Below, one piece after another: positions 1 to 64,000 of a stretch of 64,000 nucleotides of DNA; the first letter of the stretch is position 1; the number at the start of each line of letters is the position of its first letter. A program made the position numbers and the translations under genes. The notes beneath the pieces were generated by a model that saw only the letters and a program-made list of their open reading frames with translations, ran no database searches and was not told the DNA's origin. The stretch is from Hansschlegelia quercus (GTDB lineage Bacteria; Pseudomonadota; Alphaproteobacteria; Rhizobiales; Methylopilaceae): NCBI RefSeq assembly GCF_004310425.1, contig NZ_SIUB01000003.1, positions 310,001 through 374,000 of the forward strand, given 5' to 3'.

Positions 1-770
1 TCGCCCGTCTCGTCTGCGCCGGCGTCGTTCTCGGCGTCTGCACATTAGTCGGCGCCTTTGCCGCAACGAGCGAACCCCTCAAGGCCCCCTGCACCGTTTC
101 AGAGCGATACCTCGCCATGAACGGCAAGCTCGACCGCGCGGCGGCCCGGCTGAAGGACAAGGACCCGTTCCGCATCCTCGTCGTCGGCTCGTCCTCCACG
201 GCAGGCGTGGGGGCGACCTCGCCGGACAAAGCCTATACCGCGCGCCTTCAGGACGAGATGACGCGCCGGCTTCCGGGCGTCGACGTCGAGGTGATCGCGC
301 GCGGCGTCGGCGGCGAGACCGCCGAGGGGGCCGAAGCGCGGATGCCGAAGGAAATCGCGACGGTTAAGCCGGACTTGGTGCTCTGGCAGATCGGCACGAA
401 CGACGCGGCGCGGCGCATTGACCTCGTGAAGTTCAAGGCGCTCGCGACCGAGGGTTTGTCGGAGATCGCGGCCGCCGGCGTCGACGTCGCGCTGCTCGAC
501 CCGCAATACGTGCCGAAGGACGAAGCCGCCTTCGCTCCCTACCTCGACGTGATCAATGCGGTCTCGGCTTCGACCGGCGTGCCGGTCGCTCACCGCTTCG
601 ACGCGATGCGAGCGCTGGCGAAGGCCGGCGCCGCGGGCATGATCACCCGCGACAACCTCCACATGAACGATTACGGCCACGCCTGCGTCGGTGCCTTCCT
701 AGCGGAGGCCCTCGACCGCAAGCTCGCCCCGCTGCCGCCGGCGATCGCCGAGACGGGCCGGCAGTCGTAA
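1..770 (+). CDS. SGNH/GDSL-family secreted hydrolase, 5'-truncated by window edge
   Basis: The frame is open from base 3 to the stop at 768-770, so the true start lies left of the window and the ATG at 117 is internal. The first visible residues (VCAGVVLGVCTLVGAFA) form a hydrophobic stretch like a signal-peptide core, so the protein is probably exported. SGNH blocks are visible: VVGSSSTAG in place of GDSL with the nucleophile Ser, IGTNDA (block III Asn), and DNLHMNDYGH with the Asp-x-x-His pair. About 255 residues are visible, a normal length for the family. Substrate unknown; family members are esterases, lipases or acetyl-hydrolases. It converges on the glutamate dehydrogenase gene with a 19-base gap. 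Confidence 0.85.
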   Translation, partial: ARLVCAGVVLGVCTLVGAFAATSEPLKAPCTVSERYLAMNGKLDRAAARLKDKDPFRILVVGSSSTAGVGATSPDKAYTARLQDEMTRRLPGVDVEVIARGVGGETAEGAEARMPKEIATVKPDLVLWQIGTNDAARRIDLVKFKALATEGLSEIAAAGVDVALLDPQYVPKDEAAFAPYLDVINAVSASTGVPVAHRFDAMRALAKAGAAGMITRDNLHMNDYGHACVGAFLAEALDRKLAPLPPAIAETGRQS

Positions 771-789
771 GAAGCGCCGCTTCTGGCCC

Positions 790-3700
790 TTACCCCGTCT
801 CGCGCGCGAGATCTCCCAGTAGGCTCGATGCGACCGACAGCCTGGCGAGCGTCAAGCCCGAGCCCGCGATCTCGGACGCCGCGCGTCTGACGCGCTCCAC
901 GTCGAGCGAGCCTTCGGTCCACGCCGCGACCGCCTCCGCGCCGCCGGCGTCGGAGGCATTCAGCGCGGCGATCGCCATGGCGCGGGCGGCGACGCCGATC
1001 TGGTCGAGCGCTCGGTCGATCGCGAGGCGCTCGTAATAGTCGGCGGCGGTCATCCCCTGCGCGGCCCGCACGATCTGGCCGATGCGGAAGCGCTCGGCGA
1101 TGGCGAACAGGGCGGTGGCCGCCTGATCGACCGGCCGCCCGGTCTTCTCGGCGATCAGCACGGCGTCGGTCGCGCCCTCGATCGCGAGCATGGCGGAGAA
1201 GCGAGCCGCGAGCGCTTCCGGGAGACCGGAGCGCACCAATGCGGCGGCGCGCGCAGAGCGCCGCTCGGCGGCGTCCGAGCCCAGCGCTTCTTCGAGCGAC
1301 GCCGAGACCGCGTCGACGCCGTCGCGGAAGCGCGCGACGATCTGCTCCAACCCCGTGTCGAGATCGACGTTGCGCAGCAGCCAGACCATGCGGTGGAGCA
1401 GGAGTTCCTGCATCGCGGCGTAGAGTTCGAGCTGCAGGGCGCCGGGAATGCGCGCGTCCAGCGCGTCGATCTCGCCGTGGATCTCGTCCATCCGGAAAGC
1501 GTCGCGCGCCACCGCGAAGGCCGCGGCCACGCGGGCCGCGCCTGCGCCCGTCTGGTCGGCGAGGCGAACCGCGATCGCCGGCCCGCCGCGGTTGACCATG
1601 GCGTTCGCGATTGCGGTCGCGACGATCTCCCGCTTCAGCCGGTGGCCGGCGATCGCCTCGCCGAACCTTTCGCGCATCGGCTCGGGGAAGTAGCGGGTCA
1701 GGTTATCACGGAAGTAGGGATCGTCCGGTGCCGTCGAGGCCAGAAGGTCGTCAAACAAGGCGATCTTCGCCCAGGCGATCAGAGTCGAGATTTCAGGGCG
1801 CGAAAGTCCCTCTCCAGACCGCACGCGCTCCGACAGCGTAGCGTCGTCAGGCAGCGTCTCGACAGTTCGGTCGAGCAGGTCGCGGGCCTCCAGCGTCTGC
1901 ATCAGCCGCGAATGAAAGCCGGCCTCCTCCGCCGCTTGTCTGGCGGCGAGCGAGACGGCGAGCGTCTGGTCGTAATTGCTGCGCAGAACGAGCCGGCCAA
2001 CCTCGTCGGTCATCGAGGCGAGCGTGGCGTTGCGGTCTTCGACCAAGAGCGACCCGTCGCGCAACGGACCGGCGAAGGCGATCTTGATGTTCACCTCCAC
2101 GTCGGAGGTGTTGACGCCGGCCGCGTTGTCGATCGCGTCGGTGTTGAGCCTTAAACCCCGCCGTGTGGCCTCGATGCGGCCCTTCTGCGTCAGCCCGAGA
2201 TTGGCGCCCTCGCCGACCACCTTCGCCCGAAGGTCCTGCGCGGTGACGCGGATCGCGTCGTTCGCGCGATCGCCGACCTGGTCATCAGTCTCGAAGCTTG
2301 CGCGGACGTAAGTTCCGATGCCGCCGAACCAGAGCAAATCGGCGGGCGCGGCCAGGATCGCGCGCATCACCTCCTGCGGCGTCGCAGCGGATTTCTGGAG
2401 GCCGAGCGCCTCCTGCGCCTCCGATGACAGCTGGATTGACTTGAGGCTGCGCGAGAACACGCTGCCGCCGGCCGAGATTTTTCCCCGGTCGTAATCCGCC
2501 CAGCTCGACCGCGCGAGGCCGAACAGCCGGCTCCGCTCCTCGAACGCGGTCTCCGCATCCGGGTTCGGGTCGATGAAGATGTCGCGGTGATCGAAGGCAG
2601 CGATCAGCCGGATCTTGCGGGACAGCAGCATCCCGTTGCCGAACACGTCGCCCGACATATCGCCGACGCCGACGACGCTGAAGGGCGTGGTCTGGATGTC
2701 GACATCGATCTCCCGGAAGTGGCGCTTCACCGCCTCCCAGGCGCCGCGGGCAGTGATGCCCATCGCCTTGTGGTCATAGCCGACCGAGCCGCCGGACGCG
2801 AAGGCGTCGCCGAGCCAGAAGCCGCGCTCGATCGCGATACCGTTCGCGGTGTCGGAGAAGGTCGCCGTGCCCTTGTCGGCTGCCACCACGAGATACGGGT
2901 CGTCGCCGTCGTGACGGACGACATTTTTCGGCGGGACGACCGTGTCGCCGTCGAGATCGTCGGTCACGTCGAGCAGGGCGTTGATGAAGAGCTTGTAGGC
3001 TTCCGTACCCTCAGCGAACCACGCCTCGCGCGGGCCGGCGGGCAACTGCTTCGGCACGAAGCCGCCTTTTGCGCCGACCGGAACGATCACCGCGTTCTTT
3101 ACCTGCTGGGCTTTCACCAGGCCGAGCACTTCAGTGCGGAAATCCTGCGGGCGGTCCGACCAGCGCAGGCCGCCGCGCGCGACCTTGCCAAAGCGAAGAT
3201 GCACGCCTTCTACTCGCGGGCTGTAGACGAAGATCTCGAACAGCGGCCGCGGGGCCGGCAGGTCCTCGAGCTTGCGGCTGTCGAACTTGATCGCGATCGT
3301 CGGACGGAAGCTCCCGCCCTCCTCGCGCTGGTAGAAGTTCGTGCGAAGACCCGACCGGACCAAATTCATGAAGCGGCGGACGATGCGGTCCTCGTCGAGA
3401 TTGTCGACGGCGTCGAGCGCCTCGTCGATCTCGGCTGCGATCGCCTCTTCGCGGGCGCCTTGGTCGCCTTCGGCCGCGGGGTGGAAGCGCGCGTGGAACA
3501 GAGCGACGATCTTCGCGGCGGGCGCGGAATGGCGGACGAGCGTGCGCCAGAGATAGTCCTGGTCGTAAGGCGCGCGCGTCTGGCGGAGGAAACGTGACAG
3601 CGCGCGCAGCAGCGCGACGTCGCGCCATTCTAGGCCGCCTTCGAGGGCAAGCGCGTTGTAGCCGTCGCTTTCCGCCTGACCGGAAAGGGTCGCGACCAGC

Positions 3701-5592
3701 GTCGCCTCGAGCCGCTCGTCGAGTTCGGAGGTAAGCTGGATCGCGCCGCCGTTCGCGCGCTCCAGAACCATGTCGTGCAGCCAAACGCGGGATCGCGCGG
3801 TAGGCTCGATGCGGTAACTCCGCTCGGCGATGACGCGGAACCCCATGTTCTCGAGGATGGGCACGCGCGACGACAGCTCGATCGGGTCGCGCCGCGAGAA
3901 CACCTTGAGGCTGAGCCGCGTCTCGGGCTCGTCGGCCGGCCGGTAGAAGTCGACCGCGAAGGGCTTCGCGTCGGTCAGGCCCTCGATATGCGCGATGTCG
4001 ACGACCGCGTCGTTCGCCTGCACGCGCGCCTCGTAGGCCGGGCCGAAGGCGGCGCCGTAGCGCGCGCCGAGCGTGCGGGCCGCAGCGCCGGAGACGTCGC
4101 GGGCGAGCGAGACGCGCAGGTGGTCGCCCCAGTTCCGGACGAGATCCGCGAGTTCGAGGTCAAGCGTCCTCGCGTCCACCGTTTTGGCGTCCCGGTCGAG
4201 GCCGATGATGAAGTGGACGCGCGCGAGCGGGCCTTCCGGAAACGCCGGATAATAGGCGGAAACGCGGCCGCCGAAGCGCTCCGCGAGATGCGCGCCGATC
4301 TTTGCGCGTACGTCGGAGTCGTAGCGCTCACGGGGAACATAGACGAGCACGGAGATGAAACGGCCGAAGCGGTCGGCGCGCGTCAGCGCCTTCACCCGCG
4401 GTCTCTCATAAAGCGCGATGATCTCCATCGCCGCGTCGAACAGGGCGCCTTCGTCGGCCTGGAACATTTCATCGCGGGGATGCGCCTCCAGCACGCCCGC
4501 GAGCGCATGTCCGGAATGACTCTCCGGGTCGAAGCCCGCGCGCTCCTTCACCGCTTCCGCCTTGGCGCGGACCAGCGGCGTTTCGCGCACCGGCTCCATA
4601 AGGGCCGATGCCGTAAACAGGCCGACGATGCGTAGTTCGCCCGTCAGTTCTCCCTCAGAATTGAAGCGTTTAACGCCGATATAATCCATATAGAGCCGGC
4701 GAAACACTTTTGATTTCACGCTGGCCTTGGTGACGATCAGCGGCCGCTTCTCATGCAGGAAGGCGCGGATCTCGGGCGTCAGCACCACCATTTCGCCGCC
4801 GCGGCGGAGCACGCGGGTCGCGGGGTCGCGCAGCACGCCGAGGCCGGTCTCGGAAATCTGCTCCAGGCGCTCGTCGTCGCCTTCTCCGACCAGCCTGTAC
4901 TCGCGTGCGCCGAGGAAGATGAAGTCGCCATTCGCGAGCCAGGCCAGGAACGCGGCGGCCTCCGCCGTCGCCTCCCAGTCGAGCGGAGAGGCTGCGAGCG
5001 CCCCGGCCGCCTCGCCGGCGGCGGCGACCATGCCGTCGTGGTCCTCCGTCGCCGCGCGGACCTCGCCGAGCGTCGTGCGGATCGCGGCGACGAGGTCCTC
5101 CCGGGCGGCTGCGTCGTCGATCCGCTCGAGATGGATGTGGATGAGACTTTCGCGCGGCGCGTGCTCGAACTCGGCACGGTCCGCGTCGCCCTCGAAGCTC
5201 GTCAGCTTGCCGTCGGCGTTCCGCGTCAGAGCAAAGATCGGGTGAACGACGAAACGGATCTCGAGCCCGCGCTCCGTCAGCTCTCCGCGCACGCTGTCGA
5301 GCAGGAACGGCATATCGTCGTTCGCGATCTCAAGCGCGGTGATCTCGCCGACATCCGCAAGATCGTGGTCGGCGAGGCGGATGTCGGGCTCTCCCGGCGA
5401 GCGATGCTGCAGGTGCGCCCACGCGCCATAGGCGAGATCAGCGAGCGCCGCGGCCGAAAACGGCGCGAGGTCTTCGCGGGAGGCTCGTACGAACAGCGCC
5501 TCGACGAAGGGTCGGGGCGGGCCGTCCGCCCTCACTCCGGCGCGAGCGGCGGCTTCGCTGATGAGCGCGTCGCGCGGCGCGGCGTCGGCCAT
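790..5592 (-). CDS. gdh: Large NAD-specific glutamate dehydrogenase (GDH-180 type)
   Basis: Converts glutamate plus NAD+ to 2-oxoglutarate, ammonia and NADH in the cytoplasm. At 1600 residues it matches the very large NAD-GDH class, which has long N-terminal ACT-like regulatory segments before the catalytic dehydrogenase core. The core near residues 815-850 contains ARGGLRWSDRPQDFRTE and the lysine-bearing PVGAKGGFVPK. A Rossmann nucleotide-binding part follows, including VVGEGANLGLTQKGR, then a helical C-terminal domain. The ATG at 5592 follows a strong GGGGAGG ribosome-binding site. The class is usually catabolic and allosterically controlled. Long antisense frames here are codon-bias shadows. 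The coding sequence is uninterrupted. Confidence 0.95.
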   Translation of the reverse strand: MADAAPRDALISEAAARAGVRADGPPRPFVEALFVRASREDLAPFSAAALADLAYGAWAHLQHRSPGEPDIRLADHDLADVGEITALEIANDDMPFLLDSVRGELTERGLEIRFVVHPIFALTRNADGKLTSFEGDADRAEFEHAPRESLIHIHLERIDDAAAREDLVAAIRTTLGEVRAATEDHDGMVAAAGEAAGALAASPLDWEATAEAAAFLAWLANGDFIFLGAREYRLVGEGDDERLEQISETGLGVLRDPATRVLRRGGEMVVLTPEIRAFLHEKRPLIVTKASVKSKVFRRLYMDYIGVKRFNSEGELTGELRIVGLFTASALMEPVRETPLVRAKAEAVKERAGFDPESHSGHALAGVLEAHPRDEMFQADEGALFDAAMEIIALYERPRVKALTRADRFGRFISVLVYVPRERYDSDVRAKIGAHLAERFGGRVSAYYPAFPEGPLARVHFIIGLDRDAKTVDARTLDLELADLVRNWGDHLRVSLARDVSGAAARTLGARYGAAFGPAYEARVQANDAVVDIAHIEGLTDAKPFAVDFYRPADEPETRLSLKVFSRRDPIELSSRVPILENMGFRVIAERSYRIEPTARSRVWLHDMVLERANGGAIQLTSELDERLEATLVATLSGQAESDGYNALALEGGLEWRDVALLRALSRFLRQTRAPYDQDYLWRTLVRHSAPAAKIVALFHARFHPAAEGDQGAREEAIAAEIDEALDAVDNLDEDRIVRRFMNLVRSGLRTNFYQREEGGSFRPTIAIKFDSRKLEDLPAPRPLFEIFVYSPRVEGVHLRFGKVARGGLRWSDRPQDFRTEVLGLVKAQQVKNAVIVPVGAKGGFVPKQLPAGPREAWFAEGTEAYKLFINALLDVTDDLDGDTVVPPKNVVRHDGDDPYLVVAADKGTATFSDTANGIAIERGFWLGDAFASGGSVGYDHKAMGITARGAWEAVKRHFREIDVDIQTTPFSVVGVGDMSGDVFGNGMLLSRKIRLIAAFDHRDIFIDPNPDAETAFEERSRLFGLARSSWADYDRGKISAGGSVFSRSLKSIQLSSEAQEALGLQKSAATPQEVMRAILAAPADLLWFGGIGTYVRASFETDDQVGDRANDAIRVTAQDLRAKVVGEGANLGLTQKGRIEATRRGLRLNTDAIDNAAGVNTSDVEVNIKIAFAGPLRDGSLLVEDRNATLASMTDEVGRLVLRSNYDQTLAVSLAARQAAEEAGFHSRLMQTLEARDLLDRTVETLPDDATLSERVRSGEGLSRPEISTLIAWAKIALFDDLLASTAPDDPYFRDNLTRYFPEPMRERFGEAIAGHRLKREIVATAIANAMVNRGGPAIAVRLADQTGAGAARVAAAFAVARDAFRMDEIHGEIDALDARIPGALQLELYAAMQELLLHRMVWLLRNVDLDTGLEQIVARFRDGVDAVSASLEEALGSDAAERRSARAAALVRSGLPEALAARFSAMLAIEGATDAVLIAEKTGRPVDQAATALFAIAERFRIGQIVRAAQGMTAADYYERLAIDRALDQIGVAARAMAIAALNASDAGGAEAVAAWTEGSLDVERVRRAASEIAGSGLTLARLSVASSLLGDLARETG

Positions 5593-5649
5593 GATGTCCT
5601 CCCCTGGCGGCCTTCGATCGGCTGAGAGCCGACGGCGGCCGCCGCGTTC

Positions 5650-6536
5650 TTATACTGTATTGGCCGTGGGTTTTACGGCGTTCGGGGTGGGAAGAAAGGG
5701 TTCTAACGTCCGGAATACGTCGGCCGGAGTCCATCCACGCTGGCGGAGCGACCTCAGTGAGGGCGAGCCGCGGGTCTTCGCGAGCTTCATGCCGTCCTCC
5801 GCCAGGATCAGCCGGTGGTGCCGGTAGCGCGGCTCCGGAAGCCCGAGCAGCTGCTGCAACAGGCGGTGCACGGCCGTCGCGTGGAACAGGTCCTGTCCAC
5901 GGACGATTTCCGTCACGCCCTGCGCTGCGTCGTCGACGACCACGGAAAGGTGATAGCTTGTGGCCACGTCCTTGCGAGCGAGCACGACATCGCCCCAAAT
6001 CTCGGGCGCCGCAGGGAGGCGGCCGGTCTCGCCGGTCGGACCCTCGCCGAGCTCGTGCCACGTGAGCGGGCCTATGAGCTTTACCGCCTCCGCCATGCGC
6101 AGCCGCGTTGCCGCCGGACCACCCATGACGCCGACGATTTCGAGCGGCAGGCGCGGCGCGCCGTCGGGATCGCGCGGCCACGCTTGCCGTCGCGCGCTTC
6201 GGCCTTCGCGACCCCGGCGGCGTGTTCCGACCGGGTGAGACTGCACTTATAGGTCAGGTCCATCGCAGTCAGCCGGTCGAGCGCGGCCCGGTAGAGGCTC
6301 ATCCGCGCGGACTGACGGACCGCCTCGCCTTCCCAGCGGAAGCCGAGCCACGCCAGATCCTCCTCGATCGCGGCGGTGAATTCGGGTTTGGCGCGAACGG
6401 GATCGATGTCTTCGATCCTGAGGAGCACGCGCCCGCCCGCCTCATCCGCCGCCCGCCACACGCACGTCGCCGAGAGCGCATGCCCGAGATGGAGCAGACC
6501 GGTGGGGGAGGGGGCGAAGCGGAAGATTGGGATCAT
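5650..6536 (-). pseudogene. gluQ: Glutamyl-Q tRNA(Asp) synthetase, frameshifted
   Basis: GluQ attaches glutamate to queuosine in tRNA-Asp. The N-terminal part (from ATG 6536) carries the HIGH-like signature FAPSPTGLLHLGHA and RIEDIDPVR. The rest, from WPRDPDGAPR through VLARKDVATSYHLSVVVDD (catalytic fold) and HHRLILAEDGMKLAKTRGSPS (KMSKS-like), lies in another frame. The frames switch near base 6180. One extra base there would give a protein of about 295 residues, the usual GluQ length. In the family's zinc-site region only one Cys is seen (YKCSLTR). As written, translation gives a 151-residue truncated product. It could be a sequencing or assembly error rather than a true pseudogene. It lies 57 bases upstream of gdh on the same strand. 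Confidence 0.8.
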
Positions 6537-6618
6537 CGGGACTGCATAGGGAAGCGCACAGTACGTCCTATCCGATGGAGCGCTTGGCGCATGGGGCGGG
6601 GGCTCTTAATTTCGCCCC

Positions 6619-7299
6619 GTGACGCATCTGCGCATTCTTACCAAAGAGCAGCTCGACCAGGCGCTCGACGCGCTGTGCGCGCTCGACCCTCGCATGGCGA
6701 AGCTGCGCGCCGACGCCCCCGAGCCGCCACTGAGGACGCTCTCGCCCGATCTTGCGGGGCTCGTCTGGATCGTAAACTCGCAGCTCATCTCCGTCACGGC
6801 GGCCCGGGCCATCCACGGCCGCGTCGAAACCGCGCTCGGGGTCTTAGACCATGCGGCGCTTTCGGCTGCGCCGGACGAGGTTTTTCGCTCGGCGGGGGTC
6901 TCGCGCGGAAAGCTCAAGACTGTCCGCGCGCTCTGCCACGCTATCGATGGCGGTCTCGACATCGCGGGATTGGCCACGCTCGAGGAGGAGGACGCGCGGG
7001 CGCGGTTGGTTTCTATCCCCGGAATCGGTCCCTGGACGGCGGATATCTTCCTGTTATTCGCGCATGGAAGGGCCGACGCTTTCCCCGGCGGCGACGTGGC
7101 CGTGCAGACGGCGCTGAAGGAGGTCTTCGCGCTTGATCGGCGTCCGGACAGGAGAGAAGCCGAGCGCATGGCGGAAGCTTGGCGACCCTTGCGCGGAGTG
7201 GCGGCGCAACTGCTCTGGGCCTATTACCTGCGCAAGCGCGGCGGCCGGGACGGCGCGCCCGCGCCGGCCGAACCCGCGCCCGAGGAGGAGACGACGTGA
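6619..7299 (+). CDS. alkA: DNA-3-methyladenine glycosylase II (AlkA-type HhH-GPD)
   Basis: Base-excision repair enzyme that removes alkylated purines. At 226 residues it carries the helix-hairpin-helix LVSIPGIGPWTADIFLLFA followed by the catalytic Asp in PGGDVAVQTALKE, the HhH-GPD arrangement. The N-terminal TATA-like domain of E. coli AlkA is absent, as in many alphaproteobacterial short AlkA proteins. The start is GTG at 6619; no in-frame ATG lies near. The stop overlaps the GTG start of the downstream esterase (GTGA), so the two are translationally coupled. The C-terminal Pro/Ala/Glu-rich tail is probably disordered. Confidence 0.88.
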   Translation: MTHLRILTKEQLDQALDALCALDPRMAKLRADAPEPPLRTLSPDLAGLVWIVNSQLISVTAARAIHGRVETALGVLDHAALSAAPDEVFRSAGVSRGKLKTVRALCHAIDGGLDIAGLATLEEEDARARLVSIPGIGPWTADIFLLFAHGRADAFPGGDVAVQTALKEVFALDRRPDRREAERMAEAWRPLRGVAAQLLWAYYLRKRGGRDGAPAPAEPAPEEETT

Positions 7300-7979
7300 C
7301 CCCTGCGATCGATGGACCAAGGCTTCCCGCCGCCTCAGGCAAGGCGACTTCGCTCGTCGTGTTCCTGCACGGCTATGGCGCGGACGGGAACGACCTGATC
7401 GCGATCGCCCGCGAGTGGCGGCGGCTGATGCCGGACGCCGCCTTCGTCGCGCCCCATGCGCCGGAGCGCTGCATGGCTTCGCCGCAAGGGCGGCAGTGGT
7501 TTCCGCTGACGTTCCGCGATCCCGACGAGCGTCGCCGCGGCGTGCTCGCCGCCCGACCAGGCCTCGACGCCTTCCTCGACGCCGAACTCGCGAAGAATGG
7601 CCTTGGCTCCGACAGGCTTGCCCTCGTCGGCTTTAGCCAGGGCACGATGATGGCGCTGCATGCGGGCTTGCGCCGCAAGACCCCGCCGGCCGCGATCCTC
7701 GGCTATTCCGGCATGCTGGTCTCGCCCGAGACGCTTTCCGAGGCCACCGGCAAGCCGCCGATCCTGCTGGTCCATGGCGACCGCGACGACGTCATCCCTG
7801 TCGACGCTCTGTTCGCCGCGACCGATGCGCTGGGCGCGGCGGAGATCCCGGTCGAATGGCACCTTGCGGCCGGACTCGGCCACGGCATCGACGGCGAAGG
7901 CCTCCGGCAAGGCGCGGCGTTTCTCGCGAGCAACCTGAAACCGAAGAAGATGACCCTTCGGACGGCTTCACAAGGATGA
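7296..7979 (+). CDS. Alpha/beta hydrolase, phospholipase/carboxylesterase family
   Basis: Predicted cytoplasmic serine esterase of 227 residues in the YpfH/carboxylesterase-2 family. Visible elements: FLHGYGADGNDL (oxyanion region), the nucleophile elbow GFSQGTMMAL, catalytic Asp in HGDRDDVIP and catalytic His in GLGHGID. I take the GTG at 7296 as the start because it overlaps the alkA stop and the homologous part begins directly after it; the open frame back to 7179 encodes low-complexity Arg-rich sequence overlapping alkA. No signal peptide. Substrate not predictable. Confidence 0.85.
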   Translation: MTPAIDGPRLPAASGKATSLVVFLHGYGADGNDLIAIAREWRRLMPDAAFVAPHAPERCMASPQGRQWFPLTFRDPDERRRGVLAARPGLDAFLDAELAKNGLGSDRLALVGFSQGTMMALHAGLRRKTPPAAILGYSGMLVSPETLSEATGKPPILLVHGDRDDVIPVDALFAATDALGAAEIPVEWHLAAGLGHGIDGEGLRQGAAFLASNLKPKKMTLRTASQG

Positions 7980-8047
7980 CGCAGGGGTTATAGACTATGC
8001 AGCAGGAGCGCGGGCCTTGAGCCGCCTCGCGCGCTTGTCGGGAGTGC

Positions 8048-8608
8048 GTGGTGACGGTGGCCGTCTCGCCTGATGCGTGCCCAACACTGGTGCTTAACGC
8101 GGACTATCGTCCGCTCAGCTACTATCCGTTGTCGCTGTGGTCCTGGCAGGACGCCATCAAGGCGATCTTTCTCGACCGCGTAAACGTGATCTCGCATTAC
8201 GACCGCCAGGTCCGCAGCCCGACCTTCGAGATGCGGCTGCCCTCGGTCGTGTGCCTGAAGACCTATGTGAAGCCGTCGCGCAACCCGGCCTTCACGCGGT
8301 TCAACGTGTTCCTGCGCGACCGCTTCTCCTGCCAATATTGCGGCACGCGCGAAGAACTCACCTTCGACCACGTCACCCCGCGCTCGCGCGGCGGGCAGAC
8401 GACGTGGGAGAACGTCGTCGCGGCCTGCTCGCCCTGCAACCTCCGGAAGGGCGGCCATATGCCGGCCGATTGCGGGATGTGGCCCGCCCAGCCGCCGTTC
8501 CAACCCTCGGTGCACGACCTCCACCGCAACGGCCGCGCCTTCCCCCCGAACTACCTCCACGACAGCTGGCTGGACTATCTCTACTGGGACAGCGAGCTGG
8601 AGCCGTAA
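8048..8608 (+). CDS. HNH endonuclease family protein
   Basis: 186-residue protein of a conserved alphaproteobacterial HNH family. The HNH/zinc motif runs CQYCGTREELTFDHVTPRSRGG, then WENVVAACSPCNLRKGG: two CxxC pairs and the central DH. The N-terminal half (LVLNADYRPLSYYPLSLW) is typical of housekeeping HNH proteins found outside restriction or mobile loci. The start is GTG at 8048, or the adjacent GTG at 8051. It stands alone with no methyltransferase or phage gene nearby, so a general DNA-processing role is more likely than defence. The physiological role is unknown. Confidence 0.85.
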   Translation: MVTVAVSPDACPTLVLNADYRPLSYYPLSLWSWQDAIKAIFLDRVNVISHYDRQVRSPTFEMRLPSVVCLKTYVKPSRNPAFTRFNVFLRDRFSCQYCGTREELTFDHVTPRSRGGQTTWENVVAACSPCNLRKGGHMPADCGMWPAQPPFQPSVHDLHRNGRAFPPNYLHDSWLDYLYWDSELEP

Positions 8609-8657
8609 AAGGCCCAGGCGATCGCCTTCCGCTCCAAGCGCCCGGACCTCGTCGTCA

Positions 8658-8710
8658 GGCGTCCACGCCCCCTTTCGCGCGGCGCGCCTTACGACAAAGT
8701 CGTGGACGCC
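8658..8710. repeat. 10-bp perfect inverted repeat in intergenic region
   Basis: GGCGTCCACG at 8658-8667 is matched by its exact reverse complement at 8701-8710, with 33 bases between. It sits between the HNH and VOC genes in a 177-base gap. There is no T-run, so it is not a classic terminator. It could be a protein-binding site or a structured RNA leader or trailer. Confidence 0.4.
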
Positions 8711-8785
8711 CAGGGATGGGCGTGACGGCGAAGTGCTTTAGCGAGCCACGCTCTCCTCGGTGGCCAACAAAAAAGGAAAAACACC

Positions 8786-9181
8786 ATGGCGAAGATGATC
8801 CATTCGATGATCCGCGTGACCGACGAGGCGCGCTCGGTCGCTTTCTACGAGCGGGCTTTCGGGCTCACCGTCGCCGATCGTTACCCGTTCGACGGCTTTA
8901 CGTTGATCTATCTTCGCGACGCCGAGAGCGGGTTCGAGCTGGAGCTGACCGTCAACGGCGACCGAGACAAGCCGTATGAGCTCGGCGACGGCTACGGACA
9001 TCTTGCGATCTCCGTCGACGATCTCGACGCGGAGCATGCGCGGATCGAGGCGGCCGGGCTTAATCCCGGCGCGCTCAAGCAGATGGACCGCGACGGCAAG
9101 CCCTTCGGACGGTTCTTCTTTATTGCCGACCCCGACGGCTACAAGATCGAGGTGTTGCAGCGGGGCGGCCGGTTCGAGTGA
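8786..9181 (+). CDS. gloA: VOC-family protein, lactoylglutathione lyase-like
   Basis: 131 residues of vicinal-oxygen-chelate fold with two beta-alpha-beta-beta-beta modules. The N-terminal IHSMIRVTDEARSVAFYERAFG has the metal-ligand His. FELELTVN supplies a metal-binding Glu, HLAISVDD a second His, and DPDGYKIEVLQ the last Glu. The pattern fits glyoxalase I (methylglyoxal-glutathione hemithioacetal to S-lactoylglutathione, cytoplasmic), but other VOC activities are possible. ATG at 8786 follows AAAAGGAAAA. It stands alone between the HNH gene and leuB. Confidence 0.82.
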   Translation: MAKMIHSMIRVTDEARSVAFYERAFGLTVADRYPFDGFTLIYLRDAESGFELELTVNGDRDKPYELGDGYGHLAISVDDLDAEHARIEAAGLNPGALKQMDRDGKPFGRFFFIADPDGYKIEVLQRGGRFE

Positions 9182-9335
9182 CGCTCCGAGCGTGGCGTGA
9201 GGAGCGCCGGGAACTCGACCGGCTCAAGGCCGGGACGCGAGCCGGTGTTTCTAAGCACGCTTGGCCGTCTCCCTTGCCAATCCCCTTCAGCCGCGCCTAA
9301 ACACCCCCGCGAAAACGATAGCCCGAGGAACCGCC

Positions 9336-10451
9336 ATGGCCGCCCAAAAACTCCTTCTGCTGCCGGGCGACGGCATCGGGGTCGAGGTGCTGGCGGAGGT
9401 CCGGCGCATCGTCGCCTTCATCGAGCAGAAGGGCATTCTGTCCTTCGAGATCGACGAGGATCTCGTCGGCGGCGCGGCGTATGACGCGCATGGCGTCGCG
9501 ATCACCGATGCGGCGATGGCGAAGGCGAAGGCTGCGGACTGCATTCTGTTCGGCGCGGTCGGCGGGCCGAAGTGGGACGGCGTCGAATACGACCAGCGGC
9601 CCGAGGCCGGTCTGCTCAGACTCCGCAAGGAGCTCGAGCTGTTCGCCAATCTCCGCCCCGCGATCTGCTATCCCGCGCTCGCCGACGCCTCGGCGCTCAA
9701 GCGCGAGCTGGTCGACGGGCTCGACATCGTCATCGTCCGCGAGCTTACCGGCGGCGTCTATTTCGGGTCGCCTAAGGAGATCACCGATCTCGGCAACGGC
9801 CAGCAGCGCGCCGTTGATACGCAGGTCTACGAGACCTACGAGATCGAGCGCATCGCCAAGGTCGCGTTCGAGCTTGCCCGCGTCCGCAGCGGCCGCGTGA
9901 CCTCGGCCGAGAAGCGCAACGTCATGAAGTCCGGCCTGCTTTGGAACCAGGTCGTCACCAGGACGCACGGCCAGGGCTACGAGGACGTCAAGCTCGACCA
10001 CATGCTGGCCGACGCGCTCGGCATGCAGCTGGTGCGCGCGCCGAAGCAGTTCGACGTCATCGTCACCGACAATCTGTTCGGCGACATCCTGTCCGACGTC
10101 GCGTCGATGCTGACGGGGTCGCTCGGCATGCTTCCGTCGGCCTCGCTCGGCGCCGAAGACAAGACGACCGGCAAACGCAAGGCGCTGTACGAGCCGGTGC
10201 ATGGCTCGGCGCCCGACATCGCCGGCAAGGGTCTCGCGAACCCGATCGCGATGATCGCAAGCCTCGCGATGGCGCTGAAGTACTCGCTTGGAAAGCCCGA
10301 GCTCGCGGACTTGCTCGACAAGGCGATCGCCCGAACGCTGGACGATGGCTACCGCACTGGGGACATCTGGACAGACGGGATGAGCAAAGTCGGCACGTCT
10401 GAAATGGGAAGCGCGGTGCTCAAGAAGTTCGAGACGCTGGTTTCCGCGTAA
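9336..10451 (+). CDS. leuB: 3-isopropylmalate dehydrogenase
   Basis: Third enzyme of leucine biosynthesis: NAD-dependent oxidative decarboxylation of 3-isopropylmalate to 2-oxoisocaproate. 371 residues. Motifs: LLLPGDGIGVEV, VRELTGGVYFG, the DNLFGDILSD Mg/substrate site, and EPVHGSAPDIAGKG near the NAD site. ATG 9336 is chosen because GAGGAA lies 5 bases upstream and homology starts there; an in-frame start at 9261 would add an atypical leader. leuC and leuD are not in the window. Confidence 0.96.
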   Translation: MAAQKLLLLPGDGIGVEVLAEVRRIVAFIEQKGILSFEIDEDLVGGAAYDAHGVAITDAAMAKAKAADCILFGAVGGPKWDGVEYDQRPEAGLLRLRKELELFANLRPAICYPALADASALKRELVDGLDIVIVRELTGGVYFGSPKEITDLGNGQQRAVDTQVYETYEIERIAKVAFELARVRSGRVTSAEKRNVMKSGLLWNQVVTRTHGQGYEDVKLDHMLADALGMQLVRAPKQFDVIVTDNLFGDILSDVASMLTGSLGMLPSASLGAEDKTTGKRKALYEPVHGSAPDIAGKGLANPIAMIASLAMALKYSLGKPELADLLDKAIARTLDDGYRTGDIWTDGMSKVGTSEMGSAVLKKFETLVSA

Positions 10452-10531
10452 ACCGAGTACGGTCGCCGCCACGCCTCTCACGCGTGGCGGCGAGGTTGTT
10501 TGAGAGAATCTGCCTGAGCGCGCTTGGGCTG

Positions 10532-10822
10532 TCAGAAGCCAGGAATGTCGAACGGCCGCGGCAGGGCTCCGCGATAAAAGCTGATCGAGTTCGTCTGCTG
10601 ATAGAACGGTTGATACACCGCGGAGGTGCGGTAGCTCGCCTGGCTCAGAGGCCGCGGCGTCGTCCGTGTGTTCAGATAGTTGGACTGCTTGGTAATCGTC
10701 ACCGTCACGCCGTCATTCCGACCCGAGACATTGTAGGGTTCGGCGGAGGCCTGAACGGCGAGTAGCGGAAGCGCGGCGACCGCCGCGGCGAAAACGAAAG
10801 AACGCGGGACGGACGTGGTCAT
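10532..10822 (-). CDS. Small secreted hypothetical protein
   Basis: 96 residues, not recognised. A clear signal peptide is followed by an expected cleavage site after VQASA (about residue 27). The mature part is short (about 69 residues), Tyr/Ser/Thr-rich, without cysteines: EPYNVSGRNDGVTVTITKQ near the start and FDIPGF at the end. Probably periplasmic. It lies convergent with leuB and divergent from asd. No transmembrane segment after the signal. Confidence 0.65.
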   Translation of the reverse strand: MTTSVPRSFVFAAAVAALPLLAVQASAEPYNVSGRNDGVTVTITKQSNYLNTRTTPRPLSQASYRTSAVYQPFYQQTNSISFYRGALPRPFDIPGF

Positions 10823-11007
10823 CGGGAATTGGCCTCCGGGCGCCTGATCGCCATATTTCGAGAACGCAGGCGCAGCAAAACGGTTGCATGGCGGCTCTCT
10901 CGCGTCAGCCGTTGAATTTTCGTGCGTTTGGGGTCATTGGAACGCCGCGGCGCGAAGCCGCTGACGACAAGTAGACGGCAGGCCACGGCCTGCCGATGGA
11001 GCTGAAC

Positions 11008-12042
11008 ATGGGCTATCGGATCGCCGTCGTCGGCGCCACGGGCAACGTGGGCCGCGAGATGCTGAGCATTCTCGAAGAGCGGGAGTTCCCGGTCGACGAA
11101 ATCGTGGCGCTCGCCTCGCGCCGCAGCCAGGGGACTGAGGTCTCGTTCGGCGACCGCGTGCTGAAGTGCCAGACGCTCGAGACGTTCGACTTCTCGAAAA
11201 CCGACATCTGTCTGATGTCAGCCGGCGGCGCCGTGTCCAAGGAGTGGTCGCCGAAGATCGCGGCTCAAGGCGCGATCGTGATCGACAACTCGTCGGTCTG
11301 GCGGATGGACCCCGACGTGCCGCTCGTCGTGCCTGAGGTGAACGCGGACGCGGTCGCCGGCTACACGAAGAAGGGCATCATCGCGAACCCGAACTGCTCG
11401 ACCGCCCAACTCGTCGTCGCGCTGAAGCCGCTGCATGACGCCGCCAAGATCAAGCGCGTCGTCGTGTCGACCTATCAGTCAGTGTCCGGCGCGGGCAAGG
11501 ACGCGATGGACGAGCTTTGGAACCAGACCAAGGGCATCTACGTCAACCAGGCGCCCGAAGGCGACGAGAACCGCAAGTTCCCGAAGCAGATCGCGTTCAA
11601 CGTCATTCCTCACATCGACGTCTTCATGGAGGACGGTTACACCAAGGAGGAGTGGAAGCTGGTCGCGGAGACCAAGAAGATCCTCGACCCGAAGATCAAG
11701 CTGACGGCGACCGCGGTGCGCGTGCCGGTGTTCGTCGGCCATTCGGAGGCGGTGAACATCGAGTTCGAAAAGCCGCTTTCGGCGGATGAGGCGCGCGACA
11801 TTCTGCGTGAGGCCCCGGGCATCCTGGTCGTCGACAAGCGCGAGCCCGGCGGCTACGTGACGCCCGTCGAGTGCGTCGGCGATTTCGCGACCTTCGTGTC
11901 CCGCATCCGGGAGGACCCGACCGTCGACAGCGGCCTCGCGATGTGGATCGTCTCCGACAATCTGCGCAAGGGCGCCGCGCTGAACGCGGTCCAGATCGCT
12001 GAGTGCCTCGCCAACCGCGGAATGCTCAAGAAGGCCGCGTAA
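11008..12042 (+). CDS. asd: Aspartate-semialdehyde dehydrogenase
   Basis: Reduces aspartyl-4-phosphate to aspartate semialdehyde with NADPH, the branch point to lysine/diaminopimelate, methionine and threonine. 344 residues. N-terminal nucleotide motif VVGATGNVGREM, active-site Cys in NPNCSTAQLVVALKPLH, and catalytic-region PVFVGHSEAVNIEF. ATG 11008 is preferred to the ATG at 10996 because GGAG at 10998-11001 is well spaced and the conserved N-terminus begins GYRIAVVGA. Followed after 4 bases by a DUF1737 gene. Confidence 0.96.
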   Translation: MGYRIAVVGATGNVGREMLSILEEREFPVDEIVALASRRSQGTEVSFGDRVLKCQTLETFDFSKTDICLMSAGGAVSKEWSPKIAAQGAIVIDNSSVWRMDPDVPLVVPEVNADAVAGYTKKGIIANPNCSTAQLVVALKPLHDAAKIKRVVVSTYQSVSGAGKDAMDELWNQTKGIYVNQAPEGDENRKFPKQIAFNVIPHIDVFMEDGYTKEEWKLVAETKKILDPKIKLTATAVRVPVFVGHSEAVNIEFEKPLSADEARDILREAPGILVVDKREPGGYVTPVECVGDFATFVSRIREDPTVDSGLAMWIVSDNLRKGAALNAVQIAECLANRGMLKKAA

Positions 12043-12046
12043 GGCG

Positions 12047-12253
12047 ATGAAGCTCTATCGCTTCCTCACCGGGCCCGACGACAACGCGTTCTGCAAGCGC
12101 GTGTCGGCCGCGCTGAACAAGGGCTGGACCCTCGCGGGTCCGGCCTCGCTGACCTATGATCCGGTCAAGAACACCGTGATCTGCGGGCAGCCGATCCAGA
12201 AGGACGTGCCCGGCGTCGAGTGGGCCGACGATGTCACGCTGTCTGACTGGTGA
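12047..12253 (+). CDS. DUF1737-family small protein
   Basis: 68 residues beginning MKLYRFLTGPDDNAFC, with ALNKGWTLAGPASLTYD and a C-terminal GQPIQKDV. This is the DUF1737 pattern, a small domain of unknown function. It starts 4 bases after the asd stop and is probably co-transcribed. No signal peptide or transmembrane segment. The last 20 bases overlap the 3' end of the convergent gene at 12234-12998. Confidence 0.75.
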   Translation: MKLYRFLTGPDDNAFCKRVSAALNKGWTLAGPASLTYDPVKNTVICGQPIQKDVPGVEWADDVTLSDW

Positions 12254-12998
12254 CGATCGACAGCTGAGGCCGGCGCGGGGGCGTCGTTTCACCTTCCGCC
12301 GCGCCGCCTTCGATTGCGAACAGAACAGCACGCGGAGCAGGTTCGTAGAACTCCGCCGGCTCGGGGCCGCGCAGCATCGCCTCGACCCGCATCAAAAGAT
12401 CATGCGCCTCGACTTCTGCGCCGACCGCCTGAAGGGTGGTGGCGAGGCGCAGGCAGCTCTGCGCGAGGTCGCCTGCGAGCGGCGCGAGCGAGGGCGCGGC
12501 TGTGACCACGAGATCGAGCGCTGAGGCGGCCGCGGCGCCTGCGGCCTCGACCTGGCGCGCGTCGCCGACGACCGGCGGCGCGATCCCGGCTTCGAGCGCG
12601 TCGCGCGCGGCCTTCGTCCAGCCCTCGCCGAAGGCGCGCAGGATGCAGCGCTGCTCGCAGGCGCGGGCGATCAGCAGCAGGCCGGTGACGTCGTCGCGCC
12701 GACGGGCGACGTCGATCGTCAATATGGCGACGCCGCGCAGCAGCGCCTCCTCCGCCTCGCGGAGCGAGCCCTCGGAGCCGTCCGCAGTCCACGCGAAGGC
12801 GAAGCGGAGATAGCTCGCGGCGAGCGGCGCGTTCCAGTCGGAGCGGCCGGGATAGGTCGTGCGCAGGTCTTCCCAGGCGCGCCAGGCGTCGCGGAAACGA
12901 CCGGCCCGCTCGTAGGCCAGAGCGCGGCGGGCGCTTTCAGCCACGATCTCGCGGTCAGTCGCGTCCTTGAGCAGTCCGAGCGTGTCGCCAAACGCCAT
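12234..12998 (-). CDS. Hypothetical alpha-helical, TPR-like protein
   Basis: 254 residues, mostly alanine-rich amphipathic helices (SARRALAYERAGRFRDAWRA, LRFAFAWTADGSEGSLREA) resembling tetratricopeptide packing, without strict TPR consensus. No signal peptide or transmembrane segment, so probably a cytoplasmic scaffold. Function unknown. The 3' end overlaps DUF1737 by 20 bases tail to tail. The ATG at 12998 is the only clear N-terminus (MAFGDTLGLLKDATD). Confidence 0.6.
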   Translation of the reverse strand: MAFGDTLGLLKDATDREIVAESARRALAYERAGRFRDAWRAWEDLRTTYPGRSDWNAPLAASYLRFAFAWTADGSEGSLREAEEALLRGVAILTIDVARRRDDVTGLLLIARACEQRCILRAFGEGWTKAARDALEAGIAPPVVGDARQVEAAGAAAASALDLVVTAAPSLAPLAGDLAQSCLRLATTLQAVGAEVEAHDLLMRVEAMLRGPEPAEFYEPAPRAVLFAIEGGAAEGETTPPRRPQLSIVTSQTA

Positions 12999-13228
12999 GG
13001 GAAGATCCTCGATGCCATCGCGGCCCCCCCTCGCGGAGATCGGCCGTCATCAAAAGCAATGACACGGCCGGCTTGAAGGCGGGTGAAGCGGCGCGGGCGA
13101 AAACGACCGAACCTCTTCACCAATCGGAAAGGCCCTGCGCGCGCCTCCCCGGCGACGAACGTCGTGGTCGTCGAAGGCCTCCGCGCGTGCGAAATACTGC
13201 GCCGCACAACAGGCCGGAGCATGCGTGA

Positions 13229-14272
13229 ATGGCGGGCGCGGGACGCTTCTTCGAGGACTTCGTGGTCGGCGACGTGATCAGGCACGCCACGCCGCGAACG
13301 GTGACCGAGGGCGACATCGCCCTTTATCAGGCGCTCTATGGCGGCCGTTTCGTGGTCCAGTCCTCAGCCGCCTTCGCGCGGGCTCTGGGTTATCCGAGAG
13401 GTCCGGTCGACGACCTCGTCACCTTCCACGTGGTGTTCGGCAAGACCGTCCCCGACGTGTCCCTGAACGCCTTCGCCAATCTCGGCTACGCCTCCGGCCG
13501 CTTCCTCAAGGCGGTCTATCCCGGCGATACGCTGTCCTCGACCTCCGAAGTCATCGGCGTGCGGCCGACCTCGAAGGGCGACGCCGGCGTGGTGTGGGTG
13601 CGCACCCGCGGCTGGCTCGACAATGGCGAGCTCGCCCTTGATTACGTCCGCTGGGTGCTCGTCAAGGTTCAAGGCGGCCGCCCGATGCCGGAGACCGTCG
13701 TGCCGGCTCTTCCCGAGGCGGTCGACCCGGCCGATCTAGGTTCGGCCTGCCCGATCATCGATCGCAGCGCCTGGGACGACGCGCTGTCCGGCAGCGTCCG
13801 GCGTTTCGACGACTACGAGATCGGCGAGAAGATCGACCATGTCGACGGCATGACGGTCGAGGAGGCCGAGCACCAGCTTGCGACCAGGCTCTGGCAGAAC
13901 ACAGCGCGCGTCCACTTCGACGGATACGCCCAGAAGTCGAGCAAGATCGGCCGGAGGCTGGTCTATGGCGGCCACGTCATCAGCCTCGCGCGCGGGCTGA
14001 CCTTCAACGGACTGGAGAACGCCTTCCACATCGCGGGAATCAATGGCGGCCGCCATGTCGCGCCGATCTTCGCGGGGGACACGCTCTATGCCTGGTCCGA
14101 GATCGTCGACAAGCAGCCGCTGCCGGGCCGTGACGACGTCGGCGCGCTGCGGGTGCGCATCACGGGGCTGAAGGACTGCGCCCCGACCGATTTTCCCCGA
14201 AAGCTCGAGGACGGCAAGGACCACCCGAACGTGGTGCTCGACCTAGACCTCTGGCTGCTGCTGCCGCGATGA
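13229..14272 (+). CDS. mcd: Mesaconyl-CoA hydratase-like double MaoC dehydratase
   Basis: 347 residues with two MaoC/hot-dog halves. The N-terminal half has FFEDFVVGDVIRHATPRTVTEGD, and the C-terminal half has FDDYEIGEKIDHVDGMTVEEAEHQLATRLWQNTARVHFD in separated conserved blocks. Length and blocks match mesaconyl-CoA hydratase (beta-methylmalyl-CoA dehydratase) of the ethylmalonyl-CoA pathway, which regenerates glyoxylate from acetyl-CoA in isocitrate-lyase-negative alphaproteobacteria. ATG 13229 follows GGAG at 13215-13218. Other pathway genes (ccr, ecm, msd, mcl) are not in the window, so assignment rests on family similarity. Confidence 0.82.
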   Translation: MAGAGRFFEDFVVGDVIRHATPRTVTEGDIALYQALYGGRFVVQSSAAFARALGYPRGPVDDLVTFHVVFGKTVPDVSLNAFANLGYASGRFLKAVYPGDTLSSTSEVIGVRPTSKGDAGVVWVRTRGWLDNGELALDYVRWVLVKVQGGRPMPETVVPALPEAVDPADLGSACPIIDRSAWDDALSGSVRRFDDYEIGEKIDHVDGMTVEEAEHQLATRLWQNTARVHFDGYAQKSSKIGRRLVYGGHVISLARGLTFNGLENAFHIAGINGGRHVAPIFAGDTLYAWSEIVDKQPLPGRDDVGALRVRITGLKDCAPTDFPRKLEDGKDHPNVVLDLDLWLLLPR

Positions 14273-14292
14273 GCGCTCCGCGTGCGACCTGC

Positions 14293-15015
14293 TCAGGCGG
14301 CGATGTCTTTGGCCGGTTCGGCGAATTCGGCGCGCGGACCGCTGGCGTCCACGCGATGAAGCTTCTTCATGACCGCGCGGGCGCCGGCGTCGTAGACCTC
14401 GGCGACCTGGCGGATGTCGTCGGCGTCACTGAGGGTGCGGGCGACGCGCAGCACGTGCTCGCGGACGCGGATCGTGAACATCGCATTGTGCATGGCGAGC
14501 AGCAGCGAGCGCTCTCCCTCAAGCATCGGCTTGATCGAGAGGCTCAGCAGGCCCTCCTCGCTGCGCCACTCCTCGAGCATCTCCGTCCAGAGCGGCCAGT
14601 TGCGGCTCGCGCCGCGATGCACCGGGCCAGCATGTTGGTCGAGACCCGCGCGATAGAACAGGCGAGTGGCGATACCCGTCAGCTCCGGCAGCAGGCGGCC
14701 GTAGACGTCGGCGATGCGGTTGACCATCGGCTGACCGGCCGAGGCGCGGAACATCTCGAGCGCGTCGCCGGCCCAGTAGCTGCGCAGCACCTCGGTGAAG
14801 ACAGCGTCGATCAGGGCGGTCTTGCTGTCGAAGTACCGGTAGAGCAGCGCCTGCGTGACGCCGATCGACGCCGCGAGGTCGCGCGTCGGTCCGCTGAAGC
14901 CGTGATCGGCGAAGAATTCGCAGGCCGCGAGCACGATCTGCTGGCGTCGAGCGTCGCCGGCAAGACGCGGCGCGCGACGACGAGCTGTCTCAAACGGCTG
15001 AACGCTGCAAGTCAC
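14293..15015 (-). CDS. TetR/AcrR-family transcriptional regulator
   Basis: 240 residues. The N-terminal helix-turn-helix is typical TetR: RRQQIVLAACEFFADHGF, then TRDLAASIGVTQALLYRYFDSK. The C-terminal ligand domain is not recognisable to a specific effector. It is convergent with the mesaconyl-CoA hydratase gene (20-base gap) and divergent from sdhC, with 193 bases between. Its target is unknown; itself or the sdh operon are positional candidates only. Confidence 0.88.
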   Translation of the reverse strand: MTCSVQPFETARRRAPRLAGDARRQQIVLAACEFFADHGFSGPTRDLAASIGVTQALLYRYFDSKTALIDAVFTEVLRSYWAGDALEMFRASAGQPMVNRIADVYGRLLPELTGIATRLFYRAGLDQHAGPVHRGASRNWPLWTEMLEEWRSEEGLLSLSIKPMLEGERSLLLAMHNAMFTIRVREHVLRVARTLSDADDIRQVAEVYDAGARAVMKKLHRVDASGPRAEFAEPAKDIAA

Positions 15016-15208
15016 GGCCTAACTCCCCGACGCGCCGAATCTCAACTGACCGATGATGTCGAAGGAGGTCGACCGCTTGATAGCTAGGACGAATGCGTAG
15101 CGACAAACCGCCACGCGACTTTGGTCTATCCTGCTACGCGGCGTTGCGCTGCGGCGCACCATCCGCTAGTTGCTGATCCCGCGCGAAGTTCGAAAAGGTC
15201 CAAACACG

Positions 15209-15616
15209 ATGGACTCCCCGAAAGCCGCCCCTCGGGCGCGCCCGCTTTCGCCGCATCTCCAGATTTATCGACCCGTGCTGTCGATGGTGATGTCGATCGT
15301 CCATCGCATCACCGGCGCTGCGCTTTACGGCGGGACGGCGCTGGTCGCGATCTGGCTCGTCTCGGCGGCCTCGGGGCCGTCCGCCTTCGCCATGGCGCAG
15401 ACGGTCTACGGCTCGATCATCGGGCAGTTGATCCTGTTTCTCTACACGTGGACGTTGATCCACCACGCTCTCGGCGGCGTCCGTCATCTGATCTGGGACA
15501 CCGGGCGGGGCTTCGAGCTCCAGCAGCGCGAGTTCCTCTACCGCCTGACGCTGGGCGGCTCGATCACGCTGACGATCGTCGTCTGGATCGCGGCCCTTCT
15601 GCTGCGCGGCGCCTGA
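15209..15616 (+). CDS. sdhC: Succinate dehydrogenase cytochrome b556 subunit
   Basis: Membrane anchor of complex II that binds haem b and ubiquinone. 135 residues with three transmembrane helices. Diagnostic RPLSPHLQIYRP and SIVHRITGAALY near the N-terminus, and the haem-ligand region HHALGGVRHLIWD. ATG at 15209 (MDSPKAAPRA) is chosen over the in-frame codon at 15170 because the extension lacks homology. First gene of sdhCDAB. Confidence 0.94.
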   Translation: MDSPKAAPRARPLSPHLQIYRPVLSMVMSIVHRITGAALYGGTALVAIWLVSAASGPSAFAMAQTVYGSIIGQLILFLYTWTLIHHALGGVRHLIWDTGRGFELQQREFLYRLTLGGSITLTIVVWIAALLLRGA

Positions 15617-15630
15617 GCGGAGACGAAGCC

Positions 15631-16005
15631 ATGAGGACGCCTCTCGGCCAGGTTCGGGGAATGGGCGCGGCGAAGGCCGGCACCGAACACTTCTGGACGC
15701 AGCGGATGACCGCCGTGTCCAACCTGCCGCTCACCATCTTCTTCGTCGGCATCGTCGCGACGCTCGCCGGCTCGAGCCACGCTTCCGCGACCGCGCTGCT
15801 CGGCGCGCCCTGGGTCGCGATCCCGCTTCTGCTGCTCATCCTGTCCGTCGCCGTGCACATGCGGATCGGCATGCAGGTGATCATCGAGGACTATGTCCAC
15901 GGCGAAGTGCCGAAGATGCTGGCTCTGATGGCGAACACGTTCTTCTGCATCGCAGTCGGCCTCGCCTGCGCCTTTGCGCTTCTCAAGATCAGCTTCGGAG
16001 TCTGA
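15631..16005 (+). CDS. sdhD: Succinate dehydrogenase membrane anchor subunit
   Basis: 124 residues with three transmembrane helices. Signature [18 protein letters not shown] near the N-terminus and [18 protein letters not shown] with the conserved His/Tyr region at the quinone/haem site. ATG 15631 lies 14 bases after the sdhC stop. The open frame extending back to 15121 overlaps sdhC and is not coding. Confidence 0.94.
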
Positions 16006-16009
16006 GCGC

Positions 16010-17848
16010 GTGGCGGGCATCTCGAACGGTCAGAGCGGAGCGGGACCGGCGATCAACGGCCGGGCCTATCCCTTCACCGACCACATTTTCGACGTCGTGG
16101 TGGTCGGCGCGGGCGGCGCGGGCTTGCGCGCCGTGGTCGGCTGTTCGGAAGCGGGCCTGAAGACCGCCTGCATCAGCAAGGTGTTCCCCACGCGCTCGCA
16201 TACCGTCGCAGCGCAGGGCGGCATCTCGGCGGCGCTCGGCAACATGGGCGAGGACGACTGGCGCTTCCACATGTACGACACCGTCAAGGGCTCCGACTGG
16301 CTCGGCGACCAGGACGCGATCGAGTACCTCGTGCGCAACGCGCCGGCCGCGGTCTACGAGCTCGAGCATTGGGGCGTGCCCTTCTCCCGCACGGAGGAGG
16401 GCAAGATCTACCAGCGCCCGTTCGGCGGCATGACCACCCATTACGGCAAGGGCACCGCGCAGCGCACCTGCGCCGCGGCCGACCGCACCGGCCATGCCAT
16501 CCTGCACACGCTCTACGGCGCGGCGCTGAAGGCCAAGGCGCAGTTCTTCATCGAGTATTTCGCGATCGACCTGATGATGGACGAGGAGGGCGCCTGCATC
16601 GGCGTCGTCGCCCTCAAGATGGACGACGGCACTTTGCATCGCTTCCGCTCCAAGCGGACGATTCTGGCGACCGGCGGCTACGGAAGGGCGTATTTCTCCG
16701 CGACCTCCGCCCATACCTGCACCGGCGACGGCAACGCCATGGTTCTGCGCGCAGGCCTCCCGCTGCAGGACATGGAGTTCGTGCAGTTCCACCCGACGGG
16801 GATCTATGGCGCGGGCTGCCTCATCACCGAAGGCGCCCGTGGCGAGGGCGGTTATCTCACCAATTCCGAAGGCGAGCGCTTCATGGAGCGCTACGCCCCC
16901 TCCGCGAAGGATCTCGCCTCGCGCGACGTCGTCTCACGCTCGATGACGGTCGAGATCCGCGAAGGCCGCGGCGTCGGAAAGGACGGCGACCACATCTACC
17001 TGCACCTCGATCATCTCGACCCGAAGATCCTGCACGAGCGGCTGCCGGGCATCTCGGAGAGCGCGAAGATTTTTGCAGGGGTGGATGTGACGCGGGAGCC
17101 GATCCCGGTGCTGCCGACCGTGCATTACAACATGGGCGGCATCCCCACGAATTTTCACGGCGAGGTGCTGACCAAGCTGAACGGCGACCCGGACGCGGTC
17201 GTTCAAGGCCTGATGGCGATCGGGGAGGCGGCCTGCGTCTCGGTCCACGGCGCGAACCGGCTGGGCTCCAACTCGCTGATCGACCTCGTCGTGTTCGGCC
17301 GCGCGACCGCCGACCGTTGCATCCGGACCGTCGAGCCGGACTCCAAGCACGCCGAACTGCCGAAGGGCGCATCCGACGTCGCGATCGCCCGCCTCGACCG
17401 CCTGCGCCACGCCTCCGGGGCTACGCCGACGGCCGAGCTTCGACTCAAGATGCAGAAGGTCATGCAGTCAAATTGCGCTGTGTTCCGCACCGGCGAGGTG
17501 CTGGAGGAGGGCAAGGACCTGATCCACGACGTTTGGTCAGGCACCGACGACGTCGGGATCGCCGACCGCTCGCTCGTCTGGAACTCCGACCTGATCGAGA
17601 CCATCGAGTTCGACAATTTGATCTCCCAGGCCGTGGTGACGATGGAGAGCGCGGTCAACCGCCAGGAAAGCCGCGGCGCCCACGCCCGCGAAGACTTCCC
17701 GGACCGCAACGACAAGGAATGGATGAAGCACACGCTTGCTTGGGCGGACACGGCGGCGCGGACAGTCTCGATCGACTACCGCCCGGTGCATACCTATACG
17801 ATGACGAACGACATCCAATACATCGAGCCCAAGGCCCGGGTGTATTGA
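16010..17848 (+). CDS. sdhA: Succinate dehydrogenase flavoprotein subunit
   Basis: Catalytic subunit oxidising succinate to fumarate with covalent FAD. 612 residues. FAD-binding [12 protein letters not shown], the flavinylation His in [17 protein letters not shown], substrate-site [21 protein letters not shown] (in two conserved blocks), and C-terminal [18 protein letters not shown]-type ending. GTG 16010 is chosen as start: GGAG lies about 10 bases upstream, 4 bases follow the sdhD stop, and the alternative TTG at 15974 would lie inside sdhD. Confidence 0.96.
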
Positions 17849-17871
17849 GGCGGCGCGGATAGCTTCGAGAA

Positions 17872-18654
17872 ATGGTTCAGCTCACCCTTCCCAAGAACTC
17901 GCGCGTGACCGAAGGCAAGACGTGGCCGAAGCCCTCGGCCGGGAACGTCACGCCGTTCAAGGTCTATCGCTGGAATCCGGACGACGGGCAGAACCCGCGG
18001 GTCGACACCTTTTATGTCGACCGCGACGACTGCGGCCCGATGGTTCTCGACGGGCTGAACTGGATCAAGTCGAAGGTCGATTCGACGCTCGCCTATCGCC
18101 GCTCCTGCCGCGAGGGGATCTGCGGCTCCTGCGCGATGAACATCGACGGGGTCAACACGCTCGCCTGCACCAAGGGCATGGACGACTGCGCCTCAGGCGG
18201 CACGGTGAAGATCTACCCGCTGCCGCACATGCCCGTGATCAAGGACCTCGTCCCTGATCTTACGCAGTTCTACGCCCAGCATGCCTCGATCGAGCCGTGG
18301 CTCAAGACCGACACCCGCGCGCCCGGCGCGGAGTGGAAGCAGTCGCGCGAAGACCGCGAGAAGCTCGACGGACTCTACGAGTGCATCCTGTGCGCCTGCT
18401 GCTCGACGTCGTGCCCGAGCTACTGGTGGAACGGCGACCGCTATCTCGGCCCGGCCGCGTTGTTGCAGGCCTATCGCTGGCTGATCGACTCCAGAGACGA
18501 GCGCACGGGCGAGCGCCTCGATGACCTCGAGGATCCCTTCAAGCTTTATCGCTGTCACACGATCATGAACTGCGCGAACGCCTGCCCGAAGGGGCTGAAC
18601 CCGGCAAAGGCCATCGCCGAGATCAAGTCGATGATGGTGCAGCGGAAGTTCTGA
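17872..18654 (+). CDS. sdhB: Succinate dehydrogenase iron-sulfur subunit
   Basis: Carries electrons from FAD to ubiquinone through [2Fe-2S], [4Fe-4S] and [3Fe-4S] clusters. 260 residues. Plant-type ferredoxin Cys ligands in [16 protein letters not shown] and NTLACTKG. [4Fe-4S] ligands in [16 protein letters not shown], and the [3Fe-4S] region in [17 protein letters not shown]. Starts 23 bases after sdhA and closes the sdhCDAB operon. Confidence 0.97.
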
Positions 18655-18789
18655 TCGGGCTTTGACGGACTGCGCGCTTCGAGACGCGCCTTCGGCGCTC
18701 CTCAGCATGAGGAGGTTCCGACAACACCTCAACGGTGAGGAGGCAGCTTCAGCGGCCGTCTCGAACCACGCAGAACGCCTGAGCGCGTG

Positions 18790-20070
18790 CTACTCCGCGG
18801 CGTCTCGGTCCGCCCCGCCGCCGAACCGGCGGGCGACATAATCCTCCACCATCGCCTTGAACTCGGGGACGATGTTGTCTCCCCGAAGCGTCGCGACCTT
18901 CTGGCCGTCGAGATAAACCGGGGCGACCGGCACCTCGCCCGTGCCTGGCAGCGAGATGCCGATGTCGGCGTGCTTGGACTCGCCCGGCCCGTTCACGATG
19001 CAGCCCATCACCGCGACGTTCAGCGTCTCGACGCCGGGATAAAGCGCCTTCCATTCCGGCATGCGCGCGACGATGTGGTTCTGGACGTCGCGGGCGAGCT
19101 CCTGGAACACGGTCGATGTCGTGCGTCCACAGCCGGGGCAGGCGGCGACAAGCGGGATGAAGGTGCGGAACCCCATGGTCTGCAGAATTTCCTGCGCGAC
19201 CTTGACCTCGAGCGTGCGGTCGCCGCCGGGCTCGGGGGTGAGCGAAATCCGGATCGTGTCGCCGATCCCCTGCTGCAGCAGCACGCCAAGCGCCGCGGAG
19301 GAGGCGACGATGCCCTTCGAGCCCATGCCGGCCTCGGTCAGGCCGAGATGGAGCGCGTAGTCCGAGCGGCGGGCGAGCTCTACATAGACGGCGATCAGAT
19401 CCTGCACCGCGGAGACCTTGGCCGACAGGATGATCCGGTCGCGGCCGAGGCCGAGCTCCTCGGCGCGCGCGGCGGAGAGCAGCACGGAGCGGATCAACGC
19501 CTCGCGCGTCACCTCCCGCGCCTCCTTGGGCTGCGCGGCGGCGGCGTTCTCGTCCATCAGGCGGGCAAGCATTTCGGCGTCGAGCGAGCCCCAATTGCCG
19601 CCGATCCGCACCGCCTTGTCGTATCGGGCAGCGATCTCAATGATCTGCGAGAAGTGCCGATCGCGCTTGACGCCGAACCCGACATTGCCGGGGTTAATGC
19701 GATACTTCGCAAGCGCCTCGGCGCAGGCCGGATGCTGCTCGAGCAGCGTATGGCCAATATAGTGGAAGTCGCCGACGAGAGGCGTGTCGACGCCGCGCCG
19801 CGCGAGCCCGTCGCGGATATGCGGGACGGCGGCCGCCGCCTCCGCTCGGTCTACGGTGATCCGCACCAGTTCGGAGCCCGCGCGCGTCAGCGCTGCGACC
19901 TGCGCGATGGTGCCCTCGATATCGGCCGTGTCGGTGTTCGTCATGGACTGCACGGCGACCGGCGCGCCGCCGCCGACCGTTACGGCGCCAACCTTCACGC
20001 TCTGGGTCCGTCGCCGATCCGACAGCGCGCCGGGGACGCTCACCGGTACGACAAAGCAGTCAGGCTGCAT
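18790..20070 (-). CDS. ispG: 4-hydroxy-3-methylbut-2-en-1-yl diphosphate synthase
   Basis: Penultimate step of the MEP isoprenoid pathway: MEcPP to HMBPP, using a [4Fe-4S] cluster. 426 residues. N-terminal TIM barrel with [19 protein letters not shown]-terminal cluster domain with Cys pairs in [16 protein letters not shown] and a further Cys in [19 protein letters not shown]-type region. The start (ATG 20070) overlaps the 3' end of zur by 11 bases, so it is probably co-transcribed and translationally coupled with it. The C-terminal tail is Asp/Ala-rich. Confidence 0.96.
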
Positions 20071-20620
20071 CGTGCTCTCCGGCTGCGCGGCGAGCGCGGC
20101 AGTGGCTGCATTCGCCGGAAATCTCGATCACCGGCGCGCGCGGGCTGAAGCCGGAACCCTGCGCCAGCGCCGTCAGCGCCGCGCCAAAGGCCTCCGTCGA
20201 GGCCTCGCCGACTGCGCCGCATTTCTCGCAGATCAGGAACACCACCGGCGCGCTCGCGGCCGTTCCATGATCGCGGCTGCAGGCGACGAAGGCGTTGCGG
20301 CTCTCGATGCGGTGGACGAAGCCCTGCTCTTGCAGGAAATCGAGCGCGCGGTAGACGGTGATCGGCGCGGGCGGGCGCTCGCCTTCGAGCGTCACGCGCT
20401 CGATTACCTCATAGGCGCCGGCGGGCGCGTGACTGTCGGCAAGCGCCTCAAGCACGCGGCGGCGCATGTCGGTGAGGCGCGCGCCGCGTTCGGCGCAGAG
20501 CCGTTCGGCGCGGGCCAGCACGTCGCGCGCGCAGGCGCGGTGGTCATGGCCGGGAGCTGCGAAGGCCGCCTCGCCATGGTCGTGGTGATGGTGGTGGCCG
20601 TGGACGTGCGCGTGAGTCAT
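20060..20620 (-). CDS. zur: Fur-family zinc-uptake regulator (Zur-like)
   Basis: 186 residues. Fur-fold winged helix with [19 protein letters not shown] and [18 protein letters not shown]. The dimerisation domain has structural zinc Cys pairs CEKCG and CSHC. The first ~28 residues are extremely His-rich ([15 protein letters not shown], then GHDHR), favouring a zinc-related role over iron. ATG 20620 is chosen because the His-rich start follows AGAGAG; the frame opens back to 20797 but that part is antisense to the start of the 3-hydroxybutyrate dehydrogenase gene. No znuABC genes are in the window. Divergent from that dehydrogenase gene with 61 bases between. Confidence 0.85.
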
Positions 20621-20681
20621 CTTGCGCTCTCTCTTAGCACGAAGCGCGCGTCGTTTGCGCAAAGGCCCTGAGGTCACAGCC

Positions 20682-21464
20682 ATGCTGAAATCCAAGACCG
20701 CCCTCGTCACCGGATCGACGAGCGGCATCGGCCTCGCCATCGCAAAGGCGCTCGCTGCCCAAGGCGCGAACGTCGTGATCAACGGCCTCGGCGACAAGGA
20801 CGAGATCGAGGGAATCCGCGCGGAGATCGAGACGGAGCACGGCGTCGTTGCGACTTACGACGGCGCCGACATGCTGAAGCCCGCCGATATCGCCCGCATG
20901 GTGCGCGATGCGGCGGAACGCTTCGGGGCAGTCGACATCCTCGTCAACAACGCTGGCATCCAGCACGTCGCCGCGGTCGACGAGTTCCCGGACGACAAGT
21001 GGGACCAGATCATCGCGATCAACCTGTCCGCCGCCTTCCACGCCACCAAGGCGGCGCTGCCGGGCATGAAGAAAAAGGGCTGGGGGCGGGTCATCAACAC
21101 GGCGTCGGCGCATGCGCTCGTCGCCTCGCCGTACAAGTCAGCCTATGTCGCGGCCAAGCACGGCATCGCCGGCTTCACGAAATCCTGTGCTCTCGAGGTG
21201 GCGCAACAGAAGATTACCGTGAACGCCATCTGCCCCGGCTATGTCTGGACGCCGCTCGTCGAGCGTCAGATCCCGGACACGATGAAGGCGCGTGGCATGA
21301 CGGAGGACGAGGTCAAGCGCGACGTGCTGCTTGCGGCGCAGCCGACCAAGGAGTTCGTGACGCCCGAGCAGGTCGCGGCCTTCGCCGTGTTCCTGTGCTC
21401 GGACGCCGCCGCCCAGATCACCGGCGCATTGCTGTCGATGGACGGCGGCTGGACGGCGGCCTGA
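20682..21464 (+). CDS. bdhA: D-3-hydroxybutyrate dehydrogenase (SDR family)
   Basis: Interconverts 3-hydroxybutyrate and acetoacetate with NAD in PHB/ketone-body metabolism. 260 residues of classic short-chain dehydrogenase: TGSTSGIGLAIA (cofactor), NNAGIQHV, catalytic Ser in NTASAHALVASPYKSAYVAAK (Ser, Tyr-x-x-x-Lys), CPGYVWTPLVERQIPD. The NNAGIQHV and VERQIP blocks match the bdh subfamily. ATG 20682 follows TGAGG; upstream in-frame codons overlap the zur promoter side. Confidence 0.9.
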   Translation: MLKSKTALVTGSTSGIGLAIAKALAAQGANVVINGLGDKDEIEGIRAEIETEHGVVATYDGADMLKPADIARMVRDAAERFGAVDILVNNAGIQHVAAVDEFPDDKWDQIIAINLSAAFHATKAALPGMKKKGWGRVINTASAHALVASPYKSAYVAAKHGIAGFTKSCALEVAQQKITVNAICPGYVWTPLVERQIPDTMKARGMTEDEVKRDVLLAAQPTKEFVTPEQVAAFAVFLCSDAAAQITGALLSMDGGWTAA

Positions 21465-21519
21465 GGGGCTGCGGCGACGACGAACGCGGGCGTCCTGCCG
21501 CCGCAGCGCCAGAGGCCAG

Positions 21520-21837
21520 TTACATCGGGGTCTTGCCGGTCTTGGGCTCGCCCTTGCCGCCCGGGCCGCCGGTCTTCTGCATATCGCCGTTCTCGGACAT
21601 CGGCTTCATGTGATGCATGGGGCGCTTCTTCGGCTTCTTGGTCTTCTTGTGCATCATGGAGCTGTGCTTCGTCGCGCCGGCCTTCTGCATCGGGCCACCG
21701 GTGTCCGGCGAGGTCGTCGTCGTGTTCTGCCCGACCACAGGCTTGTCCATCATTCCGGTTTCAGCCGCCTGAGCCGCGACGGCGGATCCGACGAATGCGA
21801 CCGCAAGCGCCGCCACGCGTAAAGATTTGAAGATCAT
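21520..21837 (-). CDS. Secreted Met/His/Lys-rich small hypothetical protein
   Basis: 105 residues, not recognised. Signal peptide MIFKSLRVAALAVAFVGSAV with cleavage expected after AQA (residue 24). The mature part (~81 residues) is low complexity with Met, His and Lys clusters (HSSMMHKKTKKPKKRPMHHM) and Gly/Pro/Lys at the end. The Met/His pattern could bind metal such as copper, but that is inference. ATG 21837 follows AGGGAG; the frame back to 21909 overlaps the 3' end of glk. Convergent with the hydroxybutyrate dehydrogenase. Confidence 0.6.
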   Translation of the reverse strand: MIFKSLRVAALAVAFVGSAVAAQAAETGMMDKPVVGQNTTTTSPDTGGPMQKAGATKHSSMMHKKTKKPKKRPMHHMKPMSENGDMQKTGGPGGKGEPKTGKTPM

Positions 21838-21898
21838 CTCGTCACTCCCTGTCTGCAGCCGTGTTTGGCTGCTCGGAGTGACTACGTTTGAGAACGCG

Positions 21899-22843
21899 TT
21901 ACGGACCATTCCGAGCGGTGGCGGCGCAACCGATCAGGCCGGAAACGTCGGATGAGACGAGGATGGTCGCGATCTCGCGCATCATCGCCTCGTGCGGCGA
22001 CTTCGCCTCGAAGGCGGCGCGGAAGGCGGCCGGGTCGATCAGGGCCTTCAGCCGTGGGACCACGCCGCCACAGACATAGACCCCGCCGCGCGCGCCGAAG
22101 ACCAGAGCCATGTCCCCGGCGAAGCGCGCGAACATCGTCAGGAAGAGCGTCGCCGTCTCGACAGCCGCCGGCTCGCCGGCCTGCGCTGCCGCGACGATCT
22201 TCGGCGTTTCCGTATGGTCCACAGCGCGGCCGTCGAGTTCGGCGAGCGCCGCATGCAGACGCGGCATGCCAATGCCGGAGTTCAGCGTCTCCGCCGAGAC
22301 CCGGTCGATCGAGCGGCGGACGATGGCGACAATCGCGGCTTCCCGCTCGTTCGTCGCAGCGAGCTCGATATGGCCGCCTTCGCTTGGGATTGGAATCCAG
22401 CGCTCTCCATCCCGCATCAGACCGGCGACGCCGAGGCCAGTGCCGGGGCCGAGCGCCGCCTTGGTCGCGTCGGTGGGCTGCGCGTCGCCGATCGCGGCGA
22501 GTTCGGAGGCGTCTAGATAAGGCAGGCTTGCGGCCTGTGCGACGAAGTCGTTGACGAGGTCGACGCGTTGTAAGCCGAAGCGCTTCTCCAGCGCGTCGGC
22601 GTCGAAGGACCACGCGCCGCGATTGGTGAGGCGGGCCGCGCGCCCCGCAACAGGCCCCGCGATCGCGAAGACGGCGCGGTCTGGCCTCGCGTCGCGCTTC
22701 TCAAGATAAGCGGCAACGGCGTCCTCAAAGGTCGCGTGGTCGTCGCCGCGTTCGATCTCCATGTCGTAGGGGCGGTGATCGTCGCCTCCGGCGAGGCCGA
22801 AGCGGGAATTCGTCCCACCGATGTCGCCCACCAGCAGCGTCAC
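21899..22843 (-). CDS. glk: Glucokinase
   Basis: ATP-dependent phosphorylation of glucose to glucose-6-phosphate in the cytoplasm. 314 residues, family size. Phosphate-binding LVGDIGGTNSRFGLA at the N-terminus, LVNDFVAQA with the catalytic Asp, GPGTGLGVAGL, and SEGGHIEL substrate residues. ATG 22843 lies 15 bases downstream of the ABM-domain gene, so the two are probably one transcript. Confidence 0.93.
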   Translation of the reverse strand: MTLLVGDIGGTNSRFGLAGGDDHRPYDMEIERGDDHATFEDAVAAYLEKRDARPDRAVFAIAGPVAGRAARLTNRGAWSFDADALEKRFGLQRVDLVNDFVAQAASLPYLDASELAAIGDAQPTDATKAALGPGTGLGVAGLMRDGERWIPIPSEGGHIELAATNEREAAIVAIVRRSIDRVSAETLNSGIGMPRLHAALAELDGRAVDHTETPKIVAAAQAGEPAAVETATLFLTMFARFAGDMALVFGARGGVYVCGGVVPRLKALIDPAAFRAAFEAKSPHEAMMREIATILVSSDVSGLIGCAATARNGP

Positions 22844-22858
22844 GGGCGCCTCCGCCGC

Positions 22859-23143
22859 TCAGTCAATATCGAGCAGCCTCTCGCGCTGCAGTTTCACGAA
22901 GCCGCGCACCGCCTCCTGGAAGGCGAGGGCGGCCTCCGAGGCGTGGCGCGCCGCCGCCGCCTGCTCGTCCTCGTAGAGCGCGGAAGTCAGGAACATGCCG
23001 GGCGCGTCCGGATCTTCGGCGATCGCCACGCCGCGGCAGCCGCTTTGGCTGCGCTCGACGGCGTTCGCATTGGCGAACACGGCGGCCCGAAAAGCCGAAG
23101 CATGTTCCGGTTCGACCTCGAAGACGGTGGAGACGAGTTTCAT
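22859..23143 (-). CDS. Antibiotic-biosynthesis-monooxygenase (ABM)-like domain protein
   Basis: 94 residues with a ferredoxin-like dimeric alpha/beta-barrel pattern: MKLVSTVFEVEPEHASAF, a central helix, FLTSALYEDEQAAAARH, and a C-terminal helix. Such small quinol-monooxygenase-like proteins are common and mostly uncharacterised. ATG 23143 is chosen because the conserved part begins MKLVSTVFEV; the frame upstream overlaps the divergent RluA gene. Lies immediately upstream of glk. Confidence 0.65.
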   Translation of the reverse strand: MKLVSTVFEVEPEHASAFRAAVFANANAVERSQSGCRGVAIAEDPDAPGMFLTSALYEDEQAAAARHASEAALAFQEAVRGFVKLQRERLLDID

Positions 23144-23200
23144 GCCCGCGACATAGTGCGGAGAGACCGGTCGCCCATCCTCGCCGTAAAGACCCTGACG

Positions 23201-23932
23201 ATGACCTCGCGCCTGCCCTTCGGTCCCGACGACCTTCCCGCCCGTGTGCTGCACCGCGACGGGGAGATGCTGGTGATCGACAAGCCGGCCGGCGTGCCGG
23301 TCCATGCCGGTCCCAAAGGCGGCGCGAACCTCGAGGCGATGTTCGAGACCTTGCGGTTTGGCCTGCCGCGCAATCCCGCGCTGGCGCACCGGCTCGACAA
23401 GGACACCAGCGGCTGCTTGGTGCTCGGGCGTCACCGCAAGGCCTTGGCGAAACTTGGCAAGCTGTTTTCACAGGGCCGGGTGGACAAGACCTATTGGGCG
23501 GTGACGCGCGGCGCGCCGTCCAATGATGCCGGGTTGATCGACGCGCCGCTTGCCAAGCGGAGCCCGACGCGCGGCTGGTGGATGGCGGTGGATCCGGCTG
23601 GCCTTCCCTCATCGACTGAATGGCGGGTGCTGGCGCGCGGCGCGGGCCTCGCTTTCGTCCAGTTCCGCCCGCTGACTGGCCGCACGCACCAGATCCGCGT
23701 CCATGCGGCGCATGTCGGCATGCCATTGCTGGGCGACCCGATCTACGGAGCTGAGGCCGCCGGCGGGGCCGTGCTCCACCTTCATGCGCGCTCGCTGACG
23801 ATCCCGATCAGCAACAACCGCCCGTCCGTGGAAGTCTCTGCGCCGCTTCCCCCTCACATGGCGGCGACCTTCACGGCTATGGGATGGGACGAAACGATTC
23901 CTCTCGAGCCGATGGGCGCTATAACGATCTGA
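23201..23932 (+). CDS. RluA-family RNA pseudouridine synthase
   Basis: 243 residues. Catalytic-Asp motif HRLDKDTSGCLVLGR, LVIDKPAGVPVHAG in the N-terminal part, and RPLTGRTHQIRVHAAHVG, LGDPIYG in the C-terminal part. There is no N-terminal S4 domain, so it resembles the RluA/TruC-like group; the target RNA (23S rRNA or tRNA) cannot be assigned. ATG 23201 is taken; the frame extending upstream runs antisense through the ABM gene. Divergent from the ABM-glk pair. Confidence 0.88.
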   Translation: MTSRLPFGPDDLPARVLHRDGEMLVIDKPAGVPVHAGPKGGANLEAMFETLRFGLPRNPALAHRLDKDTSGCLVLGRHRKALAKLGKLFSQGRVDKTYWAVTRGAPSNDAGLIDAPLAKRSPTRGWWMAVDPAGLPSSTEWRVLARGAGLAFVQFRPLTGRTHQIRVHAAHVGMPLLGDPIYGAEAAGGAVLHLHARSLTIPISNNRPSVEVSAPLPPHMAATFTAMGWDETIPLEPMGAITI

Positions 23933-23977
23933 ACGCCCCGCTTCCGTTTTCCTGTTCACACCGAGGTTTCGCCGCTG

Positions 23978-24919
23978 ATGGCCCGTTGCCTCGTTTTGCT
24001 GAACCCGCGGGCGGGCACGTTGAAGGATCTTGCAAACAAGGCCGGGAGCCATGAGAGCCCGGCGGAGCTGGTGGCCGGCGAGTTCGGCGCGGCCGGCAAG
24101 GCGGTCGACGTGCGGATGGTCCCGCCGCGCGACCTCTCCTCCGCGCTTAAGGACATCGAGCATGGCGATGATCATGACGAGATCATCGTCGGCGGCGGCG
24201 ACGGCTCGCTGTCCCGTTCGCTCGGCCGGCTGCTCGCGTCACGCAAAACCTTCGGCGTGCTGCCCTTCGGCACGATGAACCTGCTCGCCCGCGATCTGGG
24301 CGTGCCGGCGGAGATGAAGGAGGCGATCGCTGCACTCGCGCGCTCGGAGCCGCGACGAGTGGACCTCGCTTCCGTGAACGGGCGGGCGTTCCACTCGATC
24401 TCCGGCCTCGGCTTCTTCGCGCAGATGGCGCAGGCGCGCGAGGCGGCGCGAGGTCTGAAGGGACTCGGCCGGTTCACAGGCTTTGCGGTGGCGGCCTTCC
24501 GCGCCTTCTTCCGCTCAGGCCGGTCGCGTTACGAACTCGTGATCGACGGCTCGCCCCGCCACGTGGATGCGACGGCCGTGCTCGTCACCAACAACGCCTT
24601 CGAGAGCGGCTGGCGGCGCGCCCGGCTCGACGAGGGCAAGATCGAGGTGATCGTCGCCCATGCCGGCACGATGCGCGAGCGCCTGAGGCTGGGCTACGAC
24701 GTGATCCGCGGGCGCTGGCGAGACAATCCGCTGATCGAGAGTTTTCGCGCGACGACGGTCGAGGTCGACAAACTCCGCCGCCGCCGCGTCTGGGTGGCGA
24801 CCGACGGCGAACTGACGCGCGAGAACTCCCCCGTCCGCTACGAAGCGATGCCGGGCGCCGCCCTGATGCTGACGCCGATCACCCCGCGCGGCGGCGCTGC
24901 CGAGGCGCCGCCTGCCTGA
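23978..24919 (+). CDS. Diacylglycerol/lipid kinase family protein
   Basis: 313 residues. DAGK catalytic domain: LVLLNPRAGTLKDL at the N-terminus, IIVGGGDGSLSRSLG (GGGDGS nucleotide loop), LPFGTMNLLARDLGVP. The C-terminal beta-rich domain has a conserved TDGELT. Related to YegS and bacterial DgkB, which phosphorylate diacylglycerol or other lipids at the membrane; the exact substrate is not predictable. The large palindrome begins 23 bases after the stop. Confidence 0.86.
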   Translation: MARCLVLLNPRAGTLKDLANKAGSHESPAELVAGEFGAAGKAVDVRMVPPRDLSSALKDIEHGDDHDEIIVGGGDGSLSRSLGRLLASRKTFGVLPFGTMNLLARDLGVPAEMKEAIAALARSEPRRVDLASVNGRAFHSISGLGFFAQMAQAREAARGLKGLGRFTGFAVAAFRAFFRSGRSRYELVIDGSPRHVDATAVLVTNNAFESGWRRARLDEGKIEVIVAHAGTMRERLRLGYDVIRGRWRDNPLIESFRATTVEVDKLRRRRVWVATDGELTRENSPVRYEAMPGAALMLTPITPRGGAAEAPPA

Positions 24920-24942
24920 GGGGCCCGAGCTCGGAAGCACTG

Positions 24943-25032
24943 CCGTTATGCCCATCTTCGGACATCCACGACTTGACCGTTGCGCGAGAGCGCAACGGTC
25001 AAGTCGTGGATGTCCGAAGATGGGCATAACGG
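24943..25032. repeat. 43-bp perfect inverted repeat with GAGA loop
   Basis: Bases 24943-24985 are followed by GAGA (24986-24989) and then their exact reverse complement at 24990-25032. All 43 pairs match. The arm begins CCGTTATGCCCATCTTCGG and ends GACCGTTGCGC. As plus-strand RNA the loop is a GNRA tetraloop; the opposite strand would have UCUC. No U-run follows, so it is not a standard intrinsic terminator. It lies between the lipid kinase and the small gene upstream of murA. Confidence 0.95.
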
Positions 25033-25078
25033 TCGTGGTGATGTCGGCGTGCTTGCAAACGTTCTAGCATCAGCAGCC

Positions 25079-25252
25079 ATGCCGCCCTCCGATTCGCCCC
25101 CGCAGAAGCCCAAGACCGGCCGCTCGGCTGAAGTCGAGGCGCGCGAGGTGGAACGGCGTGAGCGGTCGGCGGCGGCGCTTCGCGAAAACCTCAGGAAGCG
25201 CAAGGCGGCTGCTCCTCCGAAGCGCGCTCCGGAAAACGACGGCGGGGCCTGA
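25079..25252 (+). CDS. Small, highly charged conserved hypothetical upstream of murA
   Basis: 57 residues, mostly one amphipathic charged helix: SAEVEAREVERRERSAAALR followed by a Lys/Arg/Ala run and a disordered Pro-rich tail. Small proteins with a similar ALRENLRKRK-like core commonly precede murA in Rhizobiales; function unknown. ATG 25079 lies 47 bases after the palindrome and about 107 bases before murA. Confidence 0.65.
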   Translation: MPPSDSPPQKPKTGRSAEVEAREVERRERSAAALRENLRKRKAAAPPKRAPENDGGA

Positions 25253-25359
25253 AGTCCGCCGGCTTTCGTTGTGCCCTGGCCTCCGCTGCGATAGACCCCG
25301 GTTTTCCCCTCGGCTCGCGCAGTTTCTGAGGCTGCGTCGCCCCTCTCGGAGGTCCCTTC

Positions 25360-26652
25360 ATGGACCGCATCCGCATCGTCGGCGGCGCGCCGCTCAACGG
25401 CCGCATCTCGATCTCCGGCGCCAAGAACGCCGCTTTGCCGCTGATGATCGCGAGCCTGCTGACGTCCGAGACGCTGACGCTCGAAAATACGCCGCGCCTC
25501 GCCGACGTAGCCCAGCTCAAGCGCATCCTCGGCCATCACGGCGCCGAAGTGACCGTGGAGGGTCGGCGCGCCGCGCAGGATCCTTTCCTCGGCGACACCG
25601 TCCGGCTCACCGCCGCCGAGATCGTCGACACCACGGCGCCCTACGACCTCGTGTCGAAGATGCGGGCGAGCTTCTGGGTCATCGGGCCGTTGCTGGCGCG
25701 CATGGGCGAGGCGCGCGTCTCGCTGCCCGGCGGCTGCGCGATCGGGACCCGGCCGGTCGACTTCTTCCTGACGGGCCTCGCTTCTCTCGGCGCCTCGATT
25801 GACATCGACAGCGGCTATGTCGTCGCGAAGGCGCCGGCCGGCGGTCTCATCGGCGGCCGCGTCGTGTTCCCGAAGGTCTCGGTCGGCGCGACGCATACGG
25901 TGCTGATGGCGGCCACGCTCGCCCGTGGCGAGACGGTGATCGAGAACGCCGCCCGCGAGCCCGAAATCGTCGACCTCGCGGATTGCCTGATCAAGATGGG
26001 CGCGAAGATCGAGGGCGCGGGCTCGTCCACGATCCGCATTCAGGGCGTGAACGCACTGTCGGCCGCGCGCCACTCGGTTCTGCCGGATCGCATCGAGACC
26101 GGCACCTACGCGATCGCCGTCGCGATGGCGGGCGGCGACGTGCTGCTCGAGGGCGCGCGCTACGACCTGCTGGAGTCCGCTTTCGACGTTCTCGTCGAGG
26201 CCGGCGCCGAAGTCACCGCCACCAATGAGGGCGTGCGCGTCACGCGCAACGGCCACGGCATCGCGCCGGTCACGGTCACGACCGCGCCTTATCCTGGCTT
26301 CCCGACCGATCTGCAGGCCCAGCTCATGGCGCTCGCCTGCCGCGGAAAGGGACGCTCGACGATCACCGAGACGATCTTCGAGAACCGCTTCATGCATGTG
26401 CAGGAGCTCGCGCGGCTAGGCGCCCGGATCCACCTCGACGGCGACACCGCGACGATCGACGGCGTCGAGAAGCTGACCGGCGCGCCGGTGATGGCGACTG
26501 ATCTGCGCGCCTCCGTCTCGCTCGTGATCGCAGGCTTGGCCGCGGAAGGTGAGACGATGGTCAACCGGGTCTACCACCTCGACCGCGGCTTTGAGCGGCT
26601 GGAGGACAAGCTCTCCGCCTGCGGCGCGACGATCGAGCGGGTCGCGGGTTAG
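25360..26652 (+). CDS. murA: UDP-N-acetylglucosamine 1-carboxyvinyltransferase
   Basis: First committed step of peptidoglycan synthesis: transfers enolpyruvate from PEP to UDP-GlcNAc; target of fosfomycin. 430 residues. [16 protein letters not shown] at the N-terminus, the active-site Cys in [14 protein letters not shown] (the Cys is present, so sensitivity is expected), and [19 protein letters not shown] 25360 follows CGGAGGT at 25347-25353. First large gene of a cluster reaching yacG. Confidence 0.97.
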
Positions 26653-26735
26653 GAAGCCCGAGCGTTGCTCTCGGCCTCGCCGCCAGCTACCTCTGCGATA
26701 AGCATTTCGACCGAGCACCTCAGGCTTCGCCCCGC

Positions 26736-27176
26736 ATGTCCGTGTCCTCCGACGATCCCCTGAGACTGGCGGCCCTCGACGCCGAGGATCTCGAGGTGAT
26801 CTCGGCGCATCTGCAGGATTTCGTCGTCCGCACCGGCGACCTGGTCTTCCTGCCCCGCGAAAAGCGCTTCGCCTTTGTCGGCAACCGCGTCGATCGGCGG
26901 GTGGAAGGCGAGACACGCCGCCGCCGCGCGGCTGGACACTTCGACCGGGTGCTGAAGGTTTCGGTTCGCGGGCTGGATCGGTCCACGCCGGACGTCGTGC
27001 TCAACCTTCTCACGATCGCTTTCACCCAGGCGGAGGAGCCGAGCGGCGCGGTCGAGTTTCTGTTCTCCGGGGGCGCGGCTTTGAGGCTCGACGTCGAATG
27101 CATCGAGGCGCAGGTGGCCGATCTCGGTCCCGTCTGGGCCGCGCGCGCCGAACCCGCGCATGACGAGGACGCCTGA
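26736..27176 (+). CDS. DUF2948-family protein
   Basis: 146 residues; DDPLRLAALDAEDLEVISAH and GDLVFLPREKRFAFVGNRVD fit DUF2948, an alphaproteobacterial family of unknown function that almost always sits between murA and hisD. No signal peptide or membrane segment; C-terminal LRLDVECIEAQVADLG. Two bases separate its stop from the hisD start, indicating one transcript. Confidence 0.82.
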   Translation: MSVSSDDPLRLAALDAEDLEVISAHLQDFVVRTGDLVFLPREKRFAFVGNRVDRRVEGETRRRRAAGHFDRVLKVSVRGLDRSTPDVVLNLLTIAFTQAEEPSGAVEFLFSGGAALRLDVECIEAQVADLGPVWAARAEPAHDEDA

Positions 27177-27178
27177 CT

Positions 27179-28477
27179 TTGGTCGCTCGCCTTTCCGCCG
27201 CCGATCCCAATTTCGCGAAGACCTTCGCAGACTTGCTTGCGACCAAGCGCGAGGTTTCCGAAGACGTCGACCATGTGGTCGCCGGCATTCTCGCCGACGT
27301 CCGCAAGCGCGGCGACGAGGCGCTGATCGACTATTCCCACCGTTTCGACCGGGTCGACCTGTCGATCCTCGGCATCCGCGTCACGCCTGAAGAGATCGCG
27401 GCGGCCAAGACCGAGTGTGACCCTGAGGCGCTTGCGGCGCTCTCGCTCGCGCGCGACCGGATCGAGGCGCACCATGCCAAGCAACTGCCCAGGGATGAGC
27501 GCTACGTCGACCTGATCGGCGTCGAGCTTGGTTCGCGCTGGACACCGCTCGATTCGGTCGGCCTCTACGTGCCGGGGGGCACGGCGGCCTATCCCTCCTC
27601 GGTGCTGATGAACGCGGTTCCCGCCAAGGTCGCGGGCGTGAAGCGTCTCGCGATGGTCGTGCCCCAGCCCGAGGGCAAGCTGGCGCCGCTTGTGCTGGCG
27701 GCGGCCGAACTCGCGGGCGTCGACGAGGTGTTCCGCGTCGGCGGCGCGCAGGCCGTGGGCGCGCTCGCTTATGGCACCGAGACGATCGCGCCGGTTGCGA
27801 AGATCGTCGGACCCGGCAACGCCTATGTGGCGGCGGCGAAGCGGCGGGTGTTCGGCACGGTCGGCATCGACATGATCGCCGGCCCTTCCGAGGTGCTCGT
27901 GATCGCCGACGGAACCGCCAATCCCGACTGGATCGCCGCCGATCTGCTGGCGCAGGCCGAGCACGACGCGTCCGCGCAGTCGATCCTGATCACCGACGAT
28001 CCCGATCTCGCCGACGCCGTCGAACAGGCGGTCGAGCGCCAGCTCTCGACGCTGCCGCGCAAGGATATCGCCGCCGCGAGCTGGCGGGATTACGGCGCGA
28101 TCGTCGTGGTGAAAGACATCGCCGCCGCGGTCCCCCTGTCCGATCAGGTTGCGCCGGAGCATCTGGAGATTATCACCGCCGATCCCGAGCCGCTTGTCGC
28201 CGCGATCCGCCACGCAGGCGCGATCTTCATCGGCGGCCACACGCCGGAAGCGATCGGCGATTATGTCGGCGGGTCGAACCATGTGCTGCCGACCGCCCGC
28301 ACCGCGCGCTTCGCCTCCGGGCTTGGCGTGCTCGACTTCGTCAAGCGGACGTCGATCCTGCGCTGCGGCCCGGAGCAGCTTCGCGCGATCGGCCCTGCCG
28401 CGATCGCGCTCGGCCGCGCGGAAGGGCTTGAGGCCCATGCGCGGTCGGTGGCGATCCGCATGAATCCGGGCGGCTGA
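27179..28477 (+). CDS. hisD: Histidinol dehydrogenase
   Basis: Last two oxidation steps of histidine biosynthesis (histidinol to histidine, NAD, zinc-dependent). 432 residues. Motifs: [58 protein letters not shown], zinc-ligand region [13 protein letters not shown], and SNHVLPT. The start appears to be TTG at 27179, two bases after the DUF2948 stop; the first ATG upstream is out of frame. Confidence 0.96.
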
Positions 28478-28482
28478 GCGGC

Positions 28483-28956
28483 ATGGCGGCGGATAGGCGG
28501 CTCATCGCCGTCACACTCGACGCCGCATCGATCGGTCGCGGCAACATCGATGTCGAACAGGAGCGGCAGGTCGCGATCTACGACCTCGTCGAGCAGAACG
28601 AATTTTCGCCCGAAGGCGACGAGGGAGGGCCCTACAGGCTCCACATCGCGCTGGTCGACAAGAAGCTCGGCCTGATGATCCGCCGCGAGGGCGGCGAGGA
28701 GGTGATCAGCCACCTGCTCTCGCTGACCCCGTTCATGAAGATCCTCAAGGACTACTTCTTCATCTGCGAGAGCTACCGCTCGGCGATCCGCACCGCGAGC
28801 CCGTCGCAGATCGAGGCGATCGACATGGGCCGTCGTGGCCTGCACGACGAGGGCGCGCAGGTCCTCAGCGAGCGGCTGAAAGGCAAGATCCGTTTCGATC
28901 ACGACACCGCCCGTCGCCTCTTCACGCTGATCGCCGCGCTGAGCTGGAAGGGCTGA
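28483..28956 (+). CDS. UPF0262 family protein
   Basis: 157 residues. [36 protein letters not shown]-type block and [20 protein letters not shown] match UPF0262, a conserved alphaproteobacterial family of unknown function located next to hisD. No export signal. Five bases after hisD and seven before the phosphatase gene, so clearly in the same transcript. Confidence 0.87.
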
Positions 28957-28963
28957 CGCCTGC

Positions 28964-29431
28964 ATGGCCGACGGCGGCGACGCAAACCCGTCTCGCCCCC
29001 AGTCCGTGCTCTTCATGTGCGGACAGAATGTGGTCCGCTCGCCGATCGCCGAAGCGCTCGCCCGTCATTATTTCGGCCGCTCGCTCTATGTCGCATCCGC
29101 GGGCGTTCGGCCGGGCGAGAACGACCCCTTCGTGGCCGCCACGCTTGACGAGATCGACCTGACGCTTGGCAAGCATCGCCCGCATACGCTGGAGGATCTC
29201 GAAGATCTCAACTTCGACCTGATCGTCACGCTCGCGCCGGAAGCTCACCACGCGGCGCTCGACCTGACCTCCCGCTTGCCGGTGGAGGTCGAGTATTGGC
29301 CGACGATCGATCCGACGGCGACGCAGGGGTCGCGGGACCAGGTGCTGGACGCCTATCGCGGCGTGCGCGACAGCCTCGCGCAACGTATCCGCGAGCGCTT
29401 CAAGTTCGCCGGCAACGCGCGGCTGAAGTAA
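28964..29431 (+). CDS. Low-molecular-weight protein-tyrosine-phosphatase-like protein
   Basis: 155 residues. Active-site P-loop CGQNVVRSP is a CX5R motif, after SVLFMCG; the acid loop region near WPTIDPTA contains Asp. Matches the LMW-PTP/arsenate-reductase fold. Position between UPF0262 and infA is conserved in Rhizobiales, where it is usually annotated as LMW phosphatase. Phosphotyrosine phosphatase versus arsenate reductase cannot be decided; no ars genes are nearby. Confidence 0.82.
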
Positions 29432-29622
29432 GCGCATTACGGGCGGACCACAGGGGTCCACTCAAGCAGTTGGGAGGGGCGGGGCAGAACGTCTCGGGGC
29501 GGTCGGGGCTCCTCGGTTGTGCGAAGACCTCCTTTCCGGTATCACGCCGGTTCTTCGAGATCGCGACGCGCGCGCCGCCCGGCGTTTCGGGCGGCTCAGC
29601 CGTTTCCACCTGCCAGGACCAC

Positions 29623-29841
29623 ATGTCGAAAGAAGAACTGCTCGAATTTCCGGGCACCGTCGTCGAACTGCTTCCGAACGCGACGTTCCGCGTGAAGCTC
29701 GAGAACGACCACGAGATCATCGCCCACACCGCGGGCCGGATGCGCAAGAACCGCATTCGCGTTCTGGCTGGCGACAAGATCCTCGTCGAGATGACGCCCT
29801 ACGATCTGACCAAGGGCCGCATCACCTACCGCTTCAAGTAA
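29623..29841 (+). CDS. infA: Translation initiation factor IF-1
   Basis: 72 residues, the standard IF-1 size: an S1/OB fold beginning [18 protein letters not shown], with [19 protein letters not shown] and ending [13 protein letters not shown]. Binds the ribosomal A site during initiation. ATG 29623; the frame open back to 29296 overlaps the phosphatase gene and has no homology. The 191-base gap upstream may hold its own promoter. Confidence 0.97.
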
Positions 29842-29865
29842 GCCGCGGGCCCGGACGCTACAGCA

Positions 29866-30486
29866 ATGTCCAGGGAACCGCCGAAACTCGTCCTCGCCTC
29901 CGCGAGCCCCCGCAGGCTCGCGCTGCTCGAGCAGATTGGCGTCTCGCCCGACGCGCTGCTGCCGGCCTCGCTCGACGAGACGCCTCACCGTAATGAACGC
30001 CCGCGGACGCTCGCCCTTCGCCTCGCCGAGGAGAAGGCGCAGGCAGGCGTGCGGCTCTCGAACCAGGACCCCGCGCTGAAAGGCGCGCTGATCCTCGCCG
30101 CCGATACGGTAGTCGCCGTCGGGCGCCGCATTTTGCCGAAGGTTGAGACTGCGGAGGAAGCGGGCGACTGCCTGCGGCTGCTCTCCGGCCGCGCGCACCG
30201 CGTCTCGACAGCGATCGCGCTCGCGCGGGGCAAGGGAACGCCGAAGAGCCGCCTCGTCGAGACCCGCGTGCGCTTCAAGCGGCTGTCTTCGGCCGAGATC
30301 GAGGCCTATCTCGAAAGCGGCGAATGGCAGGGCAAGGCCGGCGGATACGCCATCCAGGGCCTCGCCGGCTGCTTCGTGGCCAAGCTCTCCGGCTCCTATG
30401 GCGCGGTCGTCGGGCTGCCGCTCTACGAGACCGCGGGGATGCTTGCAGGCGAAGGCTATCCCGTCAGCGCCGGCTGGGCGCCGTGA
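29866..30486 (+). CDS. maf: Maf-like nucleoside triphosphate pyrophosphatase
   Basis: House-cleaning pyrophosphatase for non-canonical or dTTP/UTP-type nucleotides. 206 residues. [18 protein letters not shown] at the N-terminus, the ETPHRNERP region, [14 protein letters not shown], and [20 protein letters not shown]-type block with the family Gln/Gly residues. The stop overlaps the yacG start (GTGA). Confidence 0.93.
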
Positions 30487-30671
30487 ACGATCCGGAGGCC
30501 AAACCCTGCGCGATCTGCGGGCGACCGATGGTCGAGAAATACCGGCCGTTCTGCTCCAAGCGCTGCGCCGACGTCGACCTGTCGCGCTGGTTTTCGGGCG
30601 TCTACGCCGTTCCGGCCGAAGCGCAGGACGAGGACGATAAGGACCAGCCGGAGCCGCCGCGCGGGAACTGA
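30483..30671 (+). CDS. yacG: DNA gyrase inhibitor YacG, zinc-binding
   Basis: 62 residues. Zinc motif [20 protein letters not shown] followed by [11 protein letters not shown], the YacG signature; the acidic C-terminal tail ([11 protein letters not shown]) is typical. In E. coli YacG binds GyrB and inhibits gyrase. Start is GTG 30483, overlapping the maf stop; an ORF starting at 30324 is only the same frame read through maf. Confidence 0.9.
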
Positions 30672-30758
30672 GGTCGCGAAAGTCCAGGCGGCTGGACAGG
30701 GTTTGCGCCGCACCCTATAAGCGGCCCGCTTCGGGCGGCTGGAACGGTCGCCTTGCCC

Positions 30759-30834
<76 letters not shown>

Positions 30835-31182
30835 TTCTCGGCAAGCCCTGAGTGTCGGCTCGCCATTTCCTCCCATTTCTCTATGTGATCGACCCCCGAT
30901 CACGGATCCTGCGCGCATCCCCTCGCCTGAGCGAGGGCGTGCTTGATGGCTGCTGCGGTAGACGCGGCGGAGGATGAAGGATTCGAACCTCTGACCTTTC
31001 GACCTCCATCTCGCGATCGCCGCCGCCCATCGCGGTGCGGCGCCCTCCAAGACTGAAAGGTCGCCTGAGCTGTTGGCCTCGACCGGAGCGGTCGGGCACA
31101 ACCGGGACGCGGCCAAGATCTTCGCTCGCTAGCGCGAAGACGCGGGAGGCTAATCGCAGCCCCCGATCCTCAAGAGCGTCGC
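30835..31182. other. Intergenic region without a convincing gene, tRNA-like remnant inside
   Basis: 348 bases between tRNA-Phe and the dioxygenase gene. No open frame here looks coding: the minus-strand frame at 30715-31116 reads tRNA-Phe backwards. The one notable element is a minus-strand tRNA-like 3' end near 30966-31048. Base composition is mixed, and no promoter was assigned. Confidence 0.6.
30966..31048 (-). tRNA. Degenerate tRNA-like sequence (possible remnant)
   Basis: On the minus strand a T-arm-like GAGGTTCGAATCCTTC is followed by an acceptor-like ATCCTCC and G. A potential 5' acceptor GGAGGGC at 31048 pairs at five to six of seven positions, giving a tRNA-like length of 83. No proper anticodon stem-loop is seen between, and the T-stem has a mismatch, so it is probably a decayed tRNA or a tRNA 3' fragment left by integration or excision. 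Chance similarity is possible. Confidence 0.35.
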
Positions 31183-31941
31183 TCAGCCGCGTTCGATGAC
31201 GACGGTCAGCGTGCGCCGCATCGCACCTTCAGGCCCGACCATCTGGCGCACCCCGTGAAGAGAATTGTGCGTCTTGACGAAGATCATGGCTTGGTTGGGC
31301 TTGTAAGGCACTGACGCAGTCATCTCGGTCTGGTCGTACGGAACCTGCTTGTTCATGTAGTTGAAGCTCTTGGTCTCGTCCTTCGGGAGCAAGATGTCGG
31401 TGCCGCCGCCCCACTGGTCCTGCCACTCGCCCGGCCGGACCATCGAGAAGACGATCGTGACGAATTTCTCGGGAGCATCGGTGTGGGGCGTCACGACGCC
31501 GCCGTGAGCCGGCAGGGCGGAGAACTCGAACCGTGAGTAAAGCGGCGCCTCCACGGAAGGGAGCCGCCCACGCATGAGGCTGCGCGCCGCTTTCTTGATC
31601 CGCTTGCCACGGGACTGTTGCGAACGCTTGAACCCAAGATCGACGTCGTGATCGCGCAGAGCGTCGAGCACGGTAAAGATGAAGTCGTCGCTCTTGATGA
31701 AAGCGTGGACCTCTCGCCAAGCGGCGTGGGAAGCAATGAATTTCTCGTACTGCTCCCGATTGCTGCGCTCGGACAGCGAATACTTGGCGCCATGTTGGGA
31801 GTGGAACTTGAAGAGCTCCATCTTGGGGAATGTCGAGAGTAGTTCGTCGTAGAGCTTCTCGTCAAAGACGGGCGCTATGACGCCAAAAGGATATGGCGCG
31901 TAAGTCATCGCCAGATCATCGATCTTGATCGGTCCGGACAT
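31183..31941 (-). CDS. 2OG-Fe(II) oxygenase-like protein, atypically low G+C
   Basis: 252 residues. The double-stranded beta-helix iron triad is visible: His153-x-Asp155 in TPHTDAPEKFVT, distal His229 in SLHGVRQM, and Arg242/243 in MRRTLTVVI for 2-oxoglutarate. The fit is to phytanoyl/prolyl-hydroxylase-like enzymes of unknown substrate; GGGTDILLPKDE is also seen. By hand count 31261-31380 is about 51% G+C, against about 75% in a sample from the adjacent alkB, so it may be horizontally acquired. ATG 31941. Confidence 0.75.
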   Translation of the reverse strand: MSGPIKIDDLAMTYAPYPFGVIAPVFDEKLYDELLSTFPKMELFKFHSQHGAKYSLSERSNREQYEKFIASHAAWREVHAFIKSDDFIFTVLDALRDHDVDLGFKRSQQSRGKRIKKAARSLMRGRLPSVEAPLYSRFEFSALPAHGGVVTPHTDAPEKFVTIVFSMVRPGEWQDQWGGGTDILLPKDETKSFNYMNKQVPYDQTEMTASVPYKPNQAMIFVKTHNSLHGVRQMVGPEGAMRRTLTVVIERG

Positions 31942-32080
31942 CAGCGTTCCCCCGAATCCCCTTGGCCCGGCCGCAGAGATCGGCCACCGCGCCGCAAAGC
32001 GTCGTCAGTCTGGCTGCGACGTAATTATCGCAGTTCAACGCGCCGCGAAACTCGATCGTCGCGGCGGCGCCGTCAGCAGA

Positions 32081-32674
32081 TCAAGGCTTCGTCACGCGCC
32101 GCAAGGTCAGGTTGATGCGGCCGCCACTGGCGAGCAGCGTCGACGTGCCGGGATAGATCCGGTCGACGCCGTGGAACGACAGTCGGCTTTCGGCTGCGAG
32201 CGCCATGGCGTCGCCGGAGCACAGGCGGAAGGAACGCGTCGGGTCGGTCCGCTTGGCGCCGCCGATCCGGAACAAAGCGGTGTCGCCGAGCGAGAGCGAA
32301 ACCACCGGCGCGGCGAGATCCTGCTCGTCGCGATCCTGATGCAGGCCCATCCGCGCCGTCGGTTCGTACCAGTTCACGAGGCACGCCTCCGGCGGCGCGG
32401 GATAGCCGCCGATCTCGTTCCACACGCGCAGCAGAATGTCGGGCATCGCGGGCCAGGGCCGACCGGTTGTTGGGTGCGTCGCCTGATAGCGATAGCCACC
32501 CTCTTGGTCGGAGAGCCAGCCGAGCGGCCCGAAATTGGTCATGCGCACCGAAAACGGCTTCCCGGTGCGCGGCATGGTCGGCGTGAACAGAGGCGCCTCG
32601 ACGAGCGCGGCGCGCAGCGCCTCGAGCAGAGAGGACTGCTCGTCGCGCGACAGATATCCAGGGCTGAACTTCAT
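32081..32674 (-). CDS. alkB: Alkylated-DNA repair dioxygenase AlkB
   Basis: 2OG-Fe(II) dioxygenase that oxidatively demethylates 1-meA and 3-meC in nucleic acids. From the chosen ATG (197 residues): iron ligands His112 and Asp114 in GLHQDRDEQDL, distal His168 in LSFHGVDRI, and 2OG-binding Arg186 and Arg192 in GRINLTLRR. Also GPLGWLSDQEGGYRYQ and ACLVNWYEP. The start is uncertain: a GTG near 32785 is possible; the ATG at 32929 is unlikely because it overlaps a promoter-like sequence upstream of dnaK. Confidence 0.88.
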   Translation of the reverse strand: MKFSPGYLSRDEQSSLLEALRAALVEAPLFTPTMPRTGKPFSVRMTNFGPLGWLSDQEGGYRYQATHPTTGRPWPAMPDILLRVWNEIGGYPAPPEACLVNWYEPTARMGLHQDRDEQDLAAPVVSLSLGDTALFRIGGAKRTDPTRSFRLCSGDAMALAAESRLSFHGVDRIYPGTSTLLASGGRINLTLRRVTKP

Positions 32675-33020
32675 GCGGGGCTCGGACGCGGGTTTGGCGG
32701 CGGGAGCGCCGCCGCGTTCGTAGATATGGCGCTGGAGAGGGAGACCGAAACGGGTCTCCGTGAGCGCGCGATCGCCGTTGGAGCGCACGCCCCCGCAAGC
32801 CGAGCGTCGGGACGCCGCATCGAGCGTCGGCCGGCCGGCGGTCCTCACGGCTGCGTCATCCTTCGTCTTGCGGCCTGAAAACGCCGTCCTTATATACCCG
32901 CCGACCCCGCGAGAGCGCGGGATTATCAAGGGACCGAAGGGATGCGGGTCGCCGTTGGGCGGTTCCGCGCAGGCCGCTTCGGGGCCATCCGGTCCGCTTA
33001 GAGAGACGAGGGTTCATCGC
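32675..33020. other. alkB-dnaK divergent intergenic region
   Basis: 346 bases between the divergent alkB and dnaK genes. It holds the candidate heat-shock promoter of dnaK at 32867-32895 and about 120 bases of leader before the dnaK ATG. The open frame running through it on the plus strand has no homology and is not treated as coding. If alkB starts further upstream, part of this is its N-terminus. Confidence 0.6.
32867..32895 (+). promoter_or_regulatory. Candidate RpoH (sigma-32) heat-shock promoter of dnaK
   Basis: CTTG at 32867-32870 and CTTATAT at 32889-32895 with 18 bases between. This fits the alphaproteobacterial heat-shock consensus CTTG-N17/18-CYTATNT, placed about 120 bases before the dnaK start. 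Match is by eye; no transcription start data. Confidence 0.55.
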
Positions 33021-34940
<1,920 letters not shown>

Positions 34941-35060
34941 CCAGCGGGTTGTCTCGAAACCGCCCCTGCGCTGCGAATGGCGCGGGGGCGTGCCCGTCCC
35001 AGTCCCTGAACCGCGGTCGCCGGGCCTGATCCGTCAAACGCGCCGGAAGCCTCCCAATCC

Positions 35061-36185
35061 ATGTCCCGCACCTGCTTTTACGAGACGCTCGAGGTCGAAC
35101 GCTCCGCCGACGACGGGCAGCTCAAGTCCGCCTATCGCAAGGCCGCGATGCGCTGGCACCCCGACCGGAATCCCGGCGACGCCGAAGCCGAAGCGCGCTT
35201 CAAGGAATTGAACGCGGCCTATGACTGCCTGAAGGACCCGCAGAAGCGCGCGGCGTATGACAGGTTCGGCCACGCCGCCTTCGAGAATGGCATGGGCGGC
35301 GCGCCGCGCGGCGGTCCGGAGATGAACGACTTCATGTCGGACATTTTCGAGAGCTTCTTCGGCGACGGTCGCGGGCGCGGACAGCGCGCCCCCGGCGGCC
35401 GCGAGCGCGGGGCCGATCTCCGATACAACATGGAGATCACGCTCGAAGATGCATACGCCGGCAAGACGGCGCAGATCCGCATTCCGACCAGCGTCGCCTG
35501 CGAGCCGTGCTCGGGCACCGGCGCGAAGCCGGGCTCCAAGCCGCGGCAATGCGCGACCTGCGGCGGGTCCGGCAAGATCCGCTCCAGCCAGGGCTTCTTC
35601 CTGATGGAGCGCACCTGCCCGAGCTGCCAGGGCCGCGGCCAGACGATCGACGATCCGTGCGAGGCGTGCTCGGGCGCCGGCCGCGTGACGCGCGAGCGGA
35701 CGCTCGAGGTCGCGATCCCCGCGGGCGTCGAAGACGGCACGCGTATCCGCCTTTCCGGCGAAGGCGAGGCCGGGATGCGCGGTGGGCCGGCCGGCGACCT
35801 CTACATCTTCCTGTCGATGGAGCCGCACCCGCTGTTTCAGCGCGACGGCGCGGATCTCTACTGCCGCGTCCCGCTCGCCATGACGACGGCTGCGCTCGGC
35901 GGCTCGTTCGAAGCGCCGACGATCGACGGCGGCCGCACGCGCGTGAAGATTCCCGAGGGCACGCAGTCGGGCACCCAGTTCCGCCTCAAGGGCAAAGGCA
36001 TGCCGGTGCTTCGCTCGCGCGACTTCGGCGACATGTATATTCAGGCGACTGTCGAGATCCCCCAGCGGCTGACGCGTCGTCAGAAGGAGTTGCTGGAGGA
36101 GTTCGCCTCAGGGGCCTCGGAGGCGAACCATCCGGAATCAACCGGCTTCCTCAGCCGGGTGAAGGAGTTTTTTGGCGGAGCGTGA
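35061..36185 (+). CDS. dnaJ: Chaperone protein DnaJ
   Basis: Co-chaperone that stimulates DnaK ATPase. 374 residues. J-domain with HPD in [11 protein letters not shown]; Gly/Phe region [16 protein letters not shown]; four zinc repeats [24 protein letters not shown] and CEACSGAG near residues 145-220; C-terminal substrate domain ending in a Gly-Gly-Ala tail. ATG 35061 follows the dnaK stop by 120 bases. Confidence 0.97.
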
Positions 36186-36274
36186 CTTTCCCGCTCTTGT
36201 CGGGCGTATAAGTTCCTGACCATCGTCGTTTTTGACGATCCCGCCAAAGCTCTCCACCGGAGCCTGCGCCCGCG

Positions 36275-36898
36275 ATGCTCGAGCCTGTCAGACCGACCTC
36301 ACGTCGCCGGGTTGGGCGGCAGAAGGGCATCGACTTCACGGACGAGGCTCGATTCCTCAAGTCATGGCTCGATAAGCCGCTCGTCACCGGGGCGGTCAGC
36401 CCGTCCGGCAAGGCGCTGGCGCGGATGATGGCGCGCTACGTCGATCCAGCGGAACCGGGTTTCGTCCTTGAGATAGGCCCTGGCACGGGCCCCGTGACCG
36501 AAGCGCTGATCGAGCGCGGCGTGCCGCCGGAGCGACTGGTCCTCGTCGAATTCAACGAAGAATTCGTGCCGCTCCTGCAGCGCCGCTTTCCGGGCGTCAC
36601 GGTCATTCAGGGCGACGCCTACGCCGCGAGCCAGACGCTTGCCGGACGACTCAACCAGCCGCTCACGGCGACGGTTTCGAGCCTGCCGCTGCTGACCAAG
36701 CCCGTGCGCCAACGTGTTCGTCTGTTGGACGACTGTTTCGACATTTCCCGGCCGGGCGCTCCCTTCATCCAGTTCACATACGGGCTGACCCCGCCGATCC
36801 CACGCGAAGCGATTGGCTTGACCACCGCAGTCGGCTCTCCGCGCGTCTGGCTGAACCTGCCGCCGGCGCGCGTCTGGATCTACCGCCGGCCCGTGTGA
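36275..36898 (+). CDS. pmtA: Phosphatidylethanolamine N-methyltransferase (PmtA-type)
   Basis: 207 residues. SAM motif I VLEIGPGTGPVTEALIE, LVEFNEEFVPLLQRRFP, and the N-terminal FLKSWLDKPLVTGAVSPSG resemble the Sinorhizobium/Rhodobacter PmtA group that methylates PE toward phosphatidylcholine. A related dimethyladenosine-transferase-like annotation is possible, but the DxxRFLKxx start and short length favour PmtA. ATG 36275 follows CCGGAG. Co-directional with dnaJ and the FMN reductase. Confidence 0.8.
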   Translation: MLEPVRPTSRRRVGRQKGIDFTDEARFLKSWLDKPLVTGAVSPSGKALARMMARYVDPAEPGFVLEIGPGTGPVTEALIERGVPPERLVLVEFNEEFVPLLQRRFPGVTVIQGDAYAASQTLAGRLNQPLTATVSSLPLLTKPVRQRVRLLDDCFDISRPGAPFIQFTYGLTPPIPREAIGLTTAVGSPRVWLNLPPARVWIYRRPV

Positions 36899-36911
36899 GC
36901 CGGATTATCCC

Positions 36912-37487
36912 ATGCCAAAGATCGTCGTTCTCGCGGGCTCCGTTCGCGCCGGCTCGTGGAACGAGAAGCTCGCCGCGGCCGCGGCCCGTGCGCTCGCTGA
37001 GAAGGGCGCGGATGTCTCGCACATCTCGCTGAAGGACTACGCGCTTCCGCTTTACGACGCCGATCTTCAGACGCGCTCCGGCGTGCCCGACGCCGCAAAG
37101 CGGCTGGTCGACCTGTTCCTCGACCATCAGGGCGTATTCGTCGCAAGCCCCGAATACAATGCGAGCTTCGCGCCGCTTCTGAAAAACACGTTCGACTGGA
37201 TGTCGCGTGAGAATCGCGAGGGCCTGCCTCCTCTGCCCGCGTTCAAGCGCCGCGTGTTCGCGCTGGGCGCCGTTACGAGCGGCGCCATGGGCGGTTATCG
37301 CGGCCTGACGCAGCTTCGCCAGATGATGGAGCTCGGCCTCGGCGCGCTCGTGCTGCCGCAGATGGCGGTGGTTCCAAACGCGGCCGAGGCCTTCGACGAG
37401 GGAGGACGCTTCGCTAACCCCCGAACAGCCGGCGTATTCGACGCGGTGTTGACCTCACTTCTTGACGTCTCGGAACGCATGGCATGA
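36912..37487 (+). CDS. NADPH-dependent FMN reductase
   Basis: 191 residues. Flavodoxin-like fold with VVLAGSVRAGSWNEKLA (FMN phosphate loop), LPLYDADLQ, SPEYNASFAPLLKNTFDWMS and a GAMGGYRGLTQLRQMM block. Related to ChrR/YieF/ArsH-type quinone or chromate reductases; the real substrate is unknown. Thirteen bases after pmtA and overlapping pyrF by 4 bases (ATGA). Confidence 0.86.
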   Translation: MPKIVVLAGSVRAGSWNEKLAAAAARALAEKGADVSHISLKDYALPLYDADLQTRSGVPDAAKRLVDLFLDHQGVFVASPEYNASFAPLLKNTFDWMSRENREGLPPLPAFKRRVFALGAVTSGAMGGYRGLTQLRQMMELGLGALVLPQMAVVPNAAEAFDEGGRFANPRTAGVFDAVLTSLLDVSERMA

Positions 37488-38179
37488 GCGACCCTCGTAA
37501 CAGGCTGATCGTCGGCCTCGACGTAGCGACCACCGAGGAGGCCGAAGCGCTGGTCCAGCGGCTCGGCGACTCCGTGATTTTCTACAAGATCGGCTTCGAG
37601 CTCGCGGTCGCAGGCGGCTTGGTGCTCGCCGAGAAGCTCGCTCATTCCGGCAAGAAGGTCTTCGTCGACCTCAAGCTCCACGACATCGGCGCCACGGTGG
37701 AAAAGGCGACCCGTAACGTCGCCCGGCTGGGCGCGTCGATCCTTACCGTCCACGCTTATCCGCAGACTCTTCGCGCGGCGGCGGAGGGGCGCGGCGACAG
37801 CGAGCTCAAGGTGCTGGGGGTCACGGTGCTGACCTCGTGGGACGCCGAAGACGTGCGCGAGGCGGGCTTCTCCGAGAGCCCCGAAGAGCTGGTCGCGCGC
37901 CGCGTCAGGCACGCTCACGACGCCGGCGTCGACGGCGTGATCTGCGCGCCGACCGACCTGGCCGTCGTTCGCAAGATCGCGCCGAGCCCGTTTCTGGCCG
38001 TAACGCCGGGAGTGCGGCCCGCAGGCACGGCTCTTGGCGACCAGAAGCGCGTAGCGACGCCTGGCGAAGCCATTCGCGCCGGGGCCGACAGGCTCGTCGT
38101 CGCGCGGCCGATCATCGCCGCGGCGGACCCTCGTGCTGCGGCGGAAGCCATCGTAGAAGAGATCGCGGCTGCGGGCTGA
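37484..38179 (+). CDS. pyrF: Orotidine 5'-phosphate decarboxylase
   Basis: Final step of UMP biosynthesis. 231 residues, a TIM barrel of the short bacterial type. LIVGLDVATTEEAEALV at the N-terminus, the catalytic FVDLKLHDIGATVEKA, and TPGVRPAG at the phosphate site. ATG 37484 overlaps the FMN-reductase stop, so it is translationally coupled. Confidence 0.94.
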   Translation: MSDPRNRLIVGLDVATTEEAEALVQRLGDSVIFYKIGFELAVAGGLVLAEKLAHSGKKVFVDLKLHDIGATVEKATRNVARLGASILTVHAYPQTLRAAAEGRGDSELKVLGVTVLTSWDAEDVREAGFSESPEELVARRVRHAHDAGVDGVICAPTDLAVVRKIAPSPFLAVTPGVRPAGTALGDQKRVATPGEAIRAGADRLVVARPIIAAADPRAAAEAIVEEIAAAG

Positions 38180-38330
38180 GGTTGCAAATCTGCGGCGGCA
38201 AAACCTCAGTCGCCGTGAATTTAATAGGGTCGTAGGCCGGATGCTTGCGTGATCAAACCGCATCGCGCAGTAGTGGCCCGCTAGCCATCCGAGTTTAGAC
38301 GTATGGCGGCGCTCGCGTGGAGGAACGCGG

Positions 38331-38963
38331 ATGCCGGGTAAAGAGGACCTGCGCCGGACAGTCTGTGTCGTCGATGACGACGAGACGATTCGCGAAGTCC
38401 TCGCCACCATCTTCGGGGCGGAGGGGTTCGGCGTCTCCGTCTTCGAGAGCGGCGAAGACTTTCTCGCTTATTCTTTCGACGTCCCGCCCGCCTGCGTGCT
38501 GCTCGACGTTCTGATGCCGGGTAAATCCGGCCTCGACGTGCTGAAAGAGTTTAGCGGGCGCAGCGCGGGCGCGCCCGTCATCATGATCTCCGGCTCCGCG
38601 GATATCCCGATGGCGGTCGACGCCATCCGCCACGGGGCGCTGGATTTCATCGAGAAACCGTTCGATCCCTTCGCCATCGTGGGCCGGGTGGGGGAAGCGC
38701 TCGCCGCTTCAGGCGCTCGCGCAGCGGCCGGCGACCAGAGCCGCAACGCCGACGAAGTGGCGGGCGCAGAGATGCTGACGCCGCGCGAGCGCGAGGTCCT
38801 GGTGCTGATCGCCGCCGGTCAGTCGAACAAGGAGGCCGGGCGTGAACTCGGCATCAGCCCGCGCACCATCGAGGTCCACCGCGCGCGCATCATGGAGAAG
38901 CTCGGCGCCAAGAACGCCGCCGACCTCGTGCGCATCGTGATGTCGGCCTCGGACCAGCGCTAA
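38331..38963 (+). CDS. FixJ/NarL-type response regulator
   Basis: 210 residues. Receiver domain with VVDDDETIREVL, phospho-acceptor Asp59 in LLDVLMPGKSGLD, Thr/Ser in MISGSAD and Lys in EKPFDPF. C-terminal LuxR helix-turn-helix LTPREREVLVLIAAGQSNKE then SPRTIEVHRARIMEKLG. ATG 38331 follows GAGGAA. No sensor kinase lies next to it (pyrF before, pheT after), so it is an orphan here. Signal and targets unknown. Confidence 0.92.
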   Translation: MPGKEDLRRTVCVVDDDETIREVLATIFGAEGFGVSVFESGEDFLAYSFDVPPACVLLDVLMPGKSGLDVLKEFSGRSAGAPVIMISGSADIPMAVDAIRHGALDFIEKPFDPFAIVGRVGEALAASGARAAAGDQSRNADEVAGAEMLTPREREVLVLIAAGQSNKEAGRELGISPRTIEVHRARIMEKLGAKNAADLVRIVMSASDQR

Positions 38964-38967
38964 AGCG

Positions 38968-41388
38968 TCAGCCGCGCAGCGTCGCTCCGGTCGCCTTCGT
39001 CACGTGCGCGACGATCTTCTCCGCAATCGCCTCGATCTCGGCGTCCGTCAGCGTCTTCTCGCGCGGCTGGAGGGTGACGGCGATGGCGAGGGAGACCTTA
39101 CCCTCCGGAACGCCCGGCCCCTCATAACGATCGAACAGCGTGACCTCGGTCACGAGCTTGCGGTCCGTCGCCAGCGCCGCGCGGATCAGTTCTGCTGCAG
39201 GCACCTCGCGGCCGACGATGAACGCGAAGTCGCGGTTGAGCGGCTGGAGCGCGGAGCCCTCGAACGGCGGCTTGGCGCGGGTCGGCTTCGCCCTCGGCTG
39301 CGGCAGCGCGTCGAGGGTCAGTTCGAAGCCGACGAGTGGCCCGCTAACGCCAAGCGCCTGAAGCGTACGCGGATGAAGTTCGCCGAACGCGCCGAGGATG
39401 AGCTTGGGGCCGAGCTGGAGCGCGGCCGAGCGGCCAGGGTGGAACCATGAAGGGGCCGAGCCTTGCGCGATCTGCACCGCGCCGGCGGCGAGGCCGAGGG
39501 CCGCGAGGACCGCAAGCGCGTCGCCCTTGGCGTCGAACGCGTCGACGGGAAGCGTCGCCTCACCCCAATGGCGGCCTGCGCCGCGCGCCTTGGCCGTCCC
39601 GCGACGAACCCCGGCCGCCGCCATGCGCTGATCCTCCGGTCGGTCGCTAAGGAAGGTCTGGCCGACCTCGAACAAAGCGACGTCGCTTGAAGCTCTGTCG
39701 GCGTTGCGCTGCGCGGCCGCGATAAGCGCCGGCAGCAGGCTCGGGCGCATGTCGGAGAGCTCGGCGGAGATCGGGTTCGCGAGCGCGAGCTCGGCCGCGC
39801 CGCCGCCAAAGGCTTCGGCCTGCGCCTTCGAGACGAACGACCACGTGACCGCCTCGACGAGGCCGCGGGCGGCGAGCGTCCGGCGGGCGTTGCGCGCGCG
39901 GCGCTGCACGATCCCGAGGCGCGCTCCGGCGGCGCTCGTCATGGCCGGCAGCGGCTTCGCCTCCACCCGGTCGAGACCGACGATGCGGATGACCTCCTCG
40001 ACGAGGTCGGCCTTGCCCTCGACGTCGGGCCGCCAGCTCGGGACCGAGACCTTGAGCCGGTCGCCCACGCCCGTGACCCAGAAGCCGAGCATCGAGAGCG
40101 GCGTCTTCACCTCCGCCGGCGTGACGGCGAGACCGGTGAGGCGCGTCACCTCGGAGATCGGGAAATCGATGATCAGGTCGCGCGCCGGGACCTCGCCTGC
40201 GGTCGCGACCTCCGACGGCGCGCCGCCGCAGAAGTCGAGGATGAACTGGGTCGCGACGTTGAGGCCCGGAAGCGCGAATTCCGGATCGACGCCGCGCTCG
40301 AAGCGGTGGCGGGCGTCGGTGTTGACGTTGAGAGCGCGTCCCGTGCGGGCGATCGCCAGCGGGTCCCACAACGCGCTCTCGATCAGCACGTCGGTCGTGG
40401 TCTCGTCGCACCCGGTCGCTGCGCCGCCGATCACGCCGGCGATCGAGAGCACGCCGCTGTCGTCGGCGATCACGCACATCGTCTCATCGAGCGCGTAGGT
40501 CTTGCCGTCGAGCGCCGCCAGCGTCTCGCCGGCACGCCCGCGCCGAACCACAAGATCGCCTCTCACCTTGGCCGCGTCGAACACGTGGAGCGGCCGGGCG
40601 CGGTCGAAGGCGAGATAATTGGTGACGTCGACCAGCGCGTTGATCGGCTTCGAGCCGATCGACTTCAGCCGGCGGCGCAGCCATTCTGGGGACTGGCCGT
40701 TCTTCACGCCGCGCACCATCCGCAGCGCGAAGAACGGCGACAGCGGCTCCGTGTCGCCGAAATCGAAGCGGACGTTTACGGGGCAGGGGAACTCGCCGCG
40801 GATCACCGCCGTCAGCGGATCACGCAGCTCGCCGATCTCGGCGGCGTGCAGGTCGCGCGCGACGCCGTGGACGCCGAGGCAATCCGGCCGGTTCGGCGTA
40901 ACAGCGATCTCGATGACCGGGTCGTCGAGGCCGACGAAGGGCGCGAACGGCCGTCCGACGGGCGAGCCCTCGGGCAGCTCCATGATGCCGTCATGCTCGT
41001 CGCCGAGCCCGAGCTCCCGCGAGGAGCACAGCATGCCGGCGGAAGGGACGCCACGGATCTCGGACGCGCCGAGCTTCACGCCGCTGGCGGGGATCACGGT
41101 GCCCGGCGCCGCGAACACGACCTTCAGTCCCGCCCGCGCATTCGGCGCGCCGCAGACGACCTGCAAAGGCGCGCCGCGGCCGACATCGACCATGCAGACT
41201 TGCAGCTTGTCGGCGTTCGGGTGCCGATTCGCCTCAAGGATGTGTCCGACGACGAAGGCCGAGAGCTCTCCGGCCTTGTCGTCGACATGCTCGACCTCAA
41301 GCCCGACGCGGGTCAGGGTCTCGGTGACCGCGACCAGATCGGCGTCGCCGCCGAGATGCTCTTTAAGCCAGGAGAGGGAGAATTTCAC
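38968..41388 (-). CDS. pheT: Phenylalanyl-tRNA synthetase beta subunit
   Basis: 806 residues. N-terminal [13 protein letters not shown], tRNA-binding OB domain ([20 protein letters not shown] split in blocks), B3/B4 editing domain, B5 DNA-binding-like domain, and C-terminal ferredoxin-fold anticodon domain ([18 protein letters not shown] region). GTG 41388 overlaps the pheS stop (GTGA) and is preferred to the much earlier in-frame ATG, which lies inside pheS. Forms alpha2beta2 with PheS. Confidence 0.96.
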
Positions 41389-42476
41389 GACGACAATCCC
41401 CCGGCGAGGCTCGGCACGTCGAGCGGGCGGAAGCCGTAATGGGAGAGCCAGCGGGCGTCGGCGGCGAACAGATCGCGCAGATCCGGCATGCCGTATTTCA
41501 GCATCGCGATGCGGTCGATCCCCATGCCCCAGGCGAAGCCCTGCCACGCGTCAGGATCGAGTCCACAGTTCCGCAGCACGTTCGGATGCACCATCCCGCA
41601 TCCGAGGATCTCCAGCCAGTCGTCGCCCTCGCCGATGCGGATCTCGTTGGCCAACTTGCGGCAGCGGACGTCGACCTCCATCGACGGTTCGGTGAAGGGG
41701 AAGAAGGACGGCCGGAAGCGCAGCTCGACCGACGGCACTTCGAAGAAGGTCTTGAGGAACTCCTCCAACACCCATTTGAGCTGGCCGAGATTGGCGTCGC
41801 GGTCGATCACCAAACCCTCGACCTGGTGGAACATCGGCGTGTGCGTCTGGTCCATGTCGAAGCGGTAGGTGCGGCCGGGGCAGATCACGCGGATCGGCGG
41901 CGCCTTGTCCTGCATGGTGCGGATCTGCACAGGGCTGGTGTGCGTGCGCAGCAGCAGGCGCTCGCCGTTCTCCTTCTGCGGCAGGAAGAACGTGTCGTGC
42001 ATTTCCCGTGCGGGGTGGCCGACGGGAAAGTTCAGCTTGGTGAAGTTCAGGTCGTCGGTCTCGATGTCCGGGCCTTCCGCGACCGAGAATCCCATCGCGG
42101 AGAAGATCGCGATCAGTTCGTCCGTGACTTGGGAGACCGGGTGGATACGGCCGGTCTCGAGCCCGCTCTCGCGCAAGGGGAGAGAGACGTCGAGCGTCTC
42201 GGCCTTCAGCCGCGCGTCGAGCGCGGCGTCGGCGAGCGCGGTCTTCTTGGCCGTAAGCGCTTCCGTGACCCGATCGCGAAGCGCGTTCAGCGCCGGCCCG
42301 ACGATCTTACGCTGCTCGGGGTCCATCCCGCCGAGCGTCTTCATCTTCTCCGAGACGGAGCCCTTCTTGCCGAGCGCCGCGACGCGCACGGCTTCGAGCG
42401 CAGCCTCGTCGACCGCGGCTTCGACGGCTGCGAGCACGTCCGCTTCGAGGGCGTTAAGATGGTCGATGTCGGTCAT
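41385..42476 (-). CDS. pheS: Phenylalanyl-tRNA synthetase alpha subunit
   Basis: Activates phenylalanine and charges tRNA-Phe. 363 residues. N-terminal coiled-coil with [19 protein letters not shown], class II motif 2 region [29 protein letters not shown] and [20 protein letters not shown] 42476 ([11 protein letters not shown]) is chosen over 42521, whose extension is not conserved. The upstream terminator at 42507-42528 separates it from rplT. Confidence 0.97.
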
Positions 42477-42506
42477 CGCAAGGTGATACGCCCGAGCGCC
42501 GAAACG

Positions 42507-42528
42507 AAAAAGGGGCGCCAAGCGCCCC
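42507..42528 (-). terminator. Rho-independent terminator downstream of rpmI-rplT
   Basis: On the minus strand a 7-bp stem GGGGCGC/GCGCCCC with loop TTG is directly followed by TTTTTCG. It lies between the rplT stop and pheS, so it should end the rpmI-rplT transcript. Confidence 0.75.
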
Positions 42529-42533
42529 CTGCC

Positions 42534-42630
42534 GTCATTCCGGGCTTGTCCCGGAATCCATTTCCTCCACGGTCAGTCCAGTCCGGCGTCGACTGCGGAA
42601 ATGGGCCCCGGCGCCTCGGCCGGGACGACG
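42534..42630. repeat. Composite palindromic (REP-like) repeat between rplT and pheS
   Basis: ATTCCGGG (42537-42544) and CCCGGAAT (42550-42557) form a perfect hairpin with loop CTTGT. Next, CCATTTCC (42558-42565) pairs with GGAAATGG (42597-42604), and CCCGGC/GCCGGG follows at about 42607-42624. The CATTCCGGGCTTGTCCCGGAA core resembles extragenic repeats widespread in Rhizobiales genomes. No other copy was noted in this window, so the REP assignment is partly knowledge-based. Confidence 0.6.
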
Positions 42631-42671
42631 TCGCGGATTACTGGGAGCGCCATGCGGCGTCCCGCAAGACC

Positions 42672-43034
42672 TCACGCGCTGGGAAGCGCGGCCTTGGCCT
42701 TCTCGGCGATTGCAGCGAAGGCCGCCGGCTCGGCGATCGCGAGCTCGGACATCATCCGGCGGTCGACTTCGATGCCGGCGAGGGAGAGGCCCGCGATGAA
42801 GCGCGAATAGGTCAGGCCATGCTCGCGCACGGCGGCGTTGATGCGCTGGATCCAGAGAGCCCGAAACGTCCGCTTCTTGTTCTTGCGGTCGCGGTAGGCG
42901 TACTGCATCGACCGATCGACGGCGGCCTTCGCCGCGCGGATCGTATTCTTGCGGCGGCCGTAAAAGCCCTTCGCCGCATCAAGCGTCTTCTTGTGTTTGG
43001 CGTGGGACGTAACGCCCCGTTTCACGCGAGCCAT
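42672..43034 (-). CDS. rplT: 50S ribosomal protein L20
   Basis: 120 residues. [21 protein letters not shown]-type basic N-terminus, [20 protein letters not shown], then [20 protein letters not shown]. The long N-terminal basic helix is the 23S rRNA-binding part. Follows rpmI by 54 bases; together they form a short operon without infC. Confidence 0.97.
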
Positions 43035-43088
43035 GGTCTATCTCTCAAGCGTCTGAATGGTGGGGATGAAGCGCTAAGCGGTCTGAAC

Positions 43089-43286
43089 TCAGCCGTAAGG
43101 CAGGAACGTCCTGACGATCCGCGCGTCCTGCGGGGTCAGGATGGTCGTGCCCCGCTGGTTGCGGATCTGCTTGTTGGTGCGCTTGATCATGCCGTGGCGC
43201 TTGCCGGCCTGAGCCGAGATGACCTTGCCGGTCCCGGTGAAGCGGAAGCGTTTCTTCGCCGCCGACTTCGACTTGATCTTGGGCAT
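43089..43286 (-). CDS. rpmI: 50S ribosomal protein L35
   Basis: 65 residues, the standard L35 size. [40 protein letters not shown] and a C-terminal [11 protein letters not shown] 43286. A longer open frame upstream in the same phase is a shadow. Precedes rplT. Confidence 0.96.
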
Positions 43287-43307
43287 TTCGCTCTCCGAAC
43301 GTTGAAG

Positions 43308-43372
43308 AGGCCCCGTCGGTCGGCCATCCTCCAGCCGTTTGAGCGGCTGGCGGGGGTCGGCTCGAGGGGCCT
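43308..43372 (-). promoter_or_regulatory. Candidate structured leader of rpmI-rplT
   Basis: Nested inverted repeats just upstream of rpmI: outer AGGCCCC (43308-43314)/GGGGCCT (43366-43372) and inner CCAGCCG (43331-43337)/CGGCTGG (43344-43350) with a 6-base loop. The site ends 22 bases before the rpmI start codon, where ribosomal-protein autoregulatory leaders occur. Folding and function are inference. Confidence 0.4.
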
Positions 43373-43477
43373 GAGCATTACGCGCGCCACGGCAGCCCAT
43401 AACCGGCCGGGCCCGCGCGGAAGCCGGGCTTATAGTCGGACCCCCTCCGATTTGCAACGCCGAAGGAGCAGGTCGTC

Positions 43478-43969
43478 CTATTGCGGCGGCGTAATCGCCA
43501 CGCCGACGCTGCGGCCGGGAGCGTTGCTGATCTGAAGCGTCACCGGACCGGCCTTCAACTCGTAGCGCAGCGACTTGCGCGCGCCCTCGCAGTCCTTCAC
43601 GCCGGAGAACGCCGCTGGCTTCAGCGCGGCCCCATCCTGCACCAGATCGGTCCAGGCGGGTTCGGACAGGGTGACCTGGTAGGTCCCGGCCTTCGCCTCG
43701 AAACGCAGCGAACCGTTCTGGGCCGCCGTCGCCGGCGCGCGTTCCGGCGGGAGCGCGAAGCCGGCCGCGTCGAGCGGTCCGAGCTTCAGCCGCAGGCCGA
43801 CAGGACCGTCGAGCGCGATGGTGGCGCCGCTGTCCTGCCAATTCGCGGCTTCCAGCAGAGCGATGTCCGCCGCGATCGGCCATTTGAACGCGCCGCAGCC
43901 GCCGGTCTCCGCGGCGGCGGCCGGCGTCGCGATCAGGATAGCGGCGAGGGCGAGGCGCCAGCGCATCAC
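43478..43969 (-). CDS. Periplasmic conserved hypothetical protein
   Basis: 163 residues. Signal peptide through about residue 20 ([15 protein letters not shown]), then a beta-rich domain with two Cys (GGCGAF and DCEGARKSL) that may form a disulfide. Segments [15 protein letters not shown] and [11 protein letters not shown] resemble a homologue family found in Rhizobiales with no assigned function. ATG 43969 overlaps the stop of the upstream molbindin gene (ATGA), so it is coupled to it. Confidence 0.7.
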
Positions 43970-44172
43970 TCGACCGCGACCAGAACGTCGGAGGCCTTGA
44001 TCACGACGTAGGCCGATTTGCCCGGCTCGAGGCCAAGATCGTCGACGGCTGCGTTGGTGATGGAGGCGGTCACGATCTGCCCGCCGATGTCGACCTTCAC
44101 ATGGGCGGTGGTGGCGCCCTTCGAGACTTCGGTGACGACGCCTTTGAGCTGGTTGCGCGCGCTGATCTTCAT
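43966..44172 (-). CDS. mop: TOBE-domain molybdate-binding protein (molbindin)
   Basis: 68 residues, a single TOBE/Mop domain: [20 protein letters not shown], then [19 protein letters not shown] and [16 protein letters not shown]. Such proteins store or buffer molybdate as oligomers in the cytoplasm. No modABC or moa genes are in the window. Overlaps the start of the periplasmic-protein gene. Confidence 0.86.
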
Positions 44173-44266
44173 GGCTGGCGATCCTTATCGAGAATGGGGG
44201 GAGGGGCCCGCGACCAGGCGGGCGAACCGTCCAAAGCGTCCATCGACGCGGGTCGGCCGCTTGGAC

Positions 44267-45067
44267 CTAACGGGCGACCATCGCCCAGAAAGCCGCTCCG
44301 ACCGGATGGCTGCGATCCAGCATGAGCCGCAGCGCAAGCGCAAGCGCGACGACGACGAGCAGCGGCTTCACCAGCCGCACCCCGTGTTTCAGCGCAAGCC
44401 CCGAGCCGATGCGGGCGCCGATCATCGTGCCGGCGGCCATAGCGAGGCCGGCCGACCAGACGACGGAGCCGGCGAGGATGAAGACCAGAAGGCCCGAGAG
44501 GTTCGAGGCGAGGTTCAGGAGCTTGGTGTGCGCGACCGCGCGAACAGCGCCGAAGCCGAGGAAGGCGACCAGCCCGATCATGTAGAACGAGCCCGCGCCG
44601 GGGCCGAACAGGCCGTCATAGACGCCGATCGGAAACCCCACGAACGCCGCGAACGCGCCTGATCCCAGGCGGGCGTGGGCGTCGACGTCGGACATCTGCG
44701 GGCCGAAGGCGAAGTAGAGCGCGACGCCGATCAGCAGGAAGGGCAGCGCGGTCCGCATCGCCTCGACCGGCGCGACCGCCACAAGGGCGGCGCCGGTCGC
44801 CGCGCCCACAAACGCCGAAATCGCCAGAAGCCAGATCGACTTCGATTGCAGGTCGAGCATGCCGGCCTTGGCGAAGCGCGACGTCGAGACGACGAGGCCG
44901 AGCGCGCCCTGCAGCTTGTTGGTCGCGATCGCGGCGGTGGGATCAAGGCCGCCGAGCAGCAGCGCCGGCACGGTGATCAACCCGCCGCCGCCCGCGATGG
45001 CGTCGACCGCGCCGGCGACGACTCCGACGGCCGCGAAGAGCAGGAGGGCTTCGATGGAGAGGGACAC
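44267..45067 (-). CDS. TauE/SafE-family sulfite/sulfonate exporter-like membrane protein
   Basis: 266 residues with about eight transmembrane helices. Duplicated glycine-rich motif: AIAGGGGLITVPALLLGG in the first half and GVYDGLFGPGAGSFYMIG in the second, matching TauE/SafE (DUF81). Substrate is probably an anion such as sulfite or a sulfonate, but it is not proven. Same strand as mop with 94 bases between. Confidence 0.85.
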   Translation of the reverse strand: MSLSIEALLLFAAVGVVAGAVDAIAGGGGLITVPALLLGGLDPTAAIATNKLQGALGLVVSTSRFAKAGMLDLQSKSIWLLAISAFVGAATGAALVAVAPVEAMRTALPFLLIGVALYFAFGPQMSDVDAHARLGSGAFAAFVGFPIGVYDGLFGPGAGSFYMIGLVAFLGFGAVRAVAHTKLLNLASNLSGLLVFILAGSVVWSAGLAMAAGTMIGARIGSGLALKHGVRLVKPLLVVVALALALRLMLDRSHPVGAAFWAMVAR

Positions 45068-45127
45068 TGGCGGCGCGGGTCTCGAAATAGGAGCCTGCTC
45101 TTAGCGGCTTTCGCCGCCTGCGCCACC

Positions 45128-45973
45128 TCAGTTGCCAAATCGGTCGCGCCAGAGCCCCTCGCCAGCGAGGCAGTCCGCTTTCGGTTGAGCCGCGGCCGGC
45201 AGCGCGTTCGGAGCGCCAGGCGGGAATGGCGTCTCGGAACCCGGCCCGGCGATCTCCATCACGAGCTTTGAGCGCACCGCGTCGGGGAACTGCGCGACGG
45301 ACCGCACCGGCAGCACGAAGGCCCCGGGCCCGCCGATGACGCAGTCGCGGTAGTAAACGTCGAGGTCGCCGATGTCGGAGACGCCGAGCATCGGGCGCTT
45401 CAGCATCAAAGGCAGGCCGTTGATGACGACGCCGCCGTCGATCAGTTCGTCGCGCATGGCCTCGATCGGCGGGCCCTGATTGTTCGGGCCATCGCCGGAA
45501 ACGTCGATCACCCGGCGCATCGCCTTGAACCCGCTCGCTTCGAACATCTTCGCGCCATAGAGCAGAGCGCTCGAAATCGACGTGCGGTAGGCGCGCCTGA
45601 GCGGCTCGCCCGCAAGGCGGTTCGCGAAGGCCGCGGCGGTCTCCGGGCCGTCGATCAGCGTCCAGGGCACGAGGACGCGCTGTTCGTCCGAGCCGGCCCA
45701 CTCGACATAAGCGAGCGCGATGCGCCCCGTCACGCCGTCGCGGATGGCGTCGAGCACCGGAGGCGAGGTCAAGGCCGCGACATAGCCGTCGCGCTGCACC
45801 CTCTGCTCCTCGGTGTCCATGGAGTAGGAGACGTCGACCGCGAGCACGAGTTCGAGGTCGACCTCCGGCGCGGCCTTTGGCGCATCAGCGAAAGAGGGGA
45901 CGGCGAAAAGCGCGATGGCGAGCGCCGCGACCGCGCTCAGCGCGGCGCTTCGGCCGATCGGGGTTGCGGACAT
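45128..45973 (-). CDS. DUF1194 family protein with von Willebrand A domain, secreted
   Basis: 281 residues. Signal peptide to about residue 29 (AVAALAIALFAVPSFA), then a VWA fold with a MIDAS-like DVSYSMD (DxSxS), GRIALAYVEWAG, and DVSGDGPNNQGP. Matches DUF1194, a common alphaproteobacterial periplasmic family of unknown role. ATG 45973 is chosen because it opens the signal peptide; the open frame upstream to 46882 is antisense to cdd and deoA. Confidence 0.84.
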   Translation of the reverse strand: MSATPIGRSAALSAVAALAIALFAVPSFADAPKAAPEVDLELVLAVDVSYSMDTEEQRVQRDGYVAALTSPPVLDAIRDGVTGRIALAYVEWAGSDEQRVLVPWTLIDGPETAAAFANRLAGEPLRRAYRTSISSALLYGAKMFEASGFKAMRRVIDVSGDGPNNQGPPIEAMRDELIDGGVVINGLPLMLKRPMLGVSDIGDLDVYYRDCVIGGPGAFVLPVRSVAQFPDAVRSKLVMEIAGPGSETPFPPGAPNALPAAAQPKADCLAGEGLWRDRFGN

Positions 45974-46141
45974 GGCCGGCCTCCCTCTCGCTCGCCGTGC
46001 GCCCAAGAGCGCCCGACAATTAGCTGACCAGACGATGACGCAAGGGCGATCGGCCCGCCAGCGGATAGAGTGGGCGCCGCCGCCGCTTCCTTCGGCGCCG
46101 TCCGCCGCGCTATCGTCGCTTTCGCCAGACGAAGGACCCGC

Positions 46142-46552
46142 ATGACCGACGACGCGATCGACGCCCTGTTCCGCGCGGCGGAGGCTGCCCGCGCTCATGC
46201 CTATGCGCCCTATTCCCGCTTTGCCGTCGGCGCTGCGCTCGTCACGCCGGACGGCGCGGTCCACGCCGGCTGCAACGTCGAGAACGCCGCCTATCCCGTC
46301 GGCGCCTGCGCGGAGGCCGGCGCCATTTCCGCGATGGTCGCCGGCGGCAGCCGCGCGATCGCGGCGATCCTCGTGCTCGGCGACGGGGAGGGCCTGTGTA
46401 CGCCCTGCGGCGCCTGCCGCCAGCGCATCCGCGAGTTCGGGGCCGAGGATACGCCGATCATCGTCGCAGGGCCCGAGGGCGTGCGCCGCCGATTTACGCT
46501 GGGCGAACTGCTGCCCGTGAGCTTTGGGCCGGAGAATCTGGCGCGTGGCTGA
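46142..46552 (+). CDS. cdd: Cytidine deaminase
   Basis: Deaminates cytidine and deoxycytidine to uridine forms. 136 residues, the short tetrameric type. Zinc site: CNVENAAYPVGACAEAGAI (with catalytic Glu) and PCGACRQRIREF. ATG 46142 is chosen; the upstream in-frame region has no homology. First gene of cdd-deoA-deoB-upp; overlaps deoA by 8 bases. Confidence 0.94.
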   Translation: MTDDAIDALFRAAEAARAHAYAPYSRFAVGAALVTPDGAVHAGCNVENAAYPVGACAEAGAISAMVAGGSRAIAAILVLGDGEGLCTPCGACRQRIREFGAEDTPIIVAGPEGVRRRFTLGELLPVSFGPENLARG

Positions 46553-47876
46553 GGCGGGCCTGCTGCCGCAGGAGATCATCCGCGCCAAGCGCGACGGGGG
46601 AGCTCTGACGCCTGCCGAGATCGACGCGATCGTCGACGGGATCGTCTCCGGCCGCCTCACCGATGCGCAGGTCGGCGCCTTCGCCATGGCGGCCTTCCTG
46701 AAAGGGCTCGACCGCGACGAGACGGTTGCGCTCACCCGCGCCATGACCTTTTCGGGCGAAACGCTTGACTGGCCGGATGCCGCCGGCCCCGTGCTCGACA
46801 AGCATTCGACGGGCGGCGTCGGCGACACGGTGAGCCTGCTGCTCGCCCCCGCGCTCGCCGCCTGCGGGGCGACGACGCCCATGATCGCCGGGCGCGGCCT
46901 CGGTCATACCGGCGGCACGCTCGACAAGCTCGACGCCATTCCGGGCTACGTCACGCAGCCGGACGTCGCGACCTTGCGCAAGGCGGTAGCGGCGGCCGGC
47001 TGCGCCATCGTCGGGCAGACCGCCGCCGTAGCGCCGGCCGACAAGCGCCTTTACGCCGTCCGCGACGTCACCGCGACGGTTGAATCGATCCCGCTGATCA
47101 CCGCCTCGATCCTGTCGAAGAAGCTCGCCGCCGGGCTGTTCGGCCTCGTGATGGACGTGAAGACCGGATCGGGCGCTTTCATGCCGACGCACGCTTTGTC
47201 CCTTGAGCTCGCGCGCTCGATCGTCGAGGTCGCGAACGGCGCCGGCCTGAAGACGGTCGCTCTGCTGACCGACATGGACGAACCGCTCGCCCCCGTCGCC
47301 GGCAACGCGCTCGAGACGCTGCATGCGATCAAGCTGCTCGCCGGCCGGCGGCAGGACGCGCGGCTCGTGGACGCCACGGTCGCGCTCGGGGGCGAGGCGC
47401 TGGCGCTGGGAGGGCTTGCGGCGGATGCGGAGGAGGGCCGGACGATGATCGCCAGGGCGATGGCCTCCGGCGAAGCGGCGGAGCGCTTCGGCCGCATGTG
47501 CGCCGCGCTCGGCGGGCCTGCCGACATCGTCGAGCGGCCGCGCAACCATCTCGCGGAGGCGCCGATCGTGCTGGAGGTCTTCGCCAAAGCCGAGGGCGTC
47601 GTCGCCAAAGTCGCCACGCGGACGCTCGGTCTGGCCGTCGTGGCGCTCGGCGGCGGTCGCACCCGGGCGGACGATAGGATCGACTCCGCCGTCGGCCTCG
47701 ACCGGCTGGCCGGCGTCGGCGACGCCGTCGGTCCGGACCGGCCGCTCGCAATCGTCCATGCGCGGGACGAGGCAGGCGCCGAGCGGGCCGCGGCCGCCGT
47801 CCGCGACGCCTATGCGCTCGCCGACGCCGGCGCCACGCCGTCGCGCGCAAAGCTGATCCAGGAGCGCATCGCGTGA
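46545..47876 (+). CDS. deoA: Thymidine phosphorylase
   Basis: Phosphorolysis of thymidine to thymine and 2-deoxyribose-1-phosphate. 443 residues. Motif [17 protein letters not shown] at the phosphate site, [14 protein letters not shown], and [20 protein letters not shown]-type block. GTG 46545 fits, overlapping the cdd end. The deoB start overlaps its stop (GTGA), so the three are coupled. Confidence 0.94.
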
Positions 47877-49090
47877 CCCGCGCGCTGCTGATCGTGCTCG
47901 ATTCGGTCGGGATCGGCGGAGCGCCGGACGCCGCGCGCTTCGGCGACGAGGGCGGCGACACGGTCGGCCACATCGCCGAGGCCTGCGCGGAAGGTCGGGG
48001 CGATCGTGACGGTCTTCGCAAGGGGCCGCTCCGCGTTCCGAACCTCGTGGCTCTCGGCCTCGGCGAGGCCTGCCGGCTCGCGACCGGCCGCACGCCGCCC
48101 GGCCTCGAAGGCGGGGCGACGACCGGGCTCTGGGGCGCGGCGGAAGAGGTGTCTTCCGGAAAGGACACGCCTTCCGGCCATTGGGAAATCGCCGGACAGC
48201 CCGTGCCCTTCGACTGGATCTATTTCCCGAAGACCGAGCCAAGCTTCCCGAAGGCGCTGACCGACGCGCTGATCGCGGCGGGCGATCTGCCGGGCATCCT
48301 CGGGGACCGTCACGCCTCCGGCACAGCGATCATCGCGGAGCTCGGCGAGGAGAGCGTGCGGACGGGGAAGCCAATCGTCTACACCTCCGCCGATTCCGTG
48401 CTGCAGATCGCGGCGCACGAAGAGGCTTTCGGCCTCGAGCGGCTGCTCGCGCTCTGCGAGACCGCCCGCGGCCTGCTCGACCGCCGCGTCGGCCGCGTGA
48501 TCGCTCGACCGTTCCTCGGCGCCGACGCCGCGAGCTTCCGACGCACGGCCAACCGCCGCGACTACGCTGTGCCGCCGCCCGGCCCGACCCTTCTCGCTCG
48601 CGCCACCACCGCCGGACGCGAGGTCGTCTCGGTCGGCAAGATCGGCGACATCTTCGCGCATGAAGGCACGGGCCAGATAGTGAAGGCGGCCGGCAATGCC
48701 GCTTTGCTCGACGCCGCCCTGTCAGCCTTCCGCGGCTTGGCTGATGGCGGCCTGGCGTTCGTCAACCTGATCGACTTCGACACCGAGTTCGGCCATCGCC
48801 GCGACGTGGCCGGCTACGCCGCCGCGCTCGAAGCCTTCGACACGCGCATACCCGACATCCGCGCAGCGCTCTTTCCCGGCGATCTCTGCGTGATCACCGC
48901 GGACCACGGCTGCGACCCCACCTGGCTCGGCGCCGACCACACTCGCGAGCGCGTGCCGGTGCTGGCGTTCGGGCCTGATGTGGAGGCGGGGACGATCGGG
49001 CTGCGCAGGACCCTCGCAGACATCGGCGCGACGCTCGGCGCGCATCTCGGCCTGGGGCCAGGGCCGCATGGCGCTTCGTGGCTGGGATAG
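47873..49090 (+). CDS. deoB: Phosphopentomutase
   Basis: Interconverts deoxyribose-1-phosphate and deoxyribose-5-phosphate. 405 residues. Metal-site [15 protein letters not shown], the phospho-acceptor region [15 protein letters not shown], and [23 protein letters not shown] 47873 overlaps the deoA stop. Metalloenzyme of the alkaline-phosphatase superfamily. Confidence 0.95.
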
Positions 49091-49163
49091 CCGCTTGTTC
49101 CGCCAAACCCGCTCCGGTACGACGTTGGCGTCACACGCAAATCATCCTGGGAGCCTCGCGGGC

Positions 49164-49793
49164 ATGGCCGAAGTCACTGTCTGCGACCACCCGCTCGTGC
49201 AGCACAAGCTGACGCTGCTGCGCGAAAAGCATCGGTCGACGGCGAACTTCCGGCAGGTGCTGCGCGAGCTCTCGCTGCTGCTCGCTTATGAGGTGACGCG
49301 CGACCTGCCGGTCGAACTCGTGGAGATCGAGACCCCGCTGAAGGCGATGCAGGCGCCGATGCTGGCGGGCAAGAAGCTGGTCTTCGCCTCGATCCTCAGG
49401 GCCGGCAACGGGCTCGTGGATGGCATGCTCGATCTCGTGCCTTCCGCGCGTGTCGCTCACGTCGGCATCTATCGCGATCACGACACGCTCGAGGCGCGGC
49501 GCTACTTCTTCAAGGCGCCGGCGGATCTCGGAGAGCGCATCGTCATCGTGGTCGATCCGATGCTCGCGACCGGCAATTCCGCGACCGACGCGATCGACGC
49601 GCTGAAGGCGGAGGGCGCGGTCGACCTGCGCTTCCTGTGCCTGCTCGCGGCCCCGGAAGGCGTCGCGCGGCTGTCCGCTGCCCATCCGGACGTGCCGATC
49701 TTCACCGCCGCGATCGACCACCGACTGAACGAGAACGGCTATATCGAGCCCGGCCTCGGCGACGCCGGCGATCGTCTCTACGGCACGAAGTGA
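49164..49793 (+). CDS. upp: Uracil phosphoribosyltransferase
   Basis: Salvages uracil plus PRPP to UMP. 209 residues, family size. ATG 49164 begins [24 protein letters not shown] loop [18 protein letters not shown] and the uracil site near [16 protein letters not shown]. Follows deoB after 73 bases in the same direction; probably part of the same salvage unit. Confidence 0.95.
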
Positions 49794-49797
49794 GGTC

Positions 49798-50271
49798 TCA
49801 GACCCGTCTTCCGCGGACGCCCCAGATGGCGATCGCGGCGAGCGCGGCCGAAATCAGCCCGCTGTAGCCCGCAAGCGATATGCCGAGCAGCCGCCAGGCC
49901 GCGCGATCACAGGGCACGATCCGCGTGGTCCGCATCTGCTCGAGCAGGCCGCCCGCCGAAGTCGGCGCCGCGTCAGCGCCCGCACAACTCGTCGGTCCCG
50001 GCCAAAAACTCCACTCGACGCCGGCGTGATAGGCGCTGAGCACGGCTCCGCCAGCAAACAACAGGCCTGCCAGCGCCAGCGGCGCGCGGCCTTTCGGTCC
50101 AAGCCCGGCTGCGAAAAGCGCGAGCGGAACGCCGAGGTAGTACGGCCAGCGTTCCCACAGGCAGAGCATACAGGGCACGTAGCCGAAGCCGTGCTCGAAG
50201 ACGAGCGCGCCGCCGACGGTCGCTGCGGCGAGCACCCCAATGGCGAGACCGGCGATGCGGACGGCGGACAC
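49798..50271 (-). CDS. dsbB: Disulfide bond formation protein DsbB-like
   Basis: 157 residues with four transmembrane helices. N-terminal redox pair CMLC in YVPCMLCLWERWPYY, matching the DsbB CXXC with the conserved Trp-Glu-Arg. Second pair is Cys in TSCAGAD and IVPCDRAAW. Reoxidises DsbA-type proteins using quinone. GTG 50271 follows the YqaA stop by 5 bases, so the two are co-transcribed. Confidence 0.88.
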   Translation of the reverse strand: MSAVRIAGLAIGVLAAATVGGALVFEHGFGYVPCMLCLWERWPYYLGVPLALFAAGLGPKGRAPLALAGLLFAGGAVLSAYHAGVEWSFWPGPTSCAGADAAPTSAGGLLEQMRTTRIVPCDRAAWRLLGISLAGYSGLISAALAAIAIWGVRGRRV

Positions 50272-50276
50272 GCGGA

Positions 50277-50858
50277 TCAGACCACGTATTTCACCACGAC
50301 GAAGCCGCCGACCACGAACACCAGCAGGATGATCGTCGCGAGTTCGAGCCTCTTTTCGATGAACTCACGGACGGGCTCGCCGTAGCGCTTGAGCAGCCAC
50401 CCGACGACCAGGAACCGCAGCGTCCGCGACACGGCCGATAGCGCCATGAAGAGGAAGAAATTGTAGCCTGCGAAGCCCGATGTGATCGTGACCAGCTTGT
50501 AGGGAATCGGCGTCAGGCCCTTCAGCAGGATGATCCACAGCCCGTAATGGGCATAGGTCTCCCGAAAAGCCTCCATCTTGTCGCCGTAGCCGTAGAGATT
50601 GATGATCCATAGCCCCACGCTGTCATAGAGCAGCGCGCCGATCGCGTAGCCGAGCGCGCCGCCCATCGTGGACGCGAGCCCGCAGAGGAGCGCGAGGTAA
50701 TAGCCGCGCTCCGGCCGTGCGATGGTCATCGGCACGAGCAGGATGTCGGGCGGGAGCGGGAAGAACGAGGCTTCCGCGAAGGCCACTCCGAAGAGAGCGC
50801 GGTCGGCGTGCTTGCCCGCGGCGAGCGACAGCGTCCAGGCGTAAAGACGTCTGAGCAT
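50277..50858 (-). CDS. YqaA/DedA-related inner membrane protein
   Basis: 193 residues with several transmembrane helices. AEASFFPLPPDILLVPM and LLKGLTPIPYKLVTITSGFAG carry the family's Glu/Pro residues of VTT/DedA-like proteins. YqaA-family function is not established; related DedA proteins affect lipid and envelope homeostasis. ATG 50858 (MLRRLYAW) is chosen; the extension back to 50927 is polar and not conserved. Confidence 0.84.
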   Translation of the reverse strand: MLRRLYAWTLSLAAGKHADRALFGVAFAEASFFPLPPDILLVPMTIARPERGYYLALLCGLASTMGGALGYAIGALLYDSVGLWIINLYGYGDKMEAFRETYAHYGLWIILLKGLTPIPYKLVTITSGFAGYNFFLFMALSAVSRTLRFLVVGWLLKRYGEPVREFIEKRLELATIILLVFVVGGFVVVKYVV

Positions 50859-51096
50859 TCCCGGCCTTTCGGAAAGCGCGCCGGCGCGAGGATCACGCAG
50901 CCGGATGGGGGACGACTTGTGGACCACTATGCGCGTCCGGTTTGTGAACGCGCCGTAAAGTCCCGCGTCACGAGGCCTAGAGTTTCAGCGACCTCGACGC
51001 AAGCGCGCAGGAGCGCGCCGACGCTCACGATTGACAGGCGCGGGGCCTGTCGACATCGTGCGCGCCGCTCGCGCCGCCAGCGCGAGGCTTTCCGGC

Positions 51097-51183
51097 GCGG
51101 GCGTGGCGGAACTGGTAGACGCGCCGGACTCAAAATCCGGTTCTGGAGACAGAGTGTCGGTTCGAGCCCGACCGCCCGCACCA
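51097..51183 (+). tRNA. tRNA-Leu (CAA)
   Basis: 87 nt with a class II long variable arm. Acceptor GCGGGCG/CGCCCGC, D-loop AACTGGTAGAC, anticodon stem CCGGA/TCCGG with loop CTCAAAA (anticodon CAA at 51131-51133), variable arm TCTGGAGACAGAG, T-arm CGGTTCGAGCCCG and encoded CCA. It precedes the glycosyltransferase gene by 43 bases. Confidence 0.96.
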
Positions 51184-51226
51184 CATCTTTCGGGCATCGC
51201 CCGCAGCCGGAGCCTCCGCCGAGACG

Positions 51227-52480
51227 ATGGCCCGCACCATCCTCGACCTCACCCGCCTGCTGACCCGGTCGAGCCATTCCGTGGCGACCGGTGTCGACCG
51301 CGTCGAACTCGCCTACGCAAAGCGGATCCTCGGCAAAAGCGACGCCGAGGCCGGCTTCGCTGCGATCGTCGGCCAACGCGTCGCGCCGCTCCGCCGCGCG
51401 CCCGTTGAAGCCTTTCTCCAGGCGCTCGACGCCAAATGGCGCGAGGGCGCCGGCGACGGACACGCCGCCCGCCGGCTGGCCGAGCGTCTAGGCGCGCTGC
51501 TGCCGGAGAGCCCCACCCCGGCGGCGCCGAACAAAGCGCGCGATCTCGCCTGGCGCCTGAGGGTCGCGGCGATCGCGCGTGCGGGCCGACCGGCGGTCGC
51601 TCCCGGCAACGTCTACGTCCACGTCTCGCACATCCGGCTCGACCGTCCGGAACCGTTCGAGCGCCTGCGCGGCTCGGGGGCGCGGCTGACGGTCCTGGTC
51701 CACGACCTGATCCCGATCCGCTTTCCCGAATACGGCCGGCCGGGCGAGGACGAGCGTCATGCGCGACGCATGACAACCGCGCTCGGCTGCGCGACGACGC
51801 TGATCGCCAACTCGCAAGCGACCGCCCGCGACCTCGCCGCATTCGGGAGGGAGCGGGGTCTCCAGTCGCCGCCCGTTGTCGTCGCGCCGCTCGGCGTGGA
51901 GTCCGCCTTTGCGGCCGGGGTCGCGCCGCTCGGCGCGCCAAAACCCTATTTCGTGTCGCTCGGGACCATCGAGCCGCGCAAGAACCACCTTACCCTGCTC
52001 CATGTCTGGCGGCGGTTGGCGGAGCGGATGGGGAGCGAGACCCCGACGCTCGTCCTGGTCGGCCGCCGCGGATGGGAGAACGAGATGGTGCTCGATCTGC
52101 TCGAGCGGTGTCCCGCGGTCCTCGCCCATGTCGTCGAGGCCAACGATTTGCCGGATCAGGCGCTGACCGCCCTCGTCAGGGGAGCGCGCGCGCTGCTGTT
52201 TCCGAGCTTTTCGGAAGGCTTTGGCCTGCCGCTCGCGGAGGCGTTGGCGCTCGGCGCGCCGGCGCTGGCGTCCGACCTCGATGTTTTCCAGGAGATCGCA
52301 GGCGACGCCGCGGAACGCTTTGATCCGCTCGACGCCGGCGCTTGGGAGGACGCGATTCTCGATTATTCCGGCCGGAACCCCGCGCGGCGCGACGCGGCGC
52401 TGTCGCGGGCAGAATGCTTCGCGCCGCCGTCATGGGCGGCGCATTTCGCCGCCGTCGCCGAAGCCACGGGCGGCCTCTAA
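51227..52480 (+). CDS. GT4-like glycosyltransferase
   Basis: 417 residues. GT-B fold: LVHDLIPIRFPEYGRPGEDE, VSLGTIEPRKNHLTLLHVW (nucleotide-sugar region), and the C-terminal E-x7-E-like FSEGFGLPLAEALALG. No transmembrane segment. Acceptor and sugar are unknown; the convergent capsule-export genes suggest polysaccharide synthesis. The immediate upstream element is tRNA-Leu. Confidence 0.84.
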   Translation: MARTILDLTRLLTRSSHSVATGVDRVELAYAKRILGKSDAEAGFAAIVGQRVAPLRRAPVEAFLQALDAKWREGAGDGHAARRLAERLGALLPESPTPAAPNKARDLAWRLRVAAIARAGRPAVAPGNVYVHVSHIRLDRPEPFERLRGSGARLTVLVHDLIPIRFPEYGRPGEDERHARRMTTALGCATTLIANSQATARDLAAFGRERGLQSPPVVVAPLGVESAFAAGVAPLGAPKPYFVSLGTIEPRKNHLTLLHVWRRLAERMGSETPTLVLVGRRGWENEMVLDLLERCPAVLAHVVEANDLPDQALTALVRGARALLFPSFSEGFGLPLAEALALGAPALASDLDVFQEIAGDAAERFDPLDAGAWEDAILDYSGRNPARRDAALSRAECFAPPSWAAHFAAVAEATGGL

Positions 52481-52491
52481 GGCCGGGAGCG

Positions 52492-53991
52492 TCAGGCGCT
52501 GTGGTCGCGGATGCCGTAGAAGATCAGCGCGCCGACGGCCCAGGCGATCGCCGAGCAGACGAACACCAGCAGAATCATCTTCAGCCGGGCGGGGTAGAGC
52601 GAATCCTCAGGAAGATACGGCTCGACGAAGGTCGTTAGATAGCGCGACTGCCGTTCGGCGTTGACGCGCGCCCCCTCCACCGTCTGACTCGCAGATTCAT
52701 ACGCCTTCTCGGCAAAGCTGCGCTCAGTCTCGAGGTTCTCGAACTCGGCCATCGAGGCGGAGAGCAGCGGTCCTCCGTTCGCATTGGGCGTCTGCGAGCC
52801 GATCTTCGCGCGCTCGGCTGCGATGCGCGACCTCAGGGAGTCGATGTTGGTCTGCTTCACTCGGACGGAGGGCGAGTCCTTGGACAGGAAACCCGCGCTC
52901 GCGCCAAGCTCCGCCTCTCGCTTGGCAAGTTCGCCCTCGAGATCAGACACGATCTTGAACTGCGCGGCGACGACGCTCTGCGCGTCCGGAGCGCCGCGGC
53001 GGTCGCGATATTCCTGAATCGCCTTGCGGGCGAATTTCAGCCTGAGTTCGGCGCGCGACTGCTCCTGCTTGGCGAGGCGGACCGAATCCTCCCGCGCCCG
53101 GTCGGAGAGCCGGTTCACCAGCCGCTCGCTCTCTCGCACGGTCTCACGCGCGACCTTCAGGGACTCTTCGGGGGAGAAGGAGCGGACTGTGAAGGTGATG
53201 ATCCCCGTCACCGGCTCGAAATAGACCCACGACACAGTGTTCCAGTAGCTCGTGAGGTGCTCGATCGTGTCTTCGGCGCCGTAGGGTCGGTACTTCGCGA
53301 CAAAGTCGCCCTTGTCGTTCGTGTAGATCGAGCGCAGGTCGAGCGAGCGCTGCATGTTGCCGACGAGCTGCCCGCTCTGGATGAACTGGGCGACGATGAA
53401 ACTGTCCGAGATCATCGCGAGCGGGCTCGCGGCCATGCCGGCGAGCGCGCCAATTCCGTCTCCGCCCCGGCTCGGAATGTCTGCGGGGCCTCGGACGGCG
53501 AAGCGCGCCTCGGCGATAAATTGCGGAGCGGCGATGACGCCGTAATAGAGCGTCGCGAGCCCGGTCGGCAGCGCGATCGCGAGTATCGCAGAGATGCGGA
53601 CGACGTTGCGCTTGCGCTTGGCGCCGGCTCGGCGCGCGGCGGACGGAACGACGAAGTCGGCCGGGGGCTGCGGAAGAACCTTCCGGCGCGGCAGGACGCG
53701 CTGCGGGAGGGGTACGACAGTGTTCGACGGAGCAGGCGATGGCTCGACGCCTGCGGGCGCTGTCTTCGCCCTGTTCTCGGCCGCGGCGCGCCTTGCGGCG
53801 ACCCGCTCAGCCTTGCTTGGACGAGACGACACCAGCGTCGGATAGGTGGGGGCGCTCTCCGCCCGTTCGGGCGCGGCCGGAGCCTCGGCCTTAAGCTTAG
53901 GCCTCGCGGAGGCCAGAGAACTGAGGATCGATCGGGCTCGAGCCCCGAGCTGGACGTCGACGCGGCCGCGCGAAGCGTGATGGTCGCTCAT
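52492..53991 (-). CDS. KpsE/CtrB-like capsule export inner membrane protein
   Basis: 499 residues: an unusually long, disordered cytoplasmic N-terminus (~130 residues, Ala/Arg/Pro rich), TM1 about 131-151, a large periplasmic part with coiled-coil (LRLKFARKAIQEYRDRRGA, EGELAKREAELGASAG), and TM2 about 474-495. Resembles BexC/CtrB/KpsE polysaccharide export proteins that span the periplasm with KpsD. Overlaps the ATPase-like gene by 4 bases (stop within ATGA). Confidence 0.82.
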   Translation of the reverse strand: MSDHHASRGRVDVQLGARARSILSSLASARPKLKAEAPAAPERAESAPTYPTLVSSRPSKAERVAARRAAAENRAKTAPAGVEPSPAPSNTVVPLPQRVLPRRKVLPQPPADFVVPSAARRAGAKRKRNVVRISAILAIALPTGLATLYYGVIAAPQFIAEARFAVRGPADIPSRGGDGIGALAGMAASPLAMISDSFIVAQFIQSGQLVGNMQRSLDLRSIYTNDKGDFVAKYRPYGAEDTIEHLTSYWNTVSWVYFEPVTGIITFTVRSFSPEESLKVARETVRESERLVNRLSDRAREDSVRLAKQEQSRAELRLKFARKAIQEYRDRRGAPDAQSVVAAQFKIVSDLEGELAKREAELGASAGFLSKDSPSVRVKQTNIDSLRSRIAAERAKIGSQTPNANGGPLLSASMAEFENLETERSFAEKAYESASQTVEGARVNAERQSRYLTTFVEPYLPEDSLYPARLKMILLVFVCSAIAWAVGALIFYGIRDHSA

Positions 53992-54662
53992 GTCGGCTTT
54001 CTGGTCCCCGCTTCGACTACTGCAGAATAGGCTTCAACTGCCCCATCAAGGGTATCATAGAACGCGAGCTGCCCCTGGTCGAGCACCAGGCCGCAATCGC
54101 AATAGCCCGCCACGGTTGTGGGGTCGGTGGTCGCCCAGACTACGCCTGCGCGGCTGATCCGGTCAGCGAGGGCGCCGTCGATCGCAGCCATCCTGTCCAG
54201 CGGCGCGCGTGGAAGCGCCTGATTGATGAAGTACCAATCGAATTGGATGGCGAGCGTCAGGCCAAGAGCGAGCATGCGTCGGTCGGTGAGGGGATAGCGC
54301 CGGATATTGACGCCGCGTCTCAGCTTCACGCCGCTGAGGTCGACGGCGATTGTCGCGATGTCCGCCGCATCGAGCCCGTAGACCCGTCCCAAGAAAGCCG
54401 CGTTCTCGCGCAGCGTTGATTTTCCGTCAAGGAACGCGGCGGAGCCCAGTGGCCAGCAGGGAAGTCCGACGCGGCGAATAGATCCTTTGTCGGCGGGCTC
54501 CGCGCCGGACAGCGTTTGGATGATGAGGTCATTGGCGGCCGCGTCCGGCCCGAACAGCGCTACACGCCGCCTAGCCGGCACGATGGCGCTCGCCTCCTTC
54601 AGTGGCCAGCGCTGCTTGCCGCGCACCACATGACCCTTCCACACGTCCTTGAGGAGCAGCAT
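53988..54662 (-). CDS. KpsT-like ABC ATPase homologue with degenerate catalytic motifs
   Basis: 224 residues. It aligns with KpsT-type ATPases, but Walker A is FGPDAAANDL (no GK[ST]). The region of the signature reads YPLTDRRMLALGLTLAIQ. Walker B is FDWYFINQ where KpsT has FDCYLIDE, so Asp is Asn and catalytic Glu is Gln. The H-loop position reads ATTD (no His). It probably cannot hydrolyse ATP. ATG 54662, ten bases after the permease stop at 54673. Sandwiched between KpsM-like and KpsE-like genes. Confidence 0.8.
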   Translation of the reverse strand: MLLLKDVWKGHVVRGKQRWPLKEASAIVPARRRVALFGPDAAANDLIIQTLSGAEPADKGSIRRVGLPCWPLGSAAFLDGKSTLRENAAFLGRVYGLDAADIATIAVDLSGVKLRRGVNIRRYPLTDRRMLALGLTLAIQFDWYFINQALPRAPLDRMAAIDGALADRISRAGVVWATTDPTTVAGYCDCGLVLDQGQLAFYDTLDGAVEAYSAVVEAGTRKPT

Positions 54663-54672
54663 TCGCGCGGAA

Positions 54673-55458
54673 CTACTTCTTCCTGGCCGCCTTGTGGTCG
54701 CGGAGCGCGCGTTCGCCGGCGAGACCAATGGCTATGAAGACGATGGTCACGGTGAGCAGGTAACCGCGATCGAGAGAGGCGCAGACATAGCCCGGATAGA
54801 AGCCCTCTCGGAACCATTCAACGCAATGCAGGATCGGATTCCAGAGAAAGACCTCCCGGATCACCGGCGGCACCCGATCGATGATCATGTGAAAGCCCGA
54901 ACTCAGGAACAGAGCCATCATCAGGATGCCCTGAAAATGCAGAAGTCCTGGCGCAAGGCTCGTCAGCAGAGACCAGAGCAACGCGAAGCCAAGCGTATAG
55001 AACGCCATTGCGACGAAGGCGGCGAGGCAGGTCAACGGATCCGCGGGGACGACGTCGAAGCCGAACACGCCGAGGATGAAGAGCACGATGCTCATCGCGA
55101 CGAGGCCGGTCACGATCTCGAGGATCCAGACCGCGTAGGCCGCGTCCAGCCGGTGCAGGGCGGTCAGCCCCTCGCGCTTCCGCCTCCGGAGCGTTCCGGC
55201 GATGCTCGGCGAGGTCTTGCGCCACGTCCGCGCGATGATGACGCCAGTGGCGAAGAAGACCTCGTAGCTCGTGCCGACCGGCGGATGGTGGCTTGCGGCG
55301 CCGCGCAGCGAGAATTTTAGGATAAAAACCCAGCAGATCGGCTCGACGATCGCCCAAATATAACCGGCGCGCGAACCCGCATAACGCGTCCGCACCCGGC
55401 GCAGCATCAGCGCGAAGACCGATCGGGCTTGCAGCGAGAGCGAGGCTGAGAGGTTCAA
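54673..55458 (-). CDS. KpsM-like ABC-2 polysaccharide export permease
   Basis: 261 residues with about six transmembrane helices. N-terminal LRRVRTRYAGSRAGYIWAIVEP and C-terminal WNPILHCVEWFREGFYPGY match capsule-type ABC-2 permeases (KpsM/CtrC). Exports a polysaccharide across the inner membrane with its ATPase and KpsE partner. First gene of the three-gene minus-strand set; cpdR ends 15 bases upstream. Confidence 0.86.
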   Translation of the reverse strand: MNLSASLSLQARSVFALMLRRVRTRYAGSRAGYIWAIVEPICWVFILKFSLRGAASHHPPVGTSYEVFFATGVIIARTWRKTSPSIAGTLRRRKREGLTALHRLDAAYAVWILEIVTGLVAMSIVLFILGVFGFDVVPADPLTCLAAFVAMAFYTLGFALLWSLLTSLAPGLLHFQGILMMALFLSSGFHMIIDRVPPVIREVFLWNPILHCVEWFREGFYPGYVCASLDRGYLLTVTIVFIAIGLAGERALRDHKAARKK

Positions 55459-55473
55459 GGGAGTGGCCTTGGC

Positions 55474-55860
55474 TCAGGCTCTCAGGCGGTTTTCACCGGC
55501 CCGGAGCGCGTCTGCGACGGCGGCGCGGATCTGATCGAGGGAAAACGGCTTGGTGACGACGTCGTGGATCAGAGCGTCGAGCCCGGCCGCCCGCTCGCGC
55601 TGGTCGGCGTAGCCCGTCATCAGCAGGATCGTGACGTCCGGATAGTCGCGGGCGGCGGAGAGCGCGAGCGCGATGCCGTCCATCATCGGCATGCGGATGT
55701 CGGTGAGCAGCAGGTCGAACGCGCCGTCGGCTTCGTTCAGCTTGTCGAGCGCGTCAGCTCCGTCGAAGGCGGGCGTCACATCATGCCCGTCCATCTCGAG
55801 CGCGCGACGCACGAAGCCGCGCACCGCCTCCTCGTCGTCCGTCAGCAGGATTCTCGCCAT
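55474..55860 (-). CDS. cpdR: CpdR-like single-domain response regulator
   Basis: 128 residues, receiver only. MARILLTDDEEAVRGFVRRA, phospho-acceptor Asp54 in LLLTDIRMPMMDG, Thr in MTGYAD, and Lys104 in VTKPFSL. Close to the CpdR pattern, which controls ClpXP-dependent proteolysis in alphaproteobacteria; the hpt neighbour is conserved for it. ATG 55860 is chosen; the upstream frame overlaps the hpt region. Confidence 0.8.
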   Translation of the reverse strand: MARILLTDDEEAVRGFVRRALEMDGHDVTPAFDGADALDKLNEADGAFDLLLTDIRMPMMDGIALALSAARDYPDVTILLMTGYADQRERAAGLDALIHDVVTKPFSLDQIRAAVADALRAGENRLRA

Positions 55861-55883
55861 TGGGAGAAGCTCCTTCCGTTCGC

Positions 55884-56420
55884 TCAGGCCCCGTCTTCGG
55901 AGACGATCCCCACGAAGGGCAACTGGCGATAGGCATGGGCGGCGTCCATGCCGTAGCCAACAACGAAATGGTCCGGACATTCGAATCCGACCAGATCGGC
56001 GTCGATCGAAACGGCGCGTTTGCCGCCTTTGTTCAGCAGCACGCAGGTGAGCACGCGCCGCGCGCCGCGCTCCAGCATCAGATCGCGCGCAAAAGCCAGC
56101 GTACGGCCGGACTCGAGGATGTCGTCGACCAGCACCAGGTCACGGCCGGCGACCTCGCTCTCGATGTCGTGTACGACCCGGACCTGCCCGCTCGACTTCT
56201 GCCCTTCGCCATAGCTTGAGAGCGTGATGAACTCGACCTCCGGCTCAAGCCCCGCGGAGTGGAGCGAGCGGATCAGGTCGGCTGCGAATACGAAGCTGCC
56301 CTTCAGCACCGCGACCACCAGCAGGCGCTCGGGAGCGGCCTGAGCGATGACGTCGGCGAGTTCGGCGTTGCGCGCGGCAATCGCCTCCGCGCTGTGCAGC
56401 ACGGTCATACGGCGGGTCAT
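55884..56420 (-). CDS. hpt: Hypoxanthine phosphoribosyltransferase
   Basis: 178 residues. PRPP loop LVLVDDILESGRTLAFARD, LVVAVLKGSFVFAADLIRS and FVVGYGMDAAHAYRQLPFVG. Salvages hypoxanthine or guanine to IMP or GMP. Followed by cpdR, a conserved pairing in Rhizobiales. ATG 56420. Confidence 0.93.
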   Translation of the reverse strand: MTRRMTVLHSAEAIAARNAELADVIAQAAPERLLVVAVLKGSFVFAADLIRSLHSAGLEPEVEFITLSSYGEGQKSSGQVRVVHDIESEVAGRDLVLVDDILESGRTLAFARDLMLERGARRVLTCVLLNKGGKRAVSIDADLVGFECPDHFVVGYGMDAAHAYRQLPFVGIVSEDGA

Positions 56421-56439
56421 TCGTTCTCCTTTAGCGCGC

Positions 56440-57153
56440 TCAAAAGCCCGGGCGCGTCATGATATCCCGTCGGTTCAGAAACCGGACCGCAACTCTCTGG
56501 CCTTCCGCGGGCGGAGAGGCCAGGCGCGCACGGAACTGTGCGATCTCGCCGGGACCCAGTTCGCCGCGGGCCGCAACCGTCGTCCAAGCGTACAGCTCCC
56601 GGTCATCGTCCGCCATCACGGCGAGCCTGAGGCGAGGGACGGCGACCGCGTTCTTCGTGACGTTCGCGATCGCGCCCGTCACCAGCAGGAGCGGCGAACC
56701 CTCTTCGAGTTGCTCGGCCGACCGGACCTCACGCAGGTCGAGACCGCGGATGTTCACATCGAGCCCAAGCGCGCCGTAAAGCGAAGAGAGCGAAGGCGCA
56801 AGCTTTACCACCTCGACGCGCTGGATGAGGAGCAAGGCGAGGGCCGCGAGACCCAGCAACACGAGGGCGAACTTAGGCTTGATCGGCGGCCAGCGCCGGG
56901 CGCCCGATTGTTTTCGCGCGCGCGACGTCTTCCGGCGGGTCTCTGTGGAAGCCTGATCGTCGACGGTCTGCGCGGCCGGTTCTTCATCGAAGGCCTCGAC
57001 CGGCGCGGCGTCGTCGAGAGCCATGATCGGCTCGGGCGGCGGCCCTGCGAACCATTGCGTCGTGCAGCGCGCGCAGCGCACCATCCGCCCCTCGCCGATC
57101 GCTTCGTCTGAGAAACGGTAGGAGGACTGGCAGGATGGGCAGGTGACGAGCAT
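56440..57153 (-). CDS. MJ0042 zinc-ribbon plus DUF3426 membrane protein
   Basis: 237 residues. N-terminal zinc ribbon: CPSCQSSYRFSDEAI and CARCTTQWFAG (two CxxC). A charged linker follows, then one transmembrane helix about residues 100-118 (FALVLLGLAALALLLI) and a DUF3426 C-terminal beta domain. Found upstream of ftsEX in Rhizobiales; function unknown. ATG 57153 fits the zinc-ribbon start; the extra N-terminal codons to 57183 are weak. Confidence 0.82.
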   Translation of the reverse strand: MLVTCPSCQSSYRFSDEAIGEGRMVRCARCTTQWFAGPPPEPIMALDDAAPVEAFDEEPAAQTVDDQASTETRRKTSRARKQSGARRWPPIKPKFALVLLGLAALALLLIQRVEVVKLAPSLSSLYGALGLDVNIRGLDLREVRSAEQLEEGSPLLLVTGAIANVTKNAVAVPRLRLAVMADDDRELYAWTTVAARGELGPGEIAQFRARLASPPAEGQRVAVRFLNRRDIMTRPGF

Positions 57154-57286
57154 GGGGCGTCCGGTTCGCTCTGATCGACGCAACGGCCGCGGGTGCGTGG
57201 AACTCTCGCGCTTTTATCGTTAATGGCTCGTTAAAAGCTCGCCGCCACAAGTATAGGACGCGGGCCCGGGCGGCCAGGGATGCGCC

Positions 57287-57946
57287 ATGCTTCGTTTCGA
57301 GAATGTCGGCCTGCGATACGGGCTAGGCGCGGAAGTGCTCCGCGACCTGAGCTTCGCGATCGAGCCGAACTCGTTCCAGTTCCTTACCGGTCCGTCCGGC
57401 GCCGGGAAGACGTCGCTGCTGCGGCTGATGTTCCTGGCGCTGAAACCTACGCGTGGGTTGGTGCGGGTGTTCGGGCGCGACATCCTCACGCTTCCGCCGC
57501 GCGAACTGCCGGGCCTAAGGCGCCGAATCGGCGTCGTGTTCCAGGATTTCCGGCTGCTAGACCACATGACGACCTACGAAAACGTCGCTCTGCCGCTTCG
57601 CGTCGCGGGTCGCGAGGAGTCGAGCTATAGGGCGGAGGTTGTAGAACTGCTTGGCTGGGTCGGGCTGGGGGAGCGACTGGACGCCTTTCCCTCCGTGCTA
57701 TCCGGCGGCGAAAAGCAGCGCGCGGCGATAGCGCGGGCGCTTGTCGCGCAGCCGGAGATGCTGCTCGCGGACGAGCCGACCGGCAACGTCGATCCGCAGC
57801 TCGCGCGTCGCATCCTCAGGCTGTTCGTGGAGCTGCACAAATCCGGTACGTCGGTCGTCATCGCCACCCATGACATCGCCTTGATGGACCTGTACGACGC
57901 GCGTCGGCTGGTGCTCCACGAAGGCAGGCTGCACGTCTACGAATGA
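57287..57946 (+). CDS. ftsE: Cell division ATP-binding protein FtsE
   Basis: 219 residues. Walker A GPSGAGKTSLLR, Q-loop region GVVFQDFRLLDHMT, signature LSGGEKQRAAIA, Walker B MLLADEPTGNVDP and an H-loop His in ATHDIALMD. Works with FtsX to control amidases and divisome constriction at the septum. FtsX starts in its stop (ATGA). Confidence 0.96.
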   Translation: MLRFENVGLRYGLGAEVLRDLSFAIEPNSFQFLTGPSGAGKTSLLRLMFLALKPTRGLVRVFGRDILTLPPRELPGLRRRIGVVFQDFRLLDHMTTYENVALPLRVAGREESSYRAEVVELLGWVGLGERLDAFPSVLSGGEKQRAAIARALVAQPEMLLADEPTGNVDPQLARRILRLFVELHKSGTSVVIATHDIALMDLYDARRLVLHEGRLHVYE

Positions 57947-58962
57947 GCGGGCGAAACGGCGCCGCGCCGGCCGGAAGGCGCGAAGATGATGAGGCTCCTG
58001 CGAAGACGCAGTCGCCGCGGGGAGGTGATCTGCGCGCCCAGTCCCGCCCGGCGGCGGGTCCCGGCCGCAGGCTCGGTCCGATCGTCCCAGCCTCCTCGGT
58101 CTCCGGCACCACGCTCGTCATGGTGATCGCGATCATGACCTATCTCGCGGGGTTGACGGTCGGCGGCGTCGATCTCGTGCGCGCGACCGCCGACGATTGG
58201 GCGCGAGACATCGTGCGCGAGACGACGATTCAGATCCGCCCAGCCGAAGGCCGCGACATGGACGCTTCCGTCGCGCGCGTCTCCGAGATCGCCCGGGGGA
58301 CCCGCGGGGTGTCGGAGGTCCGGCCCTATTCCAAAGCGGAGACGGCGCGGCTGCTTGAGCCGTGGCTCGGCTCAGGCCTCTCCTTCGACGACCTCCCCAT
58401 CCCGCGGCTCGTAGTGCTCAAGCTGTCCGACGCGACGCAGTTCGACGCCGTCGCCATGCAGGCGAAACTCGAAAGGGAGGCCCCGGGCGCGACGCTCGAC
58501 GACCACAGGCGCTTCCTCGACCGGCTGGTCGCAATGGCGCGCACCATCGTGTGGCTTGGGGTGGGGGTGCTCGCGCTGATGCTTGCGGCGACCGTGCTCT
58601 CCGTCGTCTTCGCGACGCGGGGCGCAATGGCGGGCAACCGCGACATCGTGCAGGTCCTGCATTTCGTCGGCGCGCGCGACGGCTACATCGCCGGACAGTT
58701 CCAGCGTCGCTTCCTGCGGCTGGGCCTGAAGGGCGGGTGCGCCGGGGGCGCGGCGGCGATCGCGACATTCCTGACTGCAGGCCTCATGGCCGATCAAGGA
58801 GTGGGTACGGCGGCGGTCGACCAGGTCGACGCTTTGTTCGGCCGCTTCGAGGTCGGCGCGTCGGCCTATGCGGGCGTGCTCTCTATCGTGCTGATCATCG
58901 CGGCGCTCACCTCGATCACGTCGAGGGTGACCGTCTACCGGACCTTGAGGGCGATGGGATGA
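57943..58962 (+). CDS. ftsX: Cell division protein FtsX
   Basis: 339 residues. N-terminal hydrophilic/Pro-Ala-rich tail, four transmembrane helices (first near VIAIMTYLAGLTVGG), and a periplasmic loop between TM1 and TM2. ATG 57943 overlaps the ftsE stop. The membrane partner of FtsE; the N-terminal tail is longer than in E. coli. Confidence 0.93.
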   Translation: MSGRNGAAPAGRREDDEAPAKTQSPRGGDLRAQSRPAAGPGRRLGPIVPASSVSGTTLVMVIAIMTYLAGLTVGGVDLVRATADDWARDIVRETTIQIRPAEGRDMDASVARVSEIARGTRGVSEVRPYSKAETARLLEPWLGSGLSFDDLPIPRLVVLKLSDATQFDAVAMQAKLEREAPGATLDDHRRFLDRLVAMARTIVWLGVGVLALMLAATVLSVVFATRGAMAGNRDIVQVLHFVGARDGYIAGQFQRRFLRLGLKGGCAGGAAAIATFLTAGLMADQGVGTAAVDQVDALFGRFEVGASAYAGVLSIVLIIAALTSITSRVTVYRTLRAMG

Positions 58963-59037
58963 GCGCGCGCCCGATGCTTGCTCTGCATGCGGCGCCGCTG
59001 CGAACGCGGCGTTCTTGGCGGAACCGGCGCGGCTGAG

Positions 59038-59742
59038 ATGCGAGCTCCGGCGGACATCGGGCGTCGCGAAACGGCGTCCCAGCGGCGGGTGGGCGGCGGC
59101 TTCGGAGCGCTGCGGCCGATCCTGTTCGTATGCGTCGCCGTCGGACTGCTGCTCGGCCTTGGCTTCCTCAAATTTCTGTCGGTCGTGCCCGAAGGCGAGC
59201 AGGCCGCGCCTGCGAAGAGCGACGGCATCGTCGCGCTGACCGGCGGGGCGGAGCGCCTGTCCGACGCGTTGCGACTGCTCGCTTCCGGCCGAGGGCGGCG
59301 CCTGCTGATCTCCGGCGTCCATCCGGGGACGACCGAGGCGGAGCTCGCGCGAGCCCAGCCCGATTACGAGCCTTTCGCGCGCTGCTGCATCGACCTCGGG
59401 CGTCGGGCGCTGAACACGGCAGGAAACGCCGTGGAGACGCGGCGATGGGCGGAAAGCCACGGCTTCCACTCGCTCATCGTCGTGACTTCGGGCTATCACA
59501 TGCCCCGTACATTGATGGAGCTGTCCCGCGAGATGCCTGACGTCGCGCTCGTCCCCTACGCCGTCGTGACCGATCGCCTGCGCGGCGAGCCTTGGTGGCG
59601 CGACTGGCCGACGGCGCGGCTGATCGTCGGCGAGTACGTGAAGTATGTCGCGGCGCTGGTGAGGATCCGGCTCGCGCCGAGACTGGCGAGGGCGGAAGCC
59701 GTCGTGCAGGGACGGGCGGACGCGCCCGACTCCCGCTCCTGA
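59038..59742 (+). CDS. YdcF/SanA-like DUF218 membrane protein
   Basis: 234 residues. One transmembrane helix near residues 24-48 (ILFVCVAVGLLLGLGF), then a DUF218 Rossmann-like domain with IVALTGGAERLSDALRLL, LLISGVHPGTTEAEL and VTSGYHMPRTLMEL. SanA/ElyC-type proteins affect envelope integrity; exact role unknown. ATG 59038 follows the ftsX stop by 75 bases. Confidence 0.84.
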   Translation: MRAPADIGRRETASQRRVGGGFGALRPILFVCVAVGLLLGLGFLKFLSVVPEGEQAAPAKSDGIVALTGGAERLSDALRLLASGRGRRLLISGVHPGTTEAELARAQPDYEPFARCCIDLGRRALNTAGNAVETRRWAESHGFHSLIVVTSGYHMPRTLMELSREMPDVALVPYAVVTDRLRGEPWWRDWPTARLIVGEYVKYVAALVRIRLAPRLARAEAVVQGRADAPDSRS

Positions 59743-59756
59743 CAAGTCCGGCATCC

Positions 59757-60557
59757 TTGCAGAGCGCCGACCGGCCATCCGACGAGGACACGCGCGCCCG
59801 CCCTGTCGCTCGCTGGCGCCCTTATGTCTTCAACGCCGCGATGGGCGCGCTTGTCGCGGTGACCGCGCTTGTCGCGGGACCTGCGCTGATCGTGCTGCCC
59901 CAGGAGCGGACGCGGGCGGTCGCGCGCTGGTGGGCGCGCACCAACCTGAAGCTGCTGAGGGCGATCGTCGGCATCAGCCTCGAGATCCGCGGACGCGAGC
60001 ATATCCCGCAGGGCGGCGCGCTGATCGCGGTCAAGCATCAGTCGGCGCTCGAGACCTTCGCCCTGATGCCGGAGCTTCCGGACCCGGCGTTCGTGCTCAA
60101 GCGCGAACTGCTCGAACTTCCTCTGTTCGGCTGGTTCCTGCAGCGGATCGGCGTGATCGCCGTCAATCGGGCGGCCGGCTCCAAAGCGCTTGGCGACCTC
60201 CTTCTCCAATCGCAGAAGGCGACCGTTCTGGGGCGGCAGGTGGTGATCTATCCCGAGGGCACGCGGCGGCCCATCGGCGCCCCGCCGGACTACAAGTCCG
60301 GGGTCGCGCTGCTCTACAAGCGTCTCGATGTCGCCTGCGTGCCGGTCGCGATCAACACCGGCGTGTTCTGGCCGAAGAAGGCGCCAGTCTGGCGGCGCGG
60401 TCGGGCCGTCATCGAATTTCTCGAACCAATCCCGCCGGGGCTTGACCGGCACGATTTCGAGCGCTTGCTCCAGTCTCGGATCGAACAGGCGAGCGCGGCG
60501 CTTGCGGCGGAAGCGCAGGGAGACCAAGAGGTTCTTGTCTTCTCGTCGATCGATTAG
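59757..60557 (+). CDS. plsC: 1-acyl-sn-glycerol-3-phosphate acyltransferase (PlsC-like)
   Basis: 266 residues from the preferred start. N-terminal TM about NAAMGALVAVTALVAGPAL, motif I VKHQSALETFAL (variant of NHxxxxD), motif III IYPEGTRR and a C-terminal VPVAINTGVFW. Makes phosphatidic acid from lysophosphatidic acid. The start is uncertain: TTG 59757 lies 14 bases after the ydcF stop; the next ATG at 59841 would cut into TM1; the frame to 59592 overlaps ydcF. Confidence 0.88.
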   Translation: MQSADRPSDEDTRARPVARWRPYVFNAAMGALVAVTALVAGPALIVLPQERTRAVARWWARTNLKLLRAIVGISLEIRGREHIPQGGALIAVKHQSALETFALMPELPDPAFVLKRELLELPLFGWFLQRIGVIAVNRAAGSKALGDLLLQSQKATVLGRQVVIYPEGTRRPIGAPPDYKSGVALLYKRLDVACVPVAINTGVFWPKKAPVWRRGRAVIEFLEPIPPGLDRHDFERLLQSRIEQASAALAAEAQGDQEVLVFSSID

Positions 60558-60616
60558 CTTGACAAGGGAGTATGCAGAAACCCCTATTGTGCTGAGAATG
60601 CGCGAGGTGATTCGCT

Positions 60617-61114
60617 ATGGCGAAGCTCGACATCGCCGAAATCGGCGAACTGCTGGACAGCATCTCTTCGGGGGCGGCTCCGGCGTCGGCAAAAGATGAT
60701 GGGCTAGCGATGGTCGCCCGCGAGAGCGGGATCGGCAACCGCTACCGCGTGTGGCGCGGGCGATCCCACAGGCGCTACGTCGTAACCGTGATGCCGCTGG
60801 ACGAGGCGATGCGCGTTGAGAACGCCATCGTCATGCTGGTCGCTTACGCCGCGGACGGCGGCCGCGAAATTCTGTGGGCTGGCGAGAGCGGATCGTCATT
60901 GCCGGGCTTGGTCATCGCTGCCGGCGCGCGCATCGAAGCCCACGTCCACCTGCTTGCGACCGACGCCGACACGCGCGCCACGGTGCTGGCCGATCTCATC
61001 AACGGCGCGCAAGGCTATTCGTCGGTGCTGACCGTCAGGGCTGCGGCCAGCCATGCGAGGGTCGGGTCCACCACGCCGAGCCGTTCGAGTTCGCGCGCGG
61101 TGTTGACCACGTAA
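60617..61114 (+). CDS. Hypothetical protein, converging with cyclotransferase gene
   Basis: 165 residues, unrecognised. MAKLDIAEIGELLDSISSGA, then a mixed alpha/beta part with YVVTVMPLDEAMRVENAIVM and VLADLINGAQGYSSVL. No signal peptide or membrane segment. The last ~100 bases run antisense to the ChaC-like gene; the low-complexity end (RSSSRAVLTT) may be an artefact, so the true gene could be shorter. Confidence 0.5.
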   Translation: MAKLDIAEIGELLDSISSGAAPASAKDDGLAMVARESGIGNRYRVWRGRSHRRYVVTVMPLDEAMRVENAIVMLVAYAADGGREILWAGESGSSLPGLVIAAGARIEAHVHLLATDADTRATVLADLINGAQGYSSVLTVRAAASHARVGSTTPSRSSSRAVLTT

Positions 61115-61557
61115 TCCGGGTTCGGGCCGGCGAGACCGACCCGGCCGACGATCCGCGACAGCGTCTCTTCCGGCGACAGAAGACCGACATACTGTCTGTG
61201 CGCGCGATCGACCACGTAAGCGACCGCCGGAACCACGCGCCCATCGGGCAGGGTCGTCGGCAGCATCTTCTCCAGATAGACGTTGGTGGCGAGTTCTCGC
61301 TCCCGAAGGTAGTCGAGCGTCGCCGGCACGCGCGGGGCCGCTACGCGATACGCCACGCCTTTGCAGGAGCCGCCCTCGTCGAGCCCCAAGACCAGGCCCG
61401 GATTCGCCGGGGTGCCACGATGGAGGTGGGATTCGATGCAGAGCGCGCGGTGATAGCCGTCCACCTCGGCGGGCGTCATTTCGGCGGCCTCGAAGCCGGG
61501 GCGCCACATCAGCGAACCGTAGGCGAACACCCAGAGGTCGACGTCGGTCGGGATCAT
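61015..61557 (-). CDS. Gamma-glutamylcyclotransferase (ChaC-like)
   Basis: 180 residues from ATG 61557; ATG 61599 (14 residues longer) is equally possible. LWVFAYGSLMWRPGFE with the YGSLMW signature, ESHLHRGTPANPGLVLGL, and GVAYRVAAP. ChaC-type enzymes cleave glutathione to 5-oxoproline and Cys-Gly in the cytosol. Divergent from the DUF2125 gene. The 3' end overlaps the hypothetical at 60617-61114. Confidence 0.85.
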   Translation of the reverse strand: MIPTDVDLWVFAYGSLMWRPGFEAAEMTPAEVDGYHRALCIESHLHRGTPANPGLVLGLDEGGSCKGVAYRVAAPRVPATLDYLRERELATNVYLEKMLPTTLPDGRVVPAVAYVVDRAHRQYVGLLSPEETLSRIVGRVGLAGPNPDYVVNTARELERLGVVDPTLAWLAAALTVSTDE

Positions 61558-61669
61558 AGTCTGTCCGAAACGACTGGCTTGACGACGCGTCACGCTCATG
61601 CGTCGGGTAGCAGCCTCGCCGAACCCCCGCAAGGGCGGGCGCCGCGGCGCAACAAATAAGCCGTGAGGC

Positions 61670-62722
61670 ATGATGAGCATGGCCCCCGAAATCGCGTCGC
61701 GCAGCCGAAGCGGGCTGTGGGGATTGTTCGTTCCCCTCATTCTTGTGGCAGTGCTTGCGGCTGGCTGGTCAGGCTTCTGGTTCTATGCGGCCGGCCGCGC
61801 CGATGCGGCGATCGACGACTGGCTCGCCAAGGAGGCCGCGCGTGGACGGGCCTATGCCTGCGAGAAGCGCGCGCTGGGCGGCTTCCCCTTCCGCGCGGAA
61901 CTGACCTGCGACGGCGTGAGCGCCGTGATCGCGACCACCGGCGGCGAAGTGCGCGCCTCCGCGCCGCGGTTCAAGGCGGTGGCGCAGGTCTACGACCCGA
62001 ACCGCATGATCGCCGAGCTCGACGGGCCGGTGTCGCTCACCACGGCCGACGGGCGAACCCTCGCGCTTAGCTACCAGCTCGCACAGGCGAGCCTCGGCAT
62101 CGCCGACCGTCGCTTCGATCGCGGCTCGTTGGTCGTCGACGCTCCGCGCCTGAGGGAGGGGCCGGACGAGGTCGGGGCCGCCAAGGCGTTCGAAGCCCAT
62201 GTCCGCCGCGTGCCGGGCGGCGAGGCGGGCGCCTACGACGTCGCGCTCACGCTCGACGAAGCCGACGCGCCGCTGCTTGGCATGCTGCCCATCGGGCAAG
62301 GCCCCGTGTCGCTGCAACTCCAGGCCGAAGCGCGCGGCGTCGACGATTCGACGACGCTAAAATCGCCGGCGGACCGCCTCCGAGCCTTCGCGGAAGCGGC
62401 AGGGACGGTGCACGTGTCGCTGGCGAAGCTCGTTCGCGGCGATGTCGCGGCCGAGGCGCGCGGCGATCTCGCCCTCGACAAGCAGGGCCGCATCGAAGGC
62501 TCCGGCGATTTCGTCGCGCGCGGCGCCGACGACCTTGTGCGCGCTCTGCTTCCCGACGACGGCAAGAAGGGGCTGGCTGCTCTGCTCGGCGTTGGCGTCC
62601 AGATGCTGGGCTCGCCGGCGAAGCTCGATGGGGCCGACGCCATGAGCTATCGCATAAGGATCGAGAAGGGCCGCGTCGCGGTTGGGCCGATCAAGGTCTA
62701 CAAGCTGCCTCCGGTCTTCTGA
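61670..62722 (+). CDS. DUF2125 family protein
   Basis: 350 residues. N-terminal transmembrane anchor about residues 17-40 (LWGLFVPLILVAVLAAGW), then a large periplasmic beta-rich domain. YACEKRALGGFPFRAELTCDG and GPIKVYKLPPVF match DUF2125, an alphaproteobacterial family of unknown role. ATG 61670 or ATG 61673 can start it. The 3' end overlaps the TPP enzyme by 25 bases tail to tail. Confidence 0.84.
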   Translation: MMSMAPEIASRSRSGLWGLFVPLILVAVLAAGWSGFWFYAAGRADAAIDDWLAKEAARGRAYACEKRALGGFPFRAELTCDGVSAVIATTGGEVRASAPRFKAVAQVYDPNRMIAELDGPVSLTTADGRTLALSYQLAQASLGIADRRFDRGSLVVDAPRLREGPDEVGAAKAFEAHVRRVPGGEAGAYDVALTLDEADAPLLGMLPIGQGPVSLQLQAEARGVDDSTTLKSPADRLRAFAEAAGTVHVSLAKLVRGDVAAEARGDLALDKQGRIEGSGDFVARGADDLVRALLPDDGKKGLAALLGVGVQMLGSPAKLDGADAMSYRIRIEKGRVAVGPIKVYKLPPVF

Positions 62723-64000
62723 GCGGCCTCGCGGATCGACGATAGCGTCGCGGTCGGCGTGACAGCCTCGGGATCAAGCCGGACGTGGACGAGCGCCGGC
62801 CGTCCGCACGCCAGCGCTGTCGAGAAGGCTCCGGCGAACTGGCCGGCCTCCGTGACCGAAAAACCCTCCGCGCCATAGGCGCGCGCGAGACCGGCGAAAT
62901 CCGGGCTCGTCACTGTGGCGCCGAACGATCGGCCGGGATATTCGCGCTCCTGATGCATGCGGATCGTGCCGAACTGGCCGTTGTCGATCACCACGACGAC
63001 GATCGCGAGTTCGTGTTGAACGGCGGTCGCCATCTCCTGCCCGGTCATCAGGAAGCAGCCATCGCCAGCGAGCGCGACCACGATGCGCTCTGAATGCAGG
63101 CGCTTCGCGGCGATCGCGGCCGGCACGCCGTAGCCCATCGATCCCGAGTTCGGCGCAGCCTGCGTCCCGTAAGCGCGGAAGCGGTGGAACCGGTGAAGCC
63201 AGATCGCATAATTGCCGGCGCCGTTCGCGACGATCGCGTCCTGCGGCAGCGCCCTCAGCGCGTCGATCACTTCCGCCATCTGCACGTCGCCGGGGTGGGG
63301 CGGGACGGTCTCCGACCATTCGAGATAGGCGGCGTGAGCGGCCTCCGCCTCGCCTTCCCAGGGGATCGTCTGCGGCGGCTGGACGGCTTCGAGCGCAGCG
63401 GCGAAGGCCGCCGGCGAGGCGTTGATCGCGAGCGCCGGCTGATAGACGCGGCCGAGCTCCTCCGGGTCGGCATGGATATGGACTAGCGCCTGCCGCGGCG
63501 TTGGCACGGCGAGCGCCTCGTAGCCTTGGGCGGACGCCTCCGACAGGCGCCCCCCGATCAGCAGGACGAGGTCGGCCTCGTCGACGCGCGCGCGGAGCTT
63601 CGGGTTCGGGCCGATGCCGAAATCGCCGGCGTAGCAGGGGTGATCGGCCGAAAAGAGCGATTGTCTGCGGAAGGTGACCGCGGTCGGCAGCTGGAAGCGG
63701 CTCGCGAAGCGCTCGACGCGGGAGACCGCGGCCTGGCTCCAGCGCGAGCCGCCGATGAGCGCAATCGGACGCTTCGCCGCCCAGAGCATCTTCTGGAGCT
63801 GCGCCATGTCGGCGAGCCCCGGCCAAGTCTCGGCCGCGACGACAGGCGGAGCGTCCTCGACATCCGCCGTCTCCGTCAGCATGTCCTCGGGGAGCGCGAT
63901 GACCACGGGGCCGGGCCGTCCCTGGCAGGCCGTGCGGATGGCGCGCGCGACGAATTCCGGGATGCGCGCGGGATCGTCGATCTCGACGACCCACTTCGCG
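62698..64000 (-). CDS. Thiamine-pyrophosphate-dependent enzyme (acetolactate-synthase-like), 5'-truncated
   Basis: 434 visible residues; the frame stays open through base 64000, so the start is beyond the edge and the GTG at 63906 is internal. The end reads KWVVEIDDPARIPEFVARA. Central domain, then the PP domain with GDGCFLMTGQEMA and a downstream Asn in VIDNGQFGTIRMHQE, a GDG-x-N cofactor motif. Probably a homologue of acetolactate synthase large subunit, but with no small subunit gene here. Substrate uncertain. Confidence 0.85.
   Translation of the reverse strand, partial: AKWVVEIDDPARIPEFVARAIRTACQGRPGPVVIALPEDMLTETADVEDAPPVVAAETWPGLADMAQLQKMLWAAKRPIALIGGSRWSQAAVSRVERFASRFQLPTAVTFRRQSLFSADHPCYAGDFGIGPNPKLRARVDEADLVLLIGGRLSEASAQGYEALAVPTPRQALVHIHADPEELGRVYQPALAINASPAAFAAALEAVQPPQTIPWEGEAEAAHAAYLEWSETVPPHPGDVQMAEVIDALRALPQDAIVANGAGNYAIWLHRFHRFRAYGTQAAPNSGSMGYGVPAAIAAKRLHSERIVVALAGDGCFLMTGQEMATAVQHELAIVVVVIDNGQFGTIRMHQEREYPGRSFGATVTSPDFAGLARAYGAEGFSVTEAGQFAGAFSTALACGRPALVHVRLDPEAVTPTATLSSIREAAQKTGGSL

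Follow-up and report, generated by a model that had tools for sequence, protein, structure and literature searches.

The perfect 90-base palindrome at positions 24943–25032 of the window (the whole 64-kb stretch of DNA analysed here, from the genome that we call G000) belongs, in our reading, to a repeat family that is dispersed through the genus and made up of CGTC-type REP units in head-to-head dimers, and its arms probably became perfect through a fold-back template switch; to family membership and this origin jointly, we assign a probability of about 0.78. The element has the anatomy of a dispersed family with a biased genomic location, and variants that are rare in that family are mirrored in its two arms. 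What sets the element apart is solely its perfect state, and the likely mechanism behind that state is already known. The palindrome as a whole most likely records a mutation within a repeat that is itself largely selfish or neutral.

Anatomy of the palindrome and its repeat family

The element consists of two fully complementary 43-base arms with the loop GAGA (24986–24989; TCTC on the minus strand) between them: the left arm (24943–24985, plus strand) pairs with 24990–25032 at 43/43 positions, and the right arm (24990–25032, minus strand) is its exact reverse complement. Divided into tag, stem and tail after the available extract of the CGTC-REP description (PMC3733652), the left arm comprises, from the outside in, an outer C (24943), the tag CGTT (24944–24947), the REP unit ATGCCCATCTTCGGACAT (24948–24965), a CCA tail (24966–24968), and the spacer half CGACTTGACCGTTGCGC (24969–24985). 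The right arm mirrors these parts as spacer half (24990–25006), CCA tail (25007–25009), REP unit (25010–25027), CGTT tag (25028–25031), and outer base (25032). Read from the sequence, the stem of the unit itself has two mismatches within its first 7 pairs. The arms reach 48 nt if two mismatches are allowed, and the first base beyond each arm is already unpaired; since the flanks match inversely at only 10 of 30 positions, no flanking DNA is duplicated at the palindrome.

In single-strand folding, the palindrome was predicted to reach −100.5 kcal/mol as RNA (z −15.1) and −62.6 kcal/mol as DNA (z −19.0), and 0 of 200 shuffles were as good in either case. A preliminary description of this DNA had reported 43 pairs around a GAGA loop, a GNRA-like loop in plus-strand RNA, and a stem without a U-run behind it, and each of these points was borne out, as GAGA fits GNRA on the plus strand and no U-run was found downstream of the palindrome. 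Its statement that nothing else in the window resembles the element is correct for perfect repeats, as no other perfect inverted repeat in the window with a loop of up to 20 exceeds 12 bp, but it passed over a second, imperfect REP-like dimer at about 42533–42630. This second dimer is likewise head-to-head, belongs to another sequence family, and combines CGTCATTCCGGGCTTGTCCCGGAATCCA with CGTCGTCCCGG on the minus strand; a dimer resembling it was found upstream of the murA unit in another genome of the genus (G010, locus L203). Rfam gave no match that reached the gathering score around the palindrome (24700–25500), where 17 sub-threshold matches on both strands were led by microRNA hairpin models, and on the whole window it gave two tRNAs and nothing more. 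No match to the palindrome was obtained in plasmid and phage collections (blastn, E up to 0.001).

The preliminary description had also proposed that the arm be compared with the genome and its relatives, and a DNA search with the element did reveal a dispersed family: matches were obtained in 10 of the 12 further genomes from the genus and in none of 48 from outside it (with at most 14 candidates scored per genome, the match numbers of this search are minimum values). The exact core ATCCACGACTT-N5-35-AAGTCGTGGAT was present in 184 copies in 12 of the 13 genus genomes (G000 to G012, with 2, 9, 7, 18, 20, 11, 11, 38, 4, 11, 0, 8, and 45 copies, respectively), while the reversed control pattern was found 0 times. 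In a sample of 289 genomes from across the class, a looser core (W at one place per half) occurred in 2, the window genome being one of them; as this core is still an exact pattern, the search would not pick up repeats that are related more distantly. The DNA search and the looser core together identified four further copies of the family in the window genome, all imperfect, of which three give arms of 16–28 nt at 82–94% with a repeat finder; the other (C7:588757, L007), for which the repeat finder gave no inverted repeat of at least 14, folds as an imperfect hairpin.

An ordinary arm reads, from the outside in, CGTC, the small hairpin ATGCCCG..CGGGYAT with its variable inner sequence (7 fixed pairs plus variable inner pairs), CCA, CGACTT, and a spacer half. 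The tag CGTC is carried by 294 of 328 arms (164 of the 183 distinct copies had both tags parsed), and the CCA tail, which the window copy has in both arms, lies within the search core and is therefore present by selection in the 183. In ordinary copies, the ends and the core are complementary, while the unit hairpins and spacer halves usually differ between arms.

The placement counts are approximate because our own simple codon-usage gene predictor misses genes (around the element, it called the kinase gene and murA and missed the small ORF and a pseudouridine synthase gene). By these counts, intergenic copies with both neighbours called (n = 166) lay between tandem genes in 105 cases, convergent genes in 52, and divergent genes in 9, so that 157 of 166 are tandem or convergent, compared with 60, 15, and 30, respectively, among comparison gaps of 100–600 nt (n = 105). 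Convergent placement is enriched (Fisher test, P 0.0015) and divergent placement depleted (P 2e-7). The 166 exclude, from the 183 copies, 10 with an overlapping gene prediction and 7 situated at an edge, and the median distance of copies to gene 3' ends is 41 nt.

A reading of the family as a RAYT-mobilised REP (REPtron) was rejected, since this would need a Y1 transposase and PF01797 (Y1/RAYT-type transposase) had no match in the window genome; the same search was positive in 1 of the 13 genus genomes and in 5 of 14 control genomes.

Origin of the perfect arms

To see how far the window copy departs from its family, we used 183 distinct members of the family out of the 184 counted, each picked by the exact core, so that copies with decayed cores fall outside the comparison. 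The longest perfect stem was 11–19 bp in 181 of these copies, 34 bp in L104, and 43 bp in the window copy, whose folding energy was also the lowest of the 183 (−98.9 vs a median of −66.1). L104 (1501–1589; G004:C3:396191–396279) combines its 34-bp stem with a 20-nt spacer, and its rare unit subtype is the closest to the one in the window copy; homodimers of this subtype, ATGCCCGTCTTCGGGC, are seen in both G004 (L104) and G009 (L105). Exactly identical units in both arms were found in 2 of 156 parsed copies, namely the window copy and L104. A strict avoidance of identical units was considered and dropped, as the deficit is weak (2/156 vs 5.35 expected, with 414 of 5000 shuffles as low). Arms evolving in concert across the family were likewise rejected: re-pairing the arms at random raised their mean score from 10.85 within copies to 13.11 (sd 0.30), and all 2000 permutations scored higher than the real pairs. 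Much of the low likeness within copies seems to come from the two unit loops having their pyrimidine side on the same strand, as in 126 of the 167 copies whose arms could both be called (a further 16 were uncallable).

Against this background, three variants of the window copy stand out. The tag CGTT occurs on 3 of 328 family arms, an A after ATGCCC on 4 of 337, and GGAC before the core on 3 of 366, and each time two of these are the arms of the window copy, which is also alone among the 164 parsed copies in having the same non-CGTC tag on both sides. If the arms were independent, the chance that the second would match all three variants, taken as the product of their frequencies outside the window copy, is about 5e-8. 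The spacer halves, which normally differ in the family, are mirror images as well, and the shared half, GACCGTTGCGC, fits the profile of a canonical left half (+5.99 bits) and not that of a right half (−2.85), both profiles being built from 96 copies. As a half that scores as left is present in both arms, the canonical right half appears to have been overwritten. Compared with the 96 canonical copies, the loop was closer as TCTC in 55 and as GAGA in 11, with a tie in 30; the loop letters thus lean weakly toward the right arm as the original, and the symmetry of the palindrome is itself silent on which arm was the template.

We infer that a fold-back template switch is the simplest account of these features. 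In such an event, a replicating strand would fold back inside an imperfect palindrome, copy one arm as its template, and rejoin the normal template near the outer end of the element, with the outcome that the other arm, including its unit hairpin and spacer half, would be replaced by an exact mirror copy. As expected of a template-switch product, the element has three mirrored family-rare variants together with a mirrored spacer half, a combination that is hard to explain by separate mutations and that one switch would cover entirely. Among the 13 genomes, there was no strain with the pre-event sequence, because the kinase–murA neighbourhood is unique to the window genome. The homodimer subtype of L104 and L105 may represent a parent form, in which case the symmetry of the arms would be partly inherited and the three substitutions and the spacer would be left for the switch to explain. 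The preliminary description had listed the scar of an inverted-duplication event among its explanations, and this idea survives in part: the arms do look like mirror copies made by local copying, but the copying is confined to a pre-existing dispersed repeat and the flanks are not duplicated.

Other explanations were weighed as well, with odds that overlap and need not sum to one. In the first, compensatory selection, the element acts as RNA (as an RNase III site, a 3'-end stabiliser, or a terminator), and changes in one arm were later matched in the other. The position of the copies behind genes, at the short median distance from 3' ends given above, would suit such a role, as would the predicted folds, in which the left arm pairs mainly with the other arm in 173 of 183 copies and mainly with itself in 9. 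However, the other copies lack matched arms, as the re-pairing comparison showed, and no structure of the family depends on mirroring of the spacer halves. Two tests for selection on the transcribed RNA strand in tandem copies were also negative, as wobble at the core-adjacent mismatch was found 19 times on the gene-sense strand vs 29 on the other (P 0.19), and loop polarity was unbiased (42 to 31, P 0.24). We therefore regard compensatory selection as improbable.

A new homodimer, either transposed in already perfect or formed when a single unit was doubled by fold-back, would fit the observation that two other copies of the rare unit subtype are homodimeric or nearly so (L104, with its 34-bp stem, and L105). 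Yet with its three family-rare variants and its half of the standard dimer spacer, the arm looks like an old, mutated dimer half rather than a fresh unit; moreover, the PF01797 transposase had no match in the window genome and was found in one of the 13 genus genomes. The odds of this origin appear poor to us. The preliminary description was right to warn of an assembly or library fold-back artefact, as perfect hairpins are liable to chimeric reads, but an artefact is very improbable here, because the palindrome belongs to a dispersed family and stops at that family's own outer boundary as ordinary copies do, its flanks are unrelated and hold separate genes where a fold-back chimera would run into inverted flank, and the assembly is otherwise good (completeness 100, contamination 0.05, 17 contigs).

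The kinase–murA junction

The palindrome lies behind a gene for a YegS/DAGK-type lipid kinase (23978–24919, plus strand), which matched Pfam DAGK_cat and YegS_C over the cut-off while all its NCBIfam matches, including TIGR00147 at 71 bits, were below their own cut-offs; the kinase stop codon is 23 nt ahead of the palindrome. Starting 46 nt behind the palindrome is a small ORF (25079–25252, plus strand) whose translation is a charged product of 57 aa with no Pfam or NCBIfam match; counterparts of it occur upstream of murA in most genus genomes and are apparently missing in G012. The murA gene follows at 25360–26652 on the plus strand (TIGR01072, 553.7 bits, cut-off 392.7). Between the palindrome and murA is the promoter-like sequence TTGTGC-N17-TAGAC (25269–25296, plus strand), and TTGYGC-N17-TAGAC recurs with invariant spacing at −76 to −108 from the murA start in 12/12 genomes (G007, with a split murA, was left out), although this motif was defined after viewing the sequences and without a shuffle control. 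Perhaps it is the murA promoter; a stricter sigma-70 scan of 24800–25420 found no promoter-like site, the conserved motif included. In G007, murA matches in three pieces (L205, L206; G007:C1:2968234–2969522), which represents a pseudogene or a sequencing error in an assembly that is 88% complete.

The proposal in the preliminary description that the palindrome is a termination or attenuation barrier for murA found no support. An intrinsic terminator or murA attenuator does not fit, because there is no U-run behind the stem and because the promoter-like motif, unseen by the sigma-70 scan but conserved ahead of murA in 12/12 genomes, is located in the window between the palindrome and murA. The sole terminator-like match in 24800–25420 is at 25240–25261 (shuffles gave a mean of 0.5). 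Overall, there is no sign of a role of the palindrome in murA control, and most likely it has no special role for that gene. As RNA, the palindrome is predicted to be an extreme stem that might affect kinase transcripts.

The junction between the kinase and murA (24920–25078) was found only in the window genome among the 13 genomes in which the kinase surroundings were read, which makes the site of the palindrome specific to this lineage. Of the 11 relatives whose murA locus is uninterrupted, 10 have a different gene ahead of the murA unit, and in the window genome that gene is now at G000:C13:152408–153553. Formation of the junction by recombination between copies of the element is unsupported, as there are no core motifs at the locus of the usual murA-upstream gene (L332) or at that of the peptidase encoded behind the kinase in G005 (L333). 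A copy of the palindrome's element was found behind the kinase in G007, another REP-like dimer behind the kinase in G012, and one upstream of the murA unit in G010. These cases show that gaps near the kinase and murA accept such repeats, and they do not make the repeats the cause of the junction.

Possible turnover of homodimers and relation to known repeats

We tentatively consider, as a doubtful extension of the proposed origin, that template switching from arm to arm is a regular force in REP dimers, in which perfect homodimers form and are then lost or decay, leaving behind the mismatched pairs that are prevalent in the family. If so, the window copy would represent a recently formed homodimer, in a genome without SbcD over the curated cut-off. 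SbcD was over the cut-off in 2 of the 13 genus genomes vs 8 of 14 controls, and the best SbcD-like protein of the window genome (421 aa; L342 1727–2989, G000:C7) scored 56 against a cut-off of 77.65. This weak match bears on the survival of a perfect palindrome and is suggestive, yet it is common to most of the genus. With 182 other copies as background, an isolated striking palindrome can be read as an example of how the arms of a bacterial interspersed repeat become homogenised, and if this is borne out in sister strains, REP dimers would be a natural record of template-switch mutation and of the removal of perfect palindromes. For the window genome itself, a likely false lead on murA control is removed.

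The superfamily to which we assign the repeat is already described, and the genus family is an addition to the CGTC REPs. In the literature searched, including the main text of PMC12306157 (in which the word Methylopila does not occur), the family was undescribed in the genus, which is probably Methylopila. According to the available extract of Di Nocera et al. 2013 (PMC3733652), CGTC-tagged REPs are an alphaproteobacterial superfamily of mostly head-to-head dimers, whose unit has an unpaired outer CGTC tag (with TGTC and CCTC variants), a stem of 8–9 bp starting from AT, a loop of 4–5, and a CCA tail. They favour gaps between genes in tandem or convergent order, near 3' ends, and have no dedicated transposase. 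Four CGTC families are distinguished in that extract, with unlike units predominating in CGTC-2 and CGTC-3 and like units in CGTC-1; why unlike pairs are favoured in most families "has no obvious explanation", in the words of the authors, who suggest that such pairs may be protected from degradation.

The genus family agrees with this extract in its CGTC tag, its AT-started stem, its CCA tail, and its head-to-head dimers with a spacer, and also in its unlike pairs, its tandem or convergent placement near 3' ends, and its alphaproteobacterial host. As for a transposase, the search covered PF01797, which had a match in one of the 13 genus genomes, the window genome not being that one. The genus is unnamed in the extract, and the family is placed with the CGTC REPs by description rather than by consensus. 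The window copy, unlike the CGTC REPs described there, has the tag CGTT, one step off and outside the named variants, as well as degraded unit hairpins and arms that are perfect through the spacer. The GTAG-REPs and BIMEs with RAYT transposases, as far as the same extract covers them, are similarly small extragenic palindromes, often in head-to-head pairs, but differ in that the tag of the genus family is of the CGTC type and PF01797 was not found in the window genome.

For the perfect arms, the closest known process is quasipalindrome correction. Template switching that turns quasipalindromes perfect is established in E. coli, according to the available portion of PMC7202029, and has been proposed as the source of perfect RNA hairpin stems in that of PMC8794818. 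The changes considered in these portions have in common with the element that an imperfect inverted repeat is perfected in one step and that the changes are clustered and mirrored. The element differs from them in that its arms are 43 nt each and that the event is deduced from the rest of the family rather than observed.
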